DNA of 64,000 bases from Silvibacterium acidisoli. Lineage in GTDB: Bacteria; Acidobacteriota; Terriglobia; Terriglobales; Acidobacteriaceae. Below the pieces are notes generated by a model. The model had not been told where the DNA came from, made no database searches, and saw nothing but the letters and a program-made list of their open reading frames with translations. Positions 1 to 64,000 of the stretch are shown here, in pieces (position 1 is the first letter of the stretch; every line of letters begins with the position of its first letter). Position numbers and translations under genes: made by a program. Where the stretch lies: positions 2,418,001 to 2,482,000 of the forward strand of contig CP085323.1 in assembly GCA_022870745.1 (NCBI GenBank). The letters are read 5' to 3'.

Positions 1-239
1 CCCGACCGCCGGATGGCGCCGCCCAGGTCGGGTATGGAATCCGAAGGCTGCGGCGGATGATCCAGTTGCACCTGGGCGTGATTGTGCATGTCGATGGAGA
101 TGTATTTCGCGAGGATCTGCTCAACGCGAGGATCGTCCGTCGCGGCTGCCAAGGCAGCGGGGCCAAGCAGCGCACTGCCGGCGGATGCGGCTGCGAGGGA
201 CTGCAGGAATGTGCGACGCGACAGGGCTGATCCGTTCAT
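1..239 (-). CDS. N-terminal part of a Tat-exported metallohydrolase, possibly membrane dipeptidase (M19)
   Basis: Only the first 79 or so codons lie in the window; the gene runs off the left edge. The protein starts at an ATG and has a twin-arginine signal (SRRTFLQ near residue 8) followed by an Ala-rich hydrophobic stretch. The mature part begins with ISIDMHNHA, an N-terminal metal-ligand HxH-type motif as seen in TIM-barrel metal-dependent hydrolases, including renal-dipeptidase-like M19 peptidases. The assignment to M19 rather than another amidohydrolase is inference from this motif alone. It would act outside the cytoplasmic membrane. Confidence 0.5.
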   Translation of the reverse strand, partial: MNGSALSRRTFLQSLAAASAGSALLGPAALAAATDDPRVEQILAKYISIDMHNHAQVQLDHPPQPSDSIPDLGGAIRRS

Positions 240-294
240 TTTTGTCTCCATGGATCTTTAGACGGTCAAAAGCTTTGTCGCGGACATTCGGAGC

Positions 295-1269
295 TTAGTG
301 GCTGGCGAAGTGATCGCGATACCACTCAACGGTCTCGCGAATTGCCTCTTCCATGCCATAAACCGGCTTCCATCCCAAGCGTTCCTTCGCCTTCGAGGCA
401 TCGAGATACTGCTCGCGAATTTCAGACGACGCAATGTTCTGGATGACCGGCTTTAGATCCGTGCGGTCCATGATGCGCAGCGTCATGTGTACTATATCGA
501 GCACGGTCAGCCGTTCGCCGAGGCTGAAGTTGAAGGCCTCACCGCTGATTGAGCTGTCTTCGGCAAGCTTCTCGCCGAGCACGAGGTAGCATTCGGCTGC
601 ATCCTTCACGTAGAGGAAGTCGCGCACGAATTTTCCATCGCTGCGAATGACAAAAGGCTCGTCTGCCAGCGTTGCCTTGACCAATCCTGGAATGGTCCGG
701 CTGAAGTTGAGATCGCCGCCGCCGAAGAGATTGCCGCAGCGGGCAATCGCGGTCTTCACACCATAAGTCGCGGCGTACATCTGCGAGATGAGATCCGTGC
801 ACGACTTCGAAACGTCGTACGGGTAGCGGCCCTGCAGCGGATGCGTTTCGAGATAAGGCAGGCTCTCGCTCGAGCCGTAAGCCTTGTCCGATGACGCCAC
901 GACGACATTCGATTTGCCTGCGAGACGGCAGGCTTCGAGCACGTTCCACGTTCCCATCACGTTGGCGCGCAGCGTGCCGACGGGGTCGAGCTTGGCTACC
1001 TGCACCAGCGGTTGTGCGGCGAGATGAAAGACGGTATGCGGCTCGTACTCGGCGATAGCGCGCTGCATGGTAGGCAGCGATTCGAGATCACCGGAGACGA
1101 TGGCGACCTGTTCGAGCAGTCCTTCCCGCACGGCCATGCTCTTCGGAGCCTGGTCGCGGACGAGCGCGACGATCTCCGCCCCTTCGCGCAGCAGCGCCTT
1201 TACGAGCCATCCACCCATCAGGCCGGTCGCGCCGGTCACAAATACACGTTTTCCCTGCCAGTAACCCAA
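295..1269 (-). CDS. rfbG: CDP-glucose 4,6-dehydratase-like NAD-dependent sugar epimerase/dehydratase
   Basis: Short-chain, extended-family sugar nucleotide dehydratase of about 324 residues. It would convert CDP-D-glucose to CDP-4-keto-6-deoxyglucose, the branch point for dideoxy sugars of surface polysaccharides. Visible motifs are the Rossmann glycine motif TGATGLMGGWL and the catalytic YxxxK in YPYDVSK; the opening WQGKRVFVTG is typical of RfbG. The open frame extends to a GTG at 1335, but that leaves no room for the divergent rfbF signals; I chose the TTG at 1269, which has GGAG four bases upstream. It is divergent from rfbF, and that pairing is the main support for CDP-glucose over GDP-mannose or dTDP-glucose as substrate. 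Confidence 0.75.
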   Translation of the reverse strand: MGYWQGKRVFVTGATGLMGGWLVKALLREGAEIVALVRDQAPKSMAVREGLLEQVAIVSGDLESLPTMQRAIAEYEPHTVFHLAAQPLVQVAKLDPVGTLRANVMGTWNVLEACRLAGKSNVVVASSDKAYGSSESLPYLETHPLQGRYPYDVSKSCTDLISQMYAATYGVKTAIARCGNLFGGGDLNFSRTIPGLVKATLADEPFVIRSDGKFVRDFLYVKDAAECYLVLGEKLAEDSSISGEAFNFSLGERLTVLDIVHMTLRIMDRTDLKPVIQNIASSEIREQYLDASKAKERLGWKPVYGMEEAIRETVEWYRDHFASH

Positions 1270-1352
1270 GTCTCTCTCCTGCCCGCGTGATCGTCTATGG
1301 CCGCGCGTCCGTCTAAAAGAATAGGTTACATTCACTGGAGGAGAGTTCGTAC

Positions 1353-2084
1353 GTGGCAGTTAAATCGCTGGCCGATCAGGACATGAAAGTCGTCATTCTT
1401 TGCGGAGGAAAGGGCTCGCGAATCTATCCCTTTTCAGAGTATTTCCCGAAGCCGATGATGCCGGTCAACGGCCGCCCCATCCTTGTCCACCTGATGCACA
1501 TCTATGCCCGGCAGGGCGTACGCCGCTTCGTGCTCGCAGCAGGACACCGCAAGGAGATGCTGCTCGATTACTTCGACGGCCGCTTTCCCGAGTGGGAGAT
1601 CGAGATTCTCGACACCGGTACGGAAGCCGATACCGGCGATCGCGTCTATTCCTGCCTGGATCGCGTAGGCGATCGCTTCTTCGTGACCTACGGTGACGGC
1701 TTAGGAAGCATTAATCTGCAGGCACTGCTGGACTTTCATATCGCCAGCGGCGGCCTGGCAACGGTCACAGCCGTGCCGCTGCGTTCCCAGTACGGGACGC
1801 TGCAGTTCAACGAGCAGCAGCAGGTGGAAAGCTTTACGGAAAAGCCGATTATCCGCGACTCGTGGATCAATGCCGGCTTTTTTGTTTTCGATAAGAAGGT
1901 CGCGGAGCACTGGGCCGGGCACAGCCTTGAGTCAGACCTGCTGCCGCATCTCGCCGCAGAGCGCCAGCTCTATACCTATCTGCACGACGGTTTCTGGAAG
2001 TCGATGGACACCAGCAAGGATCAGCAGGAGTTGGAGCGGCTCATGGAGAATGGCGCCGCTCCGCCCTGGGTTACTGGAAGCTAA
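1353..2084 (+). CDS. rfbF: Glucose-1-phosphate cytidylyltransferase
   Basis: Nucleotidyltransferase of 243 residues that makes CDP-glucose from CTP and glucose-1-phosphate, the step before RfbG. The N-terminus has VVILCGGKGSRIYP and FPKPMMPV, the nucleotide-binding signature and sugar-phosphate lysine of the family; VTYGDGLG supplies the metal-binding Asp, and FTEKP and NAGFFVF follow in the usual order. The GTG start at 1353 is preceded at 1337-1345 by a strong GGAGGAG ribosome site with 7-base spacing, better placed than the ATG at 1383. The stop codon overlaps that of the convergent S1 gene. No further sugar-modifying genes follow here, so the end product is unknown. Confidence 0.88.
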   Translation: MAVKSLADQDMKVVILCGGKGSRIYPFSEYFPKPMMPVNGRPILVHLMHIYARQGVRRFVLAAGHRKEMLLDYFDGRFPEWEIEILDTGTEADTGDRVYSCLDRVGDRFFVTYGDGLGSINLQALLDFHIASGGLATVTAVPLRSQYGTLQFNEQQQVESFTEKPIIRDSWINAGFFVFDKKVAEHWAGHSLESDLLPHLAAERQLYTYLHDGFWKSMDTSKDQQELERLMENGAAPPWVTGS

Positions 2085-3790
2085 CCGCGAAGCATTTCGA
2101 GTTCAACCTGCTTCGCTTCCGCATTCAGGCTGACGATGCGGAAGCTGCGCAACTGGCCTGTTTGCACTTCCGCAGCCTTTTGCGTGCTTTCGCTCGGGCC
2201 GCTCTTCCATTTGGCCTTCAGCATGGAACTCAATGCAGAGAGATCGACCTTGCCGGAATCTGCGGCCGCAGCAGGCTCGTCCTGTTTCGCGGCCGCGGGA
2301 ATCGTTGCCCGCGCGATGATGCCATCGCCAAGCTCCACCTTTGCGGACTGGCCTTCGACGCTGACGATGCGGCCGGTCACAGTGTCTCCAGCCTTGTGCT
2401 CGGCAATGTACTCGTCAATTTCCTGCGGTACCAGTTGCTTGATGCTCAGCTTAATCTGGCGCTTCTCTTTGTCCACGCTCAGTACCTGCGCTTTGACCAC
2501 CTCGCCGGCACGCAGCGCGTCCTGCGGAGTGTTAAGCCGCTTCTCCGCTGTGATTTCGCTGATGTGGACCATGCCTTCGACGCCTTCCGCAAGCTGGACG
2601 AAGGCTCCGAACTTGGTGAAGCTCGAAACCGGTCCTTCCACGACAGAGCCGGCGGGAAACTTCTGCGCGATGTCTGCCCAGGGATCGCCGAGCGCCTGCT
2701 TGAGGCCGAGCGAGAGACGGCGTTCCGCGGGGTTGATGCCGAGGATGACTGCCTCGACCGTGTCGCCGGTGTTGAGCAGATCGCTGGGCTTCTTGACCTT
2801 CTTCACCCAGGACATTTCCGACACATGGATCAGGCCTTCGACACCCGGCTCCAGCTCAACGAAGGCGCCGAAGTCGGCCAGACGGGTGACGGTTCCGCTC
2901 ACGCGTTCGCCGAGATTGTACTTCTCCGGCACGGCATCCCAGGGGTGAGCCTGCAACTGCTTGAGTCCAAGCGAGAGCTTCTTACCTTCAGGCGAAATCT
3001 TGAGAACCTTGACCTCAAGCTCCTGCCCGACGGAGAGCACGTCTTCCGGCTTGTTTACGCGCGACCATGAGATATCGCTGATGTGCAGCAGTCCGTCGAC
3101 GCCGCCGAGGTCGATGAAGGCGCCGTATTCGGCGAGGCTGCGCACGGTGCCGCGAATCACGTCGCCTTCGCTCACTTCGGAGTAGCGCTTTTCGCGTGCC
3201 AGGGTCTGCTCTTCTTCAAGCACGGCCCGGCGGTCGATGACCACGTCTTCTTCGGTCGCATCGAGCTTCGTGATGCGGCAGCGAATCTCCTGCCCGACGA
3301 GCTTCTCCATCTCGGCAGCATCGCGAACGCCGCTGCGGGAGGCAGGCATAAACGCAGTGACGCCGACGTCCACGCGGAAGCCGCCCTTGACGACTGCAGT
3401 CACGGTTCCAACGATGGTGGACTTGTCCGCGAAGGAGCGCTCAAGGGATGTCCAGTCTTTCGGCTGGGCGATCTTGAAGAGCGAGAGATCGTAGTAGCCT
3501 TCGGCGTTGCGTCCGCGCACGGTGACGGAGAGCTTGTCACCCGGCTTCACTGCTTCCGCGCCACCTTCGATAGCGCTCAACGGCAGCGCGCCTTCCGTCT
3601 TCGAACCAACGTCGACGAAGACGAACTCGGGTGTGACGGCAATAACTGTGCCGGAGACGCGGCGCTCGCCTTCGTCTGACTTGGTGCGCTGCTTTTCAAA
3701 GGCAGAGAGGATGTCGGCGAAAGACTGGTCCTGTTCGGCAGAAGGGACGGCGGTTTCAGAAGGGAGATTGTCTTGTTCGGGATTGGTCAT
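2081..3790 (-). CDS. rpsA: 30S ribosomal protein S1
   Basis: About 569 residues with six S1 (OB-fold) repeats, roughly at residues 40-105, 120-185, 205-275, 290-360, 375-445 and 460-500; the third to fifth carry the clearest YGAF/FGAF and GLxHxSE signatures and the last is degenerate. It helps the 30S subunit bind and unfold mRNA. The frame is open to 3916, but the ATG at 3790 begins the conserved-looking acidic N-terminal segment. No clear Shine-Dalgarno precedes it, as in rpsA of other bacteria where S1 binds its own leader. A small hairpin sits 13 bases upstream. Convergent and stop-overlapping with rfbF. Confidence 0.93.
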   Translation of the reverse strand: MTNPEQDNLPSETAVPSAEQDQSFADILSAFEKQRTKSDEGERRVSGTVIAVTPEFVFVDVGSKTEGALPLSAIEGGAEAVKPGDKLSVTVRGRNAEGYYDLSLFKIAQPKDWTSLERSFADKSTIVGTVTAVVKGGFRVDVGVTAFMPASRSGVRDAAEMEKLVGQEIRCRITKLDATEEDVVIDRRAVLEEEQTLAREKRYSEVSEGDVIRGTVRSLAEYGAFIDLGGVDGLLHISDISWSRVNKPEDVLSVGQELEVKVLKISPEGKKLSLGLKQLQAHPWDAVPEKYNLGERVSGTVTRLADFGAFVELEPGVEGLIHVSEMSWVKKVKKPSDLLNTGDTVEAVILGINPAERRLSLGLKQALGDPWADIAQKFPAGSVVEGPVSSFTKFGAFVQLAEGVEGMVHISEITAEKRLNTPQDALRAGEVVKAQVLSVDKEKRQIKLSIKQLVPQEIDEYIAEHKAGDTVTGRIVSVEGQSAKVELGDGIIARATIPAAAKQDEPAAAADSGKVDLSALSSMLKAKWKSGPSESTQKAAEVQTGQLRSFRIVSLNAEAKQVELEMLRG

Positions 3791-3802
3791 GAGGTGAGAG
3801 AA

Positions 3803-3821
3803 AACCGAAGATATTTCGGTT
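3803..3821 (-). promoter_or_regulatory. Hairpin in the S1 leader
   Basis: Perfect 7-bp inverted repeat AACCGAA / TTCGGTT with a 5-base loop, just upstream of the rpsA start, which has no obvious Shine-Dalgarno. It could be the structured target for S1 autoregulation; this is inference. Confidence 0.35.
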
Positions 3822-3852
3822 AGGATACACCTTCCACGCGGGGCGTTGAACG

Positions 3853-3877
3853 GCGGCGCACTGATCCGGTGCGCCGC
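3853..3877 (-). terminator. GC-rich hairpin after the VWFA gene
   Basis: Perfect 9-bp stem GCGGCGCAC / GTGCGCCGC with a 7-base loop, eight bases past the VWFA stop. It lacks a U-run, so it is a weak or factor-dependent terminator at best. Confidence 0.4.
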
Positions 3878-3884
3878 TTCGCCT

Positions 3885-4904
3885 TTACTGGCTGGTGTAA
3901 TACCCTGGGCGAGCATTTGCCTTTAGGCCGGGTTTGTTCATCTTGATTTCGATTGCATGAAACTCATTCGGTTTCGCTGCTGGGGGCATAAAGCTGAGCG
4001 TATAGAAGGACTCGGAGGAGCGGATAACCTTCCCGATGAGTCCAGCCACATCCGAGCTCGAGCCTAGCGCCACGCCTCCACTGTTTACAGCAATTACCTG
4101 GAGGCTCAGATTGCCGAAGCTCGCGTCGCCAGGCTTCTTCACTGGTTTAAGGTATGAGCGATAGTTGACATAAAAGGGTCCTGCCGCTTCAGGCGTAAGG
4201 TTTCCCTGCGGATCGATCGCACAGAGTGTGGTGTGGCTGCTGCGCATGGCGTCAGAAAACTGCACGATCTGAGCGAATATTTTCTCTGCATCTCCCTGCG
4301 CGCTCGGACCCGGCGTTACGACCCACCCTGGGGAAATCCAGATCATTAATCTTCGCCCTTGCGTCGCATTAGGCAGCGCGAGAAGCCCCTGCAGGGCTCT
4401 CATCGGCATCTGGCTCGTAGTGCCGCGCGACCCCGCCACATTCTGTGTCGCCTGCTGATCGACGTCGAACTGCGCCAAGTCCTGCGCGAGCAGATTGCCG
4501 TCGGATGTGTACACACCCTGCATCTTCACTGATTGGCGCGTCACCACGGCCAGAGCGGTTGGATATGCAAGATGCCCGTTGTCCGCCTTAAGGTAGTCGA
4601 TGATCTGCTGCTTCGCAAACGCCAGGCGTTCACGCGTTGTGTCCGCAGCATCGAAGACCAGGATCATCGTTGTTTGACCGGTGTTGTCTTTGTCGGATCG
4701 GAATGAGGTTATGTCCTGCGGCTTTCCGTTATCGAGAATCGTGAAGTCATCTTTGGTGAGACCAGCGATCGGATCGCCATCATGGGAATCGACAGTCACA
4801 TCTATCGTGACGGGTTGGGGATCGCCCGCGAACGCGTATGTGTCTCGGGGCGTTACGAGAAAGCACAAAACAAGACAGAAACAGGCAACGCGAATCGCTC
4901 GCAT
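3885..4904 (-). CDS. Secreted VWFA-related acidobacterial protein
   Basis: 339 residues with an N-terminal signal peptide (hydrophobic core around residues 7-18, likely cut near AFA). The mature part starts with a beta-rich segment, VTVDSHDGDPIAGLTKDDF, followed by the FTILDNGKPQ signature of the VWFA-related family that is strongly expanded in Acidobacteriota. The von Willebrand A-like fold follows (ILVFDAADTTRERLAF, MIWISPGW). The Asp-x-Ser metal site of classical VWA domains is replaced by DAADT, so metal binding is uncertain. Function is unknown; two further members lie at 22,998 and 24,317. Confidence 0.8.
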   Translation of the reverse strand: MRAIRVACFCLVLCFLVTPRDTYAFAGDPQPVTIDVTVDSHDGDPIAGLTKDDFTILDNGKPQDITSFRSDKDNTGQTTMILVFDAADTTRERLAFAKQQIIDYLKADNGHLAYPTALAVVTRQSVKMQGVYTSDGNLLAQDLAQFDVDQQATQNVAGSRGTTSQMPMRALQGLLALPNATQGRRLMIWISPGWVVTPGPSAQGDAEKIFAQIVQFSDAMRSSHTTLCAIDPQGNLTPEAAGPFYVNYRSYLKPVKKPGDASFGNLSLQVIAVNSGGVALGSSSDVAGLIGKVIRSSESFYTLSFMPPAAKPNEFHAIEIKMNKPGLKANARPGYYTSQ

Positions 4905-5053
4905 CGATACACTCCGGAAAATTCAAGCTCTTTGGCTGGAGGGAACAGGATATCTGAACGAGCAACGTACGGAACAGCAGATTTTCTTTGAAATGATCTT
5001 TGTCTTGTTAGGTCAGCTAGAATGGCACGTCGAAAAACCAGGAGGGTCTTGCC

Positions 5054-6394
5054 TTGTCTATGGATCGTCGCCGTTTCTTCGGAGTCGCAGGTGCAGCAGG
5101 CGCAGTGGGATTAATGAGTCGCACCGCCCGGGCAGAGGAGCAGGCTGAACGAGCACTCCGCGCCATGCCCGCACCGAAGATCAGGGACATCAGCGTGATC
5201 GAGTGCGAGCCTGCCGGAACTCGCCTGACCGTGGTGAAGATCACCACCGACCAGGATGGCCTCTACGGTTACGGATGCGCCACGTTCACGCAGCGCGCCG
5301 ACCTGGTGAAGCCGGCAGTCGAGAAGTATCTCAAGCCCTTTCTGCTCGGCAAGACAACTGACCGGATCGAGGACATCTGGCAGTCCTGCTACGACAGCTC
5401 TTACTGGAAGAATGGTCCGGTGCTGAACAATGCATTGAGCGGCATCGATCAGGCGTTGTGGGACATCAAGGGCCGGCAGGCGAACATGCCGGTGTATCAG
5501 CTGGCGGGTGGCAAGTGCCGCGAAGCTGTCGATGTGTATGTTCACGCCGATGGGCAGGAGTATGCCGACGTGGTCCGCGCCTCGAAGGAGTACATGGCGC
5601 AGGGCTTCCGCAATATCCGCGTGCAGGTAGGCATCCCGGGTCTTGCTGGATACAGCGCTCCGCACGGTGAAGGCGGACACTTCAAGCCGCTGCACAACAA
5701 GCCGCTCTTCGAGCCCGCCTACGACATGCGCCGCGCGCTGAAGCTGCTCGAAGTCTGCCGACAGGAGCTTGGCGAAGAAGTGGGGCTGCTGCATGACATG
5801 CACGAGCGACTCACTCCGAATGAAGCCGTATTGTTCTGCAAGGAAGCGGAGAAGTTCGACATGTTCTTCCTCGAGGATCCTGTCTCGCCGGAAGACATCG
5901 GATACTTCGAACAAATTCGCCAGAACTGCGCCACGCCGCTTGCTATGGGGGAGCTGTTCAATAATCCGCACGAGTGGCAGCCACTTATCTCGCAGCGCCT
6001 GATCGATTACATTCGCGTGCACGTTTCACAGGTTGGCGGCTTCAGCCCCGCGCGCAAGATCGCAATTCTTTCCGAAGCATTCGGAGTGAAAACAGCCTGG
6101 CACGGTCCTGGCGATGTCTCGCCTGTTGGGCACATGGCAAACGTTACGCTCGATATCGTGAGCTATAACTTCGGCATCCAGGAGTACACGCCATTCAACG
6201 ATCACACCCGCGAGATCTTTCAGGGATGCCCCGAGATGAAGGACGGTTATCTATGGGTGAGCGAGAAGCCGGGATGGGGTATCGAAATCGATGAAAAGGC
6301 AGCGGAGAAATTCCCGTTCACTCCGGGTCGCAATGGGTTGAATGGAGGCTGGGGAGAAATTCGCAAACTCGACGGAACGGTAATCAAGCAGTAG
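5054..6394 (+). CDS. Mannonate dehydratase/RspA-like enolase-superfamily enzyme
   Basis: 446 residues, Tat signal at the N-terminus (DRRRFFGVAGAAGA). The rest is a mandelate-racemase/muconate-lactonizing fold: an N-terminal capping domain (about 45-160) and a TIM barrel with metal ligands in HDMHERL, FLEDPVSPED and AMGELFNN, then the catalytic-loop HGPGDVSPVGH. This combination resembles the ManD/RspA group, which dehydrates D-mannonate or other sugar acids. An exported member is unusual because characterised ManD enzymes are cytoplasmic. The TTG at 5054 is chosen because AGGAGGG lies 8 bases upstream; the ATG at 5060 is the alternative. The small gene at 6456 may be co-transcribed. Confidence 0.82.
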   Translation: MSMDRRRFFGVAGAAGAVGLMSRTARAEEQAERALRAMPAPKIRDISVIECEPAGTRLTVVKITTDQDGLYGYGCATFTQRADLVKPAVEKYLKPFLLGKTTDRIEDIWQSCYDSSYWKNGPVLNNALSGIDQALWDIKGRQANMPVYQLAGGKCREAVDVYVHADGQEYADVVRASKEYMAQGFRNIRVQVGIPGLAGYSAPHGEGGHFKPLHNKPLFEPAYDMRRALKLLEVCRQELGEEVGLLHDMHERLTPNEAVLFCKEAEKFDMFFLEDPVSPEDIGYFEQIRQNCATPLAMGELFNNPHEWQPLISQRLIDYIRVHVSQVGGFSPARKIAILSEAFGVKTAWHGPGDVSPVGHMANVTLDIVSYNFGIQEYTPFNDHTREIFQGCPEMKDGYLWVSEKPGWGIEIDEKAAEKFPFTPGRNGLNGGWGEIRKLDGTVIKQ

Positions 6395-6455
6395 CGGGCA
6401 TCGGCACGAAACGAAGGCGGCATCCTAGGCAGAAGACCGCAATCGAGGAGATGCA

Positions 6456-6656
6456 ATGGCTCTTTACGAGATTCACATGCCGGAGAAGCCGGGAGCGCTG
6501 AAGGTAGAAGCGGACTCTGTGACTTACGGAGAACACAATATTGTGCTGAAGGATCATGAGGATAAGATCGTCCTCGTCCTGTACACGCAGCCGGGAGCTT
6601 ATCTCGTTCGCATGGATTCGAAGAAGAGTGCGGAGCCGGTCGAGGCAGCCGCCTGA
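6456..6656 (+). CDS. Small hypothetical protein (66 aa)
   Basis: Short protein with no recognised domain. ATG is preceded by GAGGAG with good spacing. The chain looks like a small beta-rich fold (YEIHMPEKPG, VTYGEHNIVLKD, IVLVLYTQPGAYLVRM) with a disordered acidic/Ala tail. It follows the dehydratase gene by 60 bases on the same strand, so co-expression is plausible; no function can be given. Confidence 0.6.
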   Translation: MALYEIHMPEKPGALKVEADSVTYGEHNIVLKDHEDKIVLVLYTQPGAYLVRMDSKKSAEPVEAAA

Positions 6657-6662
6657 CGGGCA

Positions 6663-7367
6663 TTAGTTCACGGGAATGAAATCGAAGTAAGCCAGGTTGT
6701 TGCCCTTCCTGTAGTGCAGGGTCAATAACTGAAGTCCAGCCCGAGGCAGAGTGATTGATCCGCACTCTGCCTTGTTCCATGTGTGGAAGACCATCCATGC
6801 AGGATCGCGGGTCAGCGGAAATGCCGGCAGCACACAATCGGCTGCGGCGTGGCCGTTCAACGAGAACTGGATCGTCTGCGGAACGTTCGAATACATGGCG
6901 ACGATTTTGTAACGGCCACTGTGCTTTACCTGCACGGTGTAATTCGTCCACTCGCCGTCCTCTTCCCATCCGATGTAAAGCTGCTTCCACGCGGGCATGA
7001 CCATGCTGTTGCTCTTGAAGTCGGCCAGCTTCTTTACGTAGGAAATATCAACGCCATCGTGCTCGCGGAAGTGGCAGATGGAAGGATCTACACCCTCCTC
7101 GCAGTGCCCGGGCTGGTAATTCAACTCGCCACTGCCGTGATTAACGGCATCCGTATCGTGATAAGCGACGCCTTCTCCGCCCAAGTCGAAGAACGCTGCC
7201 TCCAGCCGCCCTGGAATCGTCTGTGGTCCAGCCGTGTGCGTTGCATCGCGATAAGGCAGACCATGATAGCCAGCCGGAATACTGCTATGAGTGGCGCTCA
7301 TCGAGAACCAGAAGGCGAAGCAAATCACCGCCGCGAAAATCTTCAAAAAACACCTCGCAGGAAGCAT
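6663..7367 (-). CDS. Secreted protein with CBM6/35-like carbohydrate-binding domain
   Basis: About 234 residues from the ATG at 7367. The N-terminus is a signal sequence (CFLKIFAAVICFAFWFSMSA). The mature chain has the pattern of family 6/35 carbohydrate-binding beta-sandwiches: VAYHDTD near the start, then IGWEEDGEWTNYTVQV, SGRYKIVAMYS, IQFSLNG, and a closing LHYRKGNNLAYFDFI. No catalytic domain is attached, so it is a free-standing binding module or an unusual small enzyme. Start choice is uncertain: an in-frame ATG at 7397 is possible and would bring it within 20 bases of the divergent SDR start; neither has a clear ribosome site. Confidence 0.6.
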   Translation of the reverse strand: MLPARCFLKIFAAVICFAFWFSMSATHSSIPAGYHGLPYRDATHTAGPQTIPGRLEAAFFDLGGEGVAYHDTDAVNHGSGELNYQPGHCEEGVDPSICHFREHDGVDISYVKKLADFKSNSMVMPAWKQLYIGWEEDGEWTNYTVQVKHSGRYKIVAMYSNVPQTIQFSLNGHAAADCVLPAFPLTRDPAWMVFHTWNKAECGSITLPRAGLQLLTLHYRKGNNLAYFDFIPVN

Positions 7368-7416
7368 ATAGGACAGCAAGTACAGAGATGCGAACATAAA
7401 GCAGGAGCGTGCAGGG

Positions 7417-8196
7417 ATGTCATCAGGAAAGATCGCCGTCGTAACCGGCGGCAGGCAGGGAATCGGACGCCGCACAGCCGAGGTTCTGGCTGAACGAGGA
7501 TTCAGCATCGCTATTATCGATCTGGCCATGCCGGACGAAGCTCTCGCAGCAATCAAGGCGGCAGGCGGAACGGCAATGGCCCATGTTGCCGACATTACCG
7601 ACGAGGCTGCGATAGACCAGTTCGCGGAGCTCGTTCGTGCAGAACTTGGTCCGGCGAGCGTGCTGGTGAACAATGCCGGCATCAGCCACATTGCTGCTGC
7701 TGAATCGACAGCCTCTGCTGACTACAGGCGGGTGCTTGAAGTGAACCTGGTGGCTCCATTCCTGCTTGCCAAGGCCTTTGGCCAGCAGATGCTCGATGCC
7801 GGGCGCGGCTCCATCATCAACGTCGCGTCGGTTGCGGGACTGCTAGGTGTGAGCGATCGCGCTGCTTACAACGCCTCCAAGCACGGCTTGATCGGTCTCA
7901 CGCGAACGCTTGCCGCTGAGTGGGGCGGCCGCGGTGTCCGCGTCAACGCTGTCTGTCCCGGATGGGTGAAGACCGAAATGGATGTCGCCGATCAGGCCGG
8001 CGGAAGCTACAACGATGCCGACATCATCAACCGCGTTCCCATGGGCCGCTTCGCCTCGCCCGAGGACATCGCCAACACGATTGCCTTTCTTGCGGACGAT
8101 GCGCAAAGTCCATTCATCAACGGACAGGCAATCGCCGTCGATGGCGGATGGACGGCCGACGCGAGCTGGGAGTCGCTGCGCCTTCGCAAGCGTTGA
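7417..8196 (+). CDS. Short-chain dehydrogenase/reductase (FabG-like)
   Basis: 259-residue classical SDR. The NAD(P) motif TGGRQGIG is at residues 9-16, NNAG near 86-89, the catalytic Ser in NVASVAG, and Tyr151/Lys155 in YNASK. The C-terminus NGQAIAVDGGW is typical of 3-ketoacyl-ACP reductase-like or sugar dehydrogenase SDRs. The real substrate cannot be read from sequence; neighbours (dehydratase, carbohydrate-binding protein) hint at sugar acid oxidation, which is inference. tilS begins 24 bases downstream on the same strand. Confidence 0.85.
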   Translation: MSSGKIAVVTGGRQGIGRRTAEVLAERGFSIAIIDLAMPDEALAAIKAAGGTAMAHVADITDEAAIDQFAELVRAELGPASVLVNNAGISHIAAAESTASADYRRVLEVNLVAPFLLAKAFGQQMLDAGRGSIINVASVAGLLGVSDRAAYNASKHGLIGLTRTLAAEWGGRGVRVNAVCPGWVKTEMDVADQAGGSYNDADIINRVPMGRFASPEDIANTIAFLADDAQSPFINGQAIAVDGGWTADASWESLRLRKR

Positions 8197-8219
8197 AGGA
8201 AATCGCTAACATAGACCGG

Positions 8220-9248
8220 ATGCCTGAACCACTTCTTCTCGATCGACAGATGCTCAAGCCGGGCATGAGATTGGCCGTCGCCGTCTCCGGCGGCGCTGAT
8301 TCCGTGGCGCTCTTTCGCTGTCTCCTTACTGCCGCGCCCGAGGTGGGGTTTGTTCTGTCAGTCGTTCATCTGCATCACGGAATTCGCGGCGCCGAAGCGG
8401 ATGAGGACGCGCAGTTTGTATCTCATCTCGCGTCGCGATATAGCCTTGTTCTTCATCGGCGCGACGTGGATACTCCGGCGGCCGCGCAAACCAGGAAAGA
8501 AACCCTGGAAGAAGCTGCGAGAAACCTGCGGTACGCATGGTTTGAGCAGCTGCTTGCATCTGGCGAAGTAGACGCCATCGCAACCGCACATACACTGGAC
8601 GACCAGGCGGAAACGGTTCTGCATAAACTGCTGCGCGGGGCATGGACTGAAGGGCTGTCTGCGATTCATCCCGTCATTTCGTATCAGCGTGGCGAGATTA
8701 TCCGGCCATTCCTTGCCACTCGCCGCGCATCGATCGAAGCGTGGCTGAAGGAGATCGGCCAGGATTGGCGCGAGGACGCGACAAATCGAGACGTTGCATA
8801 CACTCGTAACCGTATCCGGCACGAATTACTGCCCGTTCTCGAAAGCTATAACCCGCAGGTGCGAACGCAACTCGCAAACCTGGCGACGCTGGCCCGGGAC
8901 GAGGACATCTGGTGGCAGGCGGAGATCGCTCGCATCGCTCCTCCGCTCCTGTTGCCGGGTAAGCCGGTTCGCGGCGGAGGGCGTTCGGCGTCCACGCATC
9001 CCGAAGAGGCCAGTATTGCCCTCGAAATTGAGCGGCTGCCCCGCTCCATCGCCGTTCGGCGAAGGCTGCTGCGCGCCGCTGCCCGTCAACTCGGTGCAAC
9101 CCTGAATTTTGAGCAGACTGAACGCGTGGTGGCCATGCTTGGCCCCGGAGCGAGCCGTCGTCAGACACTTACAGCCAGTCTGCGCGCCGAGCGCAGCCCA
9201 CGTGAACTGCGGCTGATCTGGAGTGGCGCCAAACCTGAGAAATCCTGA
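8220..9248 (+). CDS. tilS: tRNA(Ile)-lysidine synthase
   Basis: Modifies C34 of the CAU-anticodon tRNA-Ile to lysidine using ATP and lysine, so that AUA is read as Ile; an essential cytoplasmic activity. The PP-loop motif SGGADS sits at residues 23-28, followed by VVHLHHGIRGAEAD, TAHTLDDQAET and the NRIRHELLPVL signature. The protein is about 342 residues, shorter than the E. coli type, and seems to lack the full C-terminal TilS_C domain; a compact two-domain form is known in several phyla. Open frame extends upstream inside the SDR gene, but ATG 8220 places the PP-loop at its usual distance from the N-terminus. Confidence 0.9.
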   Translation: MPEPLLLDRQMLKPGMRLAVAVSGGADSVALFRCLLTAAPEVGFVLSVVHLHHGIRGAEADEDAQFVSHLASRYSLVLHRRDVDTPAAAQTRKETLEEAARNLRYAWFEQLLASGEVDAIATAHTLDDQAETVLHKLLRGAWTEGLSAIHPVISYQRGEIIRPFLATRRASIEAWLKEIGQDWREDATNRDVAYTRNRIRHELLPVLESYNPQVRTQLANLATLARDEDIWWQAEIARIAPPLLLPGKPVRGGGRSASTHPEEASIALEIERLPRSIAVRRRLLRAAARQLGATLNFEQTERVVAMLGPGASRRQTLTASLRAERSPRELRLIWSGAKPEKS

Positions 9249-9356
9249 CAGAGATCAAGCCCCGCAAACCCTCCCCGGAAGATTTTTCACGCTTTTATCC
9301 AGCGTCAATCTTCACAGGGCAATGCGCTGTAACATGAAGAAAGAAGTGAGAGGTGT

Positions 9357-11825
9357 ATGGCAGAAGAGAACGATTGGGTATTACTGATTGCAAGTGAAGT
9401 TGGCGGCACCGATTCGGTGTCGGATCGCGCCATGGAGCGCCTTGTCGATGCAATCAGTAAAGAGGGTTATGAAGTAGTTCGCACCGCGACGCCGGATGAC
9501 GGCCTGTCGCTGGTGAAGTCTGACCCGTCGTTCAGCGCCATCCTGCTTGACTGGGATCTTGCAGGCGACCACCAGTTCGACCAGCGCGCTGCGCTGAAGA
9601 TCATGCGCGAGGTGCGCCGCCGCAACAAGAAGGTGCCGATCTTCCTCATTGCGGACCGCACGCTGGTCAACGAGCTGCCGCTGGAAGTAGTCCGTCAGGT
9701 GCATGAATACATTCACCTTTTTGGCGACACGCCGGCCTTCATTGCCAGCCGCGTAGACTTCGCCGTTGAGCGCTACAACGAACAGCTGCTGCCGCCGTAT
9801 TTCCGCGAGCTGAAGAAGTACAACGACCAGGGCGCTTACTCCTGGGACGCCCCCGGTCACATGGGTGGCGTCGCTTATCTCAAGCATCCGGTCGGCATGG
9901 AGTTTCACCGTTTCTTCGGTGAAAACCTGATGCGCTCTGACCTTGGCATCTCGAGCGCCCCGCTCGGCTCCTGGCTCGATCACGTGGGACCTGCCGGCGA
10001 ATCGGAGCGCAATGCGGCGCGCATCTTCGGCGCCGATTGGACGTTCTACGTTCTTGGCGGTTCCTCGACCTCGAACCAGATCGTTGGCCACGGCGTGATC
10101 GGGCAGGACGATATCGTCCTCGTCGACGCCAACTGCCACAAGTCCATCTGTCATTCACTGACCACGACCGGTGCGCGGCCTGTTTATGCCACGCCGACGC
10201 GTAACGGCTACGGCATGATCGGCCTGGTGCCGCTCAATCGTTTCAGCCCCGAGTCGATCAAGCAGCTGATCGACGAAAGCCCGTTGACCACCGGCCTGCA
10301 GAACAAGGAATTAACTTACGCGGTAGTTACAAATTCGACTTACGACGGCCTCTGCTACGACGTGAATCGCGTTGTGACCGAGCTGGCGAAGTCTGTCCCA
10401 CGCGTCCACTTCGACGAAGCCTGGTACGCCTACGCCAAGTTTCACCCCATCTATCGCGGGCGTTTCGCCATGGACGTGCCCGAAGAGATGCCGGACCGGC
10501 CCACGCTGTTTGCCGTCCAGTCGACGCACAAGATGCTGGCGGCATTCTCGATGGCCTCAATGGTGCACATCAAGCTCAGCCCCCGCGCGCCGCTGGAGTT
10601 CGACCAGTTCAACGAAGCCTTCATGATGCACGGCACGACCTCGCCGTTCTATCCGCTCGTGGCTTCGCTCGACGTGGCCGCCGCCATGATGGACGAGCCT
10701 GCCGGCCCGACGCTCATGGAAGAGACGATCGAGGATGCCATTAGCTTCCGCAAGGCCATGTCCTCGGTTGCGCACCGTCTGCGCGCCGCGGAGAACGGCG
10801 GCGGATGGTTTTTCCGGCTCTTCCAGCCCGACCAGGTGACCGATGCCACGGGTGCCACGCACGTCTTTGAAGAAGCGCCGGATCACATGCTGGCCAACGA
10901 CCCCAGCTGCTGGACACTGAAGCCGGGTGAGGACTGGCATGGCTTCCGCGATGAGGATATCGCCGACGGCTACTGCATGCTTGACCCGACGAAGGTGACC
11001 ATCCTGATGCCGGGTGTCAATGCACAGGGTGTGGTCAACGACTGGGGTATCCCCGCTGCGATCCTGACGGAATTCCTCGATGCGCGCCGCGTGGAAATCG
11101 CCCGTACCGGCGACTACACGGTGCTGGTGCTCTTCTCGGTCGGCACCAGTAAGGGTAAGTGGGGCAGCCTGCTCGAAAACCTCTTCGAGTTCAAGCGTCT
11201 TTACGACACCGAGGCTCCGCTAGAAGAAGCTCTTCCCGATCTTGTTGCCAAGTATCCGGCTCGTTATCGCAATGTCTCGCTGAAGGACCTGAGCGACGAG
11301 ATGCATGCGGCTGTCGTCGAACTCAACCTGACCGGCCTTGTCGGTGAGGCCTGCAATCTCGACACCGACCAGGTACTGACGCCATCGCAGACCTATCAGA
11401 AGCTGATCCGCAACGGCACGGAGAAGGTGCGCTTCTCCGAGATGGCGAACCGTGTCACGGGCGTCATGCTCGTGCCATATCCTCCGGGCATTCCCGTCAG
11501 CATGCCGGGCGAGAGGCTCGGCAGCAAGGAGAGCGCGGTTATCCGCCTCATCCTCGCCATGGAAGAGTTCGGCAGGCGCTTCCCCGGCTTCGAACGTGAA
11601 GTGCATGGCGTTGAAGTCGATCCCGAGGGCAACTACTGGGTGCGTGCGGTTATCGAAACGCCGGGCAAGAACGGCAACGGAAGAAAGAGCGCTCCCAAGT
11701 CCGGTCCTCCGGTGAAGCGTCGCCGCCGTGTAAAGAGCAGCGATACCCCGGGTGGCGGCACGTCCGGCCAGGACAATCGCGACCAGACCGTACCGAGCAG
11801 CAGCGATATCAGCGGACAACGCTGA
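9357..11825 (+). CDS. Orn/Lys/Arg decarboxylase with receiver-like N-terminal domain
   Basis: 822 residues, fold-type I PLP-dependent decarboxylase of the inducible arginine/lysine/ornithine class; removes CO2 from a basic amino acid to give a polyamine or its precursor. Residues 1-130 form the receiver-like wing domain (AILLDWDLAGDHQF). The core has DAPGHMGG, GSSTSNQ, DANCHKS, the HFDEAWYAYAKF PLP-pocket Asp, and the Schiff-base Lys392 in STHKML. The C-terminal domain ends near residue 770 with EVDPEGNYWVRAVIETP; a tail of about 50 residues rich in Lys/Arg (VKRRRRVKSS) then Ser/Gly follows and looks disordered. Which amino acid is used cannot be decided from the sequence. Convergent with the regulator gene 8 bases downstream. 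Confidence 0.85.
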   Translation: MAEENDWVLLIASEVGGTDSVSDRAMERLVDAISKEGYEVVRTATPDDGLSLVKSDPSFSAILLDWDLAGDHQFDQRAALKIMREVRRRNKKVPIFLIADRTLVNELPLEVVRQVHEYIHLFGDTPAFIASRVDFAVERYNEQLLPPYFRELKKYNDQGAYSWDAPGHMGGVAYLKHPVGMEFHRFFGENLMRSDLGISSAPLGSWLDHVGPAGESERNAARIFGADWTFYVLGGSSTSNQIVGHGVIGQDDIVLVDANCHKSICHSLTTTGARPVYATPTRNGYGMIGLVPLNRFSPESIKQLIDESPLTTGLQNKELTYAVVTNSTYDGLCYDVNRVVTELAKSVPRVHFDEAWYAYAKFHPIYRGRFAMDVPEEMPDRPTLFAVQSTHKMLAAFSMASMVHIKLSPRAPLEFDQFNEAFMMHGTTSPFYPLVASLDVAAAMMDEPAGPTLMEETIEDAISFRKAMSSVAHRLRAAENGGGWFFRLFQPDQVTDATGATHVFEEAPDHMLANDPSCWTLKPGEDWHGFRDEDIADGYCMLDPTKVTILMPGVNAQGVVNDWGIPAAILTEFLDARRVEIARTGDYTVLVLFSVGTSKGKWGSLLENLFEFKRLYDTEAPLEEALPDLVAKYPARYRNVSLKDLSDEMHAAVVELNLTGLVGEACNLDTDQVLTPSQTYQKLIRNGTEKVRFSEMANRVTGVMLVPYPPGIPVSMPGERLGSKESAVIRLILAMEEFGRRFPGFEREVHGVEVDPEGNYWVRAVIETPGKNGNGRKSAPKSGPPVKRRRRVKSSDTPGGGTSGQDNRDQTVPSSSDISGQR

Positions 11826-11833
11826 TATCGCTG

Positions 11834-13399
11834 CTAGCGCAGCCTGCCCTGCTGGCCTGCCTCGGTGTGAGCCATGATTTCTTCCTCCACATTTGCTTCC
11901 TGCCCCGCGAACATCTCGCGCAACCTGCCTGCGACTCGCAGATGCCATTGCGACCGCCGCGCCGGGGGAATCTGCGCGTACAGCACTTCGCGGTAAAGTG
12001 CATGCGAGAAAACATAGAACGTGGAAAAGCTTCCGCCGGGGAGTTCATCTTCACCCGCGATTGAGATGAGGCGCACGCGGCGCGTCAGCCTGGAGTAAGC
12101 TTCTTCAACCTCGTCCAGCTCGCGGCCAAGCGCAGCTGCGGCAGCCCATGCGGGGAAGATCGAGCCCGATATGCAGCCGGCTTCGAGCAGCCGGCGATCC
12201 TCTTCACTGAGGCGTTCCAGCTGCAACCCGATCAGATCCGAGAGGCCATCGGGAACGCCCGGTTCTATCTCTTCGAGCGGCATCTTCAATGTGACTTCTC
12301 CGCCCTTGCTGCTGACGATCTGCTGTGTACGCAGGTGATCGAGCACGGCCGTCATAAACAGCGGATTGCCGGACGAGTGCTGATGCACCAGGCTCGACAG
12401 GCCTGAGGGTAGTTTCTCGGCTTCCAGCTCGCGCCGCAGGTAAGCCGAGACCGCATCTTTGCCAATCGGCCCGAGGCGCATCTTTTCGCCTCCGCGCCGG
12501 CTTATGAGGTCCTGCTCGAGCGCGCTCAGAGGGTGTTCCGGCGTCAGGTCCGTCTGGCGAAAGCTGGCCAGCAGCATCAGTTTCGCAGCACCGCGCCGTC
12601 TCGCTAACGCTGAGATGAGGTTCAATGTCGAGTCGTCCGCCCAATGGATATCTTCGAAGATCAGCAGCAGCGTCTCTGCCTGGGAAAGAGACTCGAGGGC
12701 CTCGCTGATTTCCCCGATCAGAGGTACGCCCGGTACTCCGTGAGAAAACCAGCCTGGAGCGGCTGCAGAGAGCAATGCGCGCGCCTTCTCGTCATTCGAG
12801 CAGCAGAGCTCGTTGACGGCCTCCCGCACGGGATAGAAGGACTCTTTGCCTCCGAAGCCTTCAAGGGACTGCCCTCGAGCGATACGTAGCTGCGGGACCG
12901 CGCACAGCTGCATACAAAATGCGTCGAGCAGAGCGGTTTTGCCTATGCCGGCCTCGCCTGTAAGGAAAAGCGTAAGCCGCTCGCCTTTGCGGACGCGCTC
13001 AAGCTTCTGGTGCAGCGCGGCAAGCTCCGCATCCCGGCCGAAGATAGATGCGGTCTGTGCTGGAGATTCATGCGATCCCGCCGAGCCCTCGACCGGCTCG
13101 GTAACGGCTGCGACGAAGCGATAGCCTCGCTTCGGAACCGTCTGGATATAGCGAGGAGAATCGAGATCGTCTCCAAGCAGCTTGCGTAGTTCCAGCACAT
13201 ACGTCCGCAGCACCTGCGGCTGTACATATGTTTCAGGCCACAGGGCTTCCAGCAGCTCATCGTGGGTTACAAGCCGGTCGGGATTTTCGACGAGATAGCG
13301 TAATACCGAAAACGGCCTCGGCGTCAGCGCGAGCCGTTCATCGCCCTGCCACAGGCACTCATTTTGCGTGTCGAGCCGGAAACTGCCAAAATGCCGCAT
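11834..13399 (-). CDS. Winged-helix transcriptional regulator with AAA ATPase domain
   Basis: 521 residues. Residues 1-100 are an OmpR-type winged-helix DNA-binding domain (FGSFRLD, LTPRPFSVLRYLVENP, RTYVLELRKLLGD, TVPKRGYRFVA), with no receiver domain. A STAND/AAA_16-type ATPase follows: Walker A GEAGIGKTALL around residue 150 and a Walker B-like LLLIFEDIHWADD. It ends shortly after the winged-helix-like region of the ATPase, without the long TPR tail often seen in such regulators. DNA target and signal are unknown. It could act on the convergent decarboxylase or the GH79 gene upstream; nothing in the sequence decides this. Confidence 0.8.
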   Translation of the reverse strand: MRHFGSFRLDTQNECLWQGDERLALTPRPFSVLRYLVENPDRLVTHDELLEALWPETYVQPQVLRTYVLELRKLLGDDLDSPRYIQTVPKRGYRFVAAVTEPVEGSAGSHESPAQTASIFGRDAELAALHQKLERVRKGERLTLFLTGEAGIGKTALLDAFCMQLCAVPQLRIARGQSLEGFGGKESFYPVREAVNELCCSNDEKARALLSAAAPGWFSHGVPGVPLIGEISEALESLSQAETLLLIFEDIHWADDSTLNLISALARRRGAAKLMLLASFRQTDLTPEHPLSALEQDLISRRGGEKMRLGPIGKDAVSAYLRRELEAEKLPSGLSSLVHQHSSGNPLFMTAVLDHLRTQQIVSSKGGEVTLKMPLEEIEPGVPDGLSDLIGLQLERLSEEDRRLLEAGCISGSIFPAWAAAAALGRELDEVEEAYSRLTRRVRLISIAGEDELPGGSFSTFYVFSHALYREVLYAQIPPARRSQWHLRVAGRLREMFAGQEANVEEEIMAHTEAGQQGRLR

Positions 13400-13507
13400 C
13401 GTTCGCTGGAGAGCTCCTGAGTAAAAGTATGCACCTGCCGCTGTTCGCGTGGGATGAGGCAGTCCTGAATCGGCGATTTGTGACGGACCGCCGCCGAGCC
13501 TGTCCGG

Positions 13508-14965
13508 TCAGTGAAAGGTAACGAGCATGGCGCTCGCCGCAGGCATGGAGATGACATACCTGCCATGTACGCTCTGGATCGCCTCCTGGTTCCCGTTCCA
13601 GTCCCCGTTCGCTTCTACCGCACTGCTGCCCAGCGTGATGCCCTCGGTCGATTCGATCGATGGAGCCGAAAGACGAAGCAAGCTTGCGCGGCTGCTGCGC
13701 CTCCCCGGATCGATCGTCAGCTCGACTGTTTGCCTGCTGTTCTTGTTAAAGACCACTGTCTTCAGTGTCCCCTTTTCTCCACGAATGGCGTAGGCCGTCA
13801 GAAGTGGAGCATCAACGGGCCTCTCGAGCTGGATATCGACGAGATTGCCCGCGCCTGCCTGCTCGAAGAGCAGCATGCCGTGGTAGATCGGCTGCGCAGA
13901 GAAGCCTTTCTCGAGCGAGCCGCCAATCGGCGTATACCAGCCATTTCCGCCGGTGTGGAAGTTGATGCCTTCGCCGCCTGCCGCAGCGAGTTGGTACATC
14001 AGGTCCGCGCCCCATAAGGCCGACGCGAGCGTATTGCTCACTCCCGGTTTCCCGATGCCGTAGCAGGAGTTGGTCTCCGCAAGCCTGAAGGGCAGCTTCT
14101 CTTCGCTGGCTACCTGTTTCATGACGGCAAGCTGCTCGATGAGTTTTGGGTCAGGCTTCATCAGGCGATCGATGTTCATCGAGGGATCCGCCGGCGGTCC
14201 CTCGGCATAGTAGTGCTGCGAGATGAAGGCGATGTCTCCTGCGAATTTCTTCGCGAAGGAGGCCAGCCATTCGTTGTGCGCAGCGGTATCCGGCCCGCCA
14301 AGACGGGCGCCGCGCACACGTGATGAAATCACCTCGTAGAAGCTCTGCCACTCCTGCGCAAATTGATCGAAGTTGTAGGTGGGCTGCCGTACTCCGCTCA
14401 TTGAAAACAGGTCGGGCTCATTGCAGAGCTGGAAGCCGATGAGCTTCGGCCCGATAACGGCGGTTACATAAGCTGCTTCGTCTGCGGCTGCAGCGGCGCT
14501 GCCCGTGCCCATGTTCAGTCCGTAGATCAGCTGCCATCCAGTGGCATCGAGAAAGTCGCGCAGATTGCGGATAGCGAGCGGGGTGATCTTGCGCGGTGGT
14601 TCCGCGTGCTTGCCGGTATCCGCGTCGATCGATTCGTGCCACTGCGCGGCTTGCGCTGCCACAGGCCCCGGCGTCCAGTAGGAGTATGCGCTGGTCCCGC
14701 CGCCCAGGCGCAGCACTCCGCTGCTGCCGAGGCGTTTTATCAGGCCCACCAGTTCCTGGTTTTTACCGGAGAAGAAATCGGGATTCTGCAGTTCGGCCGT
14801 CTCGTAACTCAGGCCGGTGAACGCCGGCCCGATGCGGTTTCCTGCAGCATGAGGATGGATGGTGAGCTGCGCTGACGAACCAGGTGCCGAGGCCATCAGC
14901 CCGCGAGGCAGAAGCGATGAGCCGGAAGCAAGCAGTGAAAGCTCAAGGAAGGTGCGGCGGCGCAT
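13508..14965 (-). CDS. Secreted glycoside hydrolase family 79 (beta-glucuronidase/heparanase-like)
   Basis: 485 residues with an N-terminal export signal (RRRTFLELSLLASG, Tat-like). TIM-barrel retaining hydrolase: the acid/base Glu183 lies in CNEPDLF and the likely nucleophile Glu297 in RLAETNSCYG, the spacing expected in clan GH-A. The C-terminal beta domain (about 385-485) matches the GH79C type. Members release glucuronic acid or 4-O-methyl-glucuronate from plant or animal glycans; exact specificity is not visible. A perfect 14-bp inverted repeat ends only five bases before the start codon, leaving no room for a free Shine-Dalgarno, so expression may be controlled there. Confidence 0.82.
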   Translation of the reverse strand: MRRRTFLELSLLASGSSLLPRGLMASAPGSSAQLTIHPHAAGNRIGPAFTGLSYETAELQNPDFFSGKNQELVGLIKRLGSSGVLRLGGGTSAYSYWTPGPVAAQAAQWHESIDADTGKHAEPPRKITPLAIRNLRDFLDATGWQLIYGLNMGTGSAAAAADEAAYVTAVIGPKLIGFQLCNEPDLFSMSGVRQPTYNFDQFAQEWQSFYEVISSRVRGARLGGPDTAAHNEWLASFAKKFAGDIAFISQHYYAEGPPADPSMNIDRLMKPDPKLIEQLAVMKQVASEEKLPFRLAETNSCYGIGKPGVSNTLASALWGADLMYQLAAAGGEGINFHTGGNGWYTPIGGSLEKGFSAQPIYHGMLLFEQAGAGNLVDIQLERPVDAPLLTAYAIRGEKGTLKTVVFNKNSRQTVELTIDPGRRSSRASLLRLSAPSIESTEGITLGSSAVEANGDWNGNQEAIQSVHGRYVISMPAASAMLVTFH

Positions 14966-14970
14966 GGGAT

Positions 14971-15014
14971 CATTCGAGCATAGCCGGAGATGAGCGTCCA
15001 GCTATGCTCGAATG
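14971..15014 (-). repeat. Perfect 14-bp inverted repeat upstream of GH79
   Basis: CATTCGAGCATAGC at 14971-14984 and its exact reverse complement at 15001-15014, separated by 16 bases. It lies between the stop of the 253-residue gene (15029) and the GH79 start (14965), both on the minus strand. It may be an operator, a terminator for the upstream operon (no U-run seen), or an RNA switch at the GH79 start. Confidence 0.75.
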
Positions 15015-15028
15015 AGTGACCGTGCCTA

Positions 15029-15790
15029 TTAGAGGCCAGGGCCGCTCAGGATGGGCATTGAGCAACCGCCGGTGTGAACAGTGCGGACCTGAAACTTGCC
15101 TTCACTCTCATCGCCCTTCGGCAGCGGATGCTGGAAGACGAGGTCAATTCCCAGCAGGCTCGCCATGGAACTGATCGCGCGCGACTGATGCGGGATCGTC
15201 GGAATGACGTTTGGCATTTCCGAGGTGATCACCAGGTCGACGACGCCGTTCACAGGGGTGAAGTTCGGAGTGAAGCATGCTCCGTGAAAAGTCACCGACG
15301 TGACCTGCTTATAGATCACGATCTGTTCGGTTGCGACGCTGGCGGGAATGATGCTGGCTGCCATCCCGCTGAAGCAGGGCTGCTTCGAGTCGGGATCGGT
15401 GGTGCTGACTTCGAGGTCGCTTTCCCAGTCGTTCGGAGGAATTGGGAGATTCACCGCGAGAGTCCATCCGCTGCCGATCGGCCGATTGCCGGGAACCATC
15501 GGAGTGTTCGAAGAGAGCTTCTTCTTTACGTCGCCGATTGTGATCGGGGTCGCTGTCGTTCCGGCTTCATATACCGGGTCGATGCAATGCCAGTAGTTCT
15601 CGAGCATGTACATGCTGCCCGTGTTGACGGTCGCTGCATGCAGGTGTTCGCAGGTCGGGGCATATACCTGTACTCCGGTCAGCGGAGTAGTGTCTGAAGA
15701 TGCGTTGTTCGCGGTTTGAAGGGAAAAGACAAAGGCGCCTTCGAAGTGAATGCGCAGGTCAAAAGGGGTGACTGCTGCTTGTTCGTTCAT
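15029..15790 (-). CDS. Unrecognised protein, last gene of the sigma/CHAT operon
   Basis: 253 residues, no signal peptide or membrane segment seen, no family recognised. The start ATG lies inside the 3' end of the CHAT gene (32-base overlap), so translation is probably coupled. The chain appears beta-rich (DLRIHFEGAFVFSL, GVQVYAPTCEHLH, IVIYKQVTSVTFHGACF) with several Cys and His residues (CEHLH, HCIDP, GACF, GGCSMP). Its fixed position behind a predicted caspase-like protease suggests it is a substrate, effector or adaptor of that protease; this is inference only. Confidence 0.7.
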   Translation of the reverse strand: MNEQAAVTPFDLRIHFEGAFVFSLQTANNASSDTTPLTGVQVYAPTCEHLHAATVNTGSMYMLENYWHCIDPVYEAGTTATPITIGDVKKKLSSNTPMVPGNRPIGSGWTLAVNLPIPPNDWESDLEVSTTDPDSKQPCFSGMAASIIPASVATEQIVIYKQVTSVTFHGACFTPNFTPVNGVVDLVITSEMPNVIPTIPHQSRAISSMASLLGIDLVFQHPLPKGDESEGKFQVRTVHTGGCSMPILSGPGL

Positions 15791-18700
15791 GAATCAGCTC
15801 TTTCAACGTTGATTTCCCCATACCGGTAACGTAATACGCTGCCCAGTAATAGGGGTGGTGGTAAGCGCCGAGGCTGCTTACGGCAACTTCGGCATGGGAG
15901 AGAGCCTGGGGAGTGGTAAGGCCTTGCGCCAGACCAGAGTAAAAATTCTTCATCAGCGGCACGGCTGCTTCCGAGTCGACGTCCCAGTGGGTCGCCACGA
16001 TGTCCGGCACCCCGTCGTCGGCCAGTTGCTCGACGAGGCCGGAAGGATCCGCGGAGTCATGCTCTTCCAGGCTGCCGGTTGAGCAGGCTGAGAGCACCAC
16101 GATGCGGCACTTGCTCAGTGCTGCCTGGTGGAAGAGGCCGATATCCCGTATCCTGCGCGCCTCCGCATCGTCACGTGATTGATCGCGAGCAAGCATCAGG
16201 CGAGTATGGCCGGAAGAAGATACGGTATGGCCGGCGTAGTGAATCAGCCAGGTCCCCGGCATGGCGGACTCCATGGAGCGCGCCGTCGCGTTGAGGCCGG
16301 TCAACACTGTGGGGTGGTCCAGATACGCGGCCACCGACAGGGCCTCGACCTTGGCTTCTGGCAGTGGAACGGCCTCGCGCGCGTCGGGCAGAGAGGCTCC
16401 GACAACGAGCGCTGAGCTGGCCCTCAATTGGGCTTCCGATGCAGCGGAGGCATGAAGATGGCTGGCCGCCAGCAAAGAACGGACGCTGCTCAGTGCGACT
16501 TCCTGCCCGGCATACTCACCGTCTGCCAGCGGCAGGGCCGCTACGGGCAGGAACTCCATGGTGTCATCGAGGTAGAGAATCAGTTCCTGGTGCGGGGCAA
16601 ACGCCGGAAGTGCCTGTTGGAGAAATCCGCGTTCGAGTTGCAGGCCCACGGCGCGCAGGCTTTCTTCGCTGCTGCGCGGGGTCGCGGTCATCTGTGCAAA
16701 CGTCTGCGTCAGGCGGCTGAACTGATCCGGGTCGATCGTCGTCTGCTGCACCCGGATGCCGTCCCGATCGATCAGCCACGTCATCATTTTTCCGTCGAGC
16801 AGAGTGGTGCCGAGCACCTTCTTCCCTTTGAGCGACAAACGGAAGCGCTCGAGCGCGGGCGCCAGGCACTCAAAACCCTGCCCATGGCAGCCTTCGTCCG
16901 GTTCGAGGCCGCTCGACATCAGGCGATAGCGCTCCCATACGGCCAGGGCTTGAGCCGGGGAGCGCTTCTCTTCGAGTCGCAGCAGGGCCGAGGCCGCATA
17001 GGCTTCGCGTATGCGGCGGCTCCAGGCGGCGCGCTCCTCCTTGCCCTTGAGACGGTGGAAGTTTTCTTCAGCGATGGAGAGAGCGCGATCCAGGTGCGTC
17101 TGTGCCACGGCCTGCTTGCCCTCCTGCATGGCGAGACGTCCCATCGCTTCTTCATAACCCAGGTTCACGTAAGGAACATCGAGTGTCTGCACCGGCAGAG
17201 ACGCCTCGACGAGCATTTGTTCCGCCGCGTCAGGCGCCTGCCGGCTGAGATAGGCCTCGGCCAACTGTAAATGTGTATCGGCAGAATAGCCGTGGAGTTT
17301 ATCCACGCCGGGGACGGATGCAAGGAAGGCCTCAGCCTGCGGAAGCTGGTCTGTCGCTTCCGCAATCTCTCCCGCGCGCACCTCTGCCTGGATCAGGCGG
17401 AAGCGGTCTGCTGCCTCATAAGAAGGATGATCCAGCTTGGTGCTTAAGTGGAGCAGTTCGCGATCGAAGAGAACGGACGAATACACGTGGTTCGTTCGTT
17501 CCTCCGCGTAAGCCAGGTTCAGATAGAACTGGTTTGCACGCATTAGCGGATACGCGCCGCTCCAGAACAGGCGCAACCCTTCAAGGTTCGCCTTCCAGTC
17601 CGCATTCATGTTGCCTTCGAAATATTCCTCGTCGGCAAGAAATCCAAGCGCTCGCAGGCCGATCATTCCGTACCCTGCACCGGTCGCAATCGACGAGGCC
17701 TTACGGATATCCGCGACTGCCTTCGAGAAGTCCGTCTTCGCGGCCTCGCAACTGGAGGCATCGAGGTTCAGCTGCGCCTGGATCCAGGGATATCTCGCGG
17801 TTTCAATATCGGAACCCAGGTTGTGGAGGGCCGACAGGCATTGATCGACGGAAAAAAGTTGCTGCAGCTCGAACACTCGCGCTGCCTCGGCGCGCAGTAT
17901 GCCGGGGCGGTTCTCCTCTGTCTGAAAAAGTGCCAGGGAGCGGCCGGCAAGCTTCAGGCCATTTCCAACATCGCCAAGGGAATCGGCTTCTAGCGCTGCT
18001 CCCAGGAGATATGCGGCGTTCGTCGACTGTGCCGTGTGAGTCTCTGCCAGGAAATCCTTCAGCCATGTGTCGTGATGTTGCGTTTCGAGAGAGTCTGCCA
18101 GCGCGCGCAGCAGGGTTCGTGCCGCAAGACATTGCGACTGGCAAAGATCGGAGTTGTTATCGGGGCCTTGTTGCGGGAAGGAGAGTTGAAGAAGATGAGG
18201 TAGTTGAAGCGTCAGGAGTTCTTCATCGCGTTGAGCCAGTAAAGCCGGGCTGCGGGCCAGCCTGAACATGCCTTCCGGTGTCTGCAGATACGGAGCGAGG
18301 ATGCTCTGGTTGTGATCGCATTCTTTCTCTTTGGCTTCAACGGCGAGGAGGCGCTTGCGGCCGTCCTCCAGCCATTTCTTGTCTTTCTCCGCCGCGAGGA
18401 ACTTCTTCCACACGTCCATCTCGACCGTGTACTGGCAAAGGCTGTCTAGAACCACGGCCTCGTTGTAAAGCACGACGGAGTTATTGGGCTGGAGCCGCGC
18501 CGCATGTTCGAGATAATCGAGGGCGGCAGCCTGGTCGGCGGGCGTGTCGGTTGCCTTCGCGCGCAGCAGGTACGCGGAAGCAATATCGGTGAGTGCCGGG
18601 ACATTCGAAGGATCCGCTGCCAGGACGCGCTTGAGGGTGTCGATCGCGGAGTTGTAATCCCCGTTCAGCACATCGGCGCGGGCCTCCAGCGCCAGCCAGT

Positions 18701-19370
18701 GATTGTCTTCCGGCGATTTGAGGAGCGCCTGGGTGATAGTAGCCCTTGCCTCAAGCAGCGGCACAGAATCGTTATCGTTTCGCGAATCTGCTCCCGCGGC
18801 ACGCTGATGATGGCTGGCCTGCACGGGGGCAAACCCGGCCATCGGAATCCGCAAATCCATCTGCCGCTGACCGGTATAAGCCGACGCGAGCTGGAACTCC
18901 GGAGAGGTGTGTGTGCGGAAGCCGCTCGGCAGCAGCAGGAAGAAGACGACCGCCGCCAGTGCGCCGGAAAATCCTAACGAAAGAGGGAGCAGGTAGCGCC
19001 GTGAAAAGAAGCCTCGCCGGGCTTCGTTTCGTTCTCCCTGGACCATCCGGGCTGCCATGCGATCCTGCCAGCGCGAGCGTGAAACCGGCAGCTTCGCGAG
19101 TTCCGCTGCTTCTTCCGGGGATTCGTCCTTAAAGATGGCTCCCCAGTAGTGCAGCCGGGGAGCGCAGGTCTGGCAACGTGCCGCGTGCTCCACCACTTTC
19201 AGGCTCTCTTCCGGAGACAGCTCGCCCGATGCCGCCTGAAACCATTCCGCTTCCGTCGGGCAGCCGGATGCCGGGGGTACGGCACCCCGGGCGCCTGGCA
19301 CCTGTGAAGTGCCGCGCAGCAGAGCCTCGAGATTTTTATAGAAAGAGTCGTCGGGAGAGCTCATAACCAT
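15759..19370 (-). CDS. Membrane anti-sigma/TPR/CHAT-protease fusion protein
   Basis: 1203 residues. N-terminus: a zinc anti-sigma-type motif His62-x3-Cys66-x2-Cys69 (HAARCQTC). One transmembrane helix at about residues 126-148. A long helical region (about 200-900) contains TPR-like repeats (DYNSAIDTLKRVLAADPSN, AAALDYLEHAARLQPNN). C-terminus: a CHAT caspase-like peptidase with the dyad His1048 in IHYAGH and Cys1096 in LSACST, both intact. Topology implies the zinc domain in the cytoplasm and TPR-CHAT outside the membrane, if it is a simple one-pass protein. The start overlaps the end of the ECF sigma gene (ATG at 19370 or 19364). I infer a sigma/anti-sigma pair in which CHAT proteolysis and sigma release are linked. 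Confidence 0.88.
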   Translation of the reverse strand: MVMSSPDDSFYKNLEALLRGTSQVPGARGAVPPASGCPTEAEWFQAASGELSPEESLKVVEHAARCQTCAPRLHYWGAIFKDESPEEAAELAKLPVSRSRWQDRMAARMVQGERNEARRGFFSRRYLLPLSLGFSGALAAVVFFLLLPSGFRTHTSPEFQLASAYTGQRQMDLRIPMAGFAPVQASHHQRAAGADSRNDNDSVPLLEARATITQALLKSPEDNHWLALEARADVLNGDYNSAIDTLKRVLAADPSNVPALTDIASAYLLRAKATDTPADQAAALDYLEHAARLQPNNSVVLYNEAVVLDSLCQYTVEMDVWKKFLAAEKDKKWLEDGRKRLLAVEAKEKECDHNQSILAPYLQTPEGMFRLARSPALLAQRDEELLTLQLPHLLQLSFPQQGPDNNSDLCQSQCLAARTLLRALADSLETQHHDTWLKDFLAETHTAQSTNAAYLLGAALEADSLGDVGNGLKLAGRSLALFQTEENRPGILRAEAARVFELQQLFSVDQCLSALHNLGSDIETARYPWIQAQLNLDASSCEAAKTDFSKAVADIRKASSIATGAGYGMIGLRALGFLADEEYFEGNMNADWKANLEGLRLFWSGAYPLMRANQFYLNLAYAEERTNHVYSSVLFDRELLHLSTKLDHPSYEAADRFRLIQAEVRAGEIAEATDQLPQAEAFLASVPGVDKLHGYSADTHLQLAEAYLSRQAPDAAEQMLVEASLPVQTLDVPYVNLGYEEAMGRLAMQEGKQAVAQTHLDRALSIAEENFHRLKGKEERAAWSRRIREAYAASALLRLEEKRSPAQALAVWERYRLMSSGLEPDEGCHGQGFECLAPALERFRLSLKGKKVLGTTLLDGKMMTWLIDRDGIRVQQTTIDPDQFSRLTQTFAQMTATPRSSEESLRAVGLQLERGFLQQALPAFAPHQELILYLDDTMEFLPVAALPLADGEYAGQEVALSSVRSLLAASHLHASAASEAQLRASSALVVGASLPDAREAVPLPEAKVEALSVAAYLDHPTVLTGLNATARSMESAMPGTWLIHYAGHTVSSSGHTRLMLARDQSRDDAEARRIRDIGLFHQAALSKCRIVVLSACSTGSLEEHDSADPSGLVEQLADDGVPDIVATHWDVDSEAAVPLMKNFYSGLAQGLTTPQALSHAEVAVSSLGAYHHPYYWAAYYVTGMGKSTLKELIHERTSSSHPF

Positions 19371-20065
19371 TCACTCTTCTCTACCGCAGGCGAAGGCAGG
19401 AATCCTTCACGGGGCACTATATTTTTTTGCGGAACAACCGTTGCGGTTTGCCTGATATGGGAACGGATGAGAGAGGTCATGCGGTGCAGCGCGCTTTCGA
19501 CACCCTTGACGCTCAGGCCGATGCCCGGAAGTCCGGCAATGGCTCCCGCTGTCATCCCCTGCTGGTAGTACAGCCAGAAAACGGTACGGTCGCGCCGGTT
19601 TGTTTCCTGGTGCGAGGTCGTTTCCAGCAACTGGTCGATCTCGCGGAGAAGCAGGTCGCGCTCCATCCACTCGATGCTTTGCAGTGCGCCGGAGCGCAGG
19701 TCGGGATAACCATCGGTTACCTGTTCTTCGCTCTGTCCTCCACCGCGCTTGACGCTGTGACGCCGGCGAAAGTGGTCGTTTGCCGTCGCAGCGGCGACAA
19801 CCTTCAGAAAGGCGGGAAACGAATCGGGAGAAAGAGGCTTGAAATCGCGCAGGATCTTGCGGTCGTTTTCGCAGAACTTCAGGAAAACATCTTGCACAAT
19901 ATCATCGACGGCCGTCGGCGGCACACCCCATAGTCTTGTTACGCGCAGCACCGTCAACGAGATTGGACGGGTAAATCGCTGGACAAATTCCAGCCACTCT
20001 TCCGCTCCACCTCGGACCGCACACAGACGAACAAGATCGTTCGATGATAGATCCCGAATAACCAC
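19361..20065 (-). CDS. ECF-type RNA polymerase sigma factor
   Basis: 234 residues with sigma region 2 (about 30-100, DDIVQDVFLKFCEN; FPAFLKVVAAATANDHFRR) and region 4 (about 155-210, MTAGAIAGLP, GVESALHRMTSLIRSH). A GTG start at 20065 is the only sensible start. The last codons overlap the start of the CHAT gene (TTATGA), so the two are translationally coupled, as sigma and anti-sigma genes usually are. The likely target genes are not identifiable, but autoregulation of this operon is probable. ATGTAA(A/C)C-type direct repeats occur just upstream on the minus strand and could be promoter elements. Confidence 0.88.
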   Translation of the reverse strand: MVIRDLSSNDLVRLCAVRGGAEEWLEFVQRFTRPISLTVLRVTRLWGVPPTAVDDIVQDVFLKFCENDRKILRDFKPLSPDSFPAFLKVVAAATANDHFRRRHSVKRGGGQSEEQVTDGYPDLRSGALQSIEWMERDLLLREIDQLLETTSHQETNRRDRTVFWLYYQQGMTAGAIAGLPGIGLSVKGVESALHRMTSLIRSHIRQTATVVPQKNIVPREGFLPSPAVEKSEWL

Positions 20066-20214
20066 GAGTGTGGCATTAGGTTACATCAATCTGATTACGT
20101 TTACATGGCGGCAGAGCGTGCCACTTATGGGGGATATCGTTTTCCTAACTAAGGAGTTGTTTCTCTGTAACCGGGCTTCCGGCGCGGAGCATTGGAGGGT
20201 CCGGCTAATCCCTC

Positions 20215-21027
20215 TTACTCGCCCTTTACTTCCTCGGCAATAACCAGAAATCCCGTCAGATTTGCCAGGCCGAACGATGTCGTTATGGCCACATCCGAGG
20301 CGTCACGGCCGACTGCCATCAGCACCCTTCCCACGCGGGGAACATTGAATCGGGCATCGAATGTCCACCATCTGCCGGAGAGGTACACCTCAAACCATGC
20401 GCTGAAGTCCATCGGCGGGGGCAGCGGGGGAATCTGTATGTCGCCCAGGTATCCGGTCGCGTAGCGGGCAGGAATGTTCAGGGCGCGCAGCAGGGTGATG
20501 GCCAGGTGCTGGAAGTCCCTGCATACCCCCTGCCGTTCCGTGTAGGTGTCGAGCGCCGTCTTGGTCGGCCGCGCGAAGGGGTAGCCGAAAGTGACCTTGG
20601 TATGCACCCAGTCACAGACGGCCTGTACCCGGGACCAGCCCTGGGGAAGATTGCCAAAGAGCTCGTAGGCCGTATTGGAGAGCCGGTCAACCTCGCAGTA
20701 ACGGCTCGGCATCAGGTATTGCAGCACATCGCTCGGCAGCTCCGCCACCGGATGCTCCATTGCATCGAGCGCAACAGGATCGAGCTTGCCACTGTCGTAA
20801 ACCAGCGAATCGTTTGAGAGGCGCAGGGGGCCTGCCGGCGCGTTGAAACGGGTACAGATGTTTCCGTAGCTGTCGATGTAGCTCTCCGTAGGCAGCTCGG
20901 GTTCGATCTTCATCCCGTCAGGCTTACGCAGATCGGACGTGCGGGATGGATGTACGTTGAGCATCGACACGAAAGACACCGGTGCGGGAAGATCAAATTG
21001 GATGTCATACCCAATACGGATCAGCAT
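20215..21027 (-). CDS. Transglutaminase-like cysteine peptidase (Anbu-associated)
   Basis: About 270 residues from the ATG at 21027, which has AAGGA nine bases upstream; an in-frame start at 21084 is less likely. N-terminal beta domain (MLIRIGYDIQFDLP), then a transglutaminase-like fold with catalytic Cys in QGVCRDFQH and the Asp in WWTFDARFN. The usual His of the HAW motif is not seen: the aligned segment reads MDFSAWFEVYL. The gene is divergent from the Anbu peptidase, with which transglutaminase-like genes are commonly linked in other bacteria. Role unknown; a protein-ligation or peptidase activity is proposed for such clusters. Confidence 0.8.
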   Translation of the reverse strand: MLIRIGYDIQFDLPAPVSFVSMLNVHPSRTSDLRKPDGMKIEPELPTESYIDSYGNICTRFNAPAGPLRLSNDSLVYDSGKLDPVALDAMEHPVAELPSDVLQYLMPSRYCEVDRLSNTAYELFGNLPQGWSRVQAVCDWVHTKVTFGYPFARPTKTALDTYTERQGVCRDFQHLAITLLRALNIPARYATGYLGDIQIPPLPPPMDFSAWFEVYLSGRWWTFDARFNVPRVGRVLMAVGRDASDVAITTSFGLANLTGFLVIAEEVKGE

Positions 21028-21148
21028 GAGGAGCGTTCCTTGTAGCGTGGTCAGCCTGCCGCGAACTTCTGGCAGGGCAATCATTAAGATGCGTTAAATA
21101 CACGTCCACATCCATTCCGGTAAAGTTTTATGTAGAGAGGTGTTCTGC

Positions 21149-21898
21149 TTGACCTACTGTCTTGGCATCATGACGCATCAGGGGCTGGTGATGGCTTCGG
21201 ACTCGCGAACCAACGCCGGTTTCGACCAGGTGAACGTCTGCCGGAAGATGCACACCTTCGTGAATCCAGGCCAGCGTGCCTTCGTCGTGCTCACCAGCGG
21301 CAGCCTGTCGCTGACGCAGTCAGTGATCACGCTGCTGCGGGACGAGTTCACCGCCGGCGAGGGGCTGGCCAAAGCAGCTTCGACCTACGAAGCCGCGCGC
21401 GTCGTAGGGGAGTGCGTGCGCAAGGTCTCGGACATGGATCGGGCATCGCTCGAGCGCGACAATTTCAGTTTCAACATTAATTTATTGCTTGGCGGCCAGG
21501 TGAAGGGCGAAGCTTCGTCCCAGCTCTACATGATTTATCCGCAGGGCAATCCGCTGAGCGCGACCCACGAGTCGCCCTATCTGCAAATAGGTGAAAGCAA
21601 GTATGGCAGGCCGATCCTCGACCGCGGCATTGTGCGCGGCTCGACTTCGCTTGAAAATGCAGCCTTGTACGCGCTGCTCTCTTTCGACGCTGCCATGCGA
21701 TCAAATGTGACCGTTGGCCCGCCGATCGAAATCCTGCTTTACGAAAACGACAAGCTGGAGTTCGACCGTTACCGCAAGTTCGCCGCCGACGACCCGGAGA
21801 TGCTGCAACTGCATCGTAAATGGGAGCACTCGCTTCGCAGGGCTGTGGAGGAGTTGCCCGATATCCACTTCAACGCCTGTTTGCCTGATCTTCCCTAG
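21149..21898 (+). CDS. Anbu proteasome-like peptidase (ancestral beta subunit)
   Basis: 249 residues, N-terminal-nucleophile hydrolase of the Anbu family, which forms open-ring or helical assemblies related to HslV. The proposed start is TTG at 21149, giving Met-Thr-Tyr-Cys: removal of Met exposes the catalytic Thr1. Asp17 in ASDSRTNAG and Lys32 in CRKM complete the active-site set, counted from Thr1. A GAGAGG ribosome site lies 8 bases before this TTG; the longer frame from GTG 21140 would bury Thr1 and overlaps the ribosome site. The alpha-E and ATP-grasp genes often found beside Anbu are absent from this window. Substrates are unknown. Confidence 0.87.
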   Translation: MTYCLGIMTHQGLVMASDSRTNAGFDQVNVCRKMHTFVNPGQRAFVVLTSGSLSLTQSVITLLRDEFTAGEGLAKAASTYEAARVVGECVRKVSDMDRASLERDNFSFNINLLLGGQVKGEASSQLYMIYPQGNPLSATHESPYLQIGESKYGRPILDRGIVRGSTSLENAALYALLSFDAAMRSNVTVGPPIEILLYENDKLEFDRYRKFAADDPEMLQLHRKWEHSLRRAVEELPDIHFNACLPDLP

Positions 21899-21968
21899 CC
21901 CGTTCTGAGGCAACGGCGTCTCGGAAGAAACCTGGGAACGAACACCCCTCACGGTAAGGAGTGCATCA

Positions 21969-22982
21969 ATGGATCGCAGAGATTTTCTGAAGACGGCTAC
22001 GATCGCCGCCGGAGCAGCCGCTACCGGCCCCTGGTCTGTACCCGCTCTACGCGCCGAAGAGGCAACACCGGAAAGCAACGGGATGATCTACCGCACACTG
22101 GGCAACACCGGCGTGCGTGTTTCCGCACTAGGGCTCGGGGGGTACCACATCGGCAGGTCCCAGATCTCCGAGGACGACAGTATCAAGCTAATGCGCGCCG
22201 CCATCGATCGCGGCATCAATTTTCTCGATAACTGCTGGGACTATAACGATGGAGTTAGCGAAGTGCGCATGGGGAAAGCCCTGCGCGGCGGCTACCGTGA
22301 CCGTGCTTTTCTGATGACCAAGATTGACGGCAGAACGAAAGAAGCCGCAACGCAGCAGATCGACGAATCACTGAAGCGTCTGCAGGTAGACCGCGTTGAC
22401 CTGATGCAGTTGCACGAGGTGATTCGCCTCGAAGATCCAGACCGCGCCTTCGCGGAAGGCGGGGCCATCGAAGCGCTGCAGGAGGCGAAGCAATCCGGCA
22501 AGATCCGCTTTATCGGCTTCACCGGGCACAAGGATCCGTACGTTCACCTGCGCATGCTCGAAACCGCGAAGCGGAATGGCTTTCACTTCGACACGGTGCA
22601 GATGCCGGTCAACGTGATGGACGCGCACTTCCGCAGCTTCACCCACGACGTGCTTCCGGTTTTGCATCGCGAAGGCATAGCGCCGCTCGGCATGAAGGCC
22701 TTCGGCGACCACTTCATCCTCGACAGCAACACGGTCAAGCCCATCGAGTGTTTGCACTACTGCCTGAATCTGCCGGTCGCCGTGCAGATCACCGGGATCG
22801 ACAGCATGCAGATTCTGGATCAGGCCTTCGAGGCCACCAGAACATTCAAGCCGATGACGGAGCAGCAGGTCGCGAGCCTGCTTGAGCGCACCAGGGCGGC
22901 AGCGCAGGTTGGCAAGTTCGAGTTATATAAAACAACCAACCACTTCGACGGAACCGCGCACAATCCCCAGCTCCTGGGGTAG
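21969..22982 (+). CDS. Tat-exported aldo/keto reductase
   Basis: 337 residues. Tat signal (DRRDFLKTATIAAGAAATG) then a TIM-barrel aldo/keto reductase with Asp and Tyr in FLDNCWDYNDG, Lys in LMTKIDG and His in LMQLHEV, the usual catalytic set. NADPH-dependent reduction of a carbonyl or sugar is expected. ATG preceded by TAAGGAG. Such exported AKRs are common in Acidobacteriota. It follows Anbu on the same strand by about 70 bases; a functional link is not evident. Confidence 0.85.
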   Translation: MDRRDFLKTATIAAGAAATGPWSVPALRAEEATPESNGMIYRTLGNTGVRVSALGLGGYHIGRSQISEDDSIKLMRAAIDRGINFLDNCWDYNDGVSEVRMGKALRGGYRDRAFLMTKIDGRTKEAATQQIDESLKRLQVDRVDLMQLHEVIRLEDPDRAFAEGGAIEALQEAKQSGKIRFIGFTGHKDPYVHLRMLETAKRNGFHFDTVQMPVNVMDAHFRSFTHDVLPVLHREGIAPLGMKAFGDHFILDSNTVKPIECLHYCLNLPVAVQITGIDSMQILDQAFEATRTFKPMTEQQVASLLERTRAAAQVGKFELYKTTNHFDGTAHNPQLLG

Positions 22983-22997
22983 CTTCAAGGGGAAAGG

Positions 22998-24065
22998 CTA
23001 TTGCGCTTCGCCGATGGCGTAGTAGCCTTTGCGTGCCTGGATCTTCAGCCCATCTCCCTTGCAGGAGATATCGACCTTGCGGAAGCTGCCGTCGAGCTTG
23101 GTGTTCGTCGGTGTATAGGTGGCGAGATACTGCGTGCGCAGCTCTTCTTCAATCTGCGCGAAGGCGTCCTCGAGCTTCTTGCCATTGTTGCCGACGTTGA
23201 TCACGCGTCCGCCTGTTTCCGAGCTGAGCTTCTGCATCTGCGCATCGCCGCTGTAGCCGAAAGTGGTGTGCATGCCATAGAACGGCCGATCGGCGATGAG
23301 AATGACGTAGATGATGGCATTGGCTTTTTGTGCCGCTTCAATCGCCTGCGCCGGCTTGGTCTCGGAGCCCATGTCCTCGCCGTCCGTCAGCAGGATGAGC
23401 GCCTTGCGCCCCGTCTCCGTACCCAGCTTCTGGCTTGAAACCTGCGCCACTGCATCGTAGAGCAGCGTCCCCTTGGGCGCGCCCTGTGTCGGTACCGGAC
23501 CCTGTCCGATGCCGGGGACACCAACCTGTCCGCTGCCTGCGCCGGTATTGATCTCGGTCTTATCGAGAGCGCGGGTGAGTGCGCTGACGTTATTCGTAAA
23601 GTCCTGCTCGAGGTTCACTCCTACGTCGAAGCTGACCAGGAAGGCCTGATCCTTGGCGCGGACCACGTCGCGAAGGAATTCGCCGCCTGCCTGCTGCTCC
23701 AACGGCAGCACATTCTGCTGGCTGCCGCTCGTGTCGACGAGAATTCCGAGGGTCAGCGGCAGGTCCGACTCGGCCGAGAAGTTCTTGATGGTCTCAGGAT
23801 GCTTGTCTTCCAGAATCGAGCAGTCGCTCTTCGCCAGCGTCGGAATCAGTCCGTTATGCTTGTCGCGCACCGTAAAAAACAGGCTGACGAGGTTGACGTT
23901 GACCCGGAGGGTGGTTGCCGGCGCCGCAGTCTCGTCCGGGGTGTCCGGCACATTGCTTACCGGTGGCGCGTCCGGTGAGGGCGCAGACTGGGCCTGCATG
24001 GCGGAAATGGAGCATGCGGCGAGAAGCAGCGCGAGAAAGGCAGTCGGACGGCGGGAAGATCGCAT
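22998..24065 (-). CDS. Secreted VWFA-related acidobacterial protein
   Basis: About 355 residues from ATG 24065 (GGAGT upstream); the frame is open further but no start signal supports it. Signal peptide FLALLLAACSISAMQAQ, then a Pro-rich linker, a beta domain (VNLVSLFFTVRDKHNGLIPTL with CSILEDKHPETI) and a VWA-like domain. The metal-site motif is DTSGS, intact here, followed by LILLTDGEDMGS. The C-terminal YLATYTPTN and KGYYA close the family pattern. Probably binds a partner in the periplasm. Divergent from a paralogue at 24,317 across 250 bases. Confidence 0.82.
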   Translation of the reverse strand: MRSSRRPTAFLALLLAACSISAMQAQSAPSPDAPPVSNVPDTPDETAAPATTLRVNVNLVSLFFTVRDKHNGLIPTLAKSDCSILEDKHPETIKNFSAESDLPLTLGILVDTSGSQQNVLPLEQQAGGEFLRDVVRAKDQAFLVSFDVGVNLEQDFTNNVSALTRALDKTEINTGAGSGQVGVPGIGQGPVPTQGAPKGTLLYDAVAQVSSQKLGTETGRKALILLTDGEDMGSETKPAQAIEAAQKANAIIYVILIADRPFYGMHTTFGYSGDAQMQKLSSETGGRVINVGNNGKKLEDAFAQIEEELRTQYLATYTPTNTKLDGSFRKVDISCKGDGLKIQARKGYYAIGEAQ

Positions 24066-24316
24066 AAATACTCCGTTAGACGGGGTTCCGAGAGGAAAGG
24101 TCTTCGCCGGATTGGAGCACAACGGAATCCGGTTTCGGGGAGCGTAAAACGCAAGTCCCCAAAGATGAATCTGATAGTCTGAGCATACGCTTTCCTGGCC
24201 CTGGAATTGCAGGTTGCCCAGGGGACGCGTCGCGCGTCTAACAAGATTGGACATTTACGGGGTATCCCAAGGGGTACTTTCGCCGGTTTACGGCGCGTAG
24301 TTGGAGGAGTTTTCTG

Positions 24317-25609
24317 GTGATGCAAGGCGCTTTGGCAATCGCGTTGTCCTTCTTTCTTCTAGGAGGCGGCCAGCAGGACAATACACAGCAACAACAGCCG
24401 TCTTCGATTCCCGATGCTCCGTCCCCATCAGGCGTGCAGGACCTGAAAAGTGGAGTCAAGCCCGGCGCTGCTGCCACGCCGGATTCCAAGAGTGGCGAAC
24501 AGACCACCCCCCCGGCGTCTTCGCCTGCCGCCGCACCGCAGGCCGCTCCCGGCAGTCCTGATACCTTCCAGCAGGAAGCTCCTGAAACGCCTAGCAGCGC
24601 TGCAGCGAATCAGGCTTTCGTCATCCATGTTCCCGTTAATTACGTTGACGTTCCGGTCACCGTCCGCGATAAGCACGGCAACCTGGTTCCCGGCCTTACC
24701 TGGCGCCAATTCCGTATATACGAAGATGGCGCGCGCCAGCGCATCGCGTATTTCACGGTCGATCCGTATCCGCTCTCGGTGGCATTTGTCATCGATCAGA
24801 GCCTGCCCAGCGACGTAATGAAGAAGGTCAACCAGAGCCTCGCGGCGCTGCCCGGTGCCTTTTCCCCGGCAGACACGGTTGCTGTCTTCACCTATAACAG
24901 CAGCACCGAGATGGTGAGCGACTTCACCGGCGCGCAGGGGCAGCGTCTTCCCATTGTGCTGGCCCGGGCACAGAAGCCGGGCCGCGATATGGGCATGCCG
25001 ATCACCAGCGGTCCGCTGGCGACGGGCATGATCATCAACGGTCAGATTCCCGATCCGAATCTCGCAGCCCAGCGTGGCGGCGGCGTCAGCTTCATTACCG
25101 CACCCAAGGAAATCCATCCGCTTAACGATGCCATCCTGGCCGCCGCGCAGGCGCTTGCCAAGCAGCCCAAGGGCCGCCGCCGCATTCTTTACGTCATTAC
25201 CGACGGCAAGGAAGCTCGCAGCAAGGCCAGCCAGAAGGAAGTGCTTCGCTACCTGCTGACCAATAACATCGGCGTGTACGGAACCCTGGTGGGTGACTCC
25301 GCAACCTGGGGTATCGGCTATCTGGACAAGCTGCGCCTGCCGCTGATGCCGACTGACAACGTGATGCCGCGTTATGCCCTTACCACGGGTGGTTCGATCG
25401 ATACGGAACTATCAGAGAACGCCATCCAGATGAGCTTCTCTAAGATCACCGAGGCGGTACGCACCCAATACACACTCGGCTACTACAGCCACTCGCCGGC
25501 GATCAGCGGCAAGCACCATACCGTCGATGTGCACGTGGAGGGCCTCACAGGACTCGATGTCACGGCGAAGGAAGGCTACTATCCGTCCATGGCGGACGTA
25601 ACGCCATAG
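24317..25609 (+). CDS. Secreted VWFA-related acidobacterial protein
   Basis: 430 residues. Begins at GTG 24317 or the next codon, ATG 24320; GGAGGAG lies 7-10 bases upstream. Short signal peptide followed by a 90-residue Pro/Ala/Gln-rich linker (QQDNTQQQQPSSIPDAP), then the beta domain (VDVPVTVRDKHGNLVPGL, FRIYEDGARQRI) and the VWA-like domain (FVIDQSLPSD, RRILYVITDGKEA). The metal-site serine pattern is DQSLP, partly degenerate. C-terminal YTLGYYSHSP and KEGYYP match the family. The gene ends just before a strong bidirectional terminator. Confidence 0.82.
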   Translation: MMQGALAIALSFFLLGGGQQDNTQQQQPSSIPDAPSPSGVQDLKSGVKPGAAATPDSKSGEQTTPPASSPAAAPQAAPGSPDTFQQEAPETPSSAAANQAFVIHVPVNYVDVPVTVRDKHGNLVPGLTWRQFRIYEDGARQRIAYFTVDPYPLSVAFVIDQSLPSDVMKKVNQSLAALPGAFSPADTVAVFTYNSSTEMVSDFTGAQGQRLPIVLARAQKPGRDMGMPITSGPLATGMIINGQIPDPNLAAQRGGGVSFITAPKEIHPLNDAILAAAQALAKQPKGRRRILYVITDGKEARSKASQKEVLRYLLTNNIGVYGTLVGDSATWGIGYLDKLRLPLMPTDNVMPRYALTTGGSIDTELSENAIQMSFSKITEAVRTQYTLGYYSHSPAISGKHHTVDVHVEGLTGLDVTAKEGYYPSMADVTP

Positions 25610-25627
25610 CCGGGATAGCAGGAATAG

Positions 25628-25659
25628 AAAAGCGGTTCGCCATGGGCGAACCGCTTTTT
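25628..25659. terminator. Bidirectional rho-independent terminator
   Basis: Perfect 14-bp stem from AAAAGCGGTTCGCC with a 3-base loop, flanked by A and T runs. It separates the VWFA gene (+) from tatA (-) and can serve both. Confidence 0.85.
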
Positions 25660-25684
25660 GTTGCGTAATTTTGAGCGAAGGAGC

Positions 25685-25900
25685 TTACTTGGCCTGGGTC
25701 GCGGGTGTCGCGTCAGTCTTGGCCGCTGTATTTTCCTGCTTGGTTGCGTCGGAGGGACCGCTCTTGATGCCATCCTTGAAACCGCGAAGACCTTCACCCA
25801 GTCCCTTGCCGAGCTCAGGAAGCTTGCGGGGTCCGAAAATCAAAAGGGCGATCACCAGGATGATGATGAGGTGAGTGGGTGTAAACAGATTGTCCAACAT
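25685..25900 (-). CDS. tatA: Sec-independent protein translocase TatA/E
   Basis: 71 residues from ATG 25900, with GGGAG upstream. One N-terminal membrane helix ([14 protein letters not shown]), the conserved hinge [10 protein letters not shown], an amphipathic helix ([15 protein letters not shown]) and a disordered Ala/Thr/Lys tail. TatA oligomers form the pore for folded proteins with twin-arginine signals, many of which are encoded in this window. tatB and tatC are not nearby. Confidence 0.9.
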
Positions 25901-26142
25901 GGTGTGTTGTCTCCCAGATCCAGAGGGTCTGCGCAAGTACTATCTCACAATTATTGTAGTACAGGGTAGTGCGTGGCGCGTCCTTTAGCTTGAGAACGTG
26001 GCTCCGTTGGGATTTGGATTGCGGTCGGAGTGACGGAACAGGACAGAAGCCGTCTCACCCATGTATCGTGAAAGATTGAGGGGTATTTCGACGTAGCAAG
26101 CGCCGGTCGGCCCGCTGAAAGTGATTTTGGAGGTTGTTTCTT

Positions 26143-26832
26143 TTGAAGCACGTGCGGAAGGTTGTCTTTTCTCTGGCTGCGGCTGTCCTGCTGCTGTCGT
26201 TTTCGATTCGGGCCCAGGCACAGTATCGGCAGCCGATAGTCGCACCGAACGATACCCTGGCTAATGTTCGTTATGACTACAAATGGGAATTCTACGGCGG
26301 CGTAGCCTACTCCCACTTCAACGCCGGTCCTTCGCTGGTTCGCGGCGCGAACCTCGGCGGCTTCGAAGCCCGGGCAGACCGCTTCTTCACCCCGCGCTGG
26401 GCGGCGGTAGGCGATGTACGCGGTTACTACGGTACCAGCGGCACGCAGCCGAACCCTTACGGCATCCGTGGACCGTTCGTGAGTGAGACCATGTTCCTGG
26501 GCGGCGCGGAATATCGCGGCCCCAGCAACCAGCACGCTTCGATCTCGCTGCACGCACTCGTCGGCGGAGCCTATGGCAGCTTCGAGCGCGGCCTGTATGA
26601 CCAGAACAACCAGCCGGTCGCTCCTATCAACGTCGGATTCTTCAATAACCAGGTGGCCTTCGGCAGCGCTTTTGGCGGCACCATCGACCTGAACCGCTCG
26701 CCACGCCTTGCCTTCCGCATCTCTCCCGATGCAACGCTCACGGACTTCGGCAGCGCCGGACTGAAGGGCCAGTTCGCCATCTCGGTGGGCCTTGTTTACC
26801 GCATGGGCCACGATCACGCGAAGCGAAAGTAG
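26143..26832 (+). CDS. Outer-membrane beta-barrel protein
   Basis: About 229 residues. Start TTG 26143 is chosen because GGAGG ends 9 bases upstream; the TTG at 26134 touches the ribosome site. Signal peptide KVVFSLAAAVLLLSFSIRAQA, then alternating aromatic/polar strands (WEFYGGVAYSHFNAG, RWAAVGDVRGYYG, LSDFG-type ends) resembling small OmpA-like/opacity-type barrels. It ends FAISVGLVYRMGHDHAKRK. Role unknown, likely surface structural. Confidence 0.72.
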   Translation: MKHVRKVVFSLAAAVLLLSFSIRAQAQYRQPIVAPNDTLANVRYDYKWEFYGGVAYSHFNAGPSLVRGANLGGFEARADRFFTPRWAAVGDVRGYYGTSGTQPNPYGIRGPFVSETMFLGGAEYRGPSNQHASISLHALVGGAYGSFERGLYDQNNQPVAPINVGFFNNQVAFGSAFGGTIDLNRSPRLAFRISPDATLTDFGSAGLKGQFAISVGLVYRMGHDHAKRK

Positions 26833-26849
26833 CGGGTTCAGCATGGAGA

Positions 26850-26879
26850 AAATGCGCGCCTGATCGGGCGCGCATTTTT
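26850..26879 (+). terminator. Rho-independent terminator
   Basis: AAATGCGCGCC / GGCGCGCATTT stem with a 6-base loop and trailing T-run, 18 bases past the beta-barrel gene. Confidence 0.85.
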
Positions 26880-26982
26880 CTTTATATGGCCTGTGCCGGC
26901 GCCTATACTTCCTCTGCGGAACGCCTGCAACCCCTTCTCTGTTTCGCGTGACAAGCTTGTCGGCGATAGGGACAACGGGACC

Positions 26983-28680
26983 ATGCCACAGAAATGGAAT
27001 GACAGCGATACCACGTTTCACCTGGCCATCAACATGGCGGGAGCCGTCTCTGCCGGCGCGTACACCGCCGGAGTCCTCGACTTTCTGATGGAAGCCCTGG
27101 AGCAGTGGTATGCCTCCAGGTCCGGCATCAATCATCCGCCGGTACCGATGCACGACGTCTCAATCGATGCTTTTTCCGGCGCATCCGCCGGAGGGATGTG
27201 CGCCGCCATCGCCGCGGTCATGGTGCAGGGAAGCTTCCAGCATATCCGCAACCCCGCAGACGCAAGCGTACAGGGCACAACAAACCGGTTCTACGAGAGC
27301 TGGGTCAACAAGATCGATATCGAGCCTCTGCTCCGCAAGAGGGACCTGGAGGGCAATGCCCCCGTAGTCTCGCTGCTCGACTCCACCATCATCGACGAGA
27401 TCGCCGACTATGCGCTCACTCCTGGCCCGGCGACCCAGCGGCCATATATTTCGAAGACGCTGACTCTCCTGCTGACCCTGACCAATGTACGGGGAATTCC
27501 GTACTCGTTAAATGGTTCAGCGGAGGGCTCTGCCGAAGAGAACATCGCCTACTACGGCGACCGCCTTCAGTTTGAGACGGTAGCTAACCCTGTGCAAAAG
27601 CCCATCTTTCCCGGAGCCCGGCCTCTACCGCTGGGGGTAGATGCCGACGCATGGCCGCTGCTGAAAGATGCCGCCAAGGCGACCGGAGCGTTTCCGCTCT
27701 TTTTGGCTCCACGGAAGATCCAGCGGCTGGCCGATGACTATGGAAATTCCCCCTGGGAGACTTTCTCCGATCCTGCTCCGGCAGGGATCTGGCCCGATTG
27801 GCCGCTCAAAGCCGGAGACGCCATCGAAACCCTGAACGTGGACGGCGGCGTAACGGATAATGACCCTTTCCAGCTGTCGCATGACTTTCTCGCCATCCAG
27901 AATCCCAACGCATACGTGGACCTGGTAACTCGCGAGCTCGTAAATCCTCCTGAAGCGGACAAGGCAAACTGTGCGGTGTTGACGGTTGCACCTTTTCCGG
28001 CAGAATCCCTTTTTGATAAGGATTTTGACCCCCTGGCCAACAGCGGAGTGCTTGCCATGCTGCCCCGGCTTTTCACCGCGCTGGTTTCGCAATCGCGATT
28101 TTTCGGCGAGTCCTTAAGCGCGGTCATGGCCGGAGCTTCCTGCAGCCGGTTTGTCCTGGCGCCGTCAGACGCCGATCACCCGGGAAAGCTGGCTCTCCAG
28201 TGCGGGCTGCTCGGGGCCTTTGGCGGCTTTTGCGAGCGGGGATTCCGCGCCCACGACTACCAGCTCGGACGCCGCAACTGCCAGAAGTTTCTGCGCGACC
28301 ATTTTCGTCTGTCTGTCGGCAACCCTGTTGTTGCAAACGGGTTAGAGAAGATGGCGGACGAAGAGAAGATGGCGGTGCTGCAGGCATTCGACCCGAAAGG
28401 GCACGGAACATTGCCCATCATTCCGCTCTGTGGCACAGCAATCCCCGAGATTCCGCAGCCGGCACGGGCCACGATAACGAAAGCCCGGCTTCGCCGCATC
28501 GAGAAATGGTGCACCCGCCGCATGCACGCGGTTGCGAAACCGCTACTGGAGTCGGTTTTTGGCAGGGGGTTCGTTGCCTGGTCGCTGAACGTCGCGCTTT
28601 ATCCCCTGATTTCTACCGTGATCAAAAATAAGGTTCGGAACTATCTCAATAAGGAACTGGCCCACGTGATCGCAAAATGA
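26983..28680 (+). CDS. Patatin-like phospholipase
   Basis: About 565 residues from ATG 26983; the frame is open to 26893. Glycine-rich oxyanion region NMAGAVSAGAYTAGVLDFL, nucleophile Ser68 in GASAGG, and the dyad Asp in VDGGVTDNDP. The rest is an unrecognised 300-residue C-terminal region. No signal peptide, so probably cytosolic or membrane-associated. This architecture is that of large bacterial patatin-like proteins of unknown substrate. Stands alone before the gcv operon. Confidence 0.8.
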   Translation: MPQKWNDSDTTFHLAINMAGAVSAGAYTAGVLDFLMEALEQWYASRSGINHPPVPMHDVSIDAFSGASAGGMCAAIAAVMVQGSFQHIRNPADASVQGTTNRFYESWVNKIDIEPLLRKRDLEGNAPVVSLLDSTIIDEIADYALTPGPATQRPYISKTLTLLLTLTNVRGIPYSLNGSAEGSAEENIAYYGDRLQFETVANPVQKPIFPGARPLPLGVDADAWPLLKDAAKATGAFPLFLAPRKIQRLADDYGNSPWETFSDPAPAGIWPDWPLKAGDAIETLNVDGGVTDNDPFQLSHDFLAIQNPNAYVDLVTRELVNPPEADKANCAVLTVAPFPAESLFDKDFDPLANSGVLAMLPRLFTALVSQSRFFGESLSAVMAGASCSRFVLAPSDADHPGKLALQCGLLGAFGGFCERGFRAHDYQLGRRNCQKFLRDHFRLSVGNPVVANGLEKMADEEKMAVLQAFDPKGHGTLPIIPLCGTAIPEIPQPARATITKARLRRIEKWCTRRMHAVAKPLLESVFGRGFVAWSLNVALYPLISTVIKNKVRNYLNKELAHVIAK

Positions 28681-28759
28681 CGGGTGGCCGTCAGGGAATT
28701 CAGAGGCGCTCCCGTGCTAACGTAAAAAGTTCGGGACTTCCGTCTGAAGGACACACATT

Positions 28760-29893
28760 TTGACCAGTTCTGCACCAGTTTCGTTGCGAAAAACCGCCCT
28801 CAATGACATGCATCGCCGCCTGAAGGCCAAGATGGTCGACTTCGGCGGCTGGGATATGCCCGTCGAGTACTCGGGACTGATCGCCGAACACATGGCGGTC
28901 CGTACCGGCGTCGGTGTTTTCGACGTCAGCCACATGGGCGACATCCAGCTGCGCGGCCCCGGCTCGCTCGACGCCGTGCAGCACATCTCGATGAACGACG
29001 CCTCGAAGCTGGTCGTTGGCCAGGCTCACTATTCCGCGATGCTCTATCCGGAAGGCGGCTTCGTCGATGACGTAATCGTCCACAAGCTCAGCGACAACGA
29101 CTATCTGATCGTCATCAACGCCGGGACCCGCGAGAAGGATGTCCAGTGGGTGCAGCGCAATGTCCTGAAGTTCAAGACCCACGCCAGCGACTACAGCGAT
29201 TACTACACGCAGCTGGCGATCCAGGGACCGAAAGCCGTTGAAACCCTGGCCAAGCTGACGAACGTCGATCTGGGCAGCATCAAGGGCTACTGGTTCAAGT
29301 GGGGTACGGTTTGTGGCCTGCCCAACACGATGATCGCCCGCACCGGCTACACCGGCGAAGACGGATTCGAGATCTACGTTCCTTCTGACGTCGCCACTAG
29401 TGAGCGCGTGTGGAATGAGGTCATGGAAGCAGGCAAGGAATTCGGCATTCTGCCCTGCGGCCTCGGCGCGAGAAACACCCTGCGCCTCGAAGCGGGCATG
29501 TCGCTCTACGGACACGAAATCTCTGACACCATCAATCCGTTTGAAGCCGGACTCGATCGCTTCATCAAGCTCGACAAAGGCGAATTTGTCGGCTCTGAGG
29601 CGCTCCGCAAGGTGCAGGCAGCGGGCGGTCCTACGCGCAAGTTGATCGGTCTTGAAATGATCGAGCGCGGCATCGCACGCGATGGATACCCTGTCCTCGA
29701 CCTGAGCGGAAACCGTATCGGCGAGGTCACCAGCGGATCGCCGTCGCCATTCCTCAAGAAGAACATTGCCTTGGCTTACGTCCCGCGTGAGCTGGCGGTG
29801 CTGGATACGGAAATTGCTGTCGAAGTACGCGGAAATCCCGTGAAGGCAAAAATCATTCCCACGCCTTTCTATCGCCGTCCCAAGAAGGTTTAG
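28760..29893 (+). CDS. gcvT: Glycine cleavage system T protein (aminomethyltransferase)
   Basis: 377 residues, first gene of gcvT-gcvH-gcvPA-gcvPB. It transfers the methylene group from the lipoyl arm of GcvH to tetrahydrofolate and releases ammonia. N-terminal FGGWDMPVEYSG, FDVSHMGDI, and RTGYTGEDGFEIY are family signatures; ARNTLRLEAGMSLYGHE follows. TTG start at 28760 with GAAGG nine bases before. No glycine riboswitch is recognisable in the 79-base leader. Confidence 0.95.
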   Translation: MTSSAPVSLRKTALNDMHRRLKAKMVDFGGWDMPVEYSGLIAEHMAVRTGVGVFDVSHMGDIQLRGPGSLDAVQHISMNDASKLVVGQAHYSAMLYPEGGFVDDVIVHKLSDNDYLIVINAGTREKDVQWVQRNVLKFKTHASDYSDYYTQLAIQGPKAVETLAKLTNVDLGSIKGYWFKWGTVCGLPNTMIARTGYTGEDGFEIYVPSDVATSERVWNEVMEAGKEFGILPCGLGARNTLRLEAGMSLYGHEISDTINPFEAGLDRFIKLDKGEFVGSEALRKVQAAGGPTRKLIGLEMIERGIARDGYPVLDLSGNRIGEVTSGSPSPFLKKNIALAYVPRELAVLDTEIAVEVRGNPVKAKIIPTPFYRRPKKV

Positions 29894-29935
29894 TCCAGGT
29901 TTAAAGAAAGATCCAAGTTCAAGGAGAACAGATTC

Positions 29936-30325
29936 ATGTCCTATCCCGAAAAGTTCAAGTACACGCGCGAGCACGAGTGGATCGAAGTTGCAGGCAAGAC
30001 GGGCACCATCGGCATCACCGATTACGCCCAGAACTCGCTGGGCGATATCGTGTTTGTCGACGCACCCAAGGTGGGAACGAAGGTTGAGAAGGGCGCTGTC
30101 TTCGGCAGCGTGGAGTCGGTGAAGGCCGTCTCCGATCTTTATTCACCCGTCACCGGAACCGTGACCGAAGTGAATGAGGAGCTGTCGTCTTCTCCGGAGA
30201 AGATCAACACCGCCGCCCACGACTCGTGGATCATCAAGGTGGAACTGGGCGACGAGAGCGAACTCTCTTCACTGCTTTCGCCCGCCGATTACGAAGCATT
30301 TGTTGCCGAAGAAACCGGCAAGTAG
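29936..30325 (+). CDS. gcvH: Glycine cleavage system H protein
   Basis: 129 residues; carries the lipoyl group that shuttles the aminomethyl intermediate. The lipoylated Lys lies in SVESVKAVSDLYSPVTG. Starts 43 bases after gcvT with AAGGAG upstream. Confidence 0.96.
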   Translation: MSYPEKFKYTREHEWIEVAGKTGTIGITDYAQNSLGDIVFVDAPKVGTKVEKGAVFGSVESVKAVSDLYSPVTGTVTEVNEELSSSPEKINTAAHDSWIIKVELGDESELSSLLSPADYEAFVAEETGK

Positions 30326-30340
30326 TTACGAAGGAAAAAG

Positions 30341-31690
30341 ATGCGTTATCTCCCCAAGTCAGACGCTGAGCGCGAGGCAATGCTGCACGAAATCGGCGCA
30401 GCATCGATCGATGACCTGTTCTCTGTAATTCCGGACGAATACCGCCTGAACGGCGATCTCAGGATTCCGCCACAAATGGGCGAGTCGGAGATCGTCGACC
30501 ACTTCAAGGCGGCTTCGCTCAGGAATGCCAACGGCTATGCAAGCTTCCTCGGCGCTGGCGCTTACCGGCACTATCGCCCCGTGATCATTGACTCGCTGGT
30601 GCAGCGCGGAGAGTTTCTTACCTCTTACACGCCGTATCAGCCGGAGATCACGCAAGGCACCCTGCAGGCGATCTTCGAGTTCCAGACGATGATCTGCGAG
30701 CTCACCGGCATGGATATCGCGAACGCCTCCATGTACGACGGATCCACAGGCGCAGCCGAGGCGGTGATGATGGCTGTCCGCGTAACCGGCCGCGATGGCG
30801 TGCTGGTCGCGCGCACCGTGCATCCAGAATATCGCGAGGTGATGCACACCTACGCGCAGCACCAGGGACACGACGCCGGCGAGGTCAACTACGGCCCCGA
30901 TGGACGTCTCGACCTGGCTGCTCTCGAGCAGTCCATCAGCGAAGAGACTGCATGTGTGCTCGTTCAATCACCGAACTTCTTCGGAGTAGTCGAAGACATT
31001 CCTGCCATCGCGGAAATCGCGCACAAAAAGGGCGCTCTGCTGATCGTCTCGATCGCGGAAGCTGTATCGCTCGGCATTGTACGTCCACCGGTTGAGGCGG
31101 ACATCGTCTCGATGGAAGCGCAGTCGTTCGGCGTGGCGCTCAGCTATGGCGGTCCGTATTGCGGTGTGATTGCGGCGAAGGAGAAGTATCTTCGCCAGAT
31201 GCCTGGCCGTCTCGCTGGTGAGACGAAGGATAGCGAAGGCCGCCGCGGCTTCGTGTTGACGCTCTCGACACGCGAACAGCATATTCGCCGCGAGAAGGCG
31301 ACCTCGAACATCTGCACCAACCAGGCGCTCGTCGCGCTGATGGCAACGATCTTCCTGACTGTCTACGGCAAGCAGGGAATGCGCGATCTCGCCGTGCAGA
31401 ACCTGGCCAAGGCGAAGTACGCCGCAGACACGCTCGGTGCTCACGGAGAGCTGCTCTTCAAGAACACGCCACGCTTCCACGAATTTGTGTTGAAGACGGA
31501 TGAGCTTCCCGAAACGCTGCTGACCCGTCTGCTGCCGAAGAAGATCATCGGCGGGCTGTCGTTGAAGAAGTGGTATCCGGAACTGGGCAATGCCACGCTC
31601 TGGTGTGCGACCGAACTGACGACCAAGGCGCAGATTGACGCGGCTGCGACCGTGATCGCCGAAGCTGGCGTTACGACCGCCACGTGGTAG
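30341..31690 (+). CDS. gcvPA: Glycine dehydrogenase (decarboxylating) subunit 1
   Basis: 449 residues, the N-terminal half of the P protein in organisms with a split enzyme. It pairs with GcvPB to decarboxylate glycine with PLP. Signatures: [33 protein letters not shown] and the region [11 protein letters not shown] has AAGGAAA upstream; 15 bases after gcvH. Split P subunits fit Acidobacteriota. Confidence 0.95.
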
Positions 31691-31701
31691 AGGAATCAAA
31701 G

Positions 31702-33246
31702 ATGAGCGAAAAATTTGTGGGAACACCGCGCAAAGTCACCGCGCACATGACGCAGAATGAAGGGCTGAGCTTCGAGAAGTCCTCGCCCGGCAAGAAGGGC
31801 TACAAGCTGGCACCGCTCGACGTGCCCGAAGTCGACGTGAAGGCGCTGCTCGGCGAGAACGCCCGCGAAGACGTAGGCACGCTGCCGGAGCTGAGCGAAA
31901 TCGAAATCATCCGTCACTTCACGCGCCTTTCGACGTGGAACTATGCCATCGATCTCGGCATGTATCCGCTGGGCAGCTGCACGATGAAGTACAACCCGCG
32001 CGTGAACGAGTTTGTTTCACGGCTTGAGGGCATCGCCGAGGCGCATCCCTATCAGCCGGAATCGCTCTCGCAGGGCTCGCTCGAAATCGTAAAACTGCTG
32101 CAGGATTGCCTCATCGAGATCTGCGGCATGGACGCGATCACGCTGCAGCCCGCTGCTGGAGCGCATGGCGAATTTACGGGAATTCTTTTGGCCCGCGCCT
32201 ATCACCAGTCAAAGGGCAATCCGCGTAAGCACGTCATCATTCCTGACTCGGCGCACGGCACCAATCCTGCGACCGCGGCAGTATGCGGCTACCAGGTGGT
32301 CAATCTCAAGTCCAACGCGCAGGGCGGCGTAGACGTGAACGCGCTGGCGCAGATGGTGAACGAAGATACCGCGGCGCTGATGCTGACGAATCCTTCGACC
32401 ATCGGCGTTTTCGAGAACGAGATTCACAAGATCGCCGACATCCTGCACGAGAAGGGCGCGCTGCTTTACATGGACGGCGCAAACATGAATGCGCTGGTCG
32501 GCAAGACGCGTCCCGGCGACTTCGGCGTGGACGTGATGCATCTGAACCTGCACAAGACCTTCTCGACGCCGCACGGCGGCGGTGGTCCGGGCTCGGGTCC
32601 GGTGGCCTGCAAGAAGATTCTTGAGCCGTTCCTGCCCACGCCTGTTGTTGCCACGGGAGCGGATGGACTGCTGCACTGGAACTACGATCGTCCCGAGTCA
32701 GTCGGCCGCGTGCGCATGCTTTACGGCAACTTCGGCATGTTTGTTCGCGCGCTGGCATACATTCTTGCGAACGGCCCCGACGGCCTGCGCCAGACGACCG
32801 AAGATGCGGTGCTCAACGCGAACTACATTCGCGCGAAGCTGCAGGATCTTTACGAGCTGCCCTACGACACGCCTTCGATGCATGAGGTTGTCTTCTCAGA
32901 TAAAAGACAGACGAAGAACGGCGTGAAGACCGGCGACATCGCCAAGCGCCTGATCGATTACGGATTCCACCCCTACACGGTGAGCTTCCCGCTGATCGTG
33001 CCCGGCGCGCTGATGATCGAGCCGACGGAGAGCGAATCGCGCGAGGAGCTGGATCTGTTCATCGACGCCATGCGCCAGGTCGCGCGCGAAGCCGAAGAGA
33101 ATCCGGAGCTGGTGACAAAGGCTCCGCACTCAACCCGCATCTCGCGCCTCGATGAAACGACCGCCGCCCGCAAGCCGATCCTGCGCTGGAAGGCTCCGCC
33201 GGCATCGACGCCGGTTGAGGTCGATACGGCTGCGAAGGAGTGGTAA
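31702..33246 (+). CDS. gcvPB: Glycine dehydrogenase (decarboxylating) subunit 2
   Basis: About 514 residues from ATG 31702 (GAGGA upstream); the upstream GTG overlaps gcvPA. PLP-binding Lys in [30 protein letters not shown] and [11 protein letters not shown] are typical. C-terminal extension (about 480-514) is Ala/Pro-rich. Completes the gcv operon; the L subunit (lpd) is not in the window. Confidence 0.95.
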
Positions 33247-33252
33247 ACAAGA

Positions 33253-33645
33253 TTGCTTCTCTCGACGGACCACCTGAACGCCCTGGCGAGAGAAGCAGTC
33301 GATTGTGCGTTTACGGTTCATAATGCGCTCGGGCCGGGCCTGCTTGAGAGCACGTATCAGGCTTGCATGGAGCACGAGCTGCGTAAGCGAGGCATCACGA
33401 TTCAGGCTCAGGTCGGATTGCCTCTTGTCTATGACACAGTCAAGCTCGAGATCGGCCATCGGATCGATCTTCTGGTCGCCGGGAATCTTATCCTCGAGAT
33501 CAAGTCGATCGAGGGAATTGCGCCGATTCATCGTGCCCAGTTGCTCTCATACCTGAAGTTGAGCGGATGCCGCTTAGGACTCTTACTGAACTTCAATGTG
33601 CCGCTGATGAAGGATGGCATCGTTCGAATGGTGAATGGGCTATGA
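33253..33645 (+). CDS. GxxExxY family protein (PD-(D/E)XK nuclease fold)
   Basis: 130 residues. The diagnostic motif is in GPGLLESTY; the PD-(D/E)XK-like catalytic set appears as HRIDLLVAGNLILEIKS, with Asp, Glu and Lys spaced as in restriction-fold nucleases. A TTG start at 33253 has no clear ribosome site. It follows gcvPB by six bases but is functionally unrelated. Directly downstream is a palindromic CGCAAAG repeat, and the pair looks like a small insertion after the gcv operon. Biological role is unknown. Confidence 0.8.
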   Translation: MLLSTDHLNALAREAVDCAFTVHNALGPGLLESTYQACMEHELRKRGITIQAQVGLPLVYDTVKLEIGHRIDLLVAGNLILEIKSIEGIAPIHRAQLLSYLKLSGCRLGLLLNFNVPLMKDGIVRMVNGL

Positions 33646-33654
33646 GGGGGAGTA

Positions 33655-33739
33655 TTCACCGCCAAGGCGCAAAGAACGCAAAGAAAAGCCGCAAAGCCCC
33701 TTTGCGAAAACTTGTCGTTCTTTGCGCCTTCGCGGTGAA
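33655..33739. repeat. CGCAAAG-type inverted repeat next to the GxxExxY gene
   Basis: 24-bp arms at 33655-33678 and 33716-33739 are inverse complements with one mismatch. Inside lies a second perfect 7-bp hairpin, CGCAAAG / CTTTGCG at 33690-33706. CGCAAAG occurs three times in the left half (33668, 33677, 33690) and its complement twice in the right. This is a nested, REP-like palindrome. Confidence 0.85.
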
Positions 33740-33770
33740 CGCCTTTAACGATCTCTAAGGGGAGAGCAGA

Positions 33771-34034
33771 ATGTCACTGCATCATCGCCGCGACGAACTG
33801 GAGAAGTTCGAATTCATGATGGGACCGTCACGCGGTAAGCTGGCGGTCTCGCTCGACATGGTGACTGACGCGCTGATCTTGATCGGCCAGCACGGAGTCT
33901 ATTGCAACTCGCAGCGGAACCCGTCGAAGCCGGCACTCGATCTTGAGACAGTCATGAATGAGTTGAATGGTGCGAAGGAACTGATTCAGTCAGTGATGGA
34001 AGAGCTGCGCCGCGAGCGCGACGCAGCTTCCTGA
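33771..34034 (+). CDS. Small helical hypothetical protein (87 aa)
   Basis: No family recognised. Mostly alpha-helical (LDLETVMNELNGAKELIQS, VMEELRRERDAAS), no signal peptide. ATG with AAGGGGAGAG upstream, a good ribosome site. Convergent with the DUF2911 gene, whose stop is two bases away. The two Cys/His-poor helices suggest a small cytoplasmic accessory protein; no function assigned. Confidence 0.65.
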   Translation: MSLHHRRDELEKFEFMMGPSRGKLAVSLDMVTDALILIGQHGVYCNSQRNPSKPALDLETVMNELNGAKELIQSVMEELRRERDAAS

Positions 34035-34035
34035 T

Positions 34036-34605
34036 TTACTTGGCAGGGGTAATCGTCACGTATTCGTCCGTGTTTTCCCAGATCAGGTGCAGCGCGAGCC
34101 GTTCATGCGGGCGCGCCTTGGCCTTCACCGGATCCAGCTTAATCTCAAACTGCTCGACCGGAGCGCTCGGCTTTGGGCCGGCTTCCATCGCAACCCGTCC
34201 CAGGTCCTGATTCTCGTTGTAGACAGTGCCCCATTGGCCGGTCTGCTTGTTGATGATGAGCTTCCAGCCGCTCTCCGAAGGCAACGAATAAACGGTGTAG
34301 GTGCCGGCGGGAACGCTCAGGTCGCCGATCTTGATATCCACAGCGGTCTTCAAGGTGGTAGCTTCATTCGCCCCGGTGCGCCAGACCTTGTCGTAGGGGA
34401 CGAGACCGCCAACGATCTGGCGGCCACGCATCGAGGGGGCGCCGTAGTCGATAGAGATAGCTTTGCCCTCAAGGGTCGCGGTGGCTTTCATAGGAGGGCT
34501 GGGGCGGGGCTTGTTGTTCTGCGCATGAACCTGGGAGGCAAACGCCAGAATTGCCACGGCAAGCGTCACCATGGGCCTGCGATTTCCGGTGATCGTTCTA
34601 CACAT
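34036..34605 (-). CDS. Secreted DUF2911 protein
   Basis: 189 residues. Signal peptide ending HAQ near residue 29, then a DUF2911 domain: ISIDYGAPSMRGRQIVGGLVPYDKVWRTGANEAT (positions about 50-85), IPAGTYTVYSLP-like segment, and a C-terminal WENTDEYVTI. Family function is unknown; members are common in Bacteroidota and Acidobacteriota. ATG has TAAGGAG upstream. Confidence 0.85.
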   Translation of the reverse strand: MCRTITGNRRPMVTLAVAILAFASQVHAQNNKPRPSPPMKATATLEGKAISIDYGAPSMRGRQIVGGLVPYDKVWRTGANEATTLKTAVDIKIGDLSVPAGTYTVYSLPSESGWKLIINKQTGQWGTVYNENQDLGRVAMEAGPKPSAPVEQFEIKLDPVKAKARPHERLALHLIWENTDEYVTITPAK

Positions 34606-34720
34606 TGGTCGAGCTCCTTACGGATTAGACGTTACGCCTTCCATAAGAGCGCGGCGGATGGCGGTCTGTCAAAATGAGCCGTGCCAGGGCAGAATGCCGT
34701 AGTATTCTATTCTTAACGAA

Positions 34721-34749
34721 CGCGCCCGTAGCTCAGCTGGATAGAGCGG
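34721..34749 (+). repeat. attL: 29-bp direct repeat and tRNA-Arg 5' fragment
   Basis: Identical to 37965-37993. Comprises acceptor 5' strand and D-arm of the tRNA; reading on, the tRNA sequence is lost after GAGCGG. Confidence 0.9.
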
Positions 34750-34820
34750 GTGAAAACCTTTCTCGCGCCCCTTCTGACAAATTTCCTGTTGTGACCGATC
34801 TGTGACAGCAGGAGAATAAA

Positions 34821-35788
34821 TTGCCCATTCGCAAGCGCGGAACTACATGGCAGGCCGATGTCATCACCGCCACCGGCACACGCACTCGTAAGCAATTCAC
34901 GACCAAGGCCGAGGCGCAGTCCTTCATCGCGTCGCACCAGGCTTCCCAAAACCCTACATCCCGGCGCGGGAAACAATCGCTCGCATCCTCGCGCCGTACG
35001 CGGCGAGCGGTACCGGCAACAGTAAGCTCGTCGCCAACGCCATCGTCGCCCACGTCGGCACGCTCAAACCTCATCAGCTTGCCCCGGCCCACATCAAAAA
35101 CATCTGTGCCGAGTGGGAAGGCCTCGCGTCGTCCACGCGGCGAACCTACGCCTCGCGGCTGAGGGCGCATCTCGTCACGCTCGGCGCTCCTTGGCAGTGT
35201 GCCGGAGCAATTCCGCATTTGGCACAGTCGAAGCCGCGCAACGTCACAGCAGCGGATGCCGAGTTTGAAGCCGTCCTGCGCAAAGCGCCGGGCTGGCTCA
35301 AGCTCACCCTGCTGCTCACGCGTTATTGCGCGTTGCGGGCAACCACGGCGCTCACCTTGACGGCTGCCGACATCAACACGGAAACGTGGCACATCCGTCG
35401 TCGAACCAAGGCGCAGATGTCCATCTCCATTCCGTGCGGCCCTCGCGTGCGCGAGATGCTGCGCTTCGCACTCCACATGGCCGAGCCAGGCCAGTATCTC
35501 GTCAACGCCCTCGGCGGCAAAGGCGACACGCCGGGCAAGCTCTACGAGAACAGCAACCACGCCATCAACAAGCTCAAACGCGATCTGAAAATCTCCGGTA
35601 AGTGGACACTCCACGACCTGCGCCGGACAGCCGCCCGCGAGCTTTACGACAACACACGCGATCTGCGCCTGGTGCAAGCCCTCCTGGGCCACGCCAACCT
35701 CGCGCAATCGCTGTGGTACCTGTCCGACGCAACACACACGCTTACAGCCGACCATCTCGAACAGGGCGGCAGAAAGGTCTACGCATGA
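34821..35788 (+). pseudogene. int: Tyrosine-type integrase, interrupted by a frameshift
   Basis: The N-terminus (TTG 34821, AGGAG seven bases upstream; RKRGTTWQADVITATGTR, an arm-DNA-binding type segment) is in one frame and runs to about 34,945. The rest is in the -1 frame from there to 35788: a core-binding region (KNICAEWEGLASSTRRTY) and a catalytic domain with Arg in CALRATTAL, HDLRRTAA, LGHANLAQ and the nucleophile Tyr nine residues after the His. All catalytic residues remain. The switch falls near the run CCCAAAACCC at 34945-34954. A single missing base, a sequencing error or programmed -1 slippage would all explain it. Confidence 0.82.
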
Positions 35789-36126
35789 CACGCACAACGA
35801 AGAAGCCGGAGAGGATCAGCGATTTCATCTACACGCCAGCCGAGCGCATGGAAACGGTCGAAGAGTACGTGGCCTATTCGATCAAAGCCCGCGAAGAGGC
35901 ACATGCGGAGGCCGTCGCGGAAGGCTTCGGCGAAAAGGATGCCGACGAGGTCGCAAACATGTCCTGGCGTTGTGTGCTGCCCATCATGTCCTCGCGCCTG
36001 GCCGTGCAGTCGTTCATCGCCTGCGTGGCCGTAGGCGCGGCACGCGGCTGGATCAAGGCCGAGGAAGCACGCGGCCTCAGCTACACGGCACAGCTTGGCA
36101 TGGCGGCGCTACGCGAGGCCAGATGA
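35785..36126 (+). CDS. Small element-encoded hypothetical protein (113 aa)
   Basis: Starts with ATGA overlap on the integrase stop. Charged, helical N-terminal part (ERMETVEEYVAYSIKAREEA), then a more hydrophobic helix (VQSFIACVAVGAARGW). No family recognised. Coupled translation with integrase and the next gene suggests a shared role in element maintenance. Confidence 0.65.
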   Translation: MTRTTKKPERISDFIYTPAERMETVEEYVAYSIKAREEAHAEAVAEGFGEKDADEVANMSWRCVLPIMSSRLAVQSFIACVAVGAARGWIKAEEARGLSYTAQLGMAALREAR

Positions 36127-36296
36127 GCAGCCCAACCGAACGCATCGCGATCATTGTGGCGCGGATCGAGGGCGTCGCGACCGAAGAGCAATTCGACGCG
36201 CTCACGCTCGAACTCTATTGGCAGGCCCGGCTCCTGCGCGACCAGGCGCAGGCAGCCAAGGCGAGTCGAAAAGCGGCGCGGAGCATGATAGCCTGA
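36123..36296 (+). CDS. Small element-encoded hypothetical protein (57 aa)
   Basis: ATG overlaps the previous stop by four bases. Predicted two-helix protein (TEEQFDALTLELYWQARLLR, then QAAKASRKAARSM). No known domain. Coding status rests on the overlap architecture and the sensible amino-acid composition. Confidence 0.55.
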   Translation: MSSPTERIAIIVARIEGVATEEQFDALTLELYWQARLLRDQAQAAKASRKAARSMIA

Positions 36297-36326
36297 CTGC
36301 ACCAAAACCAGTGCATAAGGGGGATA

Positions 36327-36351
36327 CAGAGGCAGCCGTTGGCTGCCTCTG
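36327..36351 (+). promoter_or_regulatory. Perfect 11-bp hairpin upstream of the sigma-like gene
   Basis: CAGAGGCAGCC / GGCTGCCTCTG with a GTT loop, ending six bases before the ATG at 36358, which has no Shine-Dalgarno. No T-run follows, so a plain terminator is unlikely; attenuation or translational control is inferred. Confidence 0.6.
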
Positions 36352-36357
36352 TTCGTC

Positions 36358-36732
36358 ATGCGATCCATACCGCTGTCGCTGAAGAACAAGCTGCGCCTGT
36401 ACGCGCAGCAGGCAACAAATCCGAAAATCAATGCCTCTCTGCCGAAAGCCGAAGTCCGGCAAAACCGCAACTACACACCATGGGGGCAAACGCTAGTCTG
36501 GCTCATGGACTTTGAACGCGCCCTCGAAAAGTTGTCACCGATGCAGCGCACCGTCTTGCTGCTGCACCATGGTTGCGGCTACAGCCAAGGCGAAACCGCA
36601 ATGATCGTAGGCATGTGCATGCGCACGATGCAGCGCACGGTAGCGCAGAGCGAAGCAAGATTGCTCGACGTGCTCAACGATCAGGAAGCCGGGCGGCACA
36701 TCACGCGCTGCCGGAATAGGCGGGTCCAGTGA
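36358..36732 (+). CDS. Sigma-70 region 4-like helix-turn-helix protein
   Basis: 124 residues. The segment MDFERALEKLSPMQRTVLLLHHGCGYSQGETAMIVG (about 50-85) followed by MCMRTMQRTVAQSEARLLDVL is a sigma region-4-type HTH; no region 2 is present. Such proteins act as DNA-binding regulators in phage and elements. It probably controls element genes; it could also recognise the TGTCACA array, which is a guess. Confidence 0.7.
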   Translation: MRSIPLSLKNKLRLYAQQATNPKINASLPKAEVRQNRNYTPWGQTLVWLMDFERALEKLSPMQRTVLLLHHGCGYSQGETAMIVGMCMRTMQRTVAQSEARLLDVLNDQEAGRHITRCRNRRVQ

Positions 36733-36911
36733 GACTCCTTGCAGCATCGCTCAAGGTCTGCGAACTCTGCGGCAATCTCTACGTCCGAGAGAGCGATAAC
36801 CGCGAGGCGTACTGCCCGCGTTGTAAGCCCATGCAGAAGCTCATGCCGAAGCTGAATTCCAAGCGCCGAGGCAGGCCGCCCAAGCTTAGGCCGGTGGCAG
36901 GGATGCGGTAG
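36729..36911 (+). CDS. Zinc-ribbon protein with AT-hook-like tail (60 aa)
   Basis: GTG start overlaps the previous stop (GTGA). Four Cys as CELC and CPRC form a probable zinc ribbon (residues 11-32); the C-terminus KRRGRPPKLRP contains the RGRP core of AT-hooks. Likely a small DNA-binding protein, last of the overlapping chain. Confidence 0.65.
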   Translation: MRLLAASLKVCELCGNLYVRESDNREAYCPRCKPMQKLMPKLNSKRRGRPPKLRPVAGMR

Positions 36912-37559
36912 CCACTTCGCTGCGCTCAGCCGGGGCGCTGGACGCGCCCCGAACGGCATCCTGGTAAGGTGCTCGCTTCGCTCGATCACATTCGCCCCAC
37001 GCGGCAACCGGGCGTGCTGGTGCCCCGCTCAGTCACCAGCCGCGCAAGTGGCCGCCTCGCTATCGCGTCGTCGGCCGCGCGTCTGGTGCCATCGCTGCCG
37101 TCTCTCCGCGTCCCGGCTGCCGGGTGGCCGCCATCGCTGCGGCCCCACTCCCTGCGCGCGCCTGCGGCGTGCTCAGTCGCGCCCCCGCATCGAGGGTGTT
37201 GGCCGTCTGAGCGCTGTGCACGGCGGCCATGGCTGCGCCACTTCGCCCGGCAGCCAAAACCAGTGTGTTCGGTGGCCGGGCTCGGCTTCGCCGTGCGCGT
37301 CTGTCGTGGTCGGGCTCCGGCTGCGCCGTCGCGCCCGAGGCCCACGCCCGCAACGGTCGTGTGCGCCAGCGTCCTCGCGCGTCAAGGCCGGAGCCGCTTC
37401 GCGGTGGCTACGCCAGCCTTGACCCGCTCCGGGCGCTGGCAAAGGCTCCTGGCCATCCGGGCGTGGGCTACAAACCAAAGGCAACAGCAAAAGCAAGATC
37501 CAGCCCGGCGCTGACGCGCCGGGCAGACCACCCCACCCCTACCACCCCCACCCAGGGGG
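36912..37559. other. 650-bp GC-rich region without a convincing gene
   Basis: Long open frames exist on both strands but translate to Arg/Ala/Pro-rich low-complexity chains typical of GC-rich non-coding DNA, and no start has a ribosome site. Seen in it: a perfect 7-bp GC hairpin GGGGCGC/GCGCCCC at 36932-36950, many short CTTCGC/CTGCGC-type words, and at about 37530-37555 a run of C tracts (CCCC, CCCC, CCCCC, CCC) that could form a G-quadruplex on the minus strand. It may hold an RNA gene or the element's origin or packaging site; nothing proves this. Confidence 0.5.
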
Positions 37560-37580
37560 ATGGTCACACCGGAGGCGAAT

Positions 37581-37832
37581 TTGAAGCTGCAAACGATCAT
37601 GGACAGGCAGCGCCAGAAGGCCGCAAAGCTGAGTCATACGCCGAGAAAGCCCATCAAGCGCCAGCCGCTCGAAGACTGGATGCTTTGGGTGCTGAGGCAT
37701 TCGTTAGCGGCGGCGATGGAGCGGAACGACATGGAAACAGCCAAGGAAATCAAGGCAGAAATCGAAGCCCGAAGAGCCGAACTCAAAGCCCAGAATGAAA
37801 TGCCAGCAAAAGAGGGCTGTGACAAGGCGTGA
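37581..37832 (+). CDS. Small basic element-encoded protein (about 83 aa)
   Basis: Start TTG 37581 has GGAGG just upstream; ATG 37560 and ATG 37602 are alternatives in the same frame. Basic and helical (DRQRQKAAKLSHTPRKPIKR, EIKAEIEARRAELKAQ). No family recognised. Its 3' end enters the TGTCACA array. Could be an excisionase-like or nucleoid-binding protein by size and charge only. Confidence 0.5.
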   Translation: MKLQTIMDRQRQKAAKLSHTPRKPIKRQPLEDWMLWVLRHSLAAAMERNDMETAKEIKAEIEARRAELKAQNEMPAKEGCDKA

Positions 37833-37945
37833 CAGCTTCGCGTCACAGGGCCGTCACAGAAGGCGAAATTGTGACATGGCGGAAGAGCGCTTGCAAACCG
37901 TGTCACATGCGGCTATGGTGAGAGTACGTGTCACAACGCTGTCAC
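37819..37945. repeat. Array of eight GTGAC/GTCAC motifs
   Basis: Core at 37819, 37829, 37871 (GTGACA orientation) and 37842, 37853, 37901, 37929, 37940 (GTCAC orientation; several as TGTCACA). Two more copies lie near the left end (34791 GTGAC; 34801 TGTGACA) beside the integrase ribosome site. About 0.25 copies are expected by chance in 127 bp. Best explained as protein-binding sites, e.g. integrase arm sites or a regulator. Confidence 0.75.
37891..37919 (+). promoter_or_regulatory. Putative promoter driving tRNA-Arg from the element end
   Basis: TTGCAA at 37891, 17-bp spacer, TATGGT at 37914: a sigma70-like promoter about 40 bases before the tRNA. A TGTCAC motif sits in the spacer, so a bound protein would block it. 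Confidence 0.5.
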
Positions 37946-37964
37946 AAAGACGCGCGATAAATAC

Positions 37965-37993
37965 CGCGCCCGTAGCTCAGCTGGATAGAGCGG
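37965..37993 (+). repeat. attR: 29-bp direct repeat inside tRNA-Arg
   Basis: Identical to 34721-34749; here it is the 5' part of the intact tRNA, supplied by the element on integration. Confidence 0.9.
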
Positions 37994-38042
37994 CAGCCTC
38001 CGAAGCTGTAGGTCAGAAGTTCGAATCTTCTCGGGCGCACCA
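37966..38042 (+). tRNA. tRNA-Arg (anticodon CCG)
   Basis: 77 nt including encoded CCA. Acceptor GCGCCCG pairs with CGGGCGC; D-arm GCTCAGCTGGATAGAGC; anticodon loop CTCCGAA giving CCG (reads CGG); T-arm with TTCGAAT. The 5' 28 nt belong to the integrative element's attR. Confidence 0.97.
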
Positions 38043-38049
38043 GAATTGG

Positions 38050-38076
38050 AAAAGCCGGTCTTCACGACCGGCTTTT
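38050..38076. terminator. Bidirectional terminator between tRNA-Arg and ndk
   Basis: AAAAGCCGGTC / GACCGGCTTTT, perfect 11-bp stem with a 5-base loop and flanking A/T runs. Serves the tRNA (+) and ndk (-). Confidence 0.88.
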
Positions 38077-38097
38077 GTGTTTCTGCTTCAGGAACAG

Positions 38098-38514
38098 CTA
38101 AACCAATTCGTAACCAGCGAAGAAGTAGCCGATCTCGAAAGCTGCGGTATCCTCGGCGTCGGAGCCGTGGATGGCGTTTTCTTCGATGGATGCGGCGAAC
38201 TTCTTGCGGATGGTGCCTTCCTCGGCGTTGGCCGGGTTGGTGGCGCCCATCAGCTTGCGCAGGTCGGCGATGGCGTTGTCCTTCTCGAGCACCATGGGGA
38301 AGATCGCTCCCGAAGACATGAAGTCGGTCAGTCCGCCGAAGAACGGGCGCTCTTTGTGAACGTAGTAGAAGCCTTCGGCCTGGGTCTTCGAGATCGAAAT
38401 CTTCTTGATGGCGACAATCTTGAATCCGGCCTTCTCGATCTCGGCGAGGATGGCTCCGGTATGGCCCTTGCGGACCGCGTCTGGCTTGATGATGCTGAAG
38501 GTGCGTTGGGACAC
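38098..38514 (-). CDS. ndk: Nucleoside diphosphate kinase
   Basis: 138 residues, the usual length. Transfers the gamma phosphate between nucleoside triphosphates and diphosphates through a phospho-histidine, His116 in NAIHGSDA. N-terminal [14 protein letters not shown] is the family start. Cytoplasmic. Confidence 0.96.
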
Positions 38515-38572
38515 CTGTGGTTCTCCTTGAATTGCGAATAAAGTCTTATTTCCAGTGTAGAGCAGAAGTGCG

Positions 38573-38953
38573 TTACCAGATCACCCGCGGATAGTGGTCT
38601 CGAATATCTGAATCCGCGGACAACAACGGAGCAAGCCCATTTGCCTTGGCCTGGGCAACGATCGTGCGATCAAACGGGTCGCGGGTCCACTTTTCATCCA
38701 GCGCGATTTCTGCGACTCGATGAAAAGGCAGATCGCAAAGTCGAAGACCAAACTCATGTTCAACCTTCAGGAAGATTTCCCGTGACGAAAATGCGATGCG
38801 GTTTACTTCGCGAAGGTACTCAAGCTCCAGAAGCACCATAGGCGAAATCATGAGGTCTGCGGCTTCGAGGGGAGCCTTGGCTTTCGCTGAGATACGGGAT
38901 GGATCGCCCTGAGCCAGCCACACGACAACATGCGTGTCGAGGTAGGCGATCAA
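38573..38953 (-). CDS. PIN-domain toxin (VapC-type)
   Basis: 126 residues. PIN fold RNase: Asp6 in [11 protein letters not shown], Glu in [10 protein letters not shown], and Asp residues in [14 protein letters not shown]. Overlaps the antitoxin gene by four bases (ATGA). Expected to cut RNA when free of the antitoxin. Confidence 0.9.
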
Positions 38954-39201
38954 AGCTCTGACCAGTCCTTCTCCCAGGCACGTTCCATTTCTTCCTGCAA
39001 TGACGAAGTGTCAGCGTCGTAACCCGGCGTGATGACGTCGAGCCTGGTCATGCGGTCGAGGCGTCCTTTCGGCTGGTCTTCCGGAGCGACGCGAAAGCGG
39101 CGGCCCTTATAGGAAACCCAAACCTCGCTGCCTTCCATCGCTTTGGAGACCAGGTCGAAGAGCTCCTGACGAAATTGGGTGATCGTGACTTCCATGTACA
39201 T
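38950..39201 (-). CDS. Phd/YefM-type antitoxin
   Basis: 83 residues. N-terminal DNA-binding half (VTITQFRQELFDLVSKAMEG, VWVSYKGRRFRV) as in Phd/YefM antitoxins, and an acidic C-terminal tail ([16 protein letters not shown]) that would wrap the PIN toxin. Start at ATG 39201 or 39195. TGTAC half-sites overlap and precede the start. Confidence 0.85.
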   Translation of the reverse strand: MYMEVTITQFRQELFDLVSKAMEGSEVWVSYKGRRFRVAPEDQPKGRLDRMTRLDVITPGYDADTSSLQEEMERAWEKDWSEL

Positions 39202-39222
39202 TTATGAGTGTACGCCCTGTAC
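39196..39222 (-). promoter_or_regulatory. Possible operator of the toxin-antitoxin operon
   Basis: GTACA (39196-39200) and TGTAC (39209-39213) form an inverted repeat, with a further TGTAC at 39218-39222. It covers the antitoxin start region, where Phd-type repressors usually bind. Confidence 0.45.
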
Positions 39223-39237
39223 GCCAACAGGGCAATA

Positions 39238-39269
39238 AAAAGCGCGGCCCGCATTGAAGCCGCGCTTTT
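39238..39269 (-). terminator. Terminator of sucCD
   Basis: AAAAGCGCGGC / GCCGCGCTTTT with a 10-base loop and A/T flanks, 17 bases past the sucD stop. Confidence 0.85.
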
Positions 39270-39285
39270 GTTGATACTGCGGTAG

Positions 39286-40161
39286 TTACGCCTTGCCGAT
39301 CACCCGGGCCAGCGTCTCGCCGATTTCGGCCGGCGACTGGACGACGTGAATGCCGGCTTCGGTCAGCGCTTTCATCTTCTCCGCGGCCGTGCCCTGGCCT
39401 CCGGAGATGATGGCACCGGCGTGGCCCATGCGGCGGCCTGGAGGCGCGGTCTGTCCGGCGATGAAGCCGACGACCGGCTTCTTCACGTGAGCCTTCACAT
39501 ACTCGGCGGCAGCTTCTTCGGCGGTTCCGCCGATTTCGCCGATGAGGATGATGGACTCGGTCTCAGGATCCTCGTTCAGAAGCTTGAGCGCATCGATGTG
39601 GGTAGTCCCTACAATTGGATCGCCACCGATGCCGATCGCCGTCGACTGGCCGATTCCGCGCTGCGTGAGCTGGTAGACGGCCTCGTAGGTCAGGGTTCCC
39701 GAGCGGGAGACGATGCCTACCGAGCCTTCCTTGTGGATGCGGCCGGGCATGATGCCGATCTTGGCCTTTCCGGGCGAGATGACGCCGGGGCAGTTGGGCC
39801 CGATGAGCACGGAGTCGGAGGTCTTGAGCACGCTCCAGACCTTGACCATGTCGTTCACCGGAATGCCTTCGGTAATGGCGATGATCAGCGGCAGCTTGGC
39901 TTCGTTGGCTTCGAGAATCGCATCGGCCGCGAACGGCGGCGGAACGAAGATGACGGTCGCGTTGGCGCCGGTCTTCTCGACGGCCTCTTCGACGGTGTCG
40001 AATACCGGCCAGCCCTCGTGCGTGGTGCCGCCCTTGCCGGGCGTGACTCCGCCGACGACCTTGGTGCCGTACTCGGCGCAACCCTTGGCGTGGAAGGTGC
40101 CTTCCTTACCGGTGATGCCCTGGACGATGAGGCGTGTGTTTTTATCGACGAGAACTGCCAT
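39286..40161 (-). CDS. sucD: Succinyl-CoA synthetase alpha subunit
   Basis: 291 residues. CoA-binding Rossmann domain ([15 protein letters not shown]), then the ligase domain with the phospho-histidine His247 in [10 protein letters not shown]. Converts succinyl-CoA, ADP/GDP and phosphate to succinate and NTP in the TCA cycle. Its ATG overlaps the sucC stop by one base (TAATG). Confidence 0.96.
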
Positions 40162-41339
40162 TACTTGCCTCCCTTTGCCGCGGCAACGACGATGTCCGCT
40201 GCGTCCTTCATGGTGGTGCCGACGGAGAACTTCAGGCCCGACTCTTCGAGAATCTTGCGGCCTTCCTCGACATTGGTGCCTTCGAGGCGCAGGACGATCG
40301 GCAGCGTCACGTTCAGGTTCTTCGCTGCTGCGACGACGGCAGTTGCCAGCACGTCCACGCGCAGGATACCGCCGAAGATGTTGATGAAGATGGCCTGCAC
40401 GTTCTTGTCAGCCAGCAGGATGGCGAAGGCTGCTTCGATCTGCTGCTGGTTGGCGCCGCCGCCCACGTCGAGGAAGTTCGCAGGCGATCCGCCGGCGTAC
40501 TGGATGATGTCCATCGTGGCCATCGCCAGGCCCGCGCCGTTCACCATGCAGGCGATGTTGCCATCGAGCTTGATGTAGTTGAGCGCGAACTTCGAGGCTT
40601 CCACTTCGAGGGGATCTTCTTCGGCTACGTCGCGCAGTTCCTTGAGCTGCTTATGGCGGAACATGGCGTTGTCGTCGAAGTTGATCTTGCAGTCGAGGGC
40701 GAAGAGCTTGTCGTCCTTCGTAGTGATGAAGGGGTTGATCTCGAGCAGCGAAGCGTCGGTTTCGACGTAGGCCTTGTAGATGCCGAGCATGAAGGCGACG
40801 GCCTGGTTGATCTGCGCAGGCTTGAGGCCGAGCGCGAAGGCGAGCTGGCGCGCCTGGTAGGGCTGGAAGCCGACTGCCGGATCGATATATGCCTTGAAGA
40901 TGGCGTCGGGGTCTTCGGCAGCGACTTCTTCAATTTCCATGCCGCCCGCCTTCGAAGCCATGAAGACCAGCTTCGCGGCTGCGCGGTCGAGCACGATACC
41001 CAGATACAGTTCACGATCGATTGCGGCTGTCTCTTCGATCAGCAGGCGCGACACCTTCTGGCCCTGCGGGCCGGTCTGGTGGGTGATCAGCTGCATGCCG
41101 AGGATCTGCTTGGCGTACTGCTCGGCTTCCTCGATGTTCTTTGCAACCTTCACGCCGCCGCCCTTGCCGCGGCCTCCGGCATGGATCTGCGCCTTGACGA
41201 CAACGCCGTTCGCACCGTTTGCGAAGAGCTTCTTGGCCACATCCAACGCTTCGTCGAGCGTATTGGCCACTTCACCCCGCGGTACGGCGACGCCGTATTT
41301 CGCGAGGATGTCCTTTGCCTGATATTCGTGAATTTTCAT
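40161..41339 (-). CDS. sucC: Succinyl-CoA synthetase beta subunit
   Basis: 392 residues from ATG 41339, the family start [12 protein letters not shown]; the longer frame to 41423 is not used. ATP-grasp domain ([15 protein letters not shown], about 45-60) and the C-terminal GGxxxCxxVAxG-type segment ([18 protein letters not shown]). First gene of sucCD. Confidence 0.96.
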
Positions 41340-41543
41340 TTTTTTCCAGGTTGAGAGAAAGAAGTCGAATGGGTTACCGCAGGCCGATTCGCGCACGGTA
41401 GGCACCGTCGAGAAGGTGGGCATTGCAGTCGGACTTTCCAGTGTAGCGGACGATGGGGAGGGTTGTCAGGCCCGCATCTTCCTGCTGGCCGCCACATTAA
41501 AGTACGGTTATTGTGGTTTCCTGAAGCGGGAAAGGCAGGAAGA

Positions 41544-42275
41544 ATGGCCGCCAGCAGGCCCGATTACGGCATCGACGCACCCAACGTTCTGAGGAATCTT
41601 TTTCTCTTCGGCATTCCCTGCCTGCTCCTCGGGCTCTTTCTACCCGCTCACGTCCATATCGGCCGCATCGATTTTCTTCCCCGGCCGATGTTTTTCTGGA
41701 CGGGACTTTTTCTGTTGCTCGAAGGCCTGCTGTACCTGCAATACGTGATGTCTGGCAAGATGCGCCATCGCGACTACATGCTGTCGCTCTACCGGTGGCG
41801 AGGAGATGAGAGCGTTCTCGACGTGGGCTGCGGGCGCGGCCTGCTGCTGATCGGAGCGGCGAAAAAGGCAGCTTCCGGAAAGGCGACCGGCATCGATATC
41901 TGGTCGAACGAGGATATGGGTGGCAACTCCGAGGCGGCCACGCAACGCAATCTGAACCTGGAAGGTGTCGCAGATCGCTGCACCCTGATAAGCATGCCGG
42001 CGCAGGAGATGCCGTTCCCCGACGCATCCTTCGATGTGATCGTCTCGAACCTCTGTTTGCACAATATTTATGACAAGCCGATCCGGCAGGAGGCTCTCGG
42101 TCAAATGGTGCGGGTGTTGAAGCCGGGTGGCGTGATGCTGGTTTCTGATTACAAGCTTACCGGCGAATATGCAGAGCATTTTCGCGGCGCGGGGCTCCAG
42201 GTGCAACGCTGCTGGGGACGCCCCTTCTACAACTTTCCGCCGCTTCGCGTCGTTATTGCCCGAAAGCCCTCTTAA
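41544..42275 (+). CDS. Membrane-anchored SAM-dependent methyltransferase
   Basis: About 243 residues from ATG 41544 (CAGGAAGA upstream). Two membrane helices at the N-terminus (LRNLFLFGIPCLLLGLFL and MFFWTGLFLLLEGLLYLQYV), then a class I methyltransferase: motif I VLDVGCGRGLLL, GIDIWSNEDM, VIVSNLCLHNIYD, RVLKPGGVML. The acceptor is unknown; membrane anchoring suggests a lipid or quinone-like substrate. trpD follows after 38 bases. Confidence 0.78.
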   Translation: MAASRPDYGIDAPNVLRNLFLFGIPCLLLGLFLPAHVHIGRIDFLPRPMFFWTGLFLLLEGLLYLQYVMSGKMRHRDYMLSLYRWRGDESVLDVGCGRGLLLIGAAKKAASGKATGIDIWSNEDMGGNSEAATQRNLNLEGVADRCTLISMPAQEMPFPDASFDVIVSNLCLHNIYDKPIRQEALGQMVRVLKPGGVMLVSDYKLTGEYAEHFRGAGLQVQRCWGRPFYNFPPLRVVIARKPS

Positions 42276-42313
42276 CAGGACTGCCAACAGTAGTTGGGTA
42301 GACTGGTATTTCG

Positions 42314-43363
42314 ATGAACAGTCTGAAACACATCCTGAAGGCTTTGGTAGAGAAGCATGGCTCGCTCGATCGCAACCAGGCTCGCGAAGTTCTGCAGCAG
42401 ATCCTGACCAGCGCCCCTGGCGAAGACGACGTTGAGATTGCCTCGCTGATGACGGCGCTGGCGACACGTGGGGAAACGGTCGACGAGCTGGTGGGCTTTG
42501 TCGAAGCCCTGCGCGCCGCCGCGGTGCCGTTGCCGCTGACCGAAGATGAGCGCGATGCCGTAATCGATACCTGTGGAACAGGTGGCGACGGGGCTGGAAC
42601 CTTCAACATCTCGACGGCTGCCGCGCTGGTTGCAGTGGGTGCGGGGGCGAAGGTCGCGAAACATGGTAATCGTGCCGTGACGTCGAAGTGTGGCTCGGCC
42701 GATGTTCTTGAAGCCCTCGGTGTGCCTGTGATGCTGGCTCCGGACCGGGCCGTCGATTGTCTGCGCCAGACGGGCTTCATGTTCATGCTCGCCCCGGCTC
42801 TGCATCCGGCAATGAAGCGTGTCTTGCCCCTTCGCAGAACGCTTGGTTTCCGGACGATCTTTAACCTCGCCGGCCCGCTGACCAATCCGGCAGGCGCTCC
42901 GGCGCAGATCATGGGTGTCTATGAGCCGTCGCGGGTGCCGCTCGTCGCCGAGGCGATGGCGCGGCTGGGCATGCGGCATGCTTTCGTGGTTCACGGCGGG
43001 GATGGGCTGGACGAGCTGACGCTCTCCGGCGAAAGCAGCGTCGCCGAGGTGCGCGATGGCAGGGTAAAGCTTTTTCGTCTCGTGCCCGAGGACGCCGGCC
43101 TGCTGCGGGTTCCGCTGGCGGCGATGGCCGGGGCGGACACTGTCGAGGAAAATGCCGTGATTCTCGAGAAGGTGATCTCTGGAGAAATCGGTCCGCGGCG
43201 CGATATCGTGCTGCTGAACGCTTCGGCAGCCCTGGTGGCTGCGGGAATCGCCAGCGACCTGTTCGACGGGGTGCAGCGCGGAGCACGCGCCATCGACTCC
43301 GGAGCGGTGAAGGCTGTGCTGAAGTCGCTGCGGGAATTCGGCGCAAGCGAGGCTAAATCCTAG
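42314..43363 (+). CDS. trpD: Anthranilate phosphoribosyltransferase
   Basis: 349 residues. Second step of tryptophan synthesis: anthranilate plus PRPP. PRPP-binding CGTGGDGAGTFNIST and KHGNRAVTSKCGSADVLEALG; metal site further on in HGGDGLDELTL. Isolated from other trp biosynthesis genes here. Confidence 0.95.
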   Translation: MNSLKHILKALVEKHGSLDRNQAREVLQQILTSAPGEDDVEIASLMTALATRGETVDELVGFVEALRAAAVPLPLTEDERDAVIDTCGTGGDGAGTFNISTAAALVAVGAGAKVAKHGNRAVTSKCGSADVLEALGVPVMLAPDRAVDCLRQTGFMFMLAPALHPAMKRVLPLRRTLGFRTIFNLAGPLTNPAGAPAQIMGVYEPSRVPLVAEAMARLGMRHAFVVHGGDGLDELTLSGESSVAEVRDGRVKLFRLVPEDAGLLRVPLAAMAGADTVEENAVILEKVISGEIGPRRDIVLLNASAALVAAGIASDLFDGVQRGARAIDSGAVKAVLKSLREFGASEAKS

Positions 43364-43450
43364 TCTGCTGCGTCTTTCAGAAAGCCGCAGCATCTTAACC
43401 TGCGAAGGCTGACACTGGAATTCCCACCGAAACTAGCCGTAAGGACTGCC

Positions 43451-44308
43451 ATGCCCCGTTACGAATATCGCGATCTGGAACCGTCGCGCGAAGCCAAAGA
43501 AGTTTACGAACGCTGGATCGAATATCTCGACGATGAGTTCACGCGGCACAAGAAGCCTGCTTTGCGTGCGGAGCTGGTGCGCGATAACCTGCACCAGCTG
43601 CTGCTGGGGCGGCCACATGGCGGCAAGCTGAACTTCACCCTCAATACCGAGCTGCCCTTCAACGTATTGCAGCTTTCGCTCGATCCGATGAACGTGACGC
43701 TCGAGCCGGAATATTACGGCGACATCGACGCCACGAAATACGCCTGCGTGAAGCCGCTTATCTGGTTCTGGCACATGTTTGATCATTCGCCGGTTGCCTA
43801 CAATCACTGGCTCGGGTTCCGCTTCCGCGCCATGCTGGGCAAGCACATCTTCAAGAAGATCGGGAAGAACGTGAAGATCTTCCACGGCGTCGAGTTCAGC
43901 TATGGCTATAACCTGACGATCGAAGACGATTGCGTCATCCATAAATACGCCATGCTCGACGACCGTGGAGAAATCGTTATCAAGAAGGGCACGTCGGTCT
44001 CCGACTACGCGGCGGTTTACTCCCACGCCCACGATCCGGTCGATCCCCAGGTGGTCGAGAATCGCAAGACGGAAATCGGCCCGGCTGCCCGGCTTACCTA
44101 TCACTCCGCGATCATGGCGGGCGTCAACGTGGGCGAAGACGCGATTGTCGGCGCAATGAGCCTGGCGACGAAGGATGTCAGCGATCACTCGATTGTCGGC
44201 GGCGTCCCCGCAAAGCAGCTCAAGACAAAAGAAGAAGCGAAGCAATTCGAAGACCGGAGCGATGTGGCCGCGCCGAAGCAGGATCGCAACGCTCAGTGCA
44301 GCAACTAA
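43451..44308 (+). CDS. Left-handed beta-helix acyltransferase
   Basis: 285 residues. The C-terminal half (about 135-260) has hexapeptide-repeat character (IGKNVKIFHGVEF, LTIEDDCVIHKYA, GEIVIKKGTSVSDYA, ILAGVNVGEDAIVGA-like) and ends SIVGGVPAKQLK, as in sugar or serine O-acetyltransferases. The N-terminal 130 residues are unusual and charged. Acceptor unknown, probably a surface polysaccharide. Confidence 0.78.
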   Translation: MPRYEYRDLEPSREAKEVYERWIEYLDDEFTRHKKPALRAELVRDNLHQLLLGRPHGGKLNFTLNTELPFNVLQLSLDPMNVTLEPEYYGDIDATKYACVKPLIWFWHMFDHSPVAYNHWLGFRFRAMLGKHIFKKIGKNVKIFHGVEFSYGYNLTIEDDCVIHKYAMLDDRGEIVIKKGTSVSDYAAVYSHAHDPVDPQVVENRKTEIGPAARLTYHSAIMAGVNVGEDAIVGAMSLATKDVSDHSIVGGVPAKQLKTKEEAKQFEDRSDVAAPKQDRNAQCSN

Positions 44309-44329
44309 CCGGAACGTTTTGATACCATC

Positions 44330-44361
44330 AGGCTTGCTGCGTTAGGCGCGGCAAGCCTTTT
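44330..44361 (+). terminator. Hairpin before the M50 protease gene
   Basis: AGGCTTGC (44330-44337) / GCAAGCCT (44351-44358) then TTTTCC. It ends 5 bases before the next ATG, so it may terminate the acyltransferase transcript and also shape the M50 start. Confidence 0.55.
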
Positions 44362-44363
44362 CC

Positions 44364-45065
44364 ATGAATCAGCAACAGATTGTCCTGAAGATTTTCGAAT
44401 TTGCCATCCTGGTTTTCTCGCTCAGTCTGCATGAGGCGGCCCATGCCTGGATGGCATCACGCCTCGGTGACCAGACGGCGAGAATGCTGGGACGCGTCAC
44501 GCTGAATCCCGTTAAGCACATCGACCCGGTGGGAACGGTGCTGATTCCGCTGGCGATGCTGTTCCTGCCGGGCTTTGGACGCTTCCTGATCGGCTGGGCC
44601 AAGCCGACCCCGGTGACCACCCGGAATTTCGCAAATATCCGCCGCGATGACATCCTGACCACCCTTGCAGGACCTGCCAGCAATCTGCTGGCGGCGCTGG
44701 GAGCCACCGCCTTCCTGATGGTGCTGGTACATGTGAGCTCCACGGGAGCCCTGGCCGTGCGCCAGGTGGTTACCGGCATGGTTGACCCCGCGTTTATGGC
44801 CGCCAGCCCCATCTTCCCCATGGCGCTGATTTTTTACCTCGCCATCTGGCTCAACCTGATGCTGACTTTCTTCAACCTGCTGCCGCTGCCTCCGCTGGAT
44901 GGCTCGCATCTCGTCCGTCAGCTACTGCCCTACAACGCCCTGCGTATCTATGACTCGCTGGGCATGTTGAGCCTTATCATCATGATCTTTCTGGGTGGCC
45001 GGCTGGTAAACCTCTTTGTCGGCCCTGCGCTCTACCTGATCAACCAGCTCCTGCTGTCGGTTTAG
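44364..45065 (+). CDS. Site-2 protease family (M50) membrane metalloprotease
   Basis: 233 residues, mostly membrane helices. Zinc site HEAAH (His23, Glu24, His27) and the third ligand in LLPLPPLDGSHL. Intramembrane proteases of this short Rip/SpoIVFB-like type cut signalling proteins, often anti-sigma factors; whether it serves the sigma/anti-sigma pair at 19 kb is unknown. No Shine-Dalgarno; see the hairpin upstream. Confidence 0.88.
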   Translation: MNQQQIVLKIFEFAILVFSLSLHEAAHAWMASRLGDQTARMLGRVTLNPVKHIDPVGTVLIPLAMLFLPGFGRFLIGWAKPTPVTTRNFANIRRDDILTTLAGPASNLLAALGATAFLMVLVHVSSTGALAVRQVVTGMVDPAFMAASPIFPMALIFYLAIWLNLMLTFFNLLPLPPLDGSHLVRQLLPYNALRIYDSLGMLSLIIMIFLGGRLVNLFVGPALYLINQLLLSV

Positions 45066-45118
45066 CCGCACGCCGCTCCCGTACAATAGACAGAGTTTTT
45101 TCGAGGTTAGGATTCAGG

Positions 45119-46138
45119 GTGTCGAACACTTCTTCTGATCAGCGGAAGCGCGTGCTGAGCGGCATGCGCCCGACCGGTAAACTCCATCTGGGCAATTACA
45201 TGGGCGCACTCTACAACTGGGTGCGGCTGCAGCATGAGTATGAGTGCTACTTCTTTATTGCCGACTGGCATGCCCTGACCACGGATTACGCCGATCCTTC
45301 GAAGATCCCCGGCAACATTAAGGATGTTGCGCTGGATTTTCTGGCTGCCGGCCTGGACCCTGAAGCCTGCACGATCTTTGTCCAGAGCAAGGTGCCCCAG
45401 CATGCCGAACTGCACCTGCTCCTGTCGATGATTACGCCGCTGAGCTGGCTCGAGCGCGTGCCGACCTACAAGGACCAGCAGGAGCAGCTTAAGGAAAAGG
45501 ACCTGGCGACCTACGGGTTCCTCGGCTATCCGCTCCTCCAGTCGGCCGACATCCTTCTCTACCAGCCCGACTTCGTGCCCGTGGGGCAGGATCAGGTCGC
45601 GCACGTGGAACTGACGCGCGAGGTTACTCGCCGCTTCAACCAGTTCTATCAGGGCAAGGCCGGAGATATTCTCCCCGAACCCAAGGTGCTGTTGACGCCT
45701 TCGCCCAAGCTGCCCGGAACCGATGGCCGCAAGATGTCGAAGAGCTACGGCAACACCATTTTGCTGAGCGACCCGGAACCGGTCATCCGGCAGAAACTGA
45801 AGCCAATGGTGACAGACCCGGCCCGCGTCCGGCGTACCGACCCGGGAAATCCGGATGTTTGCCCGGTCTTCGATCTGCATAAGGTTTTTTCGAGCGCTGA
45901 GGTACAGCTACAGGCTCGTGAAGGTTGCACCACGGCTTCGATCGGCTGCATTCAATGCAAAGGCTGGGTTGCGGACGCAGTAGTCGCCGCCTTGGCTCCC
46001 GTCCAGGAGCGCCGGGCGAAATACGAGACCGATCCCGGGCTGGTGACGGAAATTCTAGAAGCGGGAAATCTCAAGGCTGCCGTACGCGCGGAAGTCACCA
46101 TGCGCGAAGCACGCGTCGCCGTGGGATTGGGTGGTTAG
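45119..46138 (+). CDS. trpS: Tryptophanyl-tRNA synthetase
   Basis: 339 residues, class I. HIGH-like KLHLGNYMGA, KMSKS-type GRKMSKSYGNTI. GTG start at 45119. The scpA start follows 3 bases after the stop, so the two are probably co-transcribed. Confidence 0.95.
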   Translation: MSNTSSDQRKRVLSGMRPTGKLHLGNYMGALYNWVRLQHEYECYFFIADWHALTTDYADPSKIPGNIKDVALDFLAAGLDPEACTIFVQSKVPQHAELHLLLSMITPLSWLERVPTYKDQQEQLKEKDLATYGFLGYPLLQSADILLYQPDFVPVGQDQVAHVELTREVTRRFNQFYQGKAGDILPEPKVLLTPSPKLPGTDGRKMSKSYGNTILLSDPEPVIRQKLKPMVTDPARVRRTDPGNPDVCPVFDLHKVFSSAEVQLQAREGCTTASIGCIQCKGWVADAVVAALAPVQERRAKYETDPGLVTEILEAGNLKAAVRAEVTMREARVAVGLGG

Positions 46139-46141
46139 CCT

Positions 46142-47083
46142 ATGACCGACGAACAGAATATCCAGCCAGAACCAAAGCCCGAGACCGCAGAGGTCTCGGT
46201 GCCGGTAGCCGCTTCCGGCGGGCCTGCTGCTCCGTCGAAGGCCGAAAAGGATGCGAAGCCGGAAAAAGACGCCAAGGATAAGAAGGACAAGAAAGACGAC
46301 GACTCGATCTTTCCGTTCTCGGTCAACATCCGCCAGGTCTATGACGGGCCGCTGGACCTGCTGCTGGACCTGATCCGCAAGCAGGACATCGATATCTACG
46401 ACATCCCGATTGCGCGTATCACGGCCCAGTTTCTGGCCTATGTCGAGCACCTGAAGGGTACCGACATCGACGTTGCCGGGGATTTTATTTACATGGCCGC
46501 GCTCTTGATCCATATCAAGAGCAAGATGCTGCTGCCGCGTACCCCGATTGAGGCTGCGGAGGGTGAAGCCGAAGATCCCCGCCTGGAGCTGGTTGAACGG
46601 CTGCTCGAACACGAGCGTTTCAAGAACGCCGCACAGATGCTGCACGCCAAGCAGCAGATCGAGGAAGCCACCTGGACGAATCCTGGAATGAAGGACTTCC
46701 ACAACGCCGAGGGGACTGAGCAGGAGATCGCCGCCGACACGATGGACCTGGTACGCGTTTTCCAGGAGATCCTCGACCGGGCGAAGAACCGGCCGACCCT
46801 GGAGCTCGAAGAAGACGCCGCGACCGTTGGCCAAATGATTGATTTCATGCGTCGCAGGCTGATGATGGAAGATCGCCCGGTGTCACTGCGCAAGCTGCTG
46901 GTCAACACTCGATCAGAGCGCGCCCTGGTAGCGATGTTTCTGGCAATCCTCGAGCTGGTTCGCCTGCAGGCGGTCCTTCTGCGGCAGGATGGCAACTTCA
47001 GCGACATCCTCGTCAAGAAACACGACCAGTTCGAGGAGGTCATTAACGAGCGCCTGAGCCAGGTTCGAGACGACTGGGCATAG
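46142..47083 (+). CDS. scpA: Segregation and condensation protein A
   Basis: 313 residues. Kleisin of the SMC-ScpA-ScpB complex. An N-terminal 55-residue Lys/Glu/Ala-rich extension precedes the core start YDGPLDLLLDLIRKQDIDIYD; the C-terminal winged-helix region follows. scpB lies further on, separated by the phosphate transporter. Confidence 0.93.
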   Translation: MTDEQNIQPEPKPETAEVSVPVAASGGPAAPSKAEKDAKPEKDAKDKKDKKDDDSIFPFSVNIRQVYDGPLDLLLDLIRKQDIDIYDIPIARITAQFLAYVEHLKGTDIDVAGDFIYMAALLIHIKSKMLLPRTPIEAAEGEAEDPRLELVERLLEHERFKNAAQMLHAKQQIEEATWTNPGMKDFHNAEGTEQEIAADTMDLVRVFQEILDRAKNRPTLELEEDAATVGQMIDFMRRRLMMEDRPVSLRKLLVNTRSERALVAMFLAILELVRLQAVLLRQDGNFSDILVKKHDQFEEVINERLSQVRDDWA

Positions 47084-47098
47084 CCTGGCTCGCCGCGT

Positions 47099-47116
47099 CC
47101 GTTCATCGAATATTCA
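47099..47116 (+). promoter_or_regulatory. Possible Pho box upstream of the phosphate transporter
   Basis: Two 7-mers ending CAT, CGTTCAT (47099) and TATTCAT (47110), spaced 11 bp with an A/T-rich gap, the geometry of PhoB sites; additional TTCAT words at 47128 and 47134. Match to the CTGTCAT half-site is only moderate. Confidence 0.35.
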
Positions 47117-47231
47117 TCAAATCCCTGTTCATTTTCATGTTCCGTATCGCCTCTGTTTGTTAGCTTGCTAGCGAACCCCCGAGAGATTGATCCCGAGCAA
47201 AACTCGGAAGGCTATTCAGGAGCTGTTTCCC

Positions 47232-48854
47232 ATGGAAGAAGCAAGCGCTGTTATTTCCCCTCACTCTGCTGGCGAATCTGCGTCAGTCCATAACAAGCTG
47301 AACAAGTCCCCAGGCCTGATCGGATCACTCGTATTTGGAGTGGTGCTGGTAGGCGGCATGGGCTATGCGATCTCTCAGCTCGGCCACGATCTTGCCGGTA
47401 CGCACCTGGCCTCTGTATGGCCGTACGTGCTGCTCGGCATCGCACTGCTTATCGCACTTGGCTTCGAGTTTGTGAATGGTTTCCACGACACCGCGAACGC
47501 TGTTGCGACAGTTATCTATACCCACTCGCTTGAGCCCCACGTCGCCGTGGTCTGGTCGGGCATGTGGAACCTGATCGGCGTACTTACGTCTTCGGGCGCG
47601 GTCGCCTTCTCCATCCTTACTCTGCTGCCTGTCGAGCTGATTCTTCAGGTCGGTAAGGGCGCCGGCTTTGCGATGGTCTTCTCGCTGCTCATCGCTGCCA
47701 TTATCTGGAACCTTGCCACCTGGTGGTTTGGCCTTCCTGCTTCGAGCTCGCACACCCTTATCGGTTCGATCATCGGCGTGGGCCTTGCCAACCAGCTGAT
47801 CGGCGGCAAGACCGGCACCAGCGGCGTGGATTGGGCGCAGGCGACCAACGTCTTCAAGGTGCTGCTGATCTCTCCGATCGTCGGCTTCGTGTGCGCGGCA
47901 CTGCTGCTTCTACTGCTCAAGCTGCTGGTCAAGAAGCCTGAGCTGTATCAATCGCCGAAGGGCGACCAGCCGCCACCGTGGTGGATTCGCGGCCTGCTGA
48001 TCCTGACCTGCACCGGTGTGAGCTTCGGTCACGGGTCGAACGATGGACAGAAGGGTATGGGCCTGATCATGCTGATCCTGATCGGTACCGTTCCGACCGC
48101 GTATGCGCTCAACCATGCGATCGGCTACAACCAGGTCCAGGATTTTGCTGCTGTTTCCGAGCAGGCTGCCCACGTGCTCTCTGCGTATGTTTCGCCCGAC
48201 GCAGTGATGGGCGATGCCCGGTCAGACCTGACGGAATACATCCGCACCAAGCAGTTCACGCCGAACACCATGCTGGCCGCCCGCCAGCTGGCGCTCGAAG
48301 TCGAGCATGAGGTTGTCACCTACAAGACCCTGGCCGGCGTTCCTGCCGACCAGCAGCAGAACATCCGCAACGACATGTATGTGGAGAGCGAAGCTCTGCG
48401 CCTGATGGCCAAGGCCGACAATCCCAAGTTCACCTCGCCGCAGAATGCGGTTCTGGCGAACTACCGCAAGCACCTCGACCTTTCGACCAAGTTCATTCCG
48501 AGCTGGGTGAAGGTGGCCGTGGCGCTGGCGCTGGGACTTGGCACGATGGTGGGCTGGAAGCGCATCGTGGTAACCGTCGGCGAGAAGATCGGCAAGGATC
48601 ACCTGACCTACGCGCAGGGTGCTTCTGCGGAAATCGTAGCAGCCATTACGATTATCGCGGCCGACCAGTTCAAGATGCCGGTTTCGACCACGCACGTGCT
48701 CTCCTCGGGCGTGGCCGGAACCATGCTCGCGAATGGCAGCGGCCTGCAGTTCGCGACCATCCGCAACATCGCCCTGGCCTGGGTCTTCACCCTGCCGGTC
48801 GCGGCACTGCTTGCGGGCGGCCTTTTCTGGGCGATGCGGCTGTTTATCCACTAG
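47232..48854 (+). CDS. pit: PiT-family inorganic phosphate transporter
   Basis: About 540 residues from ATG 47232 (CAGGAG upstream). Family motifs FEFVNGFHDTANAVAT and, in the second half, the duplicated TFGHGSNDGQKG-like CTGVSFGHGSNDGQKG and MPVSTTHVLSSG. Two membrane halves are joined by a cytosolic domain (about residues 310-410). Low-affinity phosphate/proton or metal-phosphate uptake. Confidence 0.92.
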   Translation: MEEASAVISPHSAGESASVHNKLNKSPGLIGSLVFGVVLVGGMGYAISQLGHDLAGTHLASVWPYVLLGIALLIALGFEFVNGFHDTANAVATVIYTHSLEPHVAVVWSGMWNLIGVLTSSGAVAFSILTLLPVELILQVGKGAGFAMVFSLLIAAIIWNLATWWFGLPASSSHTLIGSIIGVGLANQLIGGKTGTSGVDWAQATNVFKVLLISPIVGFVCAALLLLLLKLLVKKPELYQSPKGDQPPPWWIRGLLILTCTGVSFGHGSNDGQKGMGLIMLILIGTVPTAYALNHAIGYNQVQDFAAVSEQAAHVLSAYVSPDAVMGDARSDLTEYIRTKQFTPNTMLAARQLALEVEHEVVTYKTLAGVPADQQQNIRNDMYVESEALRLMAKADNPKFTSPQNAVLANYRKHLDLSTKFIPSWVKVAVALALGLGTMVGWKRIVVTVGEKIGKDHLTYAQGASAEIVAAITIIAADQFKMPVSTTHVLSSGVAGTMLANGSGLQFATIRNIALAWVFTLPVAALLAGGLFWAMRLFIH

Positions 48855-48879
48855 ACCTTTAACCCAACACTGACGGATT

Positions 48880-48918
48880 GGCGGCGCTTCGGTAGTATCG
48901 AAGGAGCGCCGCCTTCCT
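48880..48918 (+). terminator. Hairpin after pit
   Basis: GGCGGCGCT (48880) / AGCGCCGCC (48905), then TTCCTTTT. Plausible terminator between pit and scpB. Confidence 0.6.
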
Positions 48919-48949
48919 TTTGGGGCGCAGTCTTATCCCTGGCCAACGC

Positions 48950-50014
48950 ATGAGCCTGAAAGCAAAGATCGAAGCCGTAATTTACGCGACCGAAGAGCCG
49001 GTAACGCTGATCCAGCTGGCGACCCTGTTTGCCCCGGAACTTGTGGAGGCGCGCGAAAGCCGCCTTGCCGCCGAAAAAGCCGCACAGCAGGCCTCCGAAG
49101 AGGTGAATCCCGATGCGGCAGCCGAGCTGGCCGAAACTCTGCCGCCAGAGGAAGACGGGGCGGAGCCGCAGGCGGATCCGGAAGCCGCAGTCGAGGCAGC
49201 CCCTGCAGACGTGGCTGCACCTGCGGAAACGAGCGCCGAAGATGAGAAACGTGCCACCCGTCAGCGCGAGCGCGAGCTACGCGACGAGGCACGCATCGTT
49301 ATCGATTCATTGATCGCTGACTACGACGCGAGCGAGCGCGGCATGGAGATTCGCGAGATCGCCGGCGGTTTCCGTATGGCGACACGCGCGGAGTATCACG
49401 ACGCAGTCCGCTCGTTTGTGAAGAGCCTCAAGCCGCCGATGAAGCTGTCTCTGCAGGCGCTTGAGACGCTCGCGGTCATCGCCTATAAACAGCCGATTAC
49501 GGCCCCTGAAGTCAGCGACATTCGCGGTGTCGACTCCGCCGGTGTGCTCGGCTCCCTGATCAGCCGCAAGCTGGTGACGACCGCAGGACGCAAGCAGGTG
49601 ATCGGCCGGCCGATTCTCTACAAGACGACCAAGGAATTTCTGTTGCGTTTCGGATTGAAGGATCTGAACGAGCTCCCCTCGATGGAAGAATTCGAGAAGA
49701 TGGCGGGCGAGCTTTCCGACGCGGAACAGATGCCGCTGACCGAGATCACAGACACCCAGGACGAACTGGATCGCGAAGAGATTTCCGCCGATCAGCACGC
49801 GCCGGTTGATACGGACGAAGTTGAAGGCGGCTCGGACGCCGCGGTTCCCGAAGAGATTCCCGAGGAGCGCGCTTCTGCGATTGACGTGACGGAAGTGGAG
49901 GACGACGAGCTGGATCTACCCGCCATCAGGGTTGAGCCGGAAGTCGATCCTGCGAAGCTGACCGGCGACGAGCAGGCAGGGCAGCTGGAAGAAAAAACGG
50001 AAGAGGGCGCTTGA
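48950..50014 (+). CDS. scpB: Segregation and condensation protein B with acidic insert
   Basis: About 354 residues from ATG 48950. Tandem winged-helix kleisin partner (LKAKIEAVIYATEEPV; QALETLAVIAYKQPITAPEVSDIRG). Two departures from the usual ~200 residues: an Ala/Glu/Pro-rich insert at about 35-100 splitting the first winged helix, and an acidic tail from about 255. The stop overlaps the next gene's start (ATGA). Confidence 0.92.
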   Translation: MSLKAKIEAVIYATEEPVTLIQLATLFAPELVEARESRLAAEKAAQQASEEVNPDAAAELAETLPPEEDGAEPQADPEAAVEAAPADVAAPAETSAEDEKRATRQRERELRDEARIVIDSLIADYDASERGMEIREIAGGFRMATRAEYHDAVRSFVKSLKPPMKLSLQALETLAVIAYKQPITAPEVSDIRGVDSAGVLGSLISRKLVTTAGRKQVIGRPILYKTTKEFLLRFGLKDLNELPSMEEFEKMAGELSDAEQMPLTEITDTQDELDREEISADQHAPVDTDEVEGGSDAAVPEEIPEERASAIDVTEVEDDELDLPAIRVEPEVDPAKLTGDEQAGQLEEKTEEGA

Positions 50015-51003
50015 TGACTGAAGCAGAAACTCCATCGGGCGACCGGCTCCAGAAGATCATCGCCGCAGCCGGAATCTGCTCGCGCCGCAAGGCCGAGGAG
50101 ATGATTCTCGAAGGCCGCGTTCAGATCAATGGCAAGGTCGTTACTGAACTGGGCACGCGGGCCGATGCCGCGAAGGACCACATCCGCGTCGACGGCAAGC
50201 TGCTGCAGGGGCCGGAACGGCCTCGCTACTACCTGATGAACAAGCCAAAAGGCTATGTGACTACGGTAAGCGACCCCGAAAACCGTCCCACCGTCATGGA
50301 TCTGGTTCGCGGCGGAGAACGTGTCTTTCCCGTGGGGCGCCTGGATTACGCCAGCGAAGGCCTGCTGCTGCTGACCAACGACGGCAACCTGGCCAATGCA
50401 CTGACACGCGCTGCGGCGAAGGTCGAGAAGACGTACCTGGTCAAGGTTGCGGGCCGTCCGGCGGAGTCCGATCTGGAGCACCTGCGCGGTGGCGTCATGA
50501 TCGAGCGTGGCCGTCCCGGTTCGCATGAAGGCCGCGTGATGACTGCTCCGGCCAAGATCCGGCTGTTTCGCGATGGAGACAATCCCTGGTACGAGATCAT
50601 CCTGATCGAGGGTAGAAATCGCGAGCTGCGCAAGATGTTCGAAGAAATCGGCCACCACGTGGAGAAGATCCGTCGCGTGGGCTACGGGCCGCTGGTTCTT
50701 GACGTGGAACCGGGCAAGATTCGCGAGCTGAGCGACGAGGAAGTCGACACGCTGCGCTTTGCCAGCCGTCCCAAGCCGCGGAGCAAGTCGCCGGCGTCTA
50801 ATGCGCCCCGTTCCGAGTTCCGCTCTGCGGAGCGTCCTGCCGCTGCTCGTCCGTCCTCTACTCGTTCGTCTGGGTCGCGCGCGGGCTCTTCGCGCTCAAG
50901 CTCGTCGCGTCCGTTTTCTTCCCGTCCGGCCAAAAAGTCGGCGTCGGGAAAGCCGGGCCGTTTTTCTGCTCCTAAAAAGGGCGGCCGCAGGCCTGAGAGA
51001 TAA
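50011..51003 (+). CDS. rluB: 23S rRNA pseudouridine synthase (RluB-like)
   Basis: 330 residues. N-terminal S4 domain (RLQKIIAAAGICSRRKAEE), catalytic domain with Asp in GRLDYASEGLLLLTND. From about 250 a Ser/Arg/Pro-rich disordered tail (RSSSSRPFSSRPAKKS). RluB/E/F cannot be separated with certainty, but scpB-rluB adjacency is common. Coupled to scpB by ATGA overlap. Confidence 0.9.
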   Translation: MMTEAETPSGDRLQKIIAAAGICSRRKAEEMILEGRVQINGKVVTELGTRADAAKDHIRVDGKLLQGPERPRYYLMNKPKGYVTTVSDPENRPTVMDLVRGGERVFPVGRLDYASEGLLLLTNDGNLANALTRAAAKVEKTYLVKVAGRPAESDLEHLRGGVMIERGRPGSHEGRVMTAPAKIRLFRDGDNPWYEIILIEGRNRELRKMFEEIGHHVEKIRRVGYGPLVLDVEPGKIRELSDEEVDTLRFASRPKPRSKSPASNAPRSEFRSAERPAAARPSSTRSSGSRAGSSRSSSSRPFSSRPAKKSASGKPGRFSAPKKGGRRPER

Positions 51004-51086
51004 GCCGGCGCGGTCCATGCATCGAATCGGACCCGAGAACCATCTGTAATACACGGAACAAGAGCAGCATGGCTGCGGAGGTTCAC

Positions 51087-51557
51087 ATGGAAAAAGCGAC
51101 ATTTGGAGCAGGTTGTTTCTGGGGTGTCGAGGTCCGCTTCGGGCAGGTTCCCGGCGTGATCGAGACTGCTGTCGGTTACGAGGGCGGCAAGACAGAAAAG
51201 CCGAGTTACAAGGAAGTATGCACGGATATGACCGGGCACGCGGAAGTGGTCGAGCTGGACTTCGATCCGTCGAAGGTCAGCTATCAGCAACTGCTCGACC
51301 TGTTTTTCGAGCTGCACGATCCTACGCAGCTGAACCGGCAGGGACCCGATTGGGGAACGCAGTACCGCAGCGCGGTCTTCTATCACTCGCCCGAGCAGGA
51401 AGCGGCGGCGAAGGCGACCATCGCCCGCCTGACCGAAGAGAAGCAGTTTTCAAAGCCGATCGTGACACAGGTGGTGCCGGCCGAGACTTTCTGGAAGGCT
51501 GAGGATTACCACCAGAAATATCTCGAGAAGCGTGGCATGGCCAGCTGCCATATTTAG
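51087..51557 (+). CDS. msrA: Peptide methionine sulfoxide reductase A
   Basis: 156 residues from ATG 51087 (GCGGAGG six bases upstream); ATG 51069 is a weaker option. Catalytic Cys in ATFGAGCFWGVE; YDPSKVSYQQLLDLFFE-like segment and C-terminal EDYHQKYLEK. Repairs oxidised methionine (S form). Ends CHI with a second Cys that may resolve the disulfide. Confidence 0.95.
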   Translation: MEKATFGAGCFWGVEVRFGQVPGVIETAVGYEGGKTEKPSYKEVCTDMTGHAEVVELDFDPSKVSYQQLLDLFFELHDPTQLNRQGPDWGTQYRSAVFYHSPEQEAAAKATIARLTEEKQFSKPIVTQVVPAETFWKAEDYHQKYLEKRGMASCHI

Positions 51558-51575
51558 GCTTCGAAGAAACAAGGC

Positions 51576-51610
51576 AAAAGCCGTCCGGAGAACACTCCGG
51601 GCGGCTTTTT
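51576..51610 (+). terminator. Rho-independent terminator of msrA
   Basis: AAAAGCCGTCCGGAG / CTCCGGGCGGCTTTT, 15-bp stem with one wobble, 4-base loop, T-run. Confidence 0.88.
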
Positions 51611-51707
51611 GCTTTCTCAACAGATTCGCAAAAAAAGAAACCCGCGCCGGAGCGTTCCGTGCGCGGGTTGTCGAAGAAGTGGAGGTTCTTCGCGAGCGAA
51701 CTCTGAA

Positions 51708-52118
51708 TTACTCGGCGCCGTTCAGGACTGTTTCGTTTTCCACCTTGGCCATCTCGGCCTCGACCTGGTGATGGCGGGTGCGATCGAGATGGATGGCCTG
51801 CCGCCCTTCGATCTGAACAGTCTTCAGCGTGTGCGTATCCTGATTGTTTCCGAAGATCATGCGTAGCTGGGGCGAGCCGGCTGCATACTCCGCTGGCGAG
51901 ACGCTGGAGAGCAGGACCTCGTTGGCGTGCTCGGTGTTCCGCATAGTCAGAGTATTGTGCTGCGTGTCGAGCGATACCTCGTAACGTCCAGCCGAGAAAT
52001 GCCTGCCATGGGAATCGAAGCTGAAAGGTACGTTGATGGCTGCCCTGTCCGCTGCAAAGGCTGCTGTGGCGCAAAGAGCGGCTGAAGCGAAGACGATGGA
52101 GCGAATGGTTGAGCGCAT
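51708..52118 (-). CDS. Small secreted acidobacterial hypothetical protein
   Basis: 136 residues. Signal peptide (IVFASAALCATAAFA), then a beta-rich chain (INVPFSFDSHGRHFSAGRYEV, LTMRNTEHANEVLLS, TVQIEGRQAIHL). This fold type is frequent in Acidobacteriota, role unknown. Long 5' gap (224 bp) shared with the divergent hexosaminidase. Confidence 0.7.
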   Translation of the reverse strand: MRSTIRSIVFASAALCATAAFAADRAAINVPFSFDSHGRHFSAGRYEVSLDTQHNTLTMRNTEHANEVLLSSVSPAEYAAGSPQLRMIFGNNQDTHTLKTVQIEGRQAIHLDRTRHHQVEAEMAKVENETVLNGAE

Positions 52119-52342
52119 GTCGTAATCTCCTTACAGTTCGAAACAGTAACGGCGCCTTCGCAGAGCTGTCGTCAAATCGGCGTCCAATTCCCGTCGAATT
52201 GTTGTCAAATTATCAGCAGCTTTTTTGACACTTTCGACCGCTTTGTGACGATGCTCAACGTATGATCGAAGCTATCTTTGCCGGGGTACGTCACCATGCG
52301 TACATCTGCAGCGAATCTATAAGAAAAAGAACGGGCTGTTAA

Positions 52343-54376
52343 ATGACGCGAATTTGCCAGAGGTTGGGACTAGCTGTATTGCTTGCAGGATCAATTGCCG
52401 CAACTGCAAAGGCCGATGAGTTGAACCTGATGCCGTGGCCTTCACATATAGAGCAGCAGGCAGGTGCCTTGAATCTAAACAGGCTGCCGCATGTCGAAGT
52501 GACAGGTTGCGAAGAGCGAGTGACGAGTGGCCTCGACCGCTTCAACCGCGCGGTTGCGCTGCGCACGGGTATGCCGTTTCTGAATCCCGATCTGAAGCCT
52601 GACACGGCGACAATGTTCGCGATCCACTGCGCGGCACATGGCGACAAAGTACAGGCTCTTGAAGAAGACGAAAGCTACAAGCTGACGGTCACAGCGGCGG
52701 GTATCGATCTCTCCGCGCCGAATCCGCTGGGCGTACTGCATGGATTTCAGACGCTGTTGCAGCTGATGCACAATGGCCCGCAGGGCTGGGAAATTCCCGC
52801 GGTGCAGATTGAAGATACGCCGCGTTTTCCCTGGCGCGGATTGATGATCGATGTCTCTCGCCACTTCATGGGCATCGATGTGCTGAAGCGCAACATCGAC
52901 GGCATGGAGGCGGTGAAGTACAACGTGCTGCACCTGCACCTCTCCGATGACGAAGGCTTTCGCGTGCAAAGCCTAAAGCGGCCGAAACTGACCGAAGTCG
53001 CCTCCGATGGAAACTTCTATACGCAGGAGCAGGTGCGCGACCTGGTGGAGTATGCGCGGGCGCGCGGCATCCGCGTGGTTCCGGAGTTCGACGTTCCAGG
53101 GCACTCGGTGAGCTGGCTGGTTGCGTATCCTGAACTGGCCTCAGCACCTGGCGTGACCAAGATCGTTCGCAGCCAGTACGACGAGCTGCGTCCCCCCTTC
53201 GACCCGACAAACGATGGCACTTATAAGCTGCTCGACGATGTTTTCGGCGAGATGGCGAAGCTCTTTCCAGACGAGTACTTCCACATTGGCGGCGACGAGG
53301 TCGACGGCAAGTATTGGGATCACAATGAGAAGATCCAGGCGTGGATGAAAGAGCACAACATCAAGGACAATCATGCTCTCCAGGCCTACTTCAATCAGAA
53401 GATCCAGAAGATCGTGAACAAGCACGGCAAGCACATGGAAGGCTGGGACGAGATTGTCGCGAGCGATCTGCCCAAGGACATTCTGGTACAGTCGTGGCGT
53501 GGCCCGAAGTCGATTGCGCAGACCGCGCAGATGGGCTTCAAGACACTGCTTTCAGCCGGATACTATCTCGACCTGCAGTACTCGGCGGCGACGCATTACG
53601 CGGTCGATCCGCTGGAGGGTGAGGCCGCTGCGCTTACTCCGGAGCAGAAGAAGCTGATCATCGGCGGGGAAGCCGCGCAGTGGACGGAGTATGTGACTTC
53701 GGAGATTCTCGACAATCGGATCTGGCCTCGTGCCGGAGCGGTAGCGGAAAGGCTGTGGTCGCCTGAGTCAGTCACGGATGTGAACTCGATGTATCGCCGT
53801 CTGGCCGTGCTGAGCGATGAGCTGCAATGGGTCGGGCTCGAGCACACGACAAGCAGCCAGCGCATGCTCGACCGGATTGCCGCCGGCATGCCTTACGAGC
53901 TGTTCAACACGCTTGCTGTCACGGTCGAACCGGTGAAGGAGTACGAGCGCGAGACCACGCAGAAGTACGACACGAACATGCCGCTGAATCACCTGGTCGA
54001 TGCCGATCCGCCGGAGAGCAATGAAGCCCGCAGGATCAATGCACTGGCCACGCAGGCAGCATCGAATGCAGAGGCCCGCGCGGAGCTGCGCAAGTGGCTG
54101 GTGCGCTGGCGCGACAACGATGCGAAGATCGAGCCGTATCTCGCCACCTCGGAGCTGCGGACGAACCTCGTTCCTCTTTCGCAGCAACTCGCGGTGCTCG
54201 GTACAGTCGGCTTGCAGGCACTCGATGCCATCGAGTCCGGCCATGCATTGACGGCGGACCAGCAGAAGCAGCAGAACGATTCCATCACTGCGGCAGATGT
54301 GCATCACGCGCAGATGCTGATCGTGGTGGTGCCGGCTGTGAAGTCGCTGGTGGCGGCAGAGCCGGTCGCACACTAA
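52343..54376 (+). CDS. Secreted beta-N-acetylhexosaminidase (GH20)
   Basis: 677 residues. Signal peptide LGLAVLLAGSIAATAKA. GH20 N-terminal beta domain (about 30-155), then the TIM barrel with the catalytic pair Asp318-Glu319 in HIGGDEVDG. Removes terminal GlcNAc/GalNAc from chitin fragments, peptidoglycan or glycans. A helical C-terminal region (about 530-677) lacks a known domain. Convergent with a GH18 chitinase: a chitin-use pair. Confidence 0.92.
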   Translation: MTRICQRLGLAVLLAGSIAATAKADELNLMPWPSHIEQQAGALNLNRLPHVEVTGCEERVTSGLDRFNRAVALRTGMPFLNPDLKPDTATMFAIHCAAHGDKVQALEEDESYKLTVTAAGIDLSAPNPLGVLHGFQTLLQLMHNGPQGWEIPAVQIEDTPRFPWRGLMIDVSRHFMGIDVLKRNIDGMEAVKYNVLHLHLSDDEGFRVQSLKRPKLTEVASDGNFYTQEQVRDLVEYARARGIRVVPEFDVPGHSVSWLVAYPELASAPGVTKIVRSQYDELRPPFDPTNDGTYKLLDDVFGEMAKLFPDEYFHIGGDEVDGKYWDHNEKIQAWMKEHNIKDNHALQAYFNQKIQKIVNKHGKHMEGWDEIVASDLPKDILVQSWRGPKSIAQTAQMGFKTLLSAGYYLDLQYSAATHYAVDPLEGEAAALTPEQKKLIIGGEAAQWTEYVTSEILDNRIWPRAGAVAERLWSPESVTDVNSMYRRLAVLSDELQWVGLEHTTSSQRMLDRIAAGMPYELFNTLAVTVEPVKEYERETTQKYDTNMPLNHLVDADPPESNEARRINALATQAASNAEARAELRKWLVRWRDNDAKIEPYLATSELRTNLVPLSQQLAVLGTVGLQALDAIESGHALTADQQKQQNDSITAADVHHAQMLIVVVPAVKSLVAAEPVAH

Positions 54377-54392
54377 TACAGAGCCTGACCAC

Positions 54393-54470
54393 TGTCATTC
54401 CGAACGCTGTGAGGAGCCTGCATCTGGGAAGCATCCCGGCTGCAGGTTCCTCGCTTTGCTCGGAGTGACA
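54393..54470. repeat. Imperfect 30-bp inverted repeat between GH20 and GH18 genes
   Basis: Arms 54393-54422 and 54441-54470; the left begins TGTCATTCCGAA and the right ends CGGAGTGACA, with several mismatches. The TGTCATTCCGAG...GAGGAACCTGCA pattern resembles dispersed palindromes seen in acidobacterial and other genomes. Position suggests a shared terminator. Confidence 0.7.
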
Positions 54471-54480
54471 GCCCCACAAT

Positions 54481-55635
54481 CTACGGAAGCGGCTTCACTG
54501 AGCCGGCAAGTCCCTGCGCGATCGTGTTTACCAGTTCGTGATTGTGGTCGCCGGAATACTCCCAGAACATCATGCCGCCCAGATCATGCTCGAGCACGTA
54601 CTGGCTCTTGAGCTTCAGCGATTCTGGATCCTCGTAGGAAACGAAAACCTTTTGCGACGCGTTGTAGAGATACGGGGACGCGGCAGTGCTGTCCCAATAG
54701 CGCGTGAATCCGTTCTTCAGCAGGTTGTCGACGATTGAGTGATAGTTCGCGTCGAGTTTTATCTGGTTGCCGGGCTGGAAGAGGCCGTGATTCGTTGCCG
54801 GGACATTTCCCCATACATGTCCATAGAAGGGAACGCCCAGCACGATCTTGCGCGAGGGAACGCCTGCGGCCAGGTAGAGCTTCACAGAGGCGTCTGCGGA
54901 GATGTGCTTTGGGTCGGCCGGATCGGTGTAAAGAGGCGCATGGTTGCCGGTATTCTTGTCTGAATCCGGCTCGTAGTAGTCGTAGCACATCAGGTTGACG
55001 GAATCGAGATAGCGCGCGACCTGCGGCATCTCTGTGTGGCTAAGAAAGTTTTCGTCTCCGGCAGTGGCGACCGAAGTGTAGAGATGCCGCCCGAGCAGCT
55101 TGCCTTCGCGATCGAAGCGTTCGCGCATTTCCTTCAACAGCAGCGTGTAGTTCTGCTTATCTTCGGGGCGGAAGGTGTTGCCGTTCCCGGTCTGTCCTGG
55201 ATACTCCCAGTCGATATCGATGCCGTCGAGTTTGTATTCGCGGACGAATTCCATTGCGCTGTCGATGAACTTCTTCCGGCTGGATGCCGTGAGCGAGACA
55301 TCGGAGAATGCTCCGGACCAGCTCCATCCGCCGACGGAAGCCAGCACTTTCAGGCTCGGATTCTGCTGCTTAAGCTGGTTCAGGATCGCGTAGTTCTCCC
55401 GGTCATGCGCGAAGCCGGTGACGACTTTGCCGTCCTTCACATTAGCGAATGCGTAATTGATGCGCGTGAGCTTTTTCGGATCGACCTCTCCGGGCGCAAT
55501 CGTACGATCCTGCACAAAAATATAGGCAATGATCTCGTCAGCGGGCTTACGGGCGGCCGTGATGGGCTGAGCATGCAGAGGCAGGCAGGAGGCGGCAAGC
55601 AGCAGGATGGGCGACAGGCACAGGAGATTTTTCAT
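54481..55635 (-). CDS. Secreted chitinase (GH18)
   Basis: About 384 residues from ATG 55635; signal peptide LLCLSPILLLAASCLPLHAQ. GH18 motif DGIDIDWEYPG with Asp137, Asp140, Asp142 and catalytic Glu144. Single TIM barrel, no chitin-binding module. Substrate-assisted cleavage of chitin-type polymers. Confidence 0.93.
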   Translation of the reverse strand: MKNLLCLSPILLLAASCLPLHAQPITAARKPADEIIAYIFVQDRTIAPGEVDPKKLTRINYAFANVKDGKVVTGFAHDRENYAILNQLKQQNPSLKVLASVGGWSWSGAFSDVSLTASSRKKFIDSAMEFVREYKLDGIDIDWEYPGQTGNGNTFRPEDKQNYTLLLKEMRERFDREGKLLGRHLYTSVATAGDENFLSHTEMPQVARYLDSVNLMCYDYYEPDSDKNTGNHAPLYTDPADPKHISADASVKLYLAAGVPSRKIVLGVPFYGHVWGNVPATNHGLFQPGNQIKLDANYHSIVDNLLKNGFTRYWDSTAASPYLYNASQKVFVSYEDPESLKLKSQYVLEHDLGGMMFWEYSGDHNHELVNTIAQGLAGSVKPLP

Positions 55636-55790
55636 GGTGTCCAGACGGAGACCAACATACAGGATTCCATTCCGGGTCAACAATCCCGTTTGCGTACGGA
55701 ATGCTTCGCTGGCAAGGCATTTGCGATGCGATCTGTGAATTTTTCATTAGTATGAAAGGACAGACTTCTCGCAGGAAGGAACCACTTCCC

Positions 55791-57692
55791 ATGCTGAATG
55801 CCAAATTCTTCTGCCGCCTCGCCGCTGCGAGCGCGCTGCTGGTGATCCCCGCCCTGGGCCAGAGCGCAGGCGGCCCGATCCAGATTACTGCCGATCTGAG
55901 CGACGCTCCGCGCAAGCTCTACCATGCCGAGGTCGATCTGCCGGTCACAGCCGGCCCGCTGACGCTGACGACTCCGCAGTGGATTCCCGGCAATCATCGC
56001 CCCACCGGCCCGGTCGAGAGCATTACGGGCGTGGTCTTTACGATTGACGGCAAAACGATCCCGTGGCGTCGTGACGATGTGGACCTCTACCAGTTTCACC
56101 TGACGATTCCCCAGGGCGCGACGCATCTGCATGCGCACCTCGATTGCATCGTGACCGCCCGTGTGTCGCAGAAGATGGCAGTCCTCGAGTGGGAGAAGCT
56201 GTTGCTCTATCCCGCTCATGTCCCTGTGAAGGAGATCGCCATACAGCCTTCGCTGATTGTGCCCGCAGGCTGGGGTGTTGGAACGGCTCTCGACCCCATC
56301 GGCGGTGGCGCGTATCCGGTGCCGGCTGCGGGAACTACAACGCACTTCGCGGCGACCAATGTCGAGCAGCTTGAGGATTCACCCATCATCGCCGGCCAGT
56401 ACTTCCACGAGTTTCCGCTGGCTCCTGAGATCAAGCCGAAGCACTACATCGATGTGGTCTCCGATTTGCCTGATGACTCGAACCTGCGTCCCGAGCTGCT
56501 GACCCAGATCGCCAATCTGGTTCGCGAAGCAGATGCGCTCTATGGCTCGCACCACTACAACCAGTACCACTTCCTGCTGACGCTCTCCGACGTGGCTGGC
56601 GGCGAAGGGCTGGAGCATGGCCAGTCTTCTGACAATGGTGTCGATGAGAAGGGTTTTGCCGACCCGAACCATCAGCTTGCGGAGTCGGACCTGCTTGCCC
56701 ACGAATTCACGCACTCGTGGAATGGCAAATATCGCCGGCCGGTCGGCTTGTATCAGCCTGATTTCGCCACGCCCCAGCAGGGAGCGCTGCTCTGGGTTTA
56801 CGAAGGCATGACGGAGTACCTGGGCAACGTACTCGCGGCGCGCTCGGGGCTTAAGAATCAGTCACAGTATCGTGATGTGCTCGCGATGAATGCGGCGAAT
56901 CTCGAATACAAGCCGGGCCGCGACTGGCGTTCGACAGAGGACACGGCAATTGCCGCCAGCGTTCTGCGCGGAGGCAACGCCAGCTGGACGAACTGGCGTC
57001 GCGGGCAGGATTACTACATGGAAGGCGAGCTGCTCTGGCTCGACGCCGACACGCTCATCCGCAAGCAGACGAACGACAAGAAAAATCTCGGAGATTTTCT
57101 CCGGATCTTTCTTGGCAAGGGCGGCAACACCGGGCCGATGATCCTGCCGTACACGTTCGACGAGCTGGCGCAGGACCTGAACGAGGTCGTGCCCTATGAC
57201 TGGGCTGCGTTCCTGCACGATCGCGTGGACCAGATCCATCCCCATGCTGACCTCGACGGTATCGAGCGCGGCGGCTACAAGCTTGTCTTCGAAGATCATC
57301 CAAATGATTCGGACCGGACCATGACGACTACCCGGCGTAAGCCGCATGTCGACGTATGGTATTCCCTGGGGCTGCGCCTGGATCAGGATGGCACGATCAC
57401 AGACGTTCTCTGGAACGGCCCGGCGGATAAGGCAAAGATCGCACCGGGAGAAAAGATCATCGCCGTCAATGGCCGGGTGTTTTCGCCCGAGGTGCTCCAC
57501 GAAAACATTCGCGAAGCCAAGGGCAAGCAGGAGCCGATTCATCTGATCCTGCAGGCTGACAGTTATATATCGACCGCCGATATCAACTACCACGACGGCG
57601 AGCGCTGGCCCGCCCTGCAGCGCGTAGATGGCACAACGGATTATCTCGACGAGATAACGAAGCCACTGACGAAGACCCCGGTCAGCCACTAG
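55791..57692 (+). CDS. Secreted M61 glycyl aminopeptidase with PDZ domain
   Basis: About 633 residues from ATG 55791 (AAGGA upstream; ATG 55752 is possible). Signal peptide FFCRLAAASALLVIPALGQ. M61 zinc site His304-Glu305-x2-His308 in LLAHEFTHSW, with the downstream Glu in YEGMTEYLGN. PDZ domain near residue 530-600 (ITDVLWNGPADKAKIAPGEK). Periplasmic peptide use. Confidence 0.92.
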   Translation: MLNAKFFCRLAAASALLVIPALGQSAGGPIQITADLSDAPRKLYHAEVDLPVTAGPLTLTTPQWIPGNHRPTGPVESITGVVFTIDGKTIPWRRDDVDLYQFHLTIPQGATHLHAHLDCIVTARVSQKMAVLEWEKLLLYPAHVPVKEIAIQPSLIVPAGWGVGTALDPIGGGAYPVPAAGTTTHFAATNVEQLEDSPIIAGQYFHEFPLAPEIKPKHYIDVVSDLPDDSNLRPELLTQIANLVREADALYGSHHYNQYHFLLTLSDVAGGEGLEHGQSSDNGVDEKGFADPNHQLAESDLLAHEFTHSWNGKYRRPVGLYQPDFATPQQGALLWVYEGMTEYLGNVLAARSGLKNQSQYRDVLAMNAANLEYKPGRDWRSTEDTAIAASVLRGGNASWTNWRRGQDYYMEGELLWLDADTLIRKQTNDKKNLGDFLRIFLGKGGNTGPMILPYTFDELAQDLNEVVPYDWAAFLHDRVDQIHPHADLDGIERGGYKLVFEDHPNDSDRTMTTTRRKPHVDVWYSLGLRLDQDGTITDVLWNGPADKAKIAPGEKIIAVNGRVFSPEVLHENIREAKGKQEPIHLILQADSYISTADINYHDGERWPALQRVDGTTDYLDEITKPLTKTPVSH

Positions 57693-57700
57693 GACCGGGG
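57676..57700 (+). terminator. Hairpin spanning the M61 stop codon
   Basis: Perfect 8-bp CCCCGGTC / GACCGGGG with a 9-base loop; no T-run. Confidence 0.4.
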
Positions 57701-57789
57701 CGGAATTTGCGGGCTTTCAATATTCCGCTCCTATATGATTTTCGCAACCCGGCTCCCGTTTGGCGCCGGTGAGATTGGTATCTACATTT

Positions 57790-59604
57790 ATGCCTGACAT
57801 CTACTCTTCTTCTGCTTCCTCCTCATCAGCTTCTGCCTCGGAGACCAAGCGCGGCTACAACCAATTTCTGTTGCTGGTAGCCGGGCTCGGCGGACTGCTT
57901 TACGGAGTGGATGTCGGCATCATCGGCGGTGCTCTGCCCTATCTGCAGGCCACCTCGAATCTCACGGCTGGACAGCTTTCAATCATTGTCGCCGCGGTGC
58001 TGCTCGGCAGCGTCATTTCGACGCTCTTTGCCGGGCTGCTTGCCGACCTGATGGGCCGTAAGCCTCTCATGATCCTGAGCGGCCTGGTATTCGTGATCAG
58101 CATCCCGATGATTGCGCTCTCGCACGGTTATGGTGCGCTCTTTCTCGGCCGCCTGCTGCAGGGCATGAGCGGTGGGTTTATCGGAGTGGTCGTACCGCTT
58201 TATCTCGCGGAATGTCTCACGGCATCGAATCGCGGCAAGGGAACCGGTGTCTTCCAGTGGCTGCTTACCTTTGGTATCGTCGCCGCGGCCTTCATCGGTA
58301 TCTATTACAGCTATCGCCTGGAGGATGTTTCACGCGTCGCCGACGCTGCGACCATCTTCCACTTCAAAGATCAGGCATGGCGGCATATTTTCTGGGTGTC
58401 GCTGCCTCCTGGCATCCTCTTCGTGCTGGGCAGCTTCTTTGTCGCGGAGTCGCCGCGCTGGCTGCAGCGCCGCGGGAACAGGCAGAAGGCTCTGGCCTCG
58501 CTGCTGCGCTCACGCACACCCGAGCGAGCCGCCATCGAGCTTGAGGAGATGGAACAGGCCGCGGCCTCCGAAACCGCGTCGGTTGGAACCAAGGTCAAGG
58601 AATCCCTCCTGCGCCGTAAGTACGTCATTCCATTTCTGCTGGCGTGCGTGATCCTTGCCTGCAATACCGCGACCGGCATCAACTCGATCATCGGCTACAA
58701 CACAAGTATCCTCCTGCAGAGTGGTCTCTCTGACCTGCAGTCGCACTGGGGTTATGTCATCTTTACCTGTGTCAACTTCCTGATGACCATAGGCGGTATG
58801 AGCCTGGTTGATCGCGTGGGACGCAAGTTCCTTTTCGTCATGGGAACGTCGGGAATCATGGCCTCGCTCATCATCGTCGGTCTGCTCTTCCTCGGCACCG
58901 AGAAGCACAATGTGGACTGCCGTGCGGCGATCCAGTCAATGACGAATCCCGACGGAACGCTTTCGGTGAACTTTACTCCCGCTGAGGCGAAGAGCCTGCT
59001 TGCCAGCTCCGGATATCAGGGAACGGATATCGATCCCAATCGTGCGTCACTGGTTGTGATCTATTCCTACGGAGACTTCACCAATGCGACCAATCTTGTT
59101 CGTTCGGATGACAGGAATGCAGCGCCCGTGCAGGTAAAGCGGGACAGCGCGATGCCGAAAAGCAAGTTCGAGGCAGCCGTAAACAATCCTTTCGCCGATC
59201 TCGATAAGTCGCGCGAGGCCCCGCTCAAGATTGAGCGCGCCTACATCGGTGCGGTTCCGGACATGCATCATGGCTGGACGGTCGCCTTCTTCCTTTACAC
59301 ATTCATGGCCTCGTATGCTCTCGGGCCTGGCGTCTGCGTTTGGCTTGCCTTGTCTGAACTGATGCCGACCCGCATCCGTTCAAACGGCATGAGCATTGCG
59401 CTGGTGCTCAATCAGCTGGTGTCGACCACGCTTGCGGCTGTCTTTCTGCCGGTAGTCAGCAAGTTCGGCTACTCGTTCATGTTCTTCCTCTTCGCGGGAT
59501 TCACGGTCATATACCTTGTGACGACTGCTTTCTTCCTGCCGGAGACGAAGGGCAAGACCCTGGAGCAGATCGAGGAATACTTCGAGCGGGGCGCAACGGC
59601 CTAG
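57790..59604 (+). CDS. Sugar-porter MFS transporter with large periplasmic insert
   Basis: About 604 residues from ATG 57790 (TTG 57760 possible, no clear ribosome site). Sugar-porter signatures: GGLLYGVDVGIIGG, GLLADLMGRKP, ESPRWL and PETKGKTLEQIEEYF. Twelve helices, but residues about 371-494 between helices 9 and 10 form an extra soluble domain on the periplasmic side. N-terminal Ser-rich tail. Monosaccharide/proton symport is likely. Confidence 0.88.
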   Translation: MPDIYSSSASSSSASASETKRGYNQFLLLVAGLGGLLYGVDVGIIGGALPYLQATSNLTAGQLSIIVAAVLLGSVISTLFAGLLADLMGRKPLMILSGLVFVISIPMIALSHGYGALFLGRLLQGMSGGFIGVVVPLYLAECLTASNRGKGTGVFQWLLTFGIVAAAFIGIYYSYRLEDVSRVADAATIFHFKDQAWRHIFWVSLPPGILFVLGSFFVAESPRWLQRRGNRQKALASLLRSRTPERAAIELEEMEQAAASETASVGTKVKESLLRRKYVIPFLLACVILACNTATGINSIIGYNTSILLQSGLSDLQSHWGYVIFTCVNFLMTIGGMSLVDRVGRKFLFVMGTSGIMASLIIVGLLFLGTEKHNVDCRAAIQSMTNPDGTLSVNFTPAEAKSLLASSGYQGTDIDPNRASLVVIYSYGDFTNATNLVRSDDRNAAPVQVKRDSAMPKSKFEAAVNNPFADLDKSREAPLKIERAYIGAVPDMHHGWTVAFFLYTFMASYALGPGVCVWLALSELMPTRIRSNGMSIALVLNQLVSTTLAAVFLPVVSKFGYSFMFFLFAGFTVIYLVTTAFFLPETKGKTLEQIEEYFERGATA

Positions 59605-59663
59605 CCCTTATAACTACACCGGTTATCTTTCTGGGAAACCGGTTAATCTCTTCCCTCGTCATC

Positions 59664-59706
59664 GCGCTTTCCGCTCAGGCAGAATAAAGTCTGGAGCGGA
59701 AAGCGC
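59664..59706 (+). repeat. Perfect 13-bp inverted repeat over the CDGSH gene start
   Basis: GCGCTTTCCGCTC (59664-59676) and its exact complement (59694-59706), 17-base spacer. The right arm includes the GGAG ribosome site of the TTG at 59708: operator or translational switch. Confidence 0.78.
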
Positions 59707-59707
59707 A

Positions 59708-60127
59708 TTGTTCTTTCGGAAGAAAAAAGAGCGGCCCAACACCATCCAGGTGACGGCCGACGGTCCCTTTGAGGTAAGCGGAGACTTCGCGGTCAAAGGC
59801 CGGGAGCCGCTGGATCATGCATTCTTATGCCGCTGCGGAGCCTCGAAGAACAAGCCGTTCTGCGATGGTTCTCACCAGTGCACAGGATTCAAGGATGACG
59901 GGCTCAGCGGAAAGCAGCCGCGCGTTGCCGAGATAAAACCCGTTGGCAGGATGACACTCAATCCGGTTGATGGCGGAGCCCTTCTGGTAAACGGACCACA
60001 CCAGGTGCTCAGTGCAGGTGGAGAAATCATTCATCGTGGTGAGACATCCGTTCTCTGCCGTTGTGGCAACTCGGCCCGCAAGCCTTTCTGTGACGGCAGG
60101 CACGCTCAGGTCAATTTTGAGAACTAA
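59708..60127 (+). CDS. Two-motif CDGSH iron-sulfur protein
   Basis: 139 residues. Two CDGSH-type [2Fe-2S] sites: CRCGASKNKPFCDGSH and CRCGNSARKPFCDGRH, each with three Cys and one His. TTG start with GGAG 11 bases upstream. MitoNEET-like redox/Fe-S role. Followed after 7 bases by the patatin/BamA gene. Confidence 0.9.
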   Translation: MFFRKKKERPNTIQVTADGPFEVSGDFAVKGREPLDHAFLCRCGASKNKPFCDGSHQCTGFKDDGLSGKQPRVAEIKPVGRMTLNPVDGGALLVNGPHQVLSAGGEIIHRGETSVLCRCGNSARKPFCDGRHAQVNFEN

Positions 60128-60134
60128 CCCTACG

Positions 60135-62339
60135 ATGCGAAAGATTCTCTGTACGGCGACGGCGGTTCTGGTCACTCTTCTGAGCACAACACTTCCCGCG
60201 CAGGACACGCAGCCCAAAGCGAGACGCCCGAAGATTGGGCTCGTGTTGAACGGTGGCGGAGCGCTTGGGCTTGCTCATGTCGGCGCTCTGGAGTGGATGG
60301 ACGAACACCACATTCCCGTCGATGAGGTCGCCGGCACCAGCATGGGGGGACTTATCGGCGCGGCCTACTCGACGGGCATGTCTCCCAAGGAAATCCACCA
60401 GTTTCTGAAGGGAGTCAACTGGGATCGCATGATCAGCGATACCACTCCCTATCGCGACATGCCATACCGCCGCAAGGAGGATGTCAGCGAGTATCCGGCT
60501 ATGCTGCAGTTTGGGTACAAGAAGGGGCTGCGCTTCGCCGAGGGATACAAGTCCGGCAACCAGATTCAACTCCTGCTGGACAAGATCGCACTGCCGTACT
60601 CGCAGGTCAGCAACTTCGATGATCTGCCTACTCCTTTTGCGTGTGTGGCCACCGACCTGGTATCGGGTAAGCCGCACGTCTTTCGCTCGGGATCGCTGGC
60701 GATGGCGATGCGTGCCACCATGTCGCTGCCTGGTATCTTCGCGCCAGTGCGCACGGACAACGCGATTTATGCAGACGGGGGGCTCAGCGACAATCTCCCG
60801 GTAGATGTGGCGAAACAGATGGGCGCCGATGTAACGATCGCAATCTATCTGCAGGGCGCGGGCCTTAAACCGGACGAAAAGCTGACTACGCTTGGAGTGC
60901 TGGGGCGCTCGGTGGGCGTGATGATTGCCGCAAATGAGCTGCACAGCATCGAACAGGCCGACGTGCTGGTGTCTGTTCCGCTGGAAGATACGACCGCGAT
61001 GGATTATCAGAAGACGGACGCCATCATCCGTCGCGGTTACGAGGCAGCACAAAAAAAAGCGGCCGTGCTCGAGCGCTTTGCCGTTGACGATGCGACGTGG
61101 CAGGCTTACTTGAAAGAAAGAGACAGCCGCAAGCGTGCTGTGCCGGTGCCGCAGTTCATCGCCGTTACAGGCGTCAATCAGAAAGACGCTGTGCGCATCC
61201 AGGAACAGCTGGCTGACAACCTGAATAAACCGATCCAGCCTGACCTGATCGCGCGGCAGCTTGCCGTGATGAACAGTACGCAACGGGTTGGGGGGCTGAG
61301 CTACGGACTCACCGAGAAAGATGGAACACCCGGGCTGCTGATAGGCGGCAACGAAGAACCGTTCGGACGACTTGTCTTTCGTCCCTTGCTGCTGGTTGAT
61401 GGCTGGGACTATCAAAACGTGACGCTCAGTGTCGGCGCGCGTATGACAGCGTTTGATCTCGGGGGGTACGGATCGGAGCTTCGAACCGACGGGCTGTTTG
61501 GCTCGGAATTGCTTCTTCGGTCGGAGTACTTTCGGCCGGTCGATACGGCACGGCGCTGGTTCCTGGCGCCACGTCTCTATGGCGATGACGCACCGCTCGA
61601 GCTTTATTCCGACTCCGGCCTGATCGCGGAATACCGCAATCGCAGATTGGGAGGCGGTATGGATATTGGCCACTACTTCGGGCGTGCTGCCGAGGCTCGC
61701 TTCGGGTATGAAAGCGATAACCAGAAGCTTTATCCCGATGTAGGCGATCCCACGGTGTTCCCGCGCATCAACGGCCGCGAGGGCGACACGCATCTGCGCT
61801 TCCGGCTGGATCGCTTTGATGATCCCATCACTCCCATGAAGGGCTCTCGTGTTGAAGCCCGTGCCGAATGGTGGGACGCAAAGCCAACGGGCGTCAGCTC
61901 GGTGGAGTTTCCCCTTGCCGAGCTTTCGATGCTTGGGTTCGCTCCTGTCACCAGCAAGTCATCGTTCTATCTTGGAGCGTCAGGTGGAACCACGCTCTGG
62001 AAAAATCCCGACGGACTACCGCCGTTTTCACTGGGCGGGTCGTTCCATCTCCCCGCCTACAACACGAATGAACTGCTGACCAACCAATACTTTCTGTTCC
62101 AGGGTGGTTATGCGCGTAAGCTGGGCGCTCTTTCGCCGCTCGCAGGTGGCCGTGTGCTGGCCTTTGCGGGTGCGGATGTCGGTAAGGCCTACTATCTTCA
62201 AGGGGTTTCGCATTTGCCATCGGATGTCGCAGGGGGACTGATGGTGAACACCCTGCTTGGGCCGATCACGCTGGGTGCAGCCGTTGGCGACTCGGGCCAC
62301 TACAAGTTTTTCTTCCAGATCGGACGAGCCTACTTCTGA
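60135..62339 (+). CDS. Patatin-like phospholipase with BamA-type barrel
   Basis: About 734 residues from ATG 60135. Signal peptide ATAVLVTLLSTTLPAQ; patatin domain with GGGALGLAHVG, nucleophile Ser69 in GTSMGG and Asp in YADGGLSDNLP; then a POTRA-like segment and a C-terminal beta-barrel (about 430-734) ending YKFFFQIGRAYF, the terminal aromatic typical of outer-membrane barrels. PlpD-type architecture: lipase displayed or secreted across the outer membrane. Confidence 0.9.
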   Translation: MRKILCTATAVLVTLLSTTLPAQDTQPKARRPKIGLVLNGGGALGLAHVGALEWMDEHHIPVDEVAGTSMGGLIGAAYSTGMSPKEIHQFLKGVNWDRMISDTTPYRDMPYRRKEDVSEYPAMLQFGYKKGLRFAEGYKSGNQIQLLLDKIALPYSQVSNFDDLPTPFACVATDLVSGKPHVFRSGSLAMAMRATMSLPGIFAPVRTDNAIYADGGLSDNLPVDVAKQMGADVTIAIYLQGAGLKPDEKLTTLGVLGRSVGVMIAANELHSIEQADVLVSVPLEDTTAMDYQKTDAIIRRGYEAAQKKAAVLERFAVDDATWQAYLKERDSRKRAVPVPQFIAVTGVNQKDAVRIQEQLADNLNKPIQPDLIARQLAVMNSTQRVGGLSYGLTEKDGTPGLLIGGNEEPFGRLVFRPLLLVDGWDYQNVTLSVGARMTAFDLGGYGSELRTDGLFGSELLLRSEYFRPVDTARRWFLAPRLYGDDAPLELYSDSGLIAEYRNRRLGGGMDIGHYFGRAAEARFGYESDNQKLYPDVGDPTVFPRINGREGDTHLRFRLDRFDDPITPMKGSRVEARAEWWDAKPTGVSSVEFPLAELSMLGFAPVTSKSSFYLGASGGTTLWKNPDGLPPFSLGGSFHLPAYNTNELLTNQYFLFQGGYARKLGALSPLAGGRVLAFAGADVGKAYYLQGVSHLPSDVAGGLMVNTLLGPITLGAAVGDSGHYKFFFQIGRAYF

Positions 62340-62391
62340 CGGCCATAGGATTTTCGTAGCACAGCAATTATCCTGAAGGTTCAGGACAAGC

Positions 62392-63177
62392 ATGCCGGCA
62401 ACACTTTCTATCGCAATGATCGCTCGCAACGAGGAGGCGAATCTGCCGCGAACGCTCGACAGCGTTCGTTGGGCGGACCAGATCGTCATCGTCGACTCGG
62501 GATCCGTGGATCGCACGCCTGAAATAGCGCGCGAGTTCGGCGCGGAGCACTCCTTCAACCGCGATTTTCGCGGGCACCCCGAGCAGAAAAACATTGCGAT
62601 TGGAAAATGTACCAGTGACTGGATCTTATTGCTGGATGCGGACGAGGTCGTAAGCCCCGCGCTTGCAGAAGAGATTCAGAGGACGATTCAGAATCCGCAG
62701 TATGAAGCCTACTGGATCCCACGCCTGAACCTGTTCATGACGCGATGGATTCGGCACGGTGGATTCTATCCCGATCACAAGCTGCGCCTTTATCGCCGCG
62801 GCAGCGCGCAGATGGAGCAGGGCGTAGGGCCGCACGGAACCCCGCAGTATGACGGTCCCAAAGGCACTTTGAAGCACGACCTGGTTCACTATGCCTATCC
62901 CAGCTTCGAAAACTACCTGAGCCACATGAACGACTACAGCTCAGAGAATGTCTATGCGCTGGTGAACCGCGGAAAGGGCAGGACCCTGGGCGCTTTCATC
63001 CGGCTCGGGCTGGTCAATCCGGTTGCGACCTTTATCAAGAACTACTTCTTCCGGCTCGGATTTCTCGACGGCGTAGAAGGCCTGATCTATCACCTGAATC
63101 ATTCTGTCTATATTCACTGGAAGTATGTGAAGGCGTGGGATGCTCAGAATGGTCGCGAGCTGCGCGCTCCGAAGTAG
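62392..63177 (+). CDS. Family 2 glycosyltransferase
   Basis: 261 residues. LSIAMIARNEEANLPRTLDS, VDSGSVDRTPEIA, and the metal DAD in LLLDADEVV: GT-A fold, WaaE/KdtX-like group that adds a hexose to LPS core. The C-terminal part is amphipathic (FIKNYFFRLGFLDGVEGL), suggesting membrane attachment. Confidence 0.88.
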   Translation: MPATLSIAMIARNEEANLPRTLDSVRWADQIVIVDSGSVDRTPEIAREFGAEHSFNRDFRGHPEQKNIAIGKCTSDWILLLDADEVVSPALAEEIQRTIQNPQYEAYWIPRLNLFMTRWIRHGGFYPDHKLRLYRRGSAQMEQGVGPHGTPQYDGPKGTLKHDLVHYAYPSFENYLSHMNDYSSENVYALVNRGKGRTLGAFIRLGLVNPVATFIKNYFFRLGFLDGVEGLIYHLNHSVYIHWKYVKAWDAQNGRELRAPK

Positions 63178-63180
63178 CGA

Positions 63181-63825
63181 TCAGTTTGTGAGAACGTTGC
63201 TCGAAATCGTAACAACGCCTGTATCCTGAAATTCTTTCTCTATCGTTTCGAGTGAGTCTCCTGTGTCGATGGCTCGAGACGCATCCTTGATCACGATCGC
63301 CTCGAACCCCAGTCGCCGCGCGTCGATGGCAGAAAATCCCACGCAGAAGTCGTAAGCCAATCCCGCAAGAAAGACTCTTCTGAACTGCCGCTCGCTCAGA
63401 TAGCCCGCAAGCCCGGTCGAAGTCTTCCGGTCGTTCTCGAAAAACGCAGAGTAGGAGTCGATCTCCTTGCGAAAGCCCTTGCGCAGAATCAGCTCTGCCT
63501 TCGGAATGTGCAGGGAAGATACAAGTTCTGCGCCGGAGGTTTTCTGGACGCAGTGATCGGGCCACAGCGTCTGCTTGCCGTAGGAGACATCGCCGCTCTC
63601 AAACGGCGCTTTGCCGGGATGAGTAGATGCAAAGGAGAGATGGCCGGCAGGGTGCCAATCCTGCGTGAGGATGACATGCTCGAAGCTCCCGGCAATCCGG
63701 TTGATGAGTGGAACCACAGCTTCGCCATCCGGCACCGCGAGCTTTCCACCGGAACAGAAGTCATTCTGGACGTCGATGACCAGCAGGACATCATCGGGGC
63801 GCACATCGATGGCAGAGGATGTCAT
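63181..63825 (-). CDS. pncA: Nicotinamidase
   Basis: About 214 residues from ATG 63825; a GTG at 63831 in GTGA overlap with the upstream stop is possible. Catalytic Asp in LLVIDVQNDF, Lys in LILRKGF, Cys in LAGLAYDFCVG; metal site QDWHPAGH. Hydrolyses nicotinamide to nicotinate for NAD salvage. Confidence 0.93.
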   Translation of the reverse strand: MTSSAIDVRPDDVLLVIDVQNDFCSGGKLAVPDGEAVVPLINRIAGSFEHVILTQDWHPAGHLSFASTHPGKAPFESGDVSYGKQTLWPDHCVQKTSGAELVSSLHIPKAELILRKGFRKEIDSYSAFFENDRKTSTGLAGYLSERQFRRVFLAGLAYDFCVGFSAIDARRLGFEAIVIKDASRAIDTGDSLETIEKEFQDTGVVTISSNVLTN

Positions 63826-63827
63826 TT

Positions 63828-64000
63828 TCACTCAGACTTGGCGCGGGCGTAGGCGTATGGTCCATCAGGAACAACCGCGACCGTTGCACCAGCCGGCAAG
63901 CCTTCCAGCAGATTCGCAATGGCTGCAGCGGCAGTGGAGAAGGCATTCTGCGCCATGCCGCCAAGCTCGGCGGATGGAATTCCGGGGACATAAAACGAAA
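63828..64000 (-). CDS. C-terminal fragment, possibly nickel-dependent lactate racemase-like
   Basis: The last 57 codons of a gene that continues beyond the window: FYVPGIPSAELGGMAQNAF ... GATVAVVPDGPYAYARAKSE-stop. The closing VAVVPDGPY pattern resembles the end of LarA/DUF2088 proteins; this is weak. The stop overlaps the pncA start region, so they form one operon. Confidence 0.4.
   Translation of the reverse strand, partial: SFYVPGIPSAELGGMAQNAFSTAAAAIANLLEGLPAGATVAVVPDGPYAYARAKSE

Follow-up and report, generated by a model that had tools for sequence, protein, structure and literature searches.

The 64-kb stretch analyzed here from the genome of the soil acidobacterium Silvibacterium acidisoli (the window) contains a 3.3-kb element in a tRNA gene, and this locus raises the question of how so small an element could supply an integrase whose arm-binding domain lies in one reading frame and whose core lies in the −1 frame. 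On the comparison of related sequences, we consider it probable (roughly 85%) that it belongs to a group of minimal site-specific integrative elements (~2.7 to 4.8 kb) of Acidobacteriota in which the one tyrosine integrase is made by programmed −1 frameshifting.

The element (positions 34721 to 37993) is bounded by exact 29-bp direct repeats at 34721 to 34749 and 37965 to 37993 on the plus strand, and the repeat comparison confirmed the preliminary description of such repeats around 3.27 kb. This pair was the longest and most exact among the direct-repeat families listed for positions 33500 to 39500 (20 of 22). ARAGORN called a single tRNA in the window, the intact tRNA-Arg(CCG) at 37966 to 38042 on the plus strand (Rfam tRNA, 70.3 bits), now 3′ of the element's right end. 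The left repeat, which adjoins the integrase gene, is thus a fragment of the 5′ half (acceptor strand and D-arm), and the right repeat lies inside the intact gene as its 5′ part. In a genome of the same genus (G001), the target and its 29-bp sequence occur once and both flanks are collinear, with window positions 34196 to 34452, 34708 to 34749, and 37959 to 39196 mapping in order to 2973 to 2717, 2446 to 2405, and 2439 to 1143 of L047; this empty-site comparison covers the window element only. In the host genome (one contig, 5.36 Mb), the full element is single copy, and its three further matches are tRNA genes only. The tRNA call and the empty site, which had been proposed as the thing to look for in relatives, uphold the initial proposal that the 5′ half of tRNA-Arg(CCG) holds a minimal integrative element. 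Insertion into a 5′ half is real in the window but is not the rule in the family: the first 53 nt of tRNA-Met are duplicated at the element ends in G705, the 3′ part of tRNA-Arg(TCT) in G119, and the 3′ end of a protein gene in G029.

An integrase is present, as had been described, but it is not a single open reading frame (ORF). On the plus strand, a likely ribosome-binding site, AGGAG (34810 to 34814), lies 6 nt before the TTG start of a 113-amino-acid (aa) ORF in the 0 frame (34821 to 35162), which encodes the arm-binding domain (PHROG integrase family, E value = 7.7e-6) and an unconserved tail, had no significant Pfam match, and would be the product if no frameshift occurred. The core-binding and catalytic domains follow at 34955 to 35788 on the same strand in the −1 frame, which is open from 34892, and match PF00589 (E value = 7.1e-17). 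Directly after the arm domain, and in phase with the 0 frame, is the slippery heptamer A_AAC_CCT (34949 to 34955, plus strand), and the predicted trans-frame protein has 322 aa. The window core carries R132, K156, H224, R227, H250, and Y259 in the arrangement R-K-HxxR-H-Y, which we take to be the catalytic residues of a tyrosine integrase; across 13 aligned cores, K156, H224, R227, and H250 do not vary and R132 and Y259 are present in 90% or more, and the aligned sequence from G852 (L063) lacks the first catalytic arginine. The AF2 model of the arm domain has a β-β-β-α fold (pLDDT 83.6), with the slip site at the end of this predicted fold. The model resembles the arm domain of Tn916 Int (1bb8; Z 4.2, rmsd of 1.8 over 45) and AP2 domains (1gcc; Z 5.2), a likeness of modest Z that is suggestive only, because the best structural rows are mitoribosomal chains (Z 6.0); Foldseek returned no significant match for the model. 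The −1 split of the integrase, which is conserved, had been missed in the preliminary description.

The split might reflect an ordinary frameshift mutation in the integrase gene, with the window copy being a dead island. The window copy does have weak local frameshift signals, and decayed members exist in the family, with a second frame change in G731 and two stops in the core of G858. Comparison across the family argues against this explanation. The window element belongs to a family, found in Acidobacteriota genomes, that is monophyletic, the tree placing 37 members on one side of a branch (support 100/100) and 25 other recombinases on the other. Of 39 loci scored, 38 had a recognizable arm domain, and in 37 of these the core was at −1 relative to it; in the exception, the decayed copy G731, the part after the arm domain is also at −1 by eye before the second frame change. 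A −1 split at one and the same domain border therefore recurs across a deep tree, whereas random mutations would hit both frames and various places, and in the window both gene parts are open and catalytic-type residues are present. Because the split runs through the clade, we reject an ordinary pseudogene and consider a dead island improbable. Left out of the counts were the second of the two tandem copies in G257; G587/L062, whose contig starts within the core; L057, which contains a run of N; G630, in which no arm domain was recognized; and G731 (scored "same frame"); G858 was kept despite the stops in its core, and the same place under two identifiers (e.g., L053 and G257) was counted once.

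An in-phase slippery heptamer is present at the junction in 30 of the 37 members: A_AAA_AAA in 12, C_CCA_AAA in 11, C_CCA_AAC in 3, G_GGA_AAA in 2, and A_AAA_AAC and A_AAC_CCT in 1 each. One motif was assigned per member, by a fixed motif order in the five with several (G119, palsa287, G604, G696, and G732). Heptamers occurred in the other two phases in 3 and 5 members (the 3 leaving out AAAAAAG overlapping each A7). The seven members lacking a heptamer have a slippery tetramer (C_CCT, T_TTT, or T_TTC) at the junction, which is expected by chance somewhere in a junction of ~20 codons because the background of Z_ZZN is 5.2% per codon. The motif type switches within the tree, and the −1 phase is constant. 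Seven-A runs at 12 of 37 junctions would fit an alternative in which the frame changes through transcriptional slippage on these runs and not through the ribosome; this is improbable, as C_CCA_AAA in 11 members and A_AAC_CCT in the window contain no long homopolymer, and the Shine-Dalgarno (SD)-like motifs and hairpins considered below point to the ribosome.

Overlapping ORFs are common in bacteria, and arm and core could also be two separate proteins that together form a split integrase, the core being started alone by translational coupling. An ATG or GTG precedes the core-binding domain in the core frame in 8 of 37 members, but 29 have neither and 27 lack even TTG; by comparison, an ATG or GTG is found there in all 25 control recombinases, which scored lower in the same search and in many cases lack an arm domain of this type. 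Independent initiation of the core also gives no reason for keeping in-phase slippery heptamers and hairpins, and we regard it as very improbable.

Hairpins downstream of the heptamer are enriched (n = 30; mean z = −1.34 versus windows elsewhere in the same genes, t test P value = 4e-9), although the best fold begins 3 to 9 nt after the heptamer in only 17 of 30, and most single hairpins are unexceptional versus shuffles (13 members). A 5-bp helix shows two-sided changes at three pairs in 6 sequences and in 0 of 214 control windows, the 6 sequences having been chosen after inspection and the controls being ungapped offsets that are not necessarily homologous. An SD-like motif lies at −20 to −5 in 14 of 30 members, versus 798 of 8,130 control windows (9.8%). 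Because the 37 rows are related, P values overstate their independence. At the level of the family, the conserved −1 overlap, the in-phase slippery motif, and the SD-like or hairpin stimulators are consistent with programmed −1 frameshifting.

The window copy's own frameshift signal is among the weaker ones of the family, as judged from its sequence. It lacks an SD-like motif before the heptamer, and its hairpin has a z of −1.22 versus gene windows but +0.1 versus dinucleotide shuffles. The heptamer is of a class (ZZN = CCN) that is less shift-prone in Escherichia coli, and its sister motif A_AAC_CCA was one of three reported as not shift-prone at all (PMC4066793).

Element size is 2.7 to 4.8 kb in the 20 of 37 members with clear ends, defined as repeats of at least 15 bp at a plausible distance (excluding a 15-bp pair 1.6 kb apart in G858). 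Among the 16 others, four with more than 6 kb of downstream sequence (G511b, G622, G704, and G1020b) gave no repeat or only 13 bp, and the remaining twelve had at most 3.4 kb downstream. Granulicella rosea has two tandem copies identical over 3,548 bp and 3,527 bp apart, which lends indirect support to a possible excision as a circle and reintegration.

The small-gene content behind the integrase is as first described, all of it on the plus strand. orfB (35785 to 36126, 113 aa) overlaps the integrase stop at ATGA, is conserved in the family, and has a four-helix prediction; it matched nothing in Pfam or PADLOC and nothing convincingly in NCBIfam, its model had no significant PDB match, and the window copy had no match in plasmid records. 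Its own stop is overlapped by a 57-aa ORF with no family match (36123 to 36296). A 124-aa sigma-70 region 4-like protein (36358 to 36732; PF08281, 31.8 bits, cutoff 25.7) is followed by a 60-aa CxxC/CxxC ORF with an AT-hook-like tail, RRGRPPK (36729 to 36911; subthreshold matches only). The sigma-like gene occurs in nine members, namely, the window element (by Pfam) and eight others by sequence similarity only; G629a and G629b, which brought the cluster to 11, were removed as low-complexity matches. A GC-rich region without a convincing gene (36912 to 37559; 66 to 76% in 300-bp windows) precedes a 90-aa putative coding ORF (37560 to 37832) that did not cluster with other members. A distal 300-bp GC peak of 69 to 82% is present in 9 of 10 bounded elements compared (not L051). 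The only Rfam match in the GC-rich region was a subthreshold one to Acido-Lenti-1 (22.8 bits, cutoff 37), which we take as chance because it was absent from seven other loci searched. The parts shared by the family are the end repeats, the helical orfB, and, in some members, the sigma-like gene; orfB and the sigma-like protein would presumably have roles in these elements.

No capsid, replication, packaging, relaxase, mating-pair, or transfer family, and no transposase family above the cutoff, was recognized among the eight window proteins scanned, in agreement with the first description of an element without capsid, replication, or transfer genes. Assignment as an integrative and conjugative or mobilizable element (ICE or IME) was rejected, as no relaxase or mating-pair family was found among these proteins, and so was assignment as an insertion sequence of the IS1/IS3 kind, as the window has a PF00589 tyrosine recombinase and not a DDE transposase. 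The small size, the tRNA targets, the sigma-like gene in nine members, and the tandem copies in one genome would fit packaging by a helper phage, the element then being a phage satellite or a prophage remnant and its sigma-like protein or GC-rich region serving for hijacking. We think this unlikely: the eight proteins include no packaging, capsid, or replication family, and the Granulicella rosea integrase core matched 28 phage and 95 plasmid records, all through integrases of <60% identity, the phage matches being distant and none covering 80% of the core. Of three IMG/VR scans, one was empty and two gave weak matches (best, 2e-12). Because the phage, plasmid, and IMG/VR collections searched yielded distant matches only, known element families were rejected and the earlier statement that the locus matches no recognized family stands, yet the elements form a coherent Acidobacteriota family of very small mobile elements that is apparently undescribed so far.

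Short repeats at the ends are a common part of the family and are candidate arm-binding sites. In the window, two left sites, TGTGAC, start at 34790 and 34801 (34790 to 34806, plus strand), and eight right sites (TGTGAC/GTGACA/TGTCAC/GTCACA) start at 37818, 37829, 37842, 37853, 37870, 37901, 37929, and 37940 (37818 to 37945). TGTGAC on either strand occurs 7 times in 156 bp at the right end, compared with 32 times in the whole window.

In the mechanism that we propose, ribosomes would start on the arm-binding domain in the 0 frame, and a fraction of them would slip back one base at the slippery site directly after it, aided by a downstream hairpin in many copies and an upstream SD-like sequence in about half; we infer both the slippage and its rate. 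Ribosomes that slip would continue in the −1 frame through the core-binding and catalytic domains to give the trans-frame integrase, and those that do not would yield the arm-binding domain alone. This shorter product is expected to bind the arm-type repeats at each end and could act as a competitor or a helper of the integrase. Recombination between att sites would insert the element, here into the 5′ half of tRNA-Arg(CCG), and the element would presumably also excise and have some route of transfer. Because the target is a 5′ half, the right end must supply the tRNA promoter, and by the same geometry the native promoter upstream of the left repeat would face the integrase. A simple promoter scan of 34600 to 38120 found no sigma-70-like site, so this promoter swap rests on geometry, and it is not general, because the tRNA in G705 reads away from the integrase.

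In IS1 and IS3, the first-ORF product antagonizes or redirects the transposase. We tentatively suggest, as a possibility somewhat short of even odds, that the frameshift serves as a built-in switch for directionality and dosage, in which an abundant unshifted arm-site binder occupies the end repeats and antagonizes or, like an excisionase, redirects a rare trans-frame integrase, with 5′-half insertion swapping the tRNA and integrase promoters at each integration and excision. If so, one gene would encode an integrase and its own regulator.

A programmed frameshift in a tyrosine recombinase gene of a mobile element has reportedly been described for Euplotes Tec2 (Doak et al., 2003). Tec2 is a ciliate transposon and is not known to involve a bacterial-type −1 heptamer with an SD-like motif and hairpin. 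Tyrosine-integrase islands in tRNA genes (Islander) share with the window element the direct att repeats, the restored tRNA, and the integrase at one end; the family differs in its size of only 2.7 to 4.8 kb and an integrase that would need a frameshift, and the window copy differs in its duplicated 5′ half and in having no recognized replication or transfer family. IS1 and IS3 resemble the family in having two overlapping ORFs, the catalytic one being translated after a −1 frameshift, in the same kinds of slippery motifs with SD-like and hairpin stimulators, and in a low enzyme level as the likely purpose of the frameshift (PMC4066793, PMC5009743). They differ in having a DDE transposase and terminal inverted repeats, whereas the family has a tyrosine recombinase, att sites, arm-type sites, and accessory genes. 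In ICEMlSymR7A, a programmed frameshift in fseA is needed for excision and transfer of that bacterial integrative element, but it yields a transcription activator and not an integrase (PMC11963761). In ICEKp1, a tRNA promoter drives int when the element is integrated and an end promoter does so when it is excised, as shown experimentally (PMC13023037); for the window element, with its duplicated 5′ half, such a switch is suggested by geometry only. The word integrase is absent from PMC4066793 and PMC3711429 and from the first 300,000 characters of PMC5009743, and the passages covered of PMC11924767, PMC8627217, and PMC9641780 give nothing on frameshifted bacterial integrases. No report of a bacterial tyrosine integrase made by frameshifting was found in searches of open-access papers, and, as far as we found, control by a −1 slip is known from insertion sequences and not from bacterial integrases.

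Control of tyrosine integrases normally acts through transcription, excisionases, and host factors. If the integrase is completed only by slippage throughout the clade, this would add a new level of control to site-specific integration and provide a natural example of convergence with insertion sequences. Such elements may be overlooked, because their integrase would be annotated as a pseudogene or as two fragments. With the slip site separating the arm-binding domain from the catalytic domain, what arm binding contributes can be tested directly. Among islands that carry an integrase, these elements are very small and therefore suit the study of what a mobile element minimally needs and of how it may spread without recognized transfer genes.

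The preliminary description had placed exact repeats around a small element in tRNA-Arg(CCG), and these repeats (34721-34749 and 37965-37993) proved identical over 29 bp, comprising the first 28 bases of the tRNA and one upstream base. At the element's right end is the complete tRNA-Arg(CCG) gene (37966-38042). The search for an empty site proposed in that description was also successful: in a genome of the same genus (G001, locus L047), the tRNA occurs once and both flanks are collinear, and the window element is therefore an insertion of ~3.24 kb. It is present at copy number 1 in the genome, a single contig of 5.36 Mb. Directly past the tRNA are adjacent minus-strand ORFs (38573-39201), which we take to resemble a PIN-type toxin and a Phd-like antitoxin, and an ORF at 33253-33645, presumably similar to GxxExxY-family proteins, is followed by an inverted repeat (29 nt, 90%) at 33655-33739.

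The tyrosine integrase of this element is split. The arm-binding domain ORF on the plus strand (34821-35162) represents the N-terminal part and has a TTG start with AGGAG 6 nt upstream, and the core-binding and catalytic parts extend to 35788 on the same strand in the -1 frame, where the core is preceded by no start codon. The two best relatives from the initial search (G029 and G055; 37 and 34% identity) have the same split at the same border, making a local mutation unlikely, and the search was therefore widened. A profile of 13 cores (A4; threshold, E <= 1e-30) matched 27 of 398 genomes sampled from family f1 and 20 of 399 sampled from the class, samples that overlap and together include 35 genomes with a match. 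Family f1 holds the window genome, Granulicella rosea DSM 18704 (G257; NZ_FZOU01000005.1), and Acidobacteriaceae bacterium dw_441 (G119). When 396 genomes of the phylum were searched with profile A3, matches better than 1e-40 occurred only in family f1. In an 84,980-species genome collection, close relatives were found only in Acidobacteria among the matches listed (13 of 25 loci), the next of these matches having an E value of 8e-7. Among 39 loci scored, the arm domain was present in 38 (it was not found in G630) and in 37 the core lay at -1. These 37 members formed one group (support, 100/100) in a tree that also included 25 other recombinases of the phylum, with the window element in a seven-member subclade (100/99). 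Two members (L173 and L189) are decayed: in G731, the stretch following the arm is judged by eye to be at -1 before a second frame change, and G858 has stops in the core.

At the junction between arm and core, 30 of the 37 members carry an X_XXZ_ZZN heptamer in phase with the arm frame: A_AAA_AAA (12 members), C_CCA_AAA (11), C_CCA_AAC (3), G_GGA_AAA (2), A_AAA_AAC (1), and, in the window, A_AAC_CCT (34949-34955). Heptamers in the other two phases occur in 3 and 5 members, counts that omit the AAAAAAG accompanying each A7. The remaining seven members have a Z_ZZN tetramer, a motif that a junction this long should contain once by chance alone: C_CCT (G398, G235b, G571, and G720), T_TTT (G490), or T_TTC (G618 and G633, in which the -1 frame opens just two codons before it). 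For Escherichia coli, the results drawn on here (PMC4066793) place U_UUC, U_UUU, and C_CCU among the tetramers prone to shifting when the construct carries a stimulator, give C_CCA_AAG as the strongest heptamer, and describe A_AAC_CCA as not shift-prone. Along the tree, the motif type varies while the phase is kept, the pattern that selection for slippage would give.

The core might instead be translated from a separate start of its own. However, 29 of the 37 members lack an ATG or GTG in frame with the core and ahead of the core-binding domain, whereas such a codon precedes the corresponding profile position in each of the 25 control recombinases. Putative stimulators of slippage were also seen around the junction. 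Shine-Dalgarno (SD)-like tetramers (AGGA, GGAG, GAGG, or AAGG) at -20 to -5 were found in 14 of 30 members, compared with 798 of 8,130 same-phase windows of the same genes. The downstream fold, computed for 50 nt starting at the 4th nt past the slip site, was stronger than in other windows of these genes (mean z = -1.34, t-test P value = 4e-9, n = 30), and in 17 of 30 the best fold begins 3 to 9 nt past the site. A 5-bp helix from the 7th nt is common to six ungapped members, and three of its five pairs vary on both sides; equal covariation was seen in none of 214 control windows. The window itself has none of the four tetramers at -20 to -5, and its junction fold is unremarkable compared with shuffled sequences; slippage there is thus supported mainly by kinship with the family.

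The 20 members with end repeats of 15 to 55 bp (or a tandem unit) are 2.75 to 4.78 kb in size. The targets include tRNA-Arg(TCT) in G119, with its 3' part duplicated, and, in G029, a protein gene at its 3' end. The 5' part of the tRNA is duplicated in the window and also in G705, where the first 53 nt of tRNA-Met recur (L194:1505-1577 and 4572-4624), so 5'-side insertion arose or was retained at least twice. In Granulicella rosea (L152/L053), two tandem copies 3,527 bp apart are identical over 3,548 bp, with three copies of the 21-bp att sequence. Of the 20 members, 17 have clusters of short repeats at their ends: GTGTCC at least 4 times in 11 members, TGTCAC at least 3 times in the window, G882, and G1020a, and GTGACC at least 5 times in G696, G720, and G732. 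In G852 and G604, the motif is also frequent in the interior.

The arm domain is predicted to comprise three strands and a helix, a fold resembling, at modest Z values, AP2 domains and the arm domain of the Tn916 integrase, with the slip site at the end of the predicted helix. In 33 of 37 members, the stop codon of the integrase gene overlaps the start of the following gene (NTGA); 35 of the 37 stops are TGA, and chance alone would give an overlap at three of every four TGA stops. In 17 members, the overlapping gene belongs to one family, orfB, which encodes a predicted four-helix protein, and nine members encode a sigma-70 region 4-like protein. Two loci of genome SZAS-3 (L055 and L059) have orfB genes 97% identical and integrase cores only ~47% identical, which suggests gene exchange between elements. 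The distal part is GC rich in 9 of 10 bounded elements compared, at a relative position similar to that in the window (36912-37559), where many short CGCTTCGCTCG-like inverted repeats occur. Within this region, 37504-37540 gives a subthreshold match to the Acido-Lenti-1 RNA (22.8 bits; cutoff, 37), and its hairpin loop, GCGCUGACGCGC, agrees with the family consensus.

Searches of open-access papers turned up no account of programmed frameshifting as the means of expressing a tyrosine integrase in bacteria. The ciliate tyrosine recombinase Tec2 has a programmed frameshift, as cited in PMC5405496, and an ICE activator is described in PMC11963761 as requiring one. We therefore consider the combination, rather than either part, to be new: a known kind of element, the integrase island, with control known from insertion sequences. 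The native promoter region of the tRNA remains, in the window, upstream of the left repeat and is directed into the integrase, and the right end of the element now lies upstream of tRNA-Arg(CCG); the account of ICEKp1 in PMC13023037 indicates that such promoter switching occurs in nature. We propose that the trans-frame integrase would be made at a low level, with the free arm domain as the default product, and that the two would recognize a common set of arm sites. If IS1 and IS3 are a guide, the integrase may be held back by this short product.
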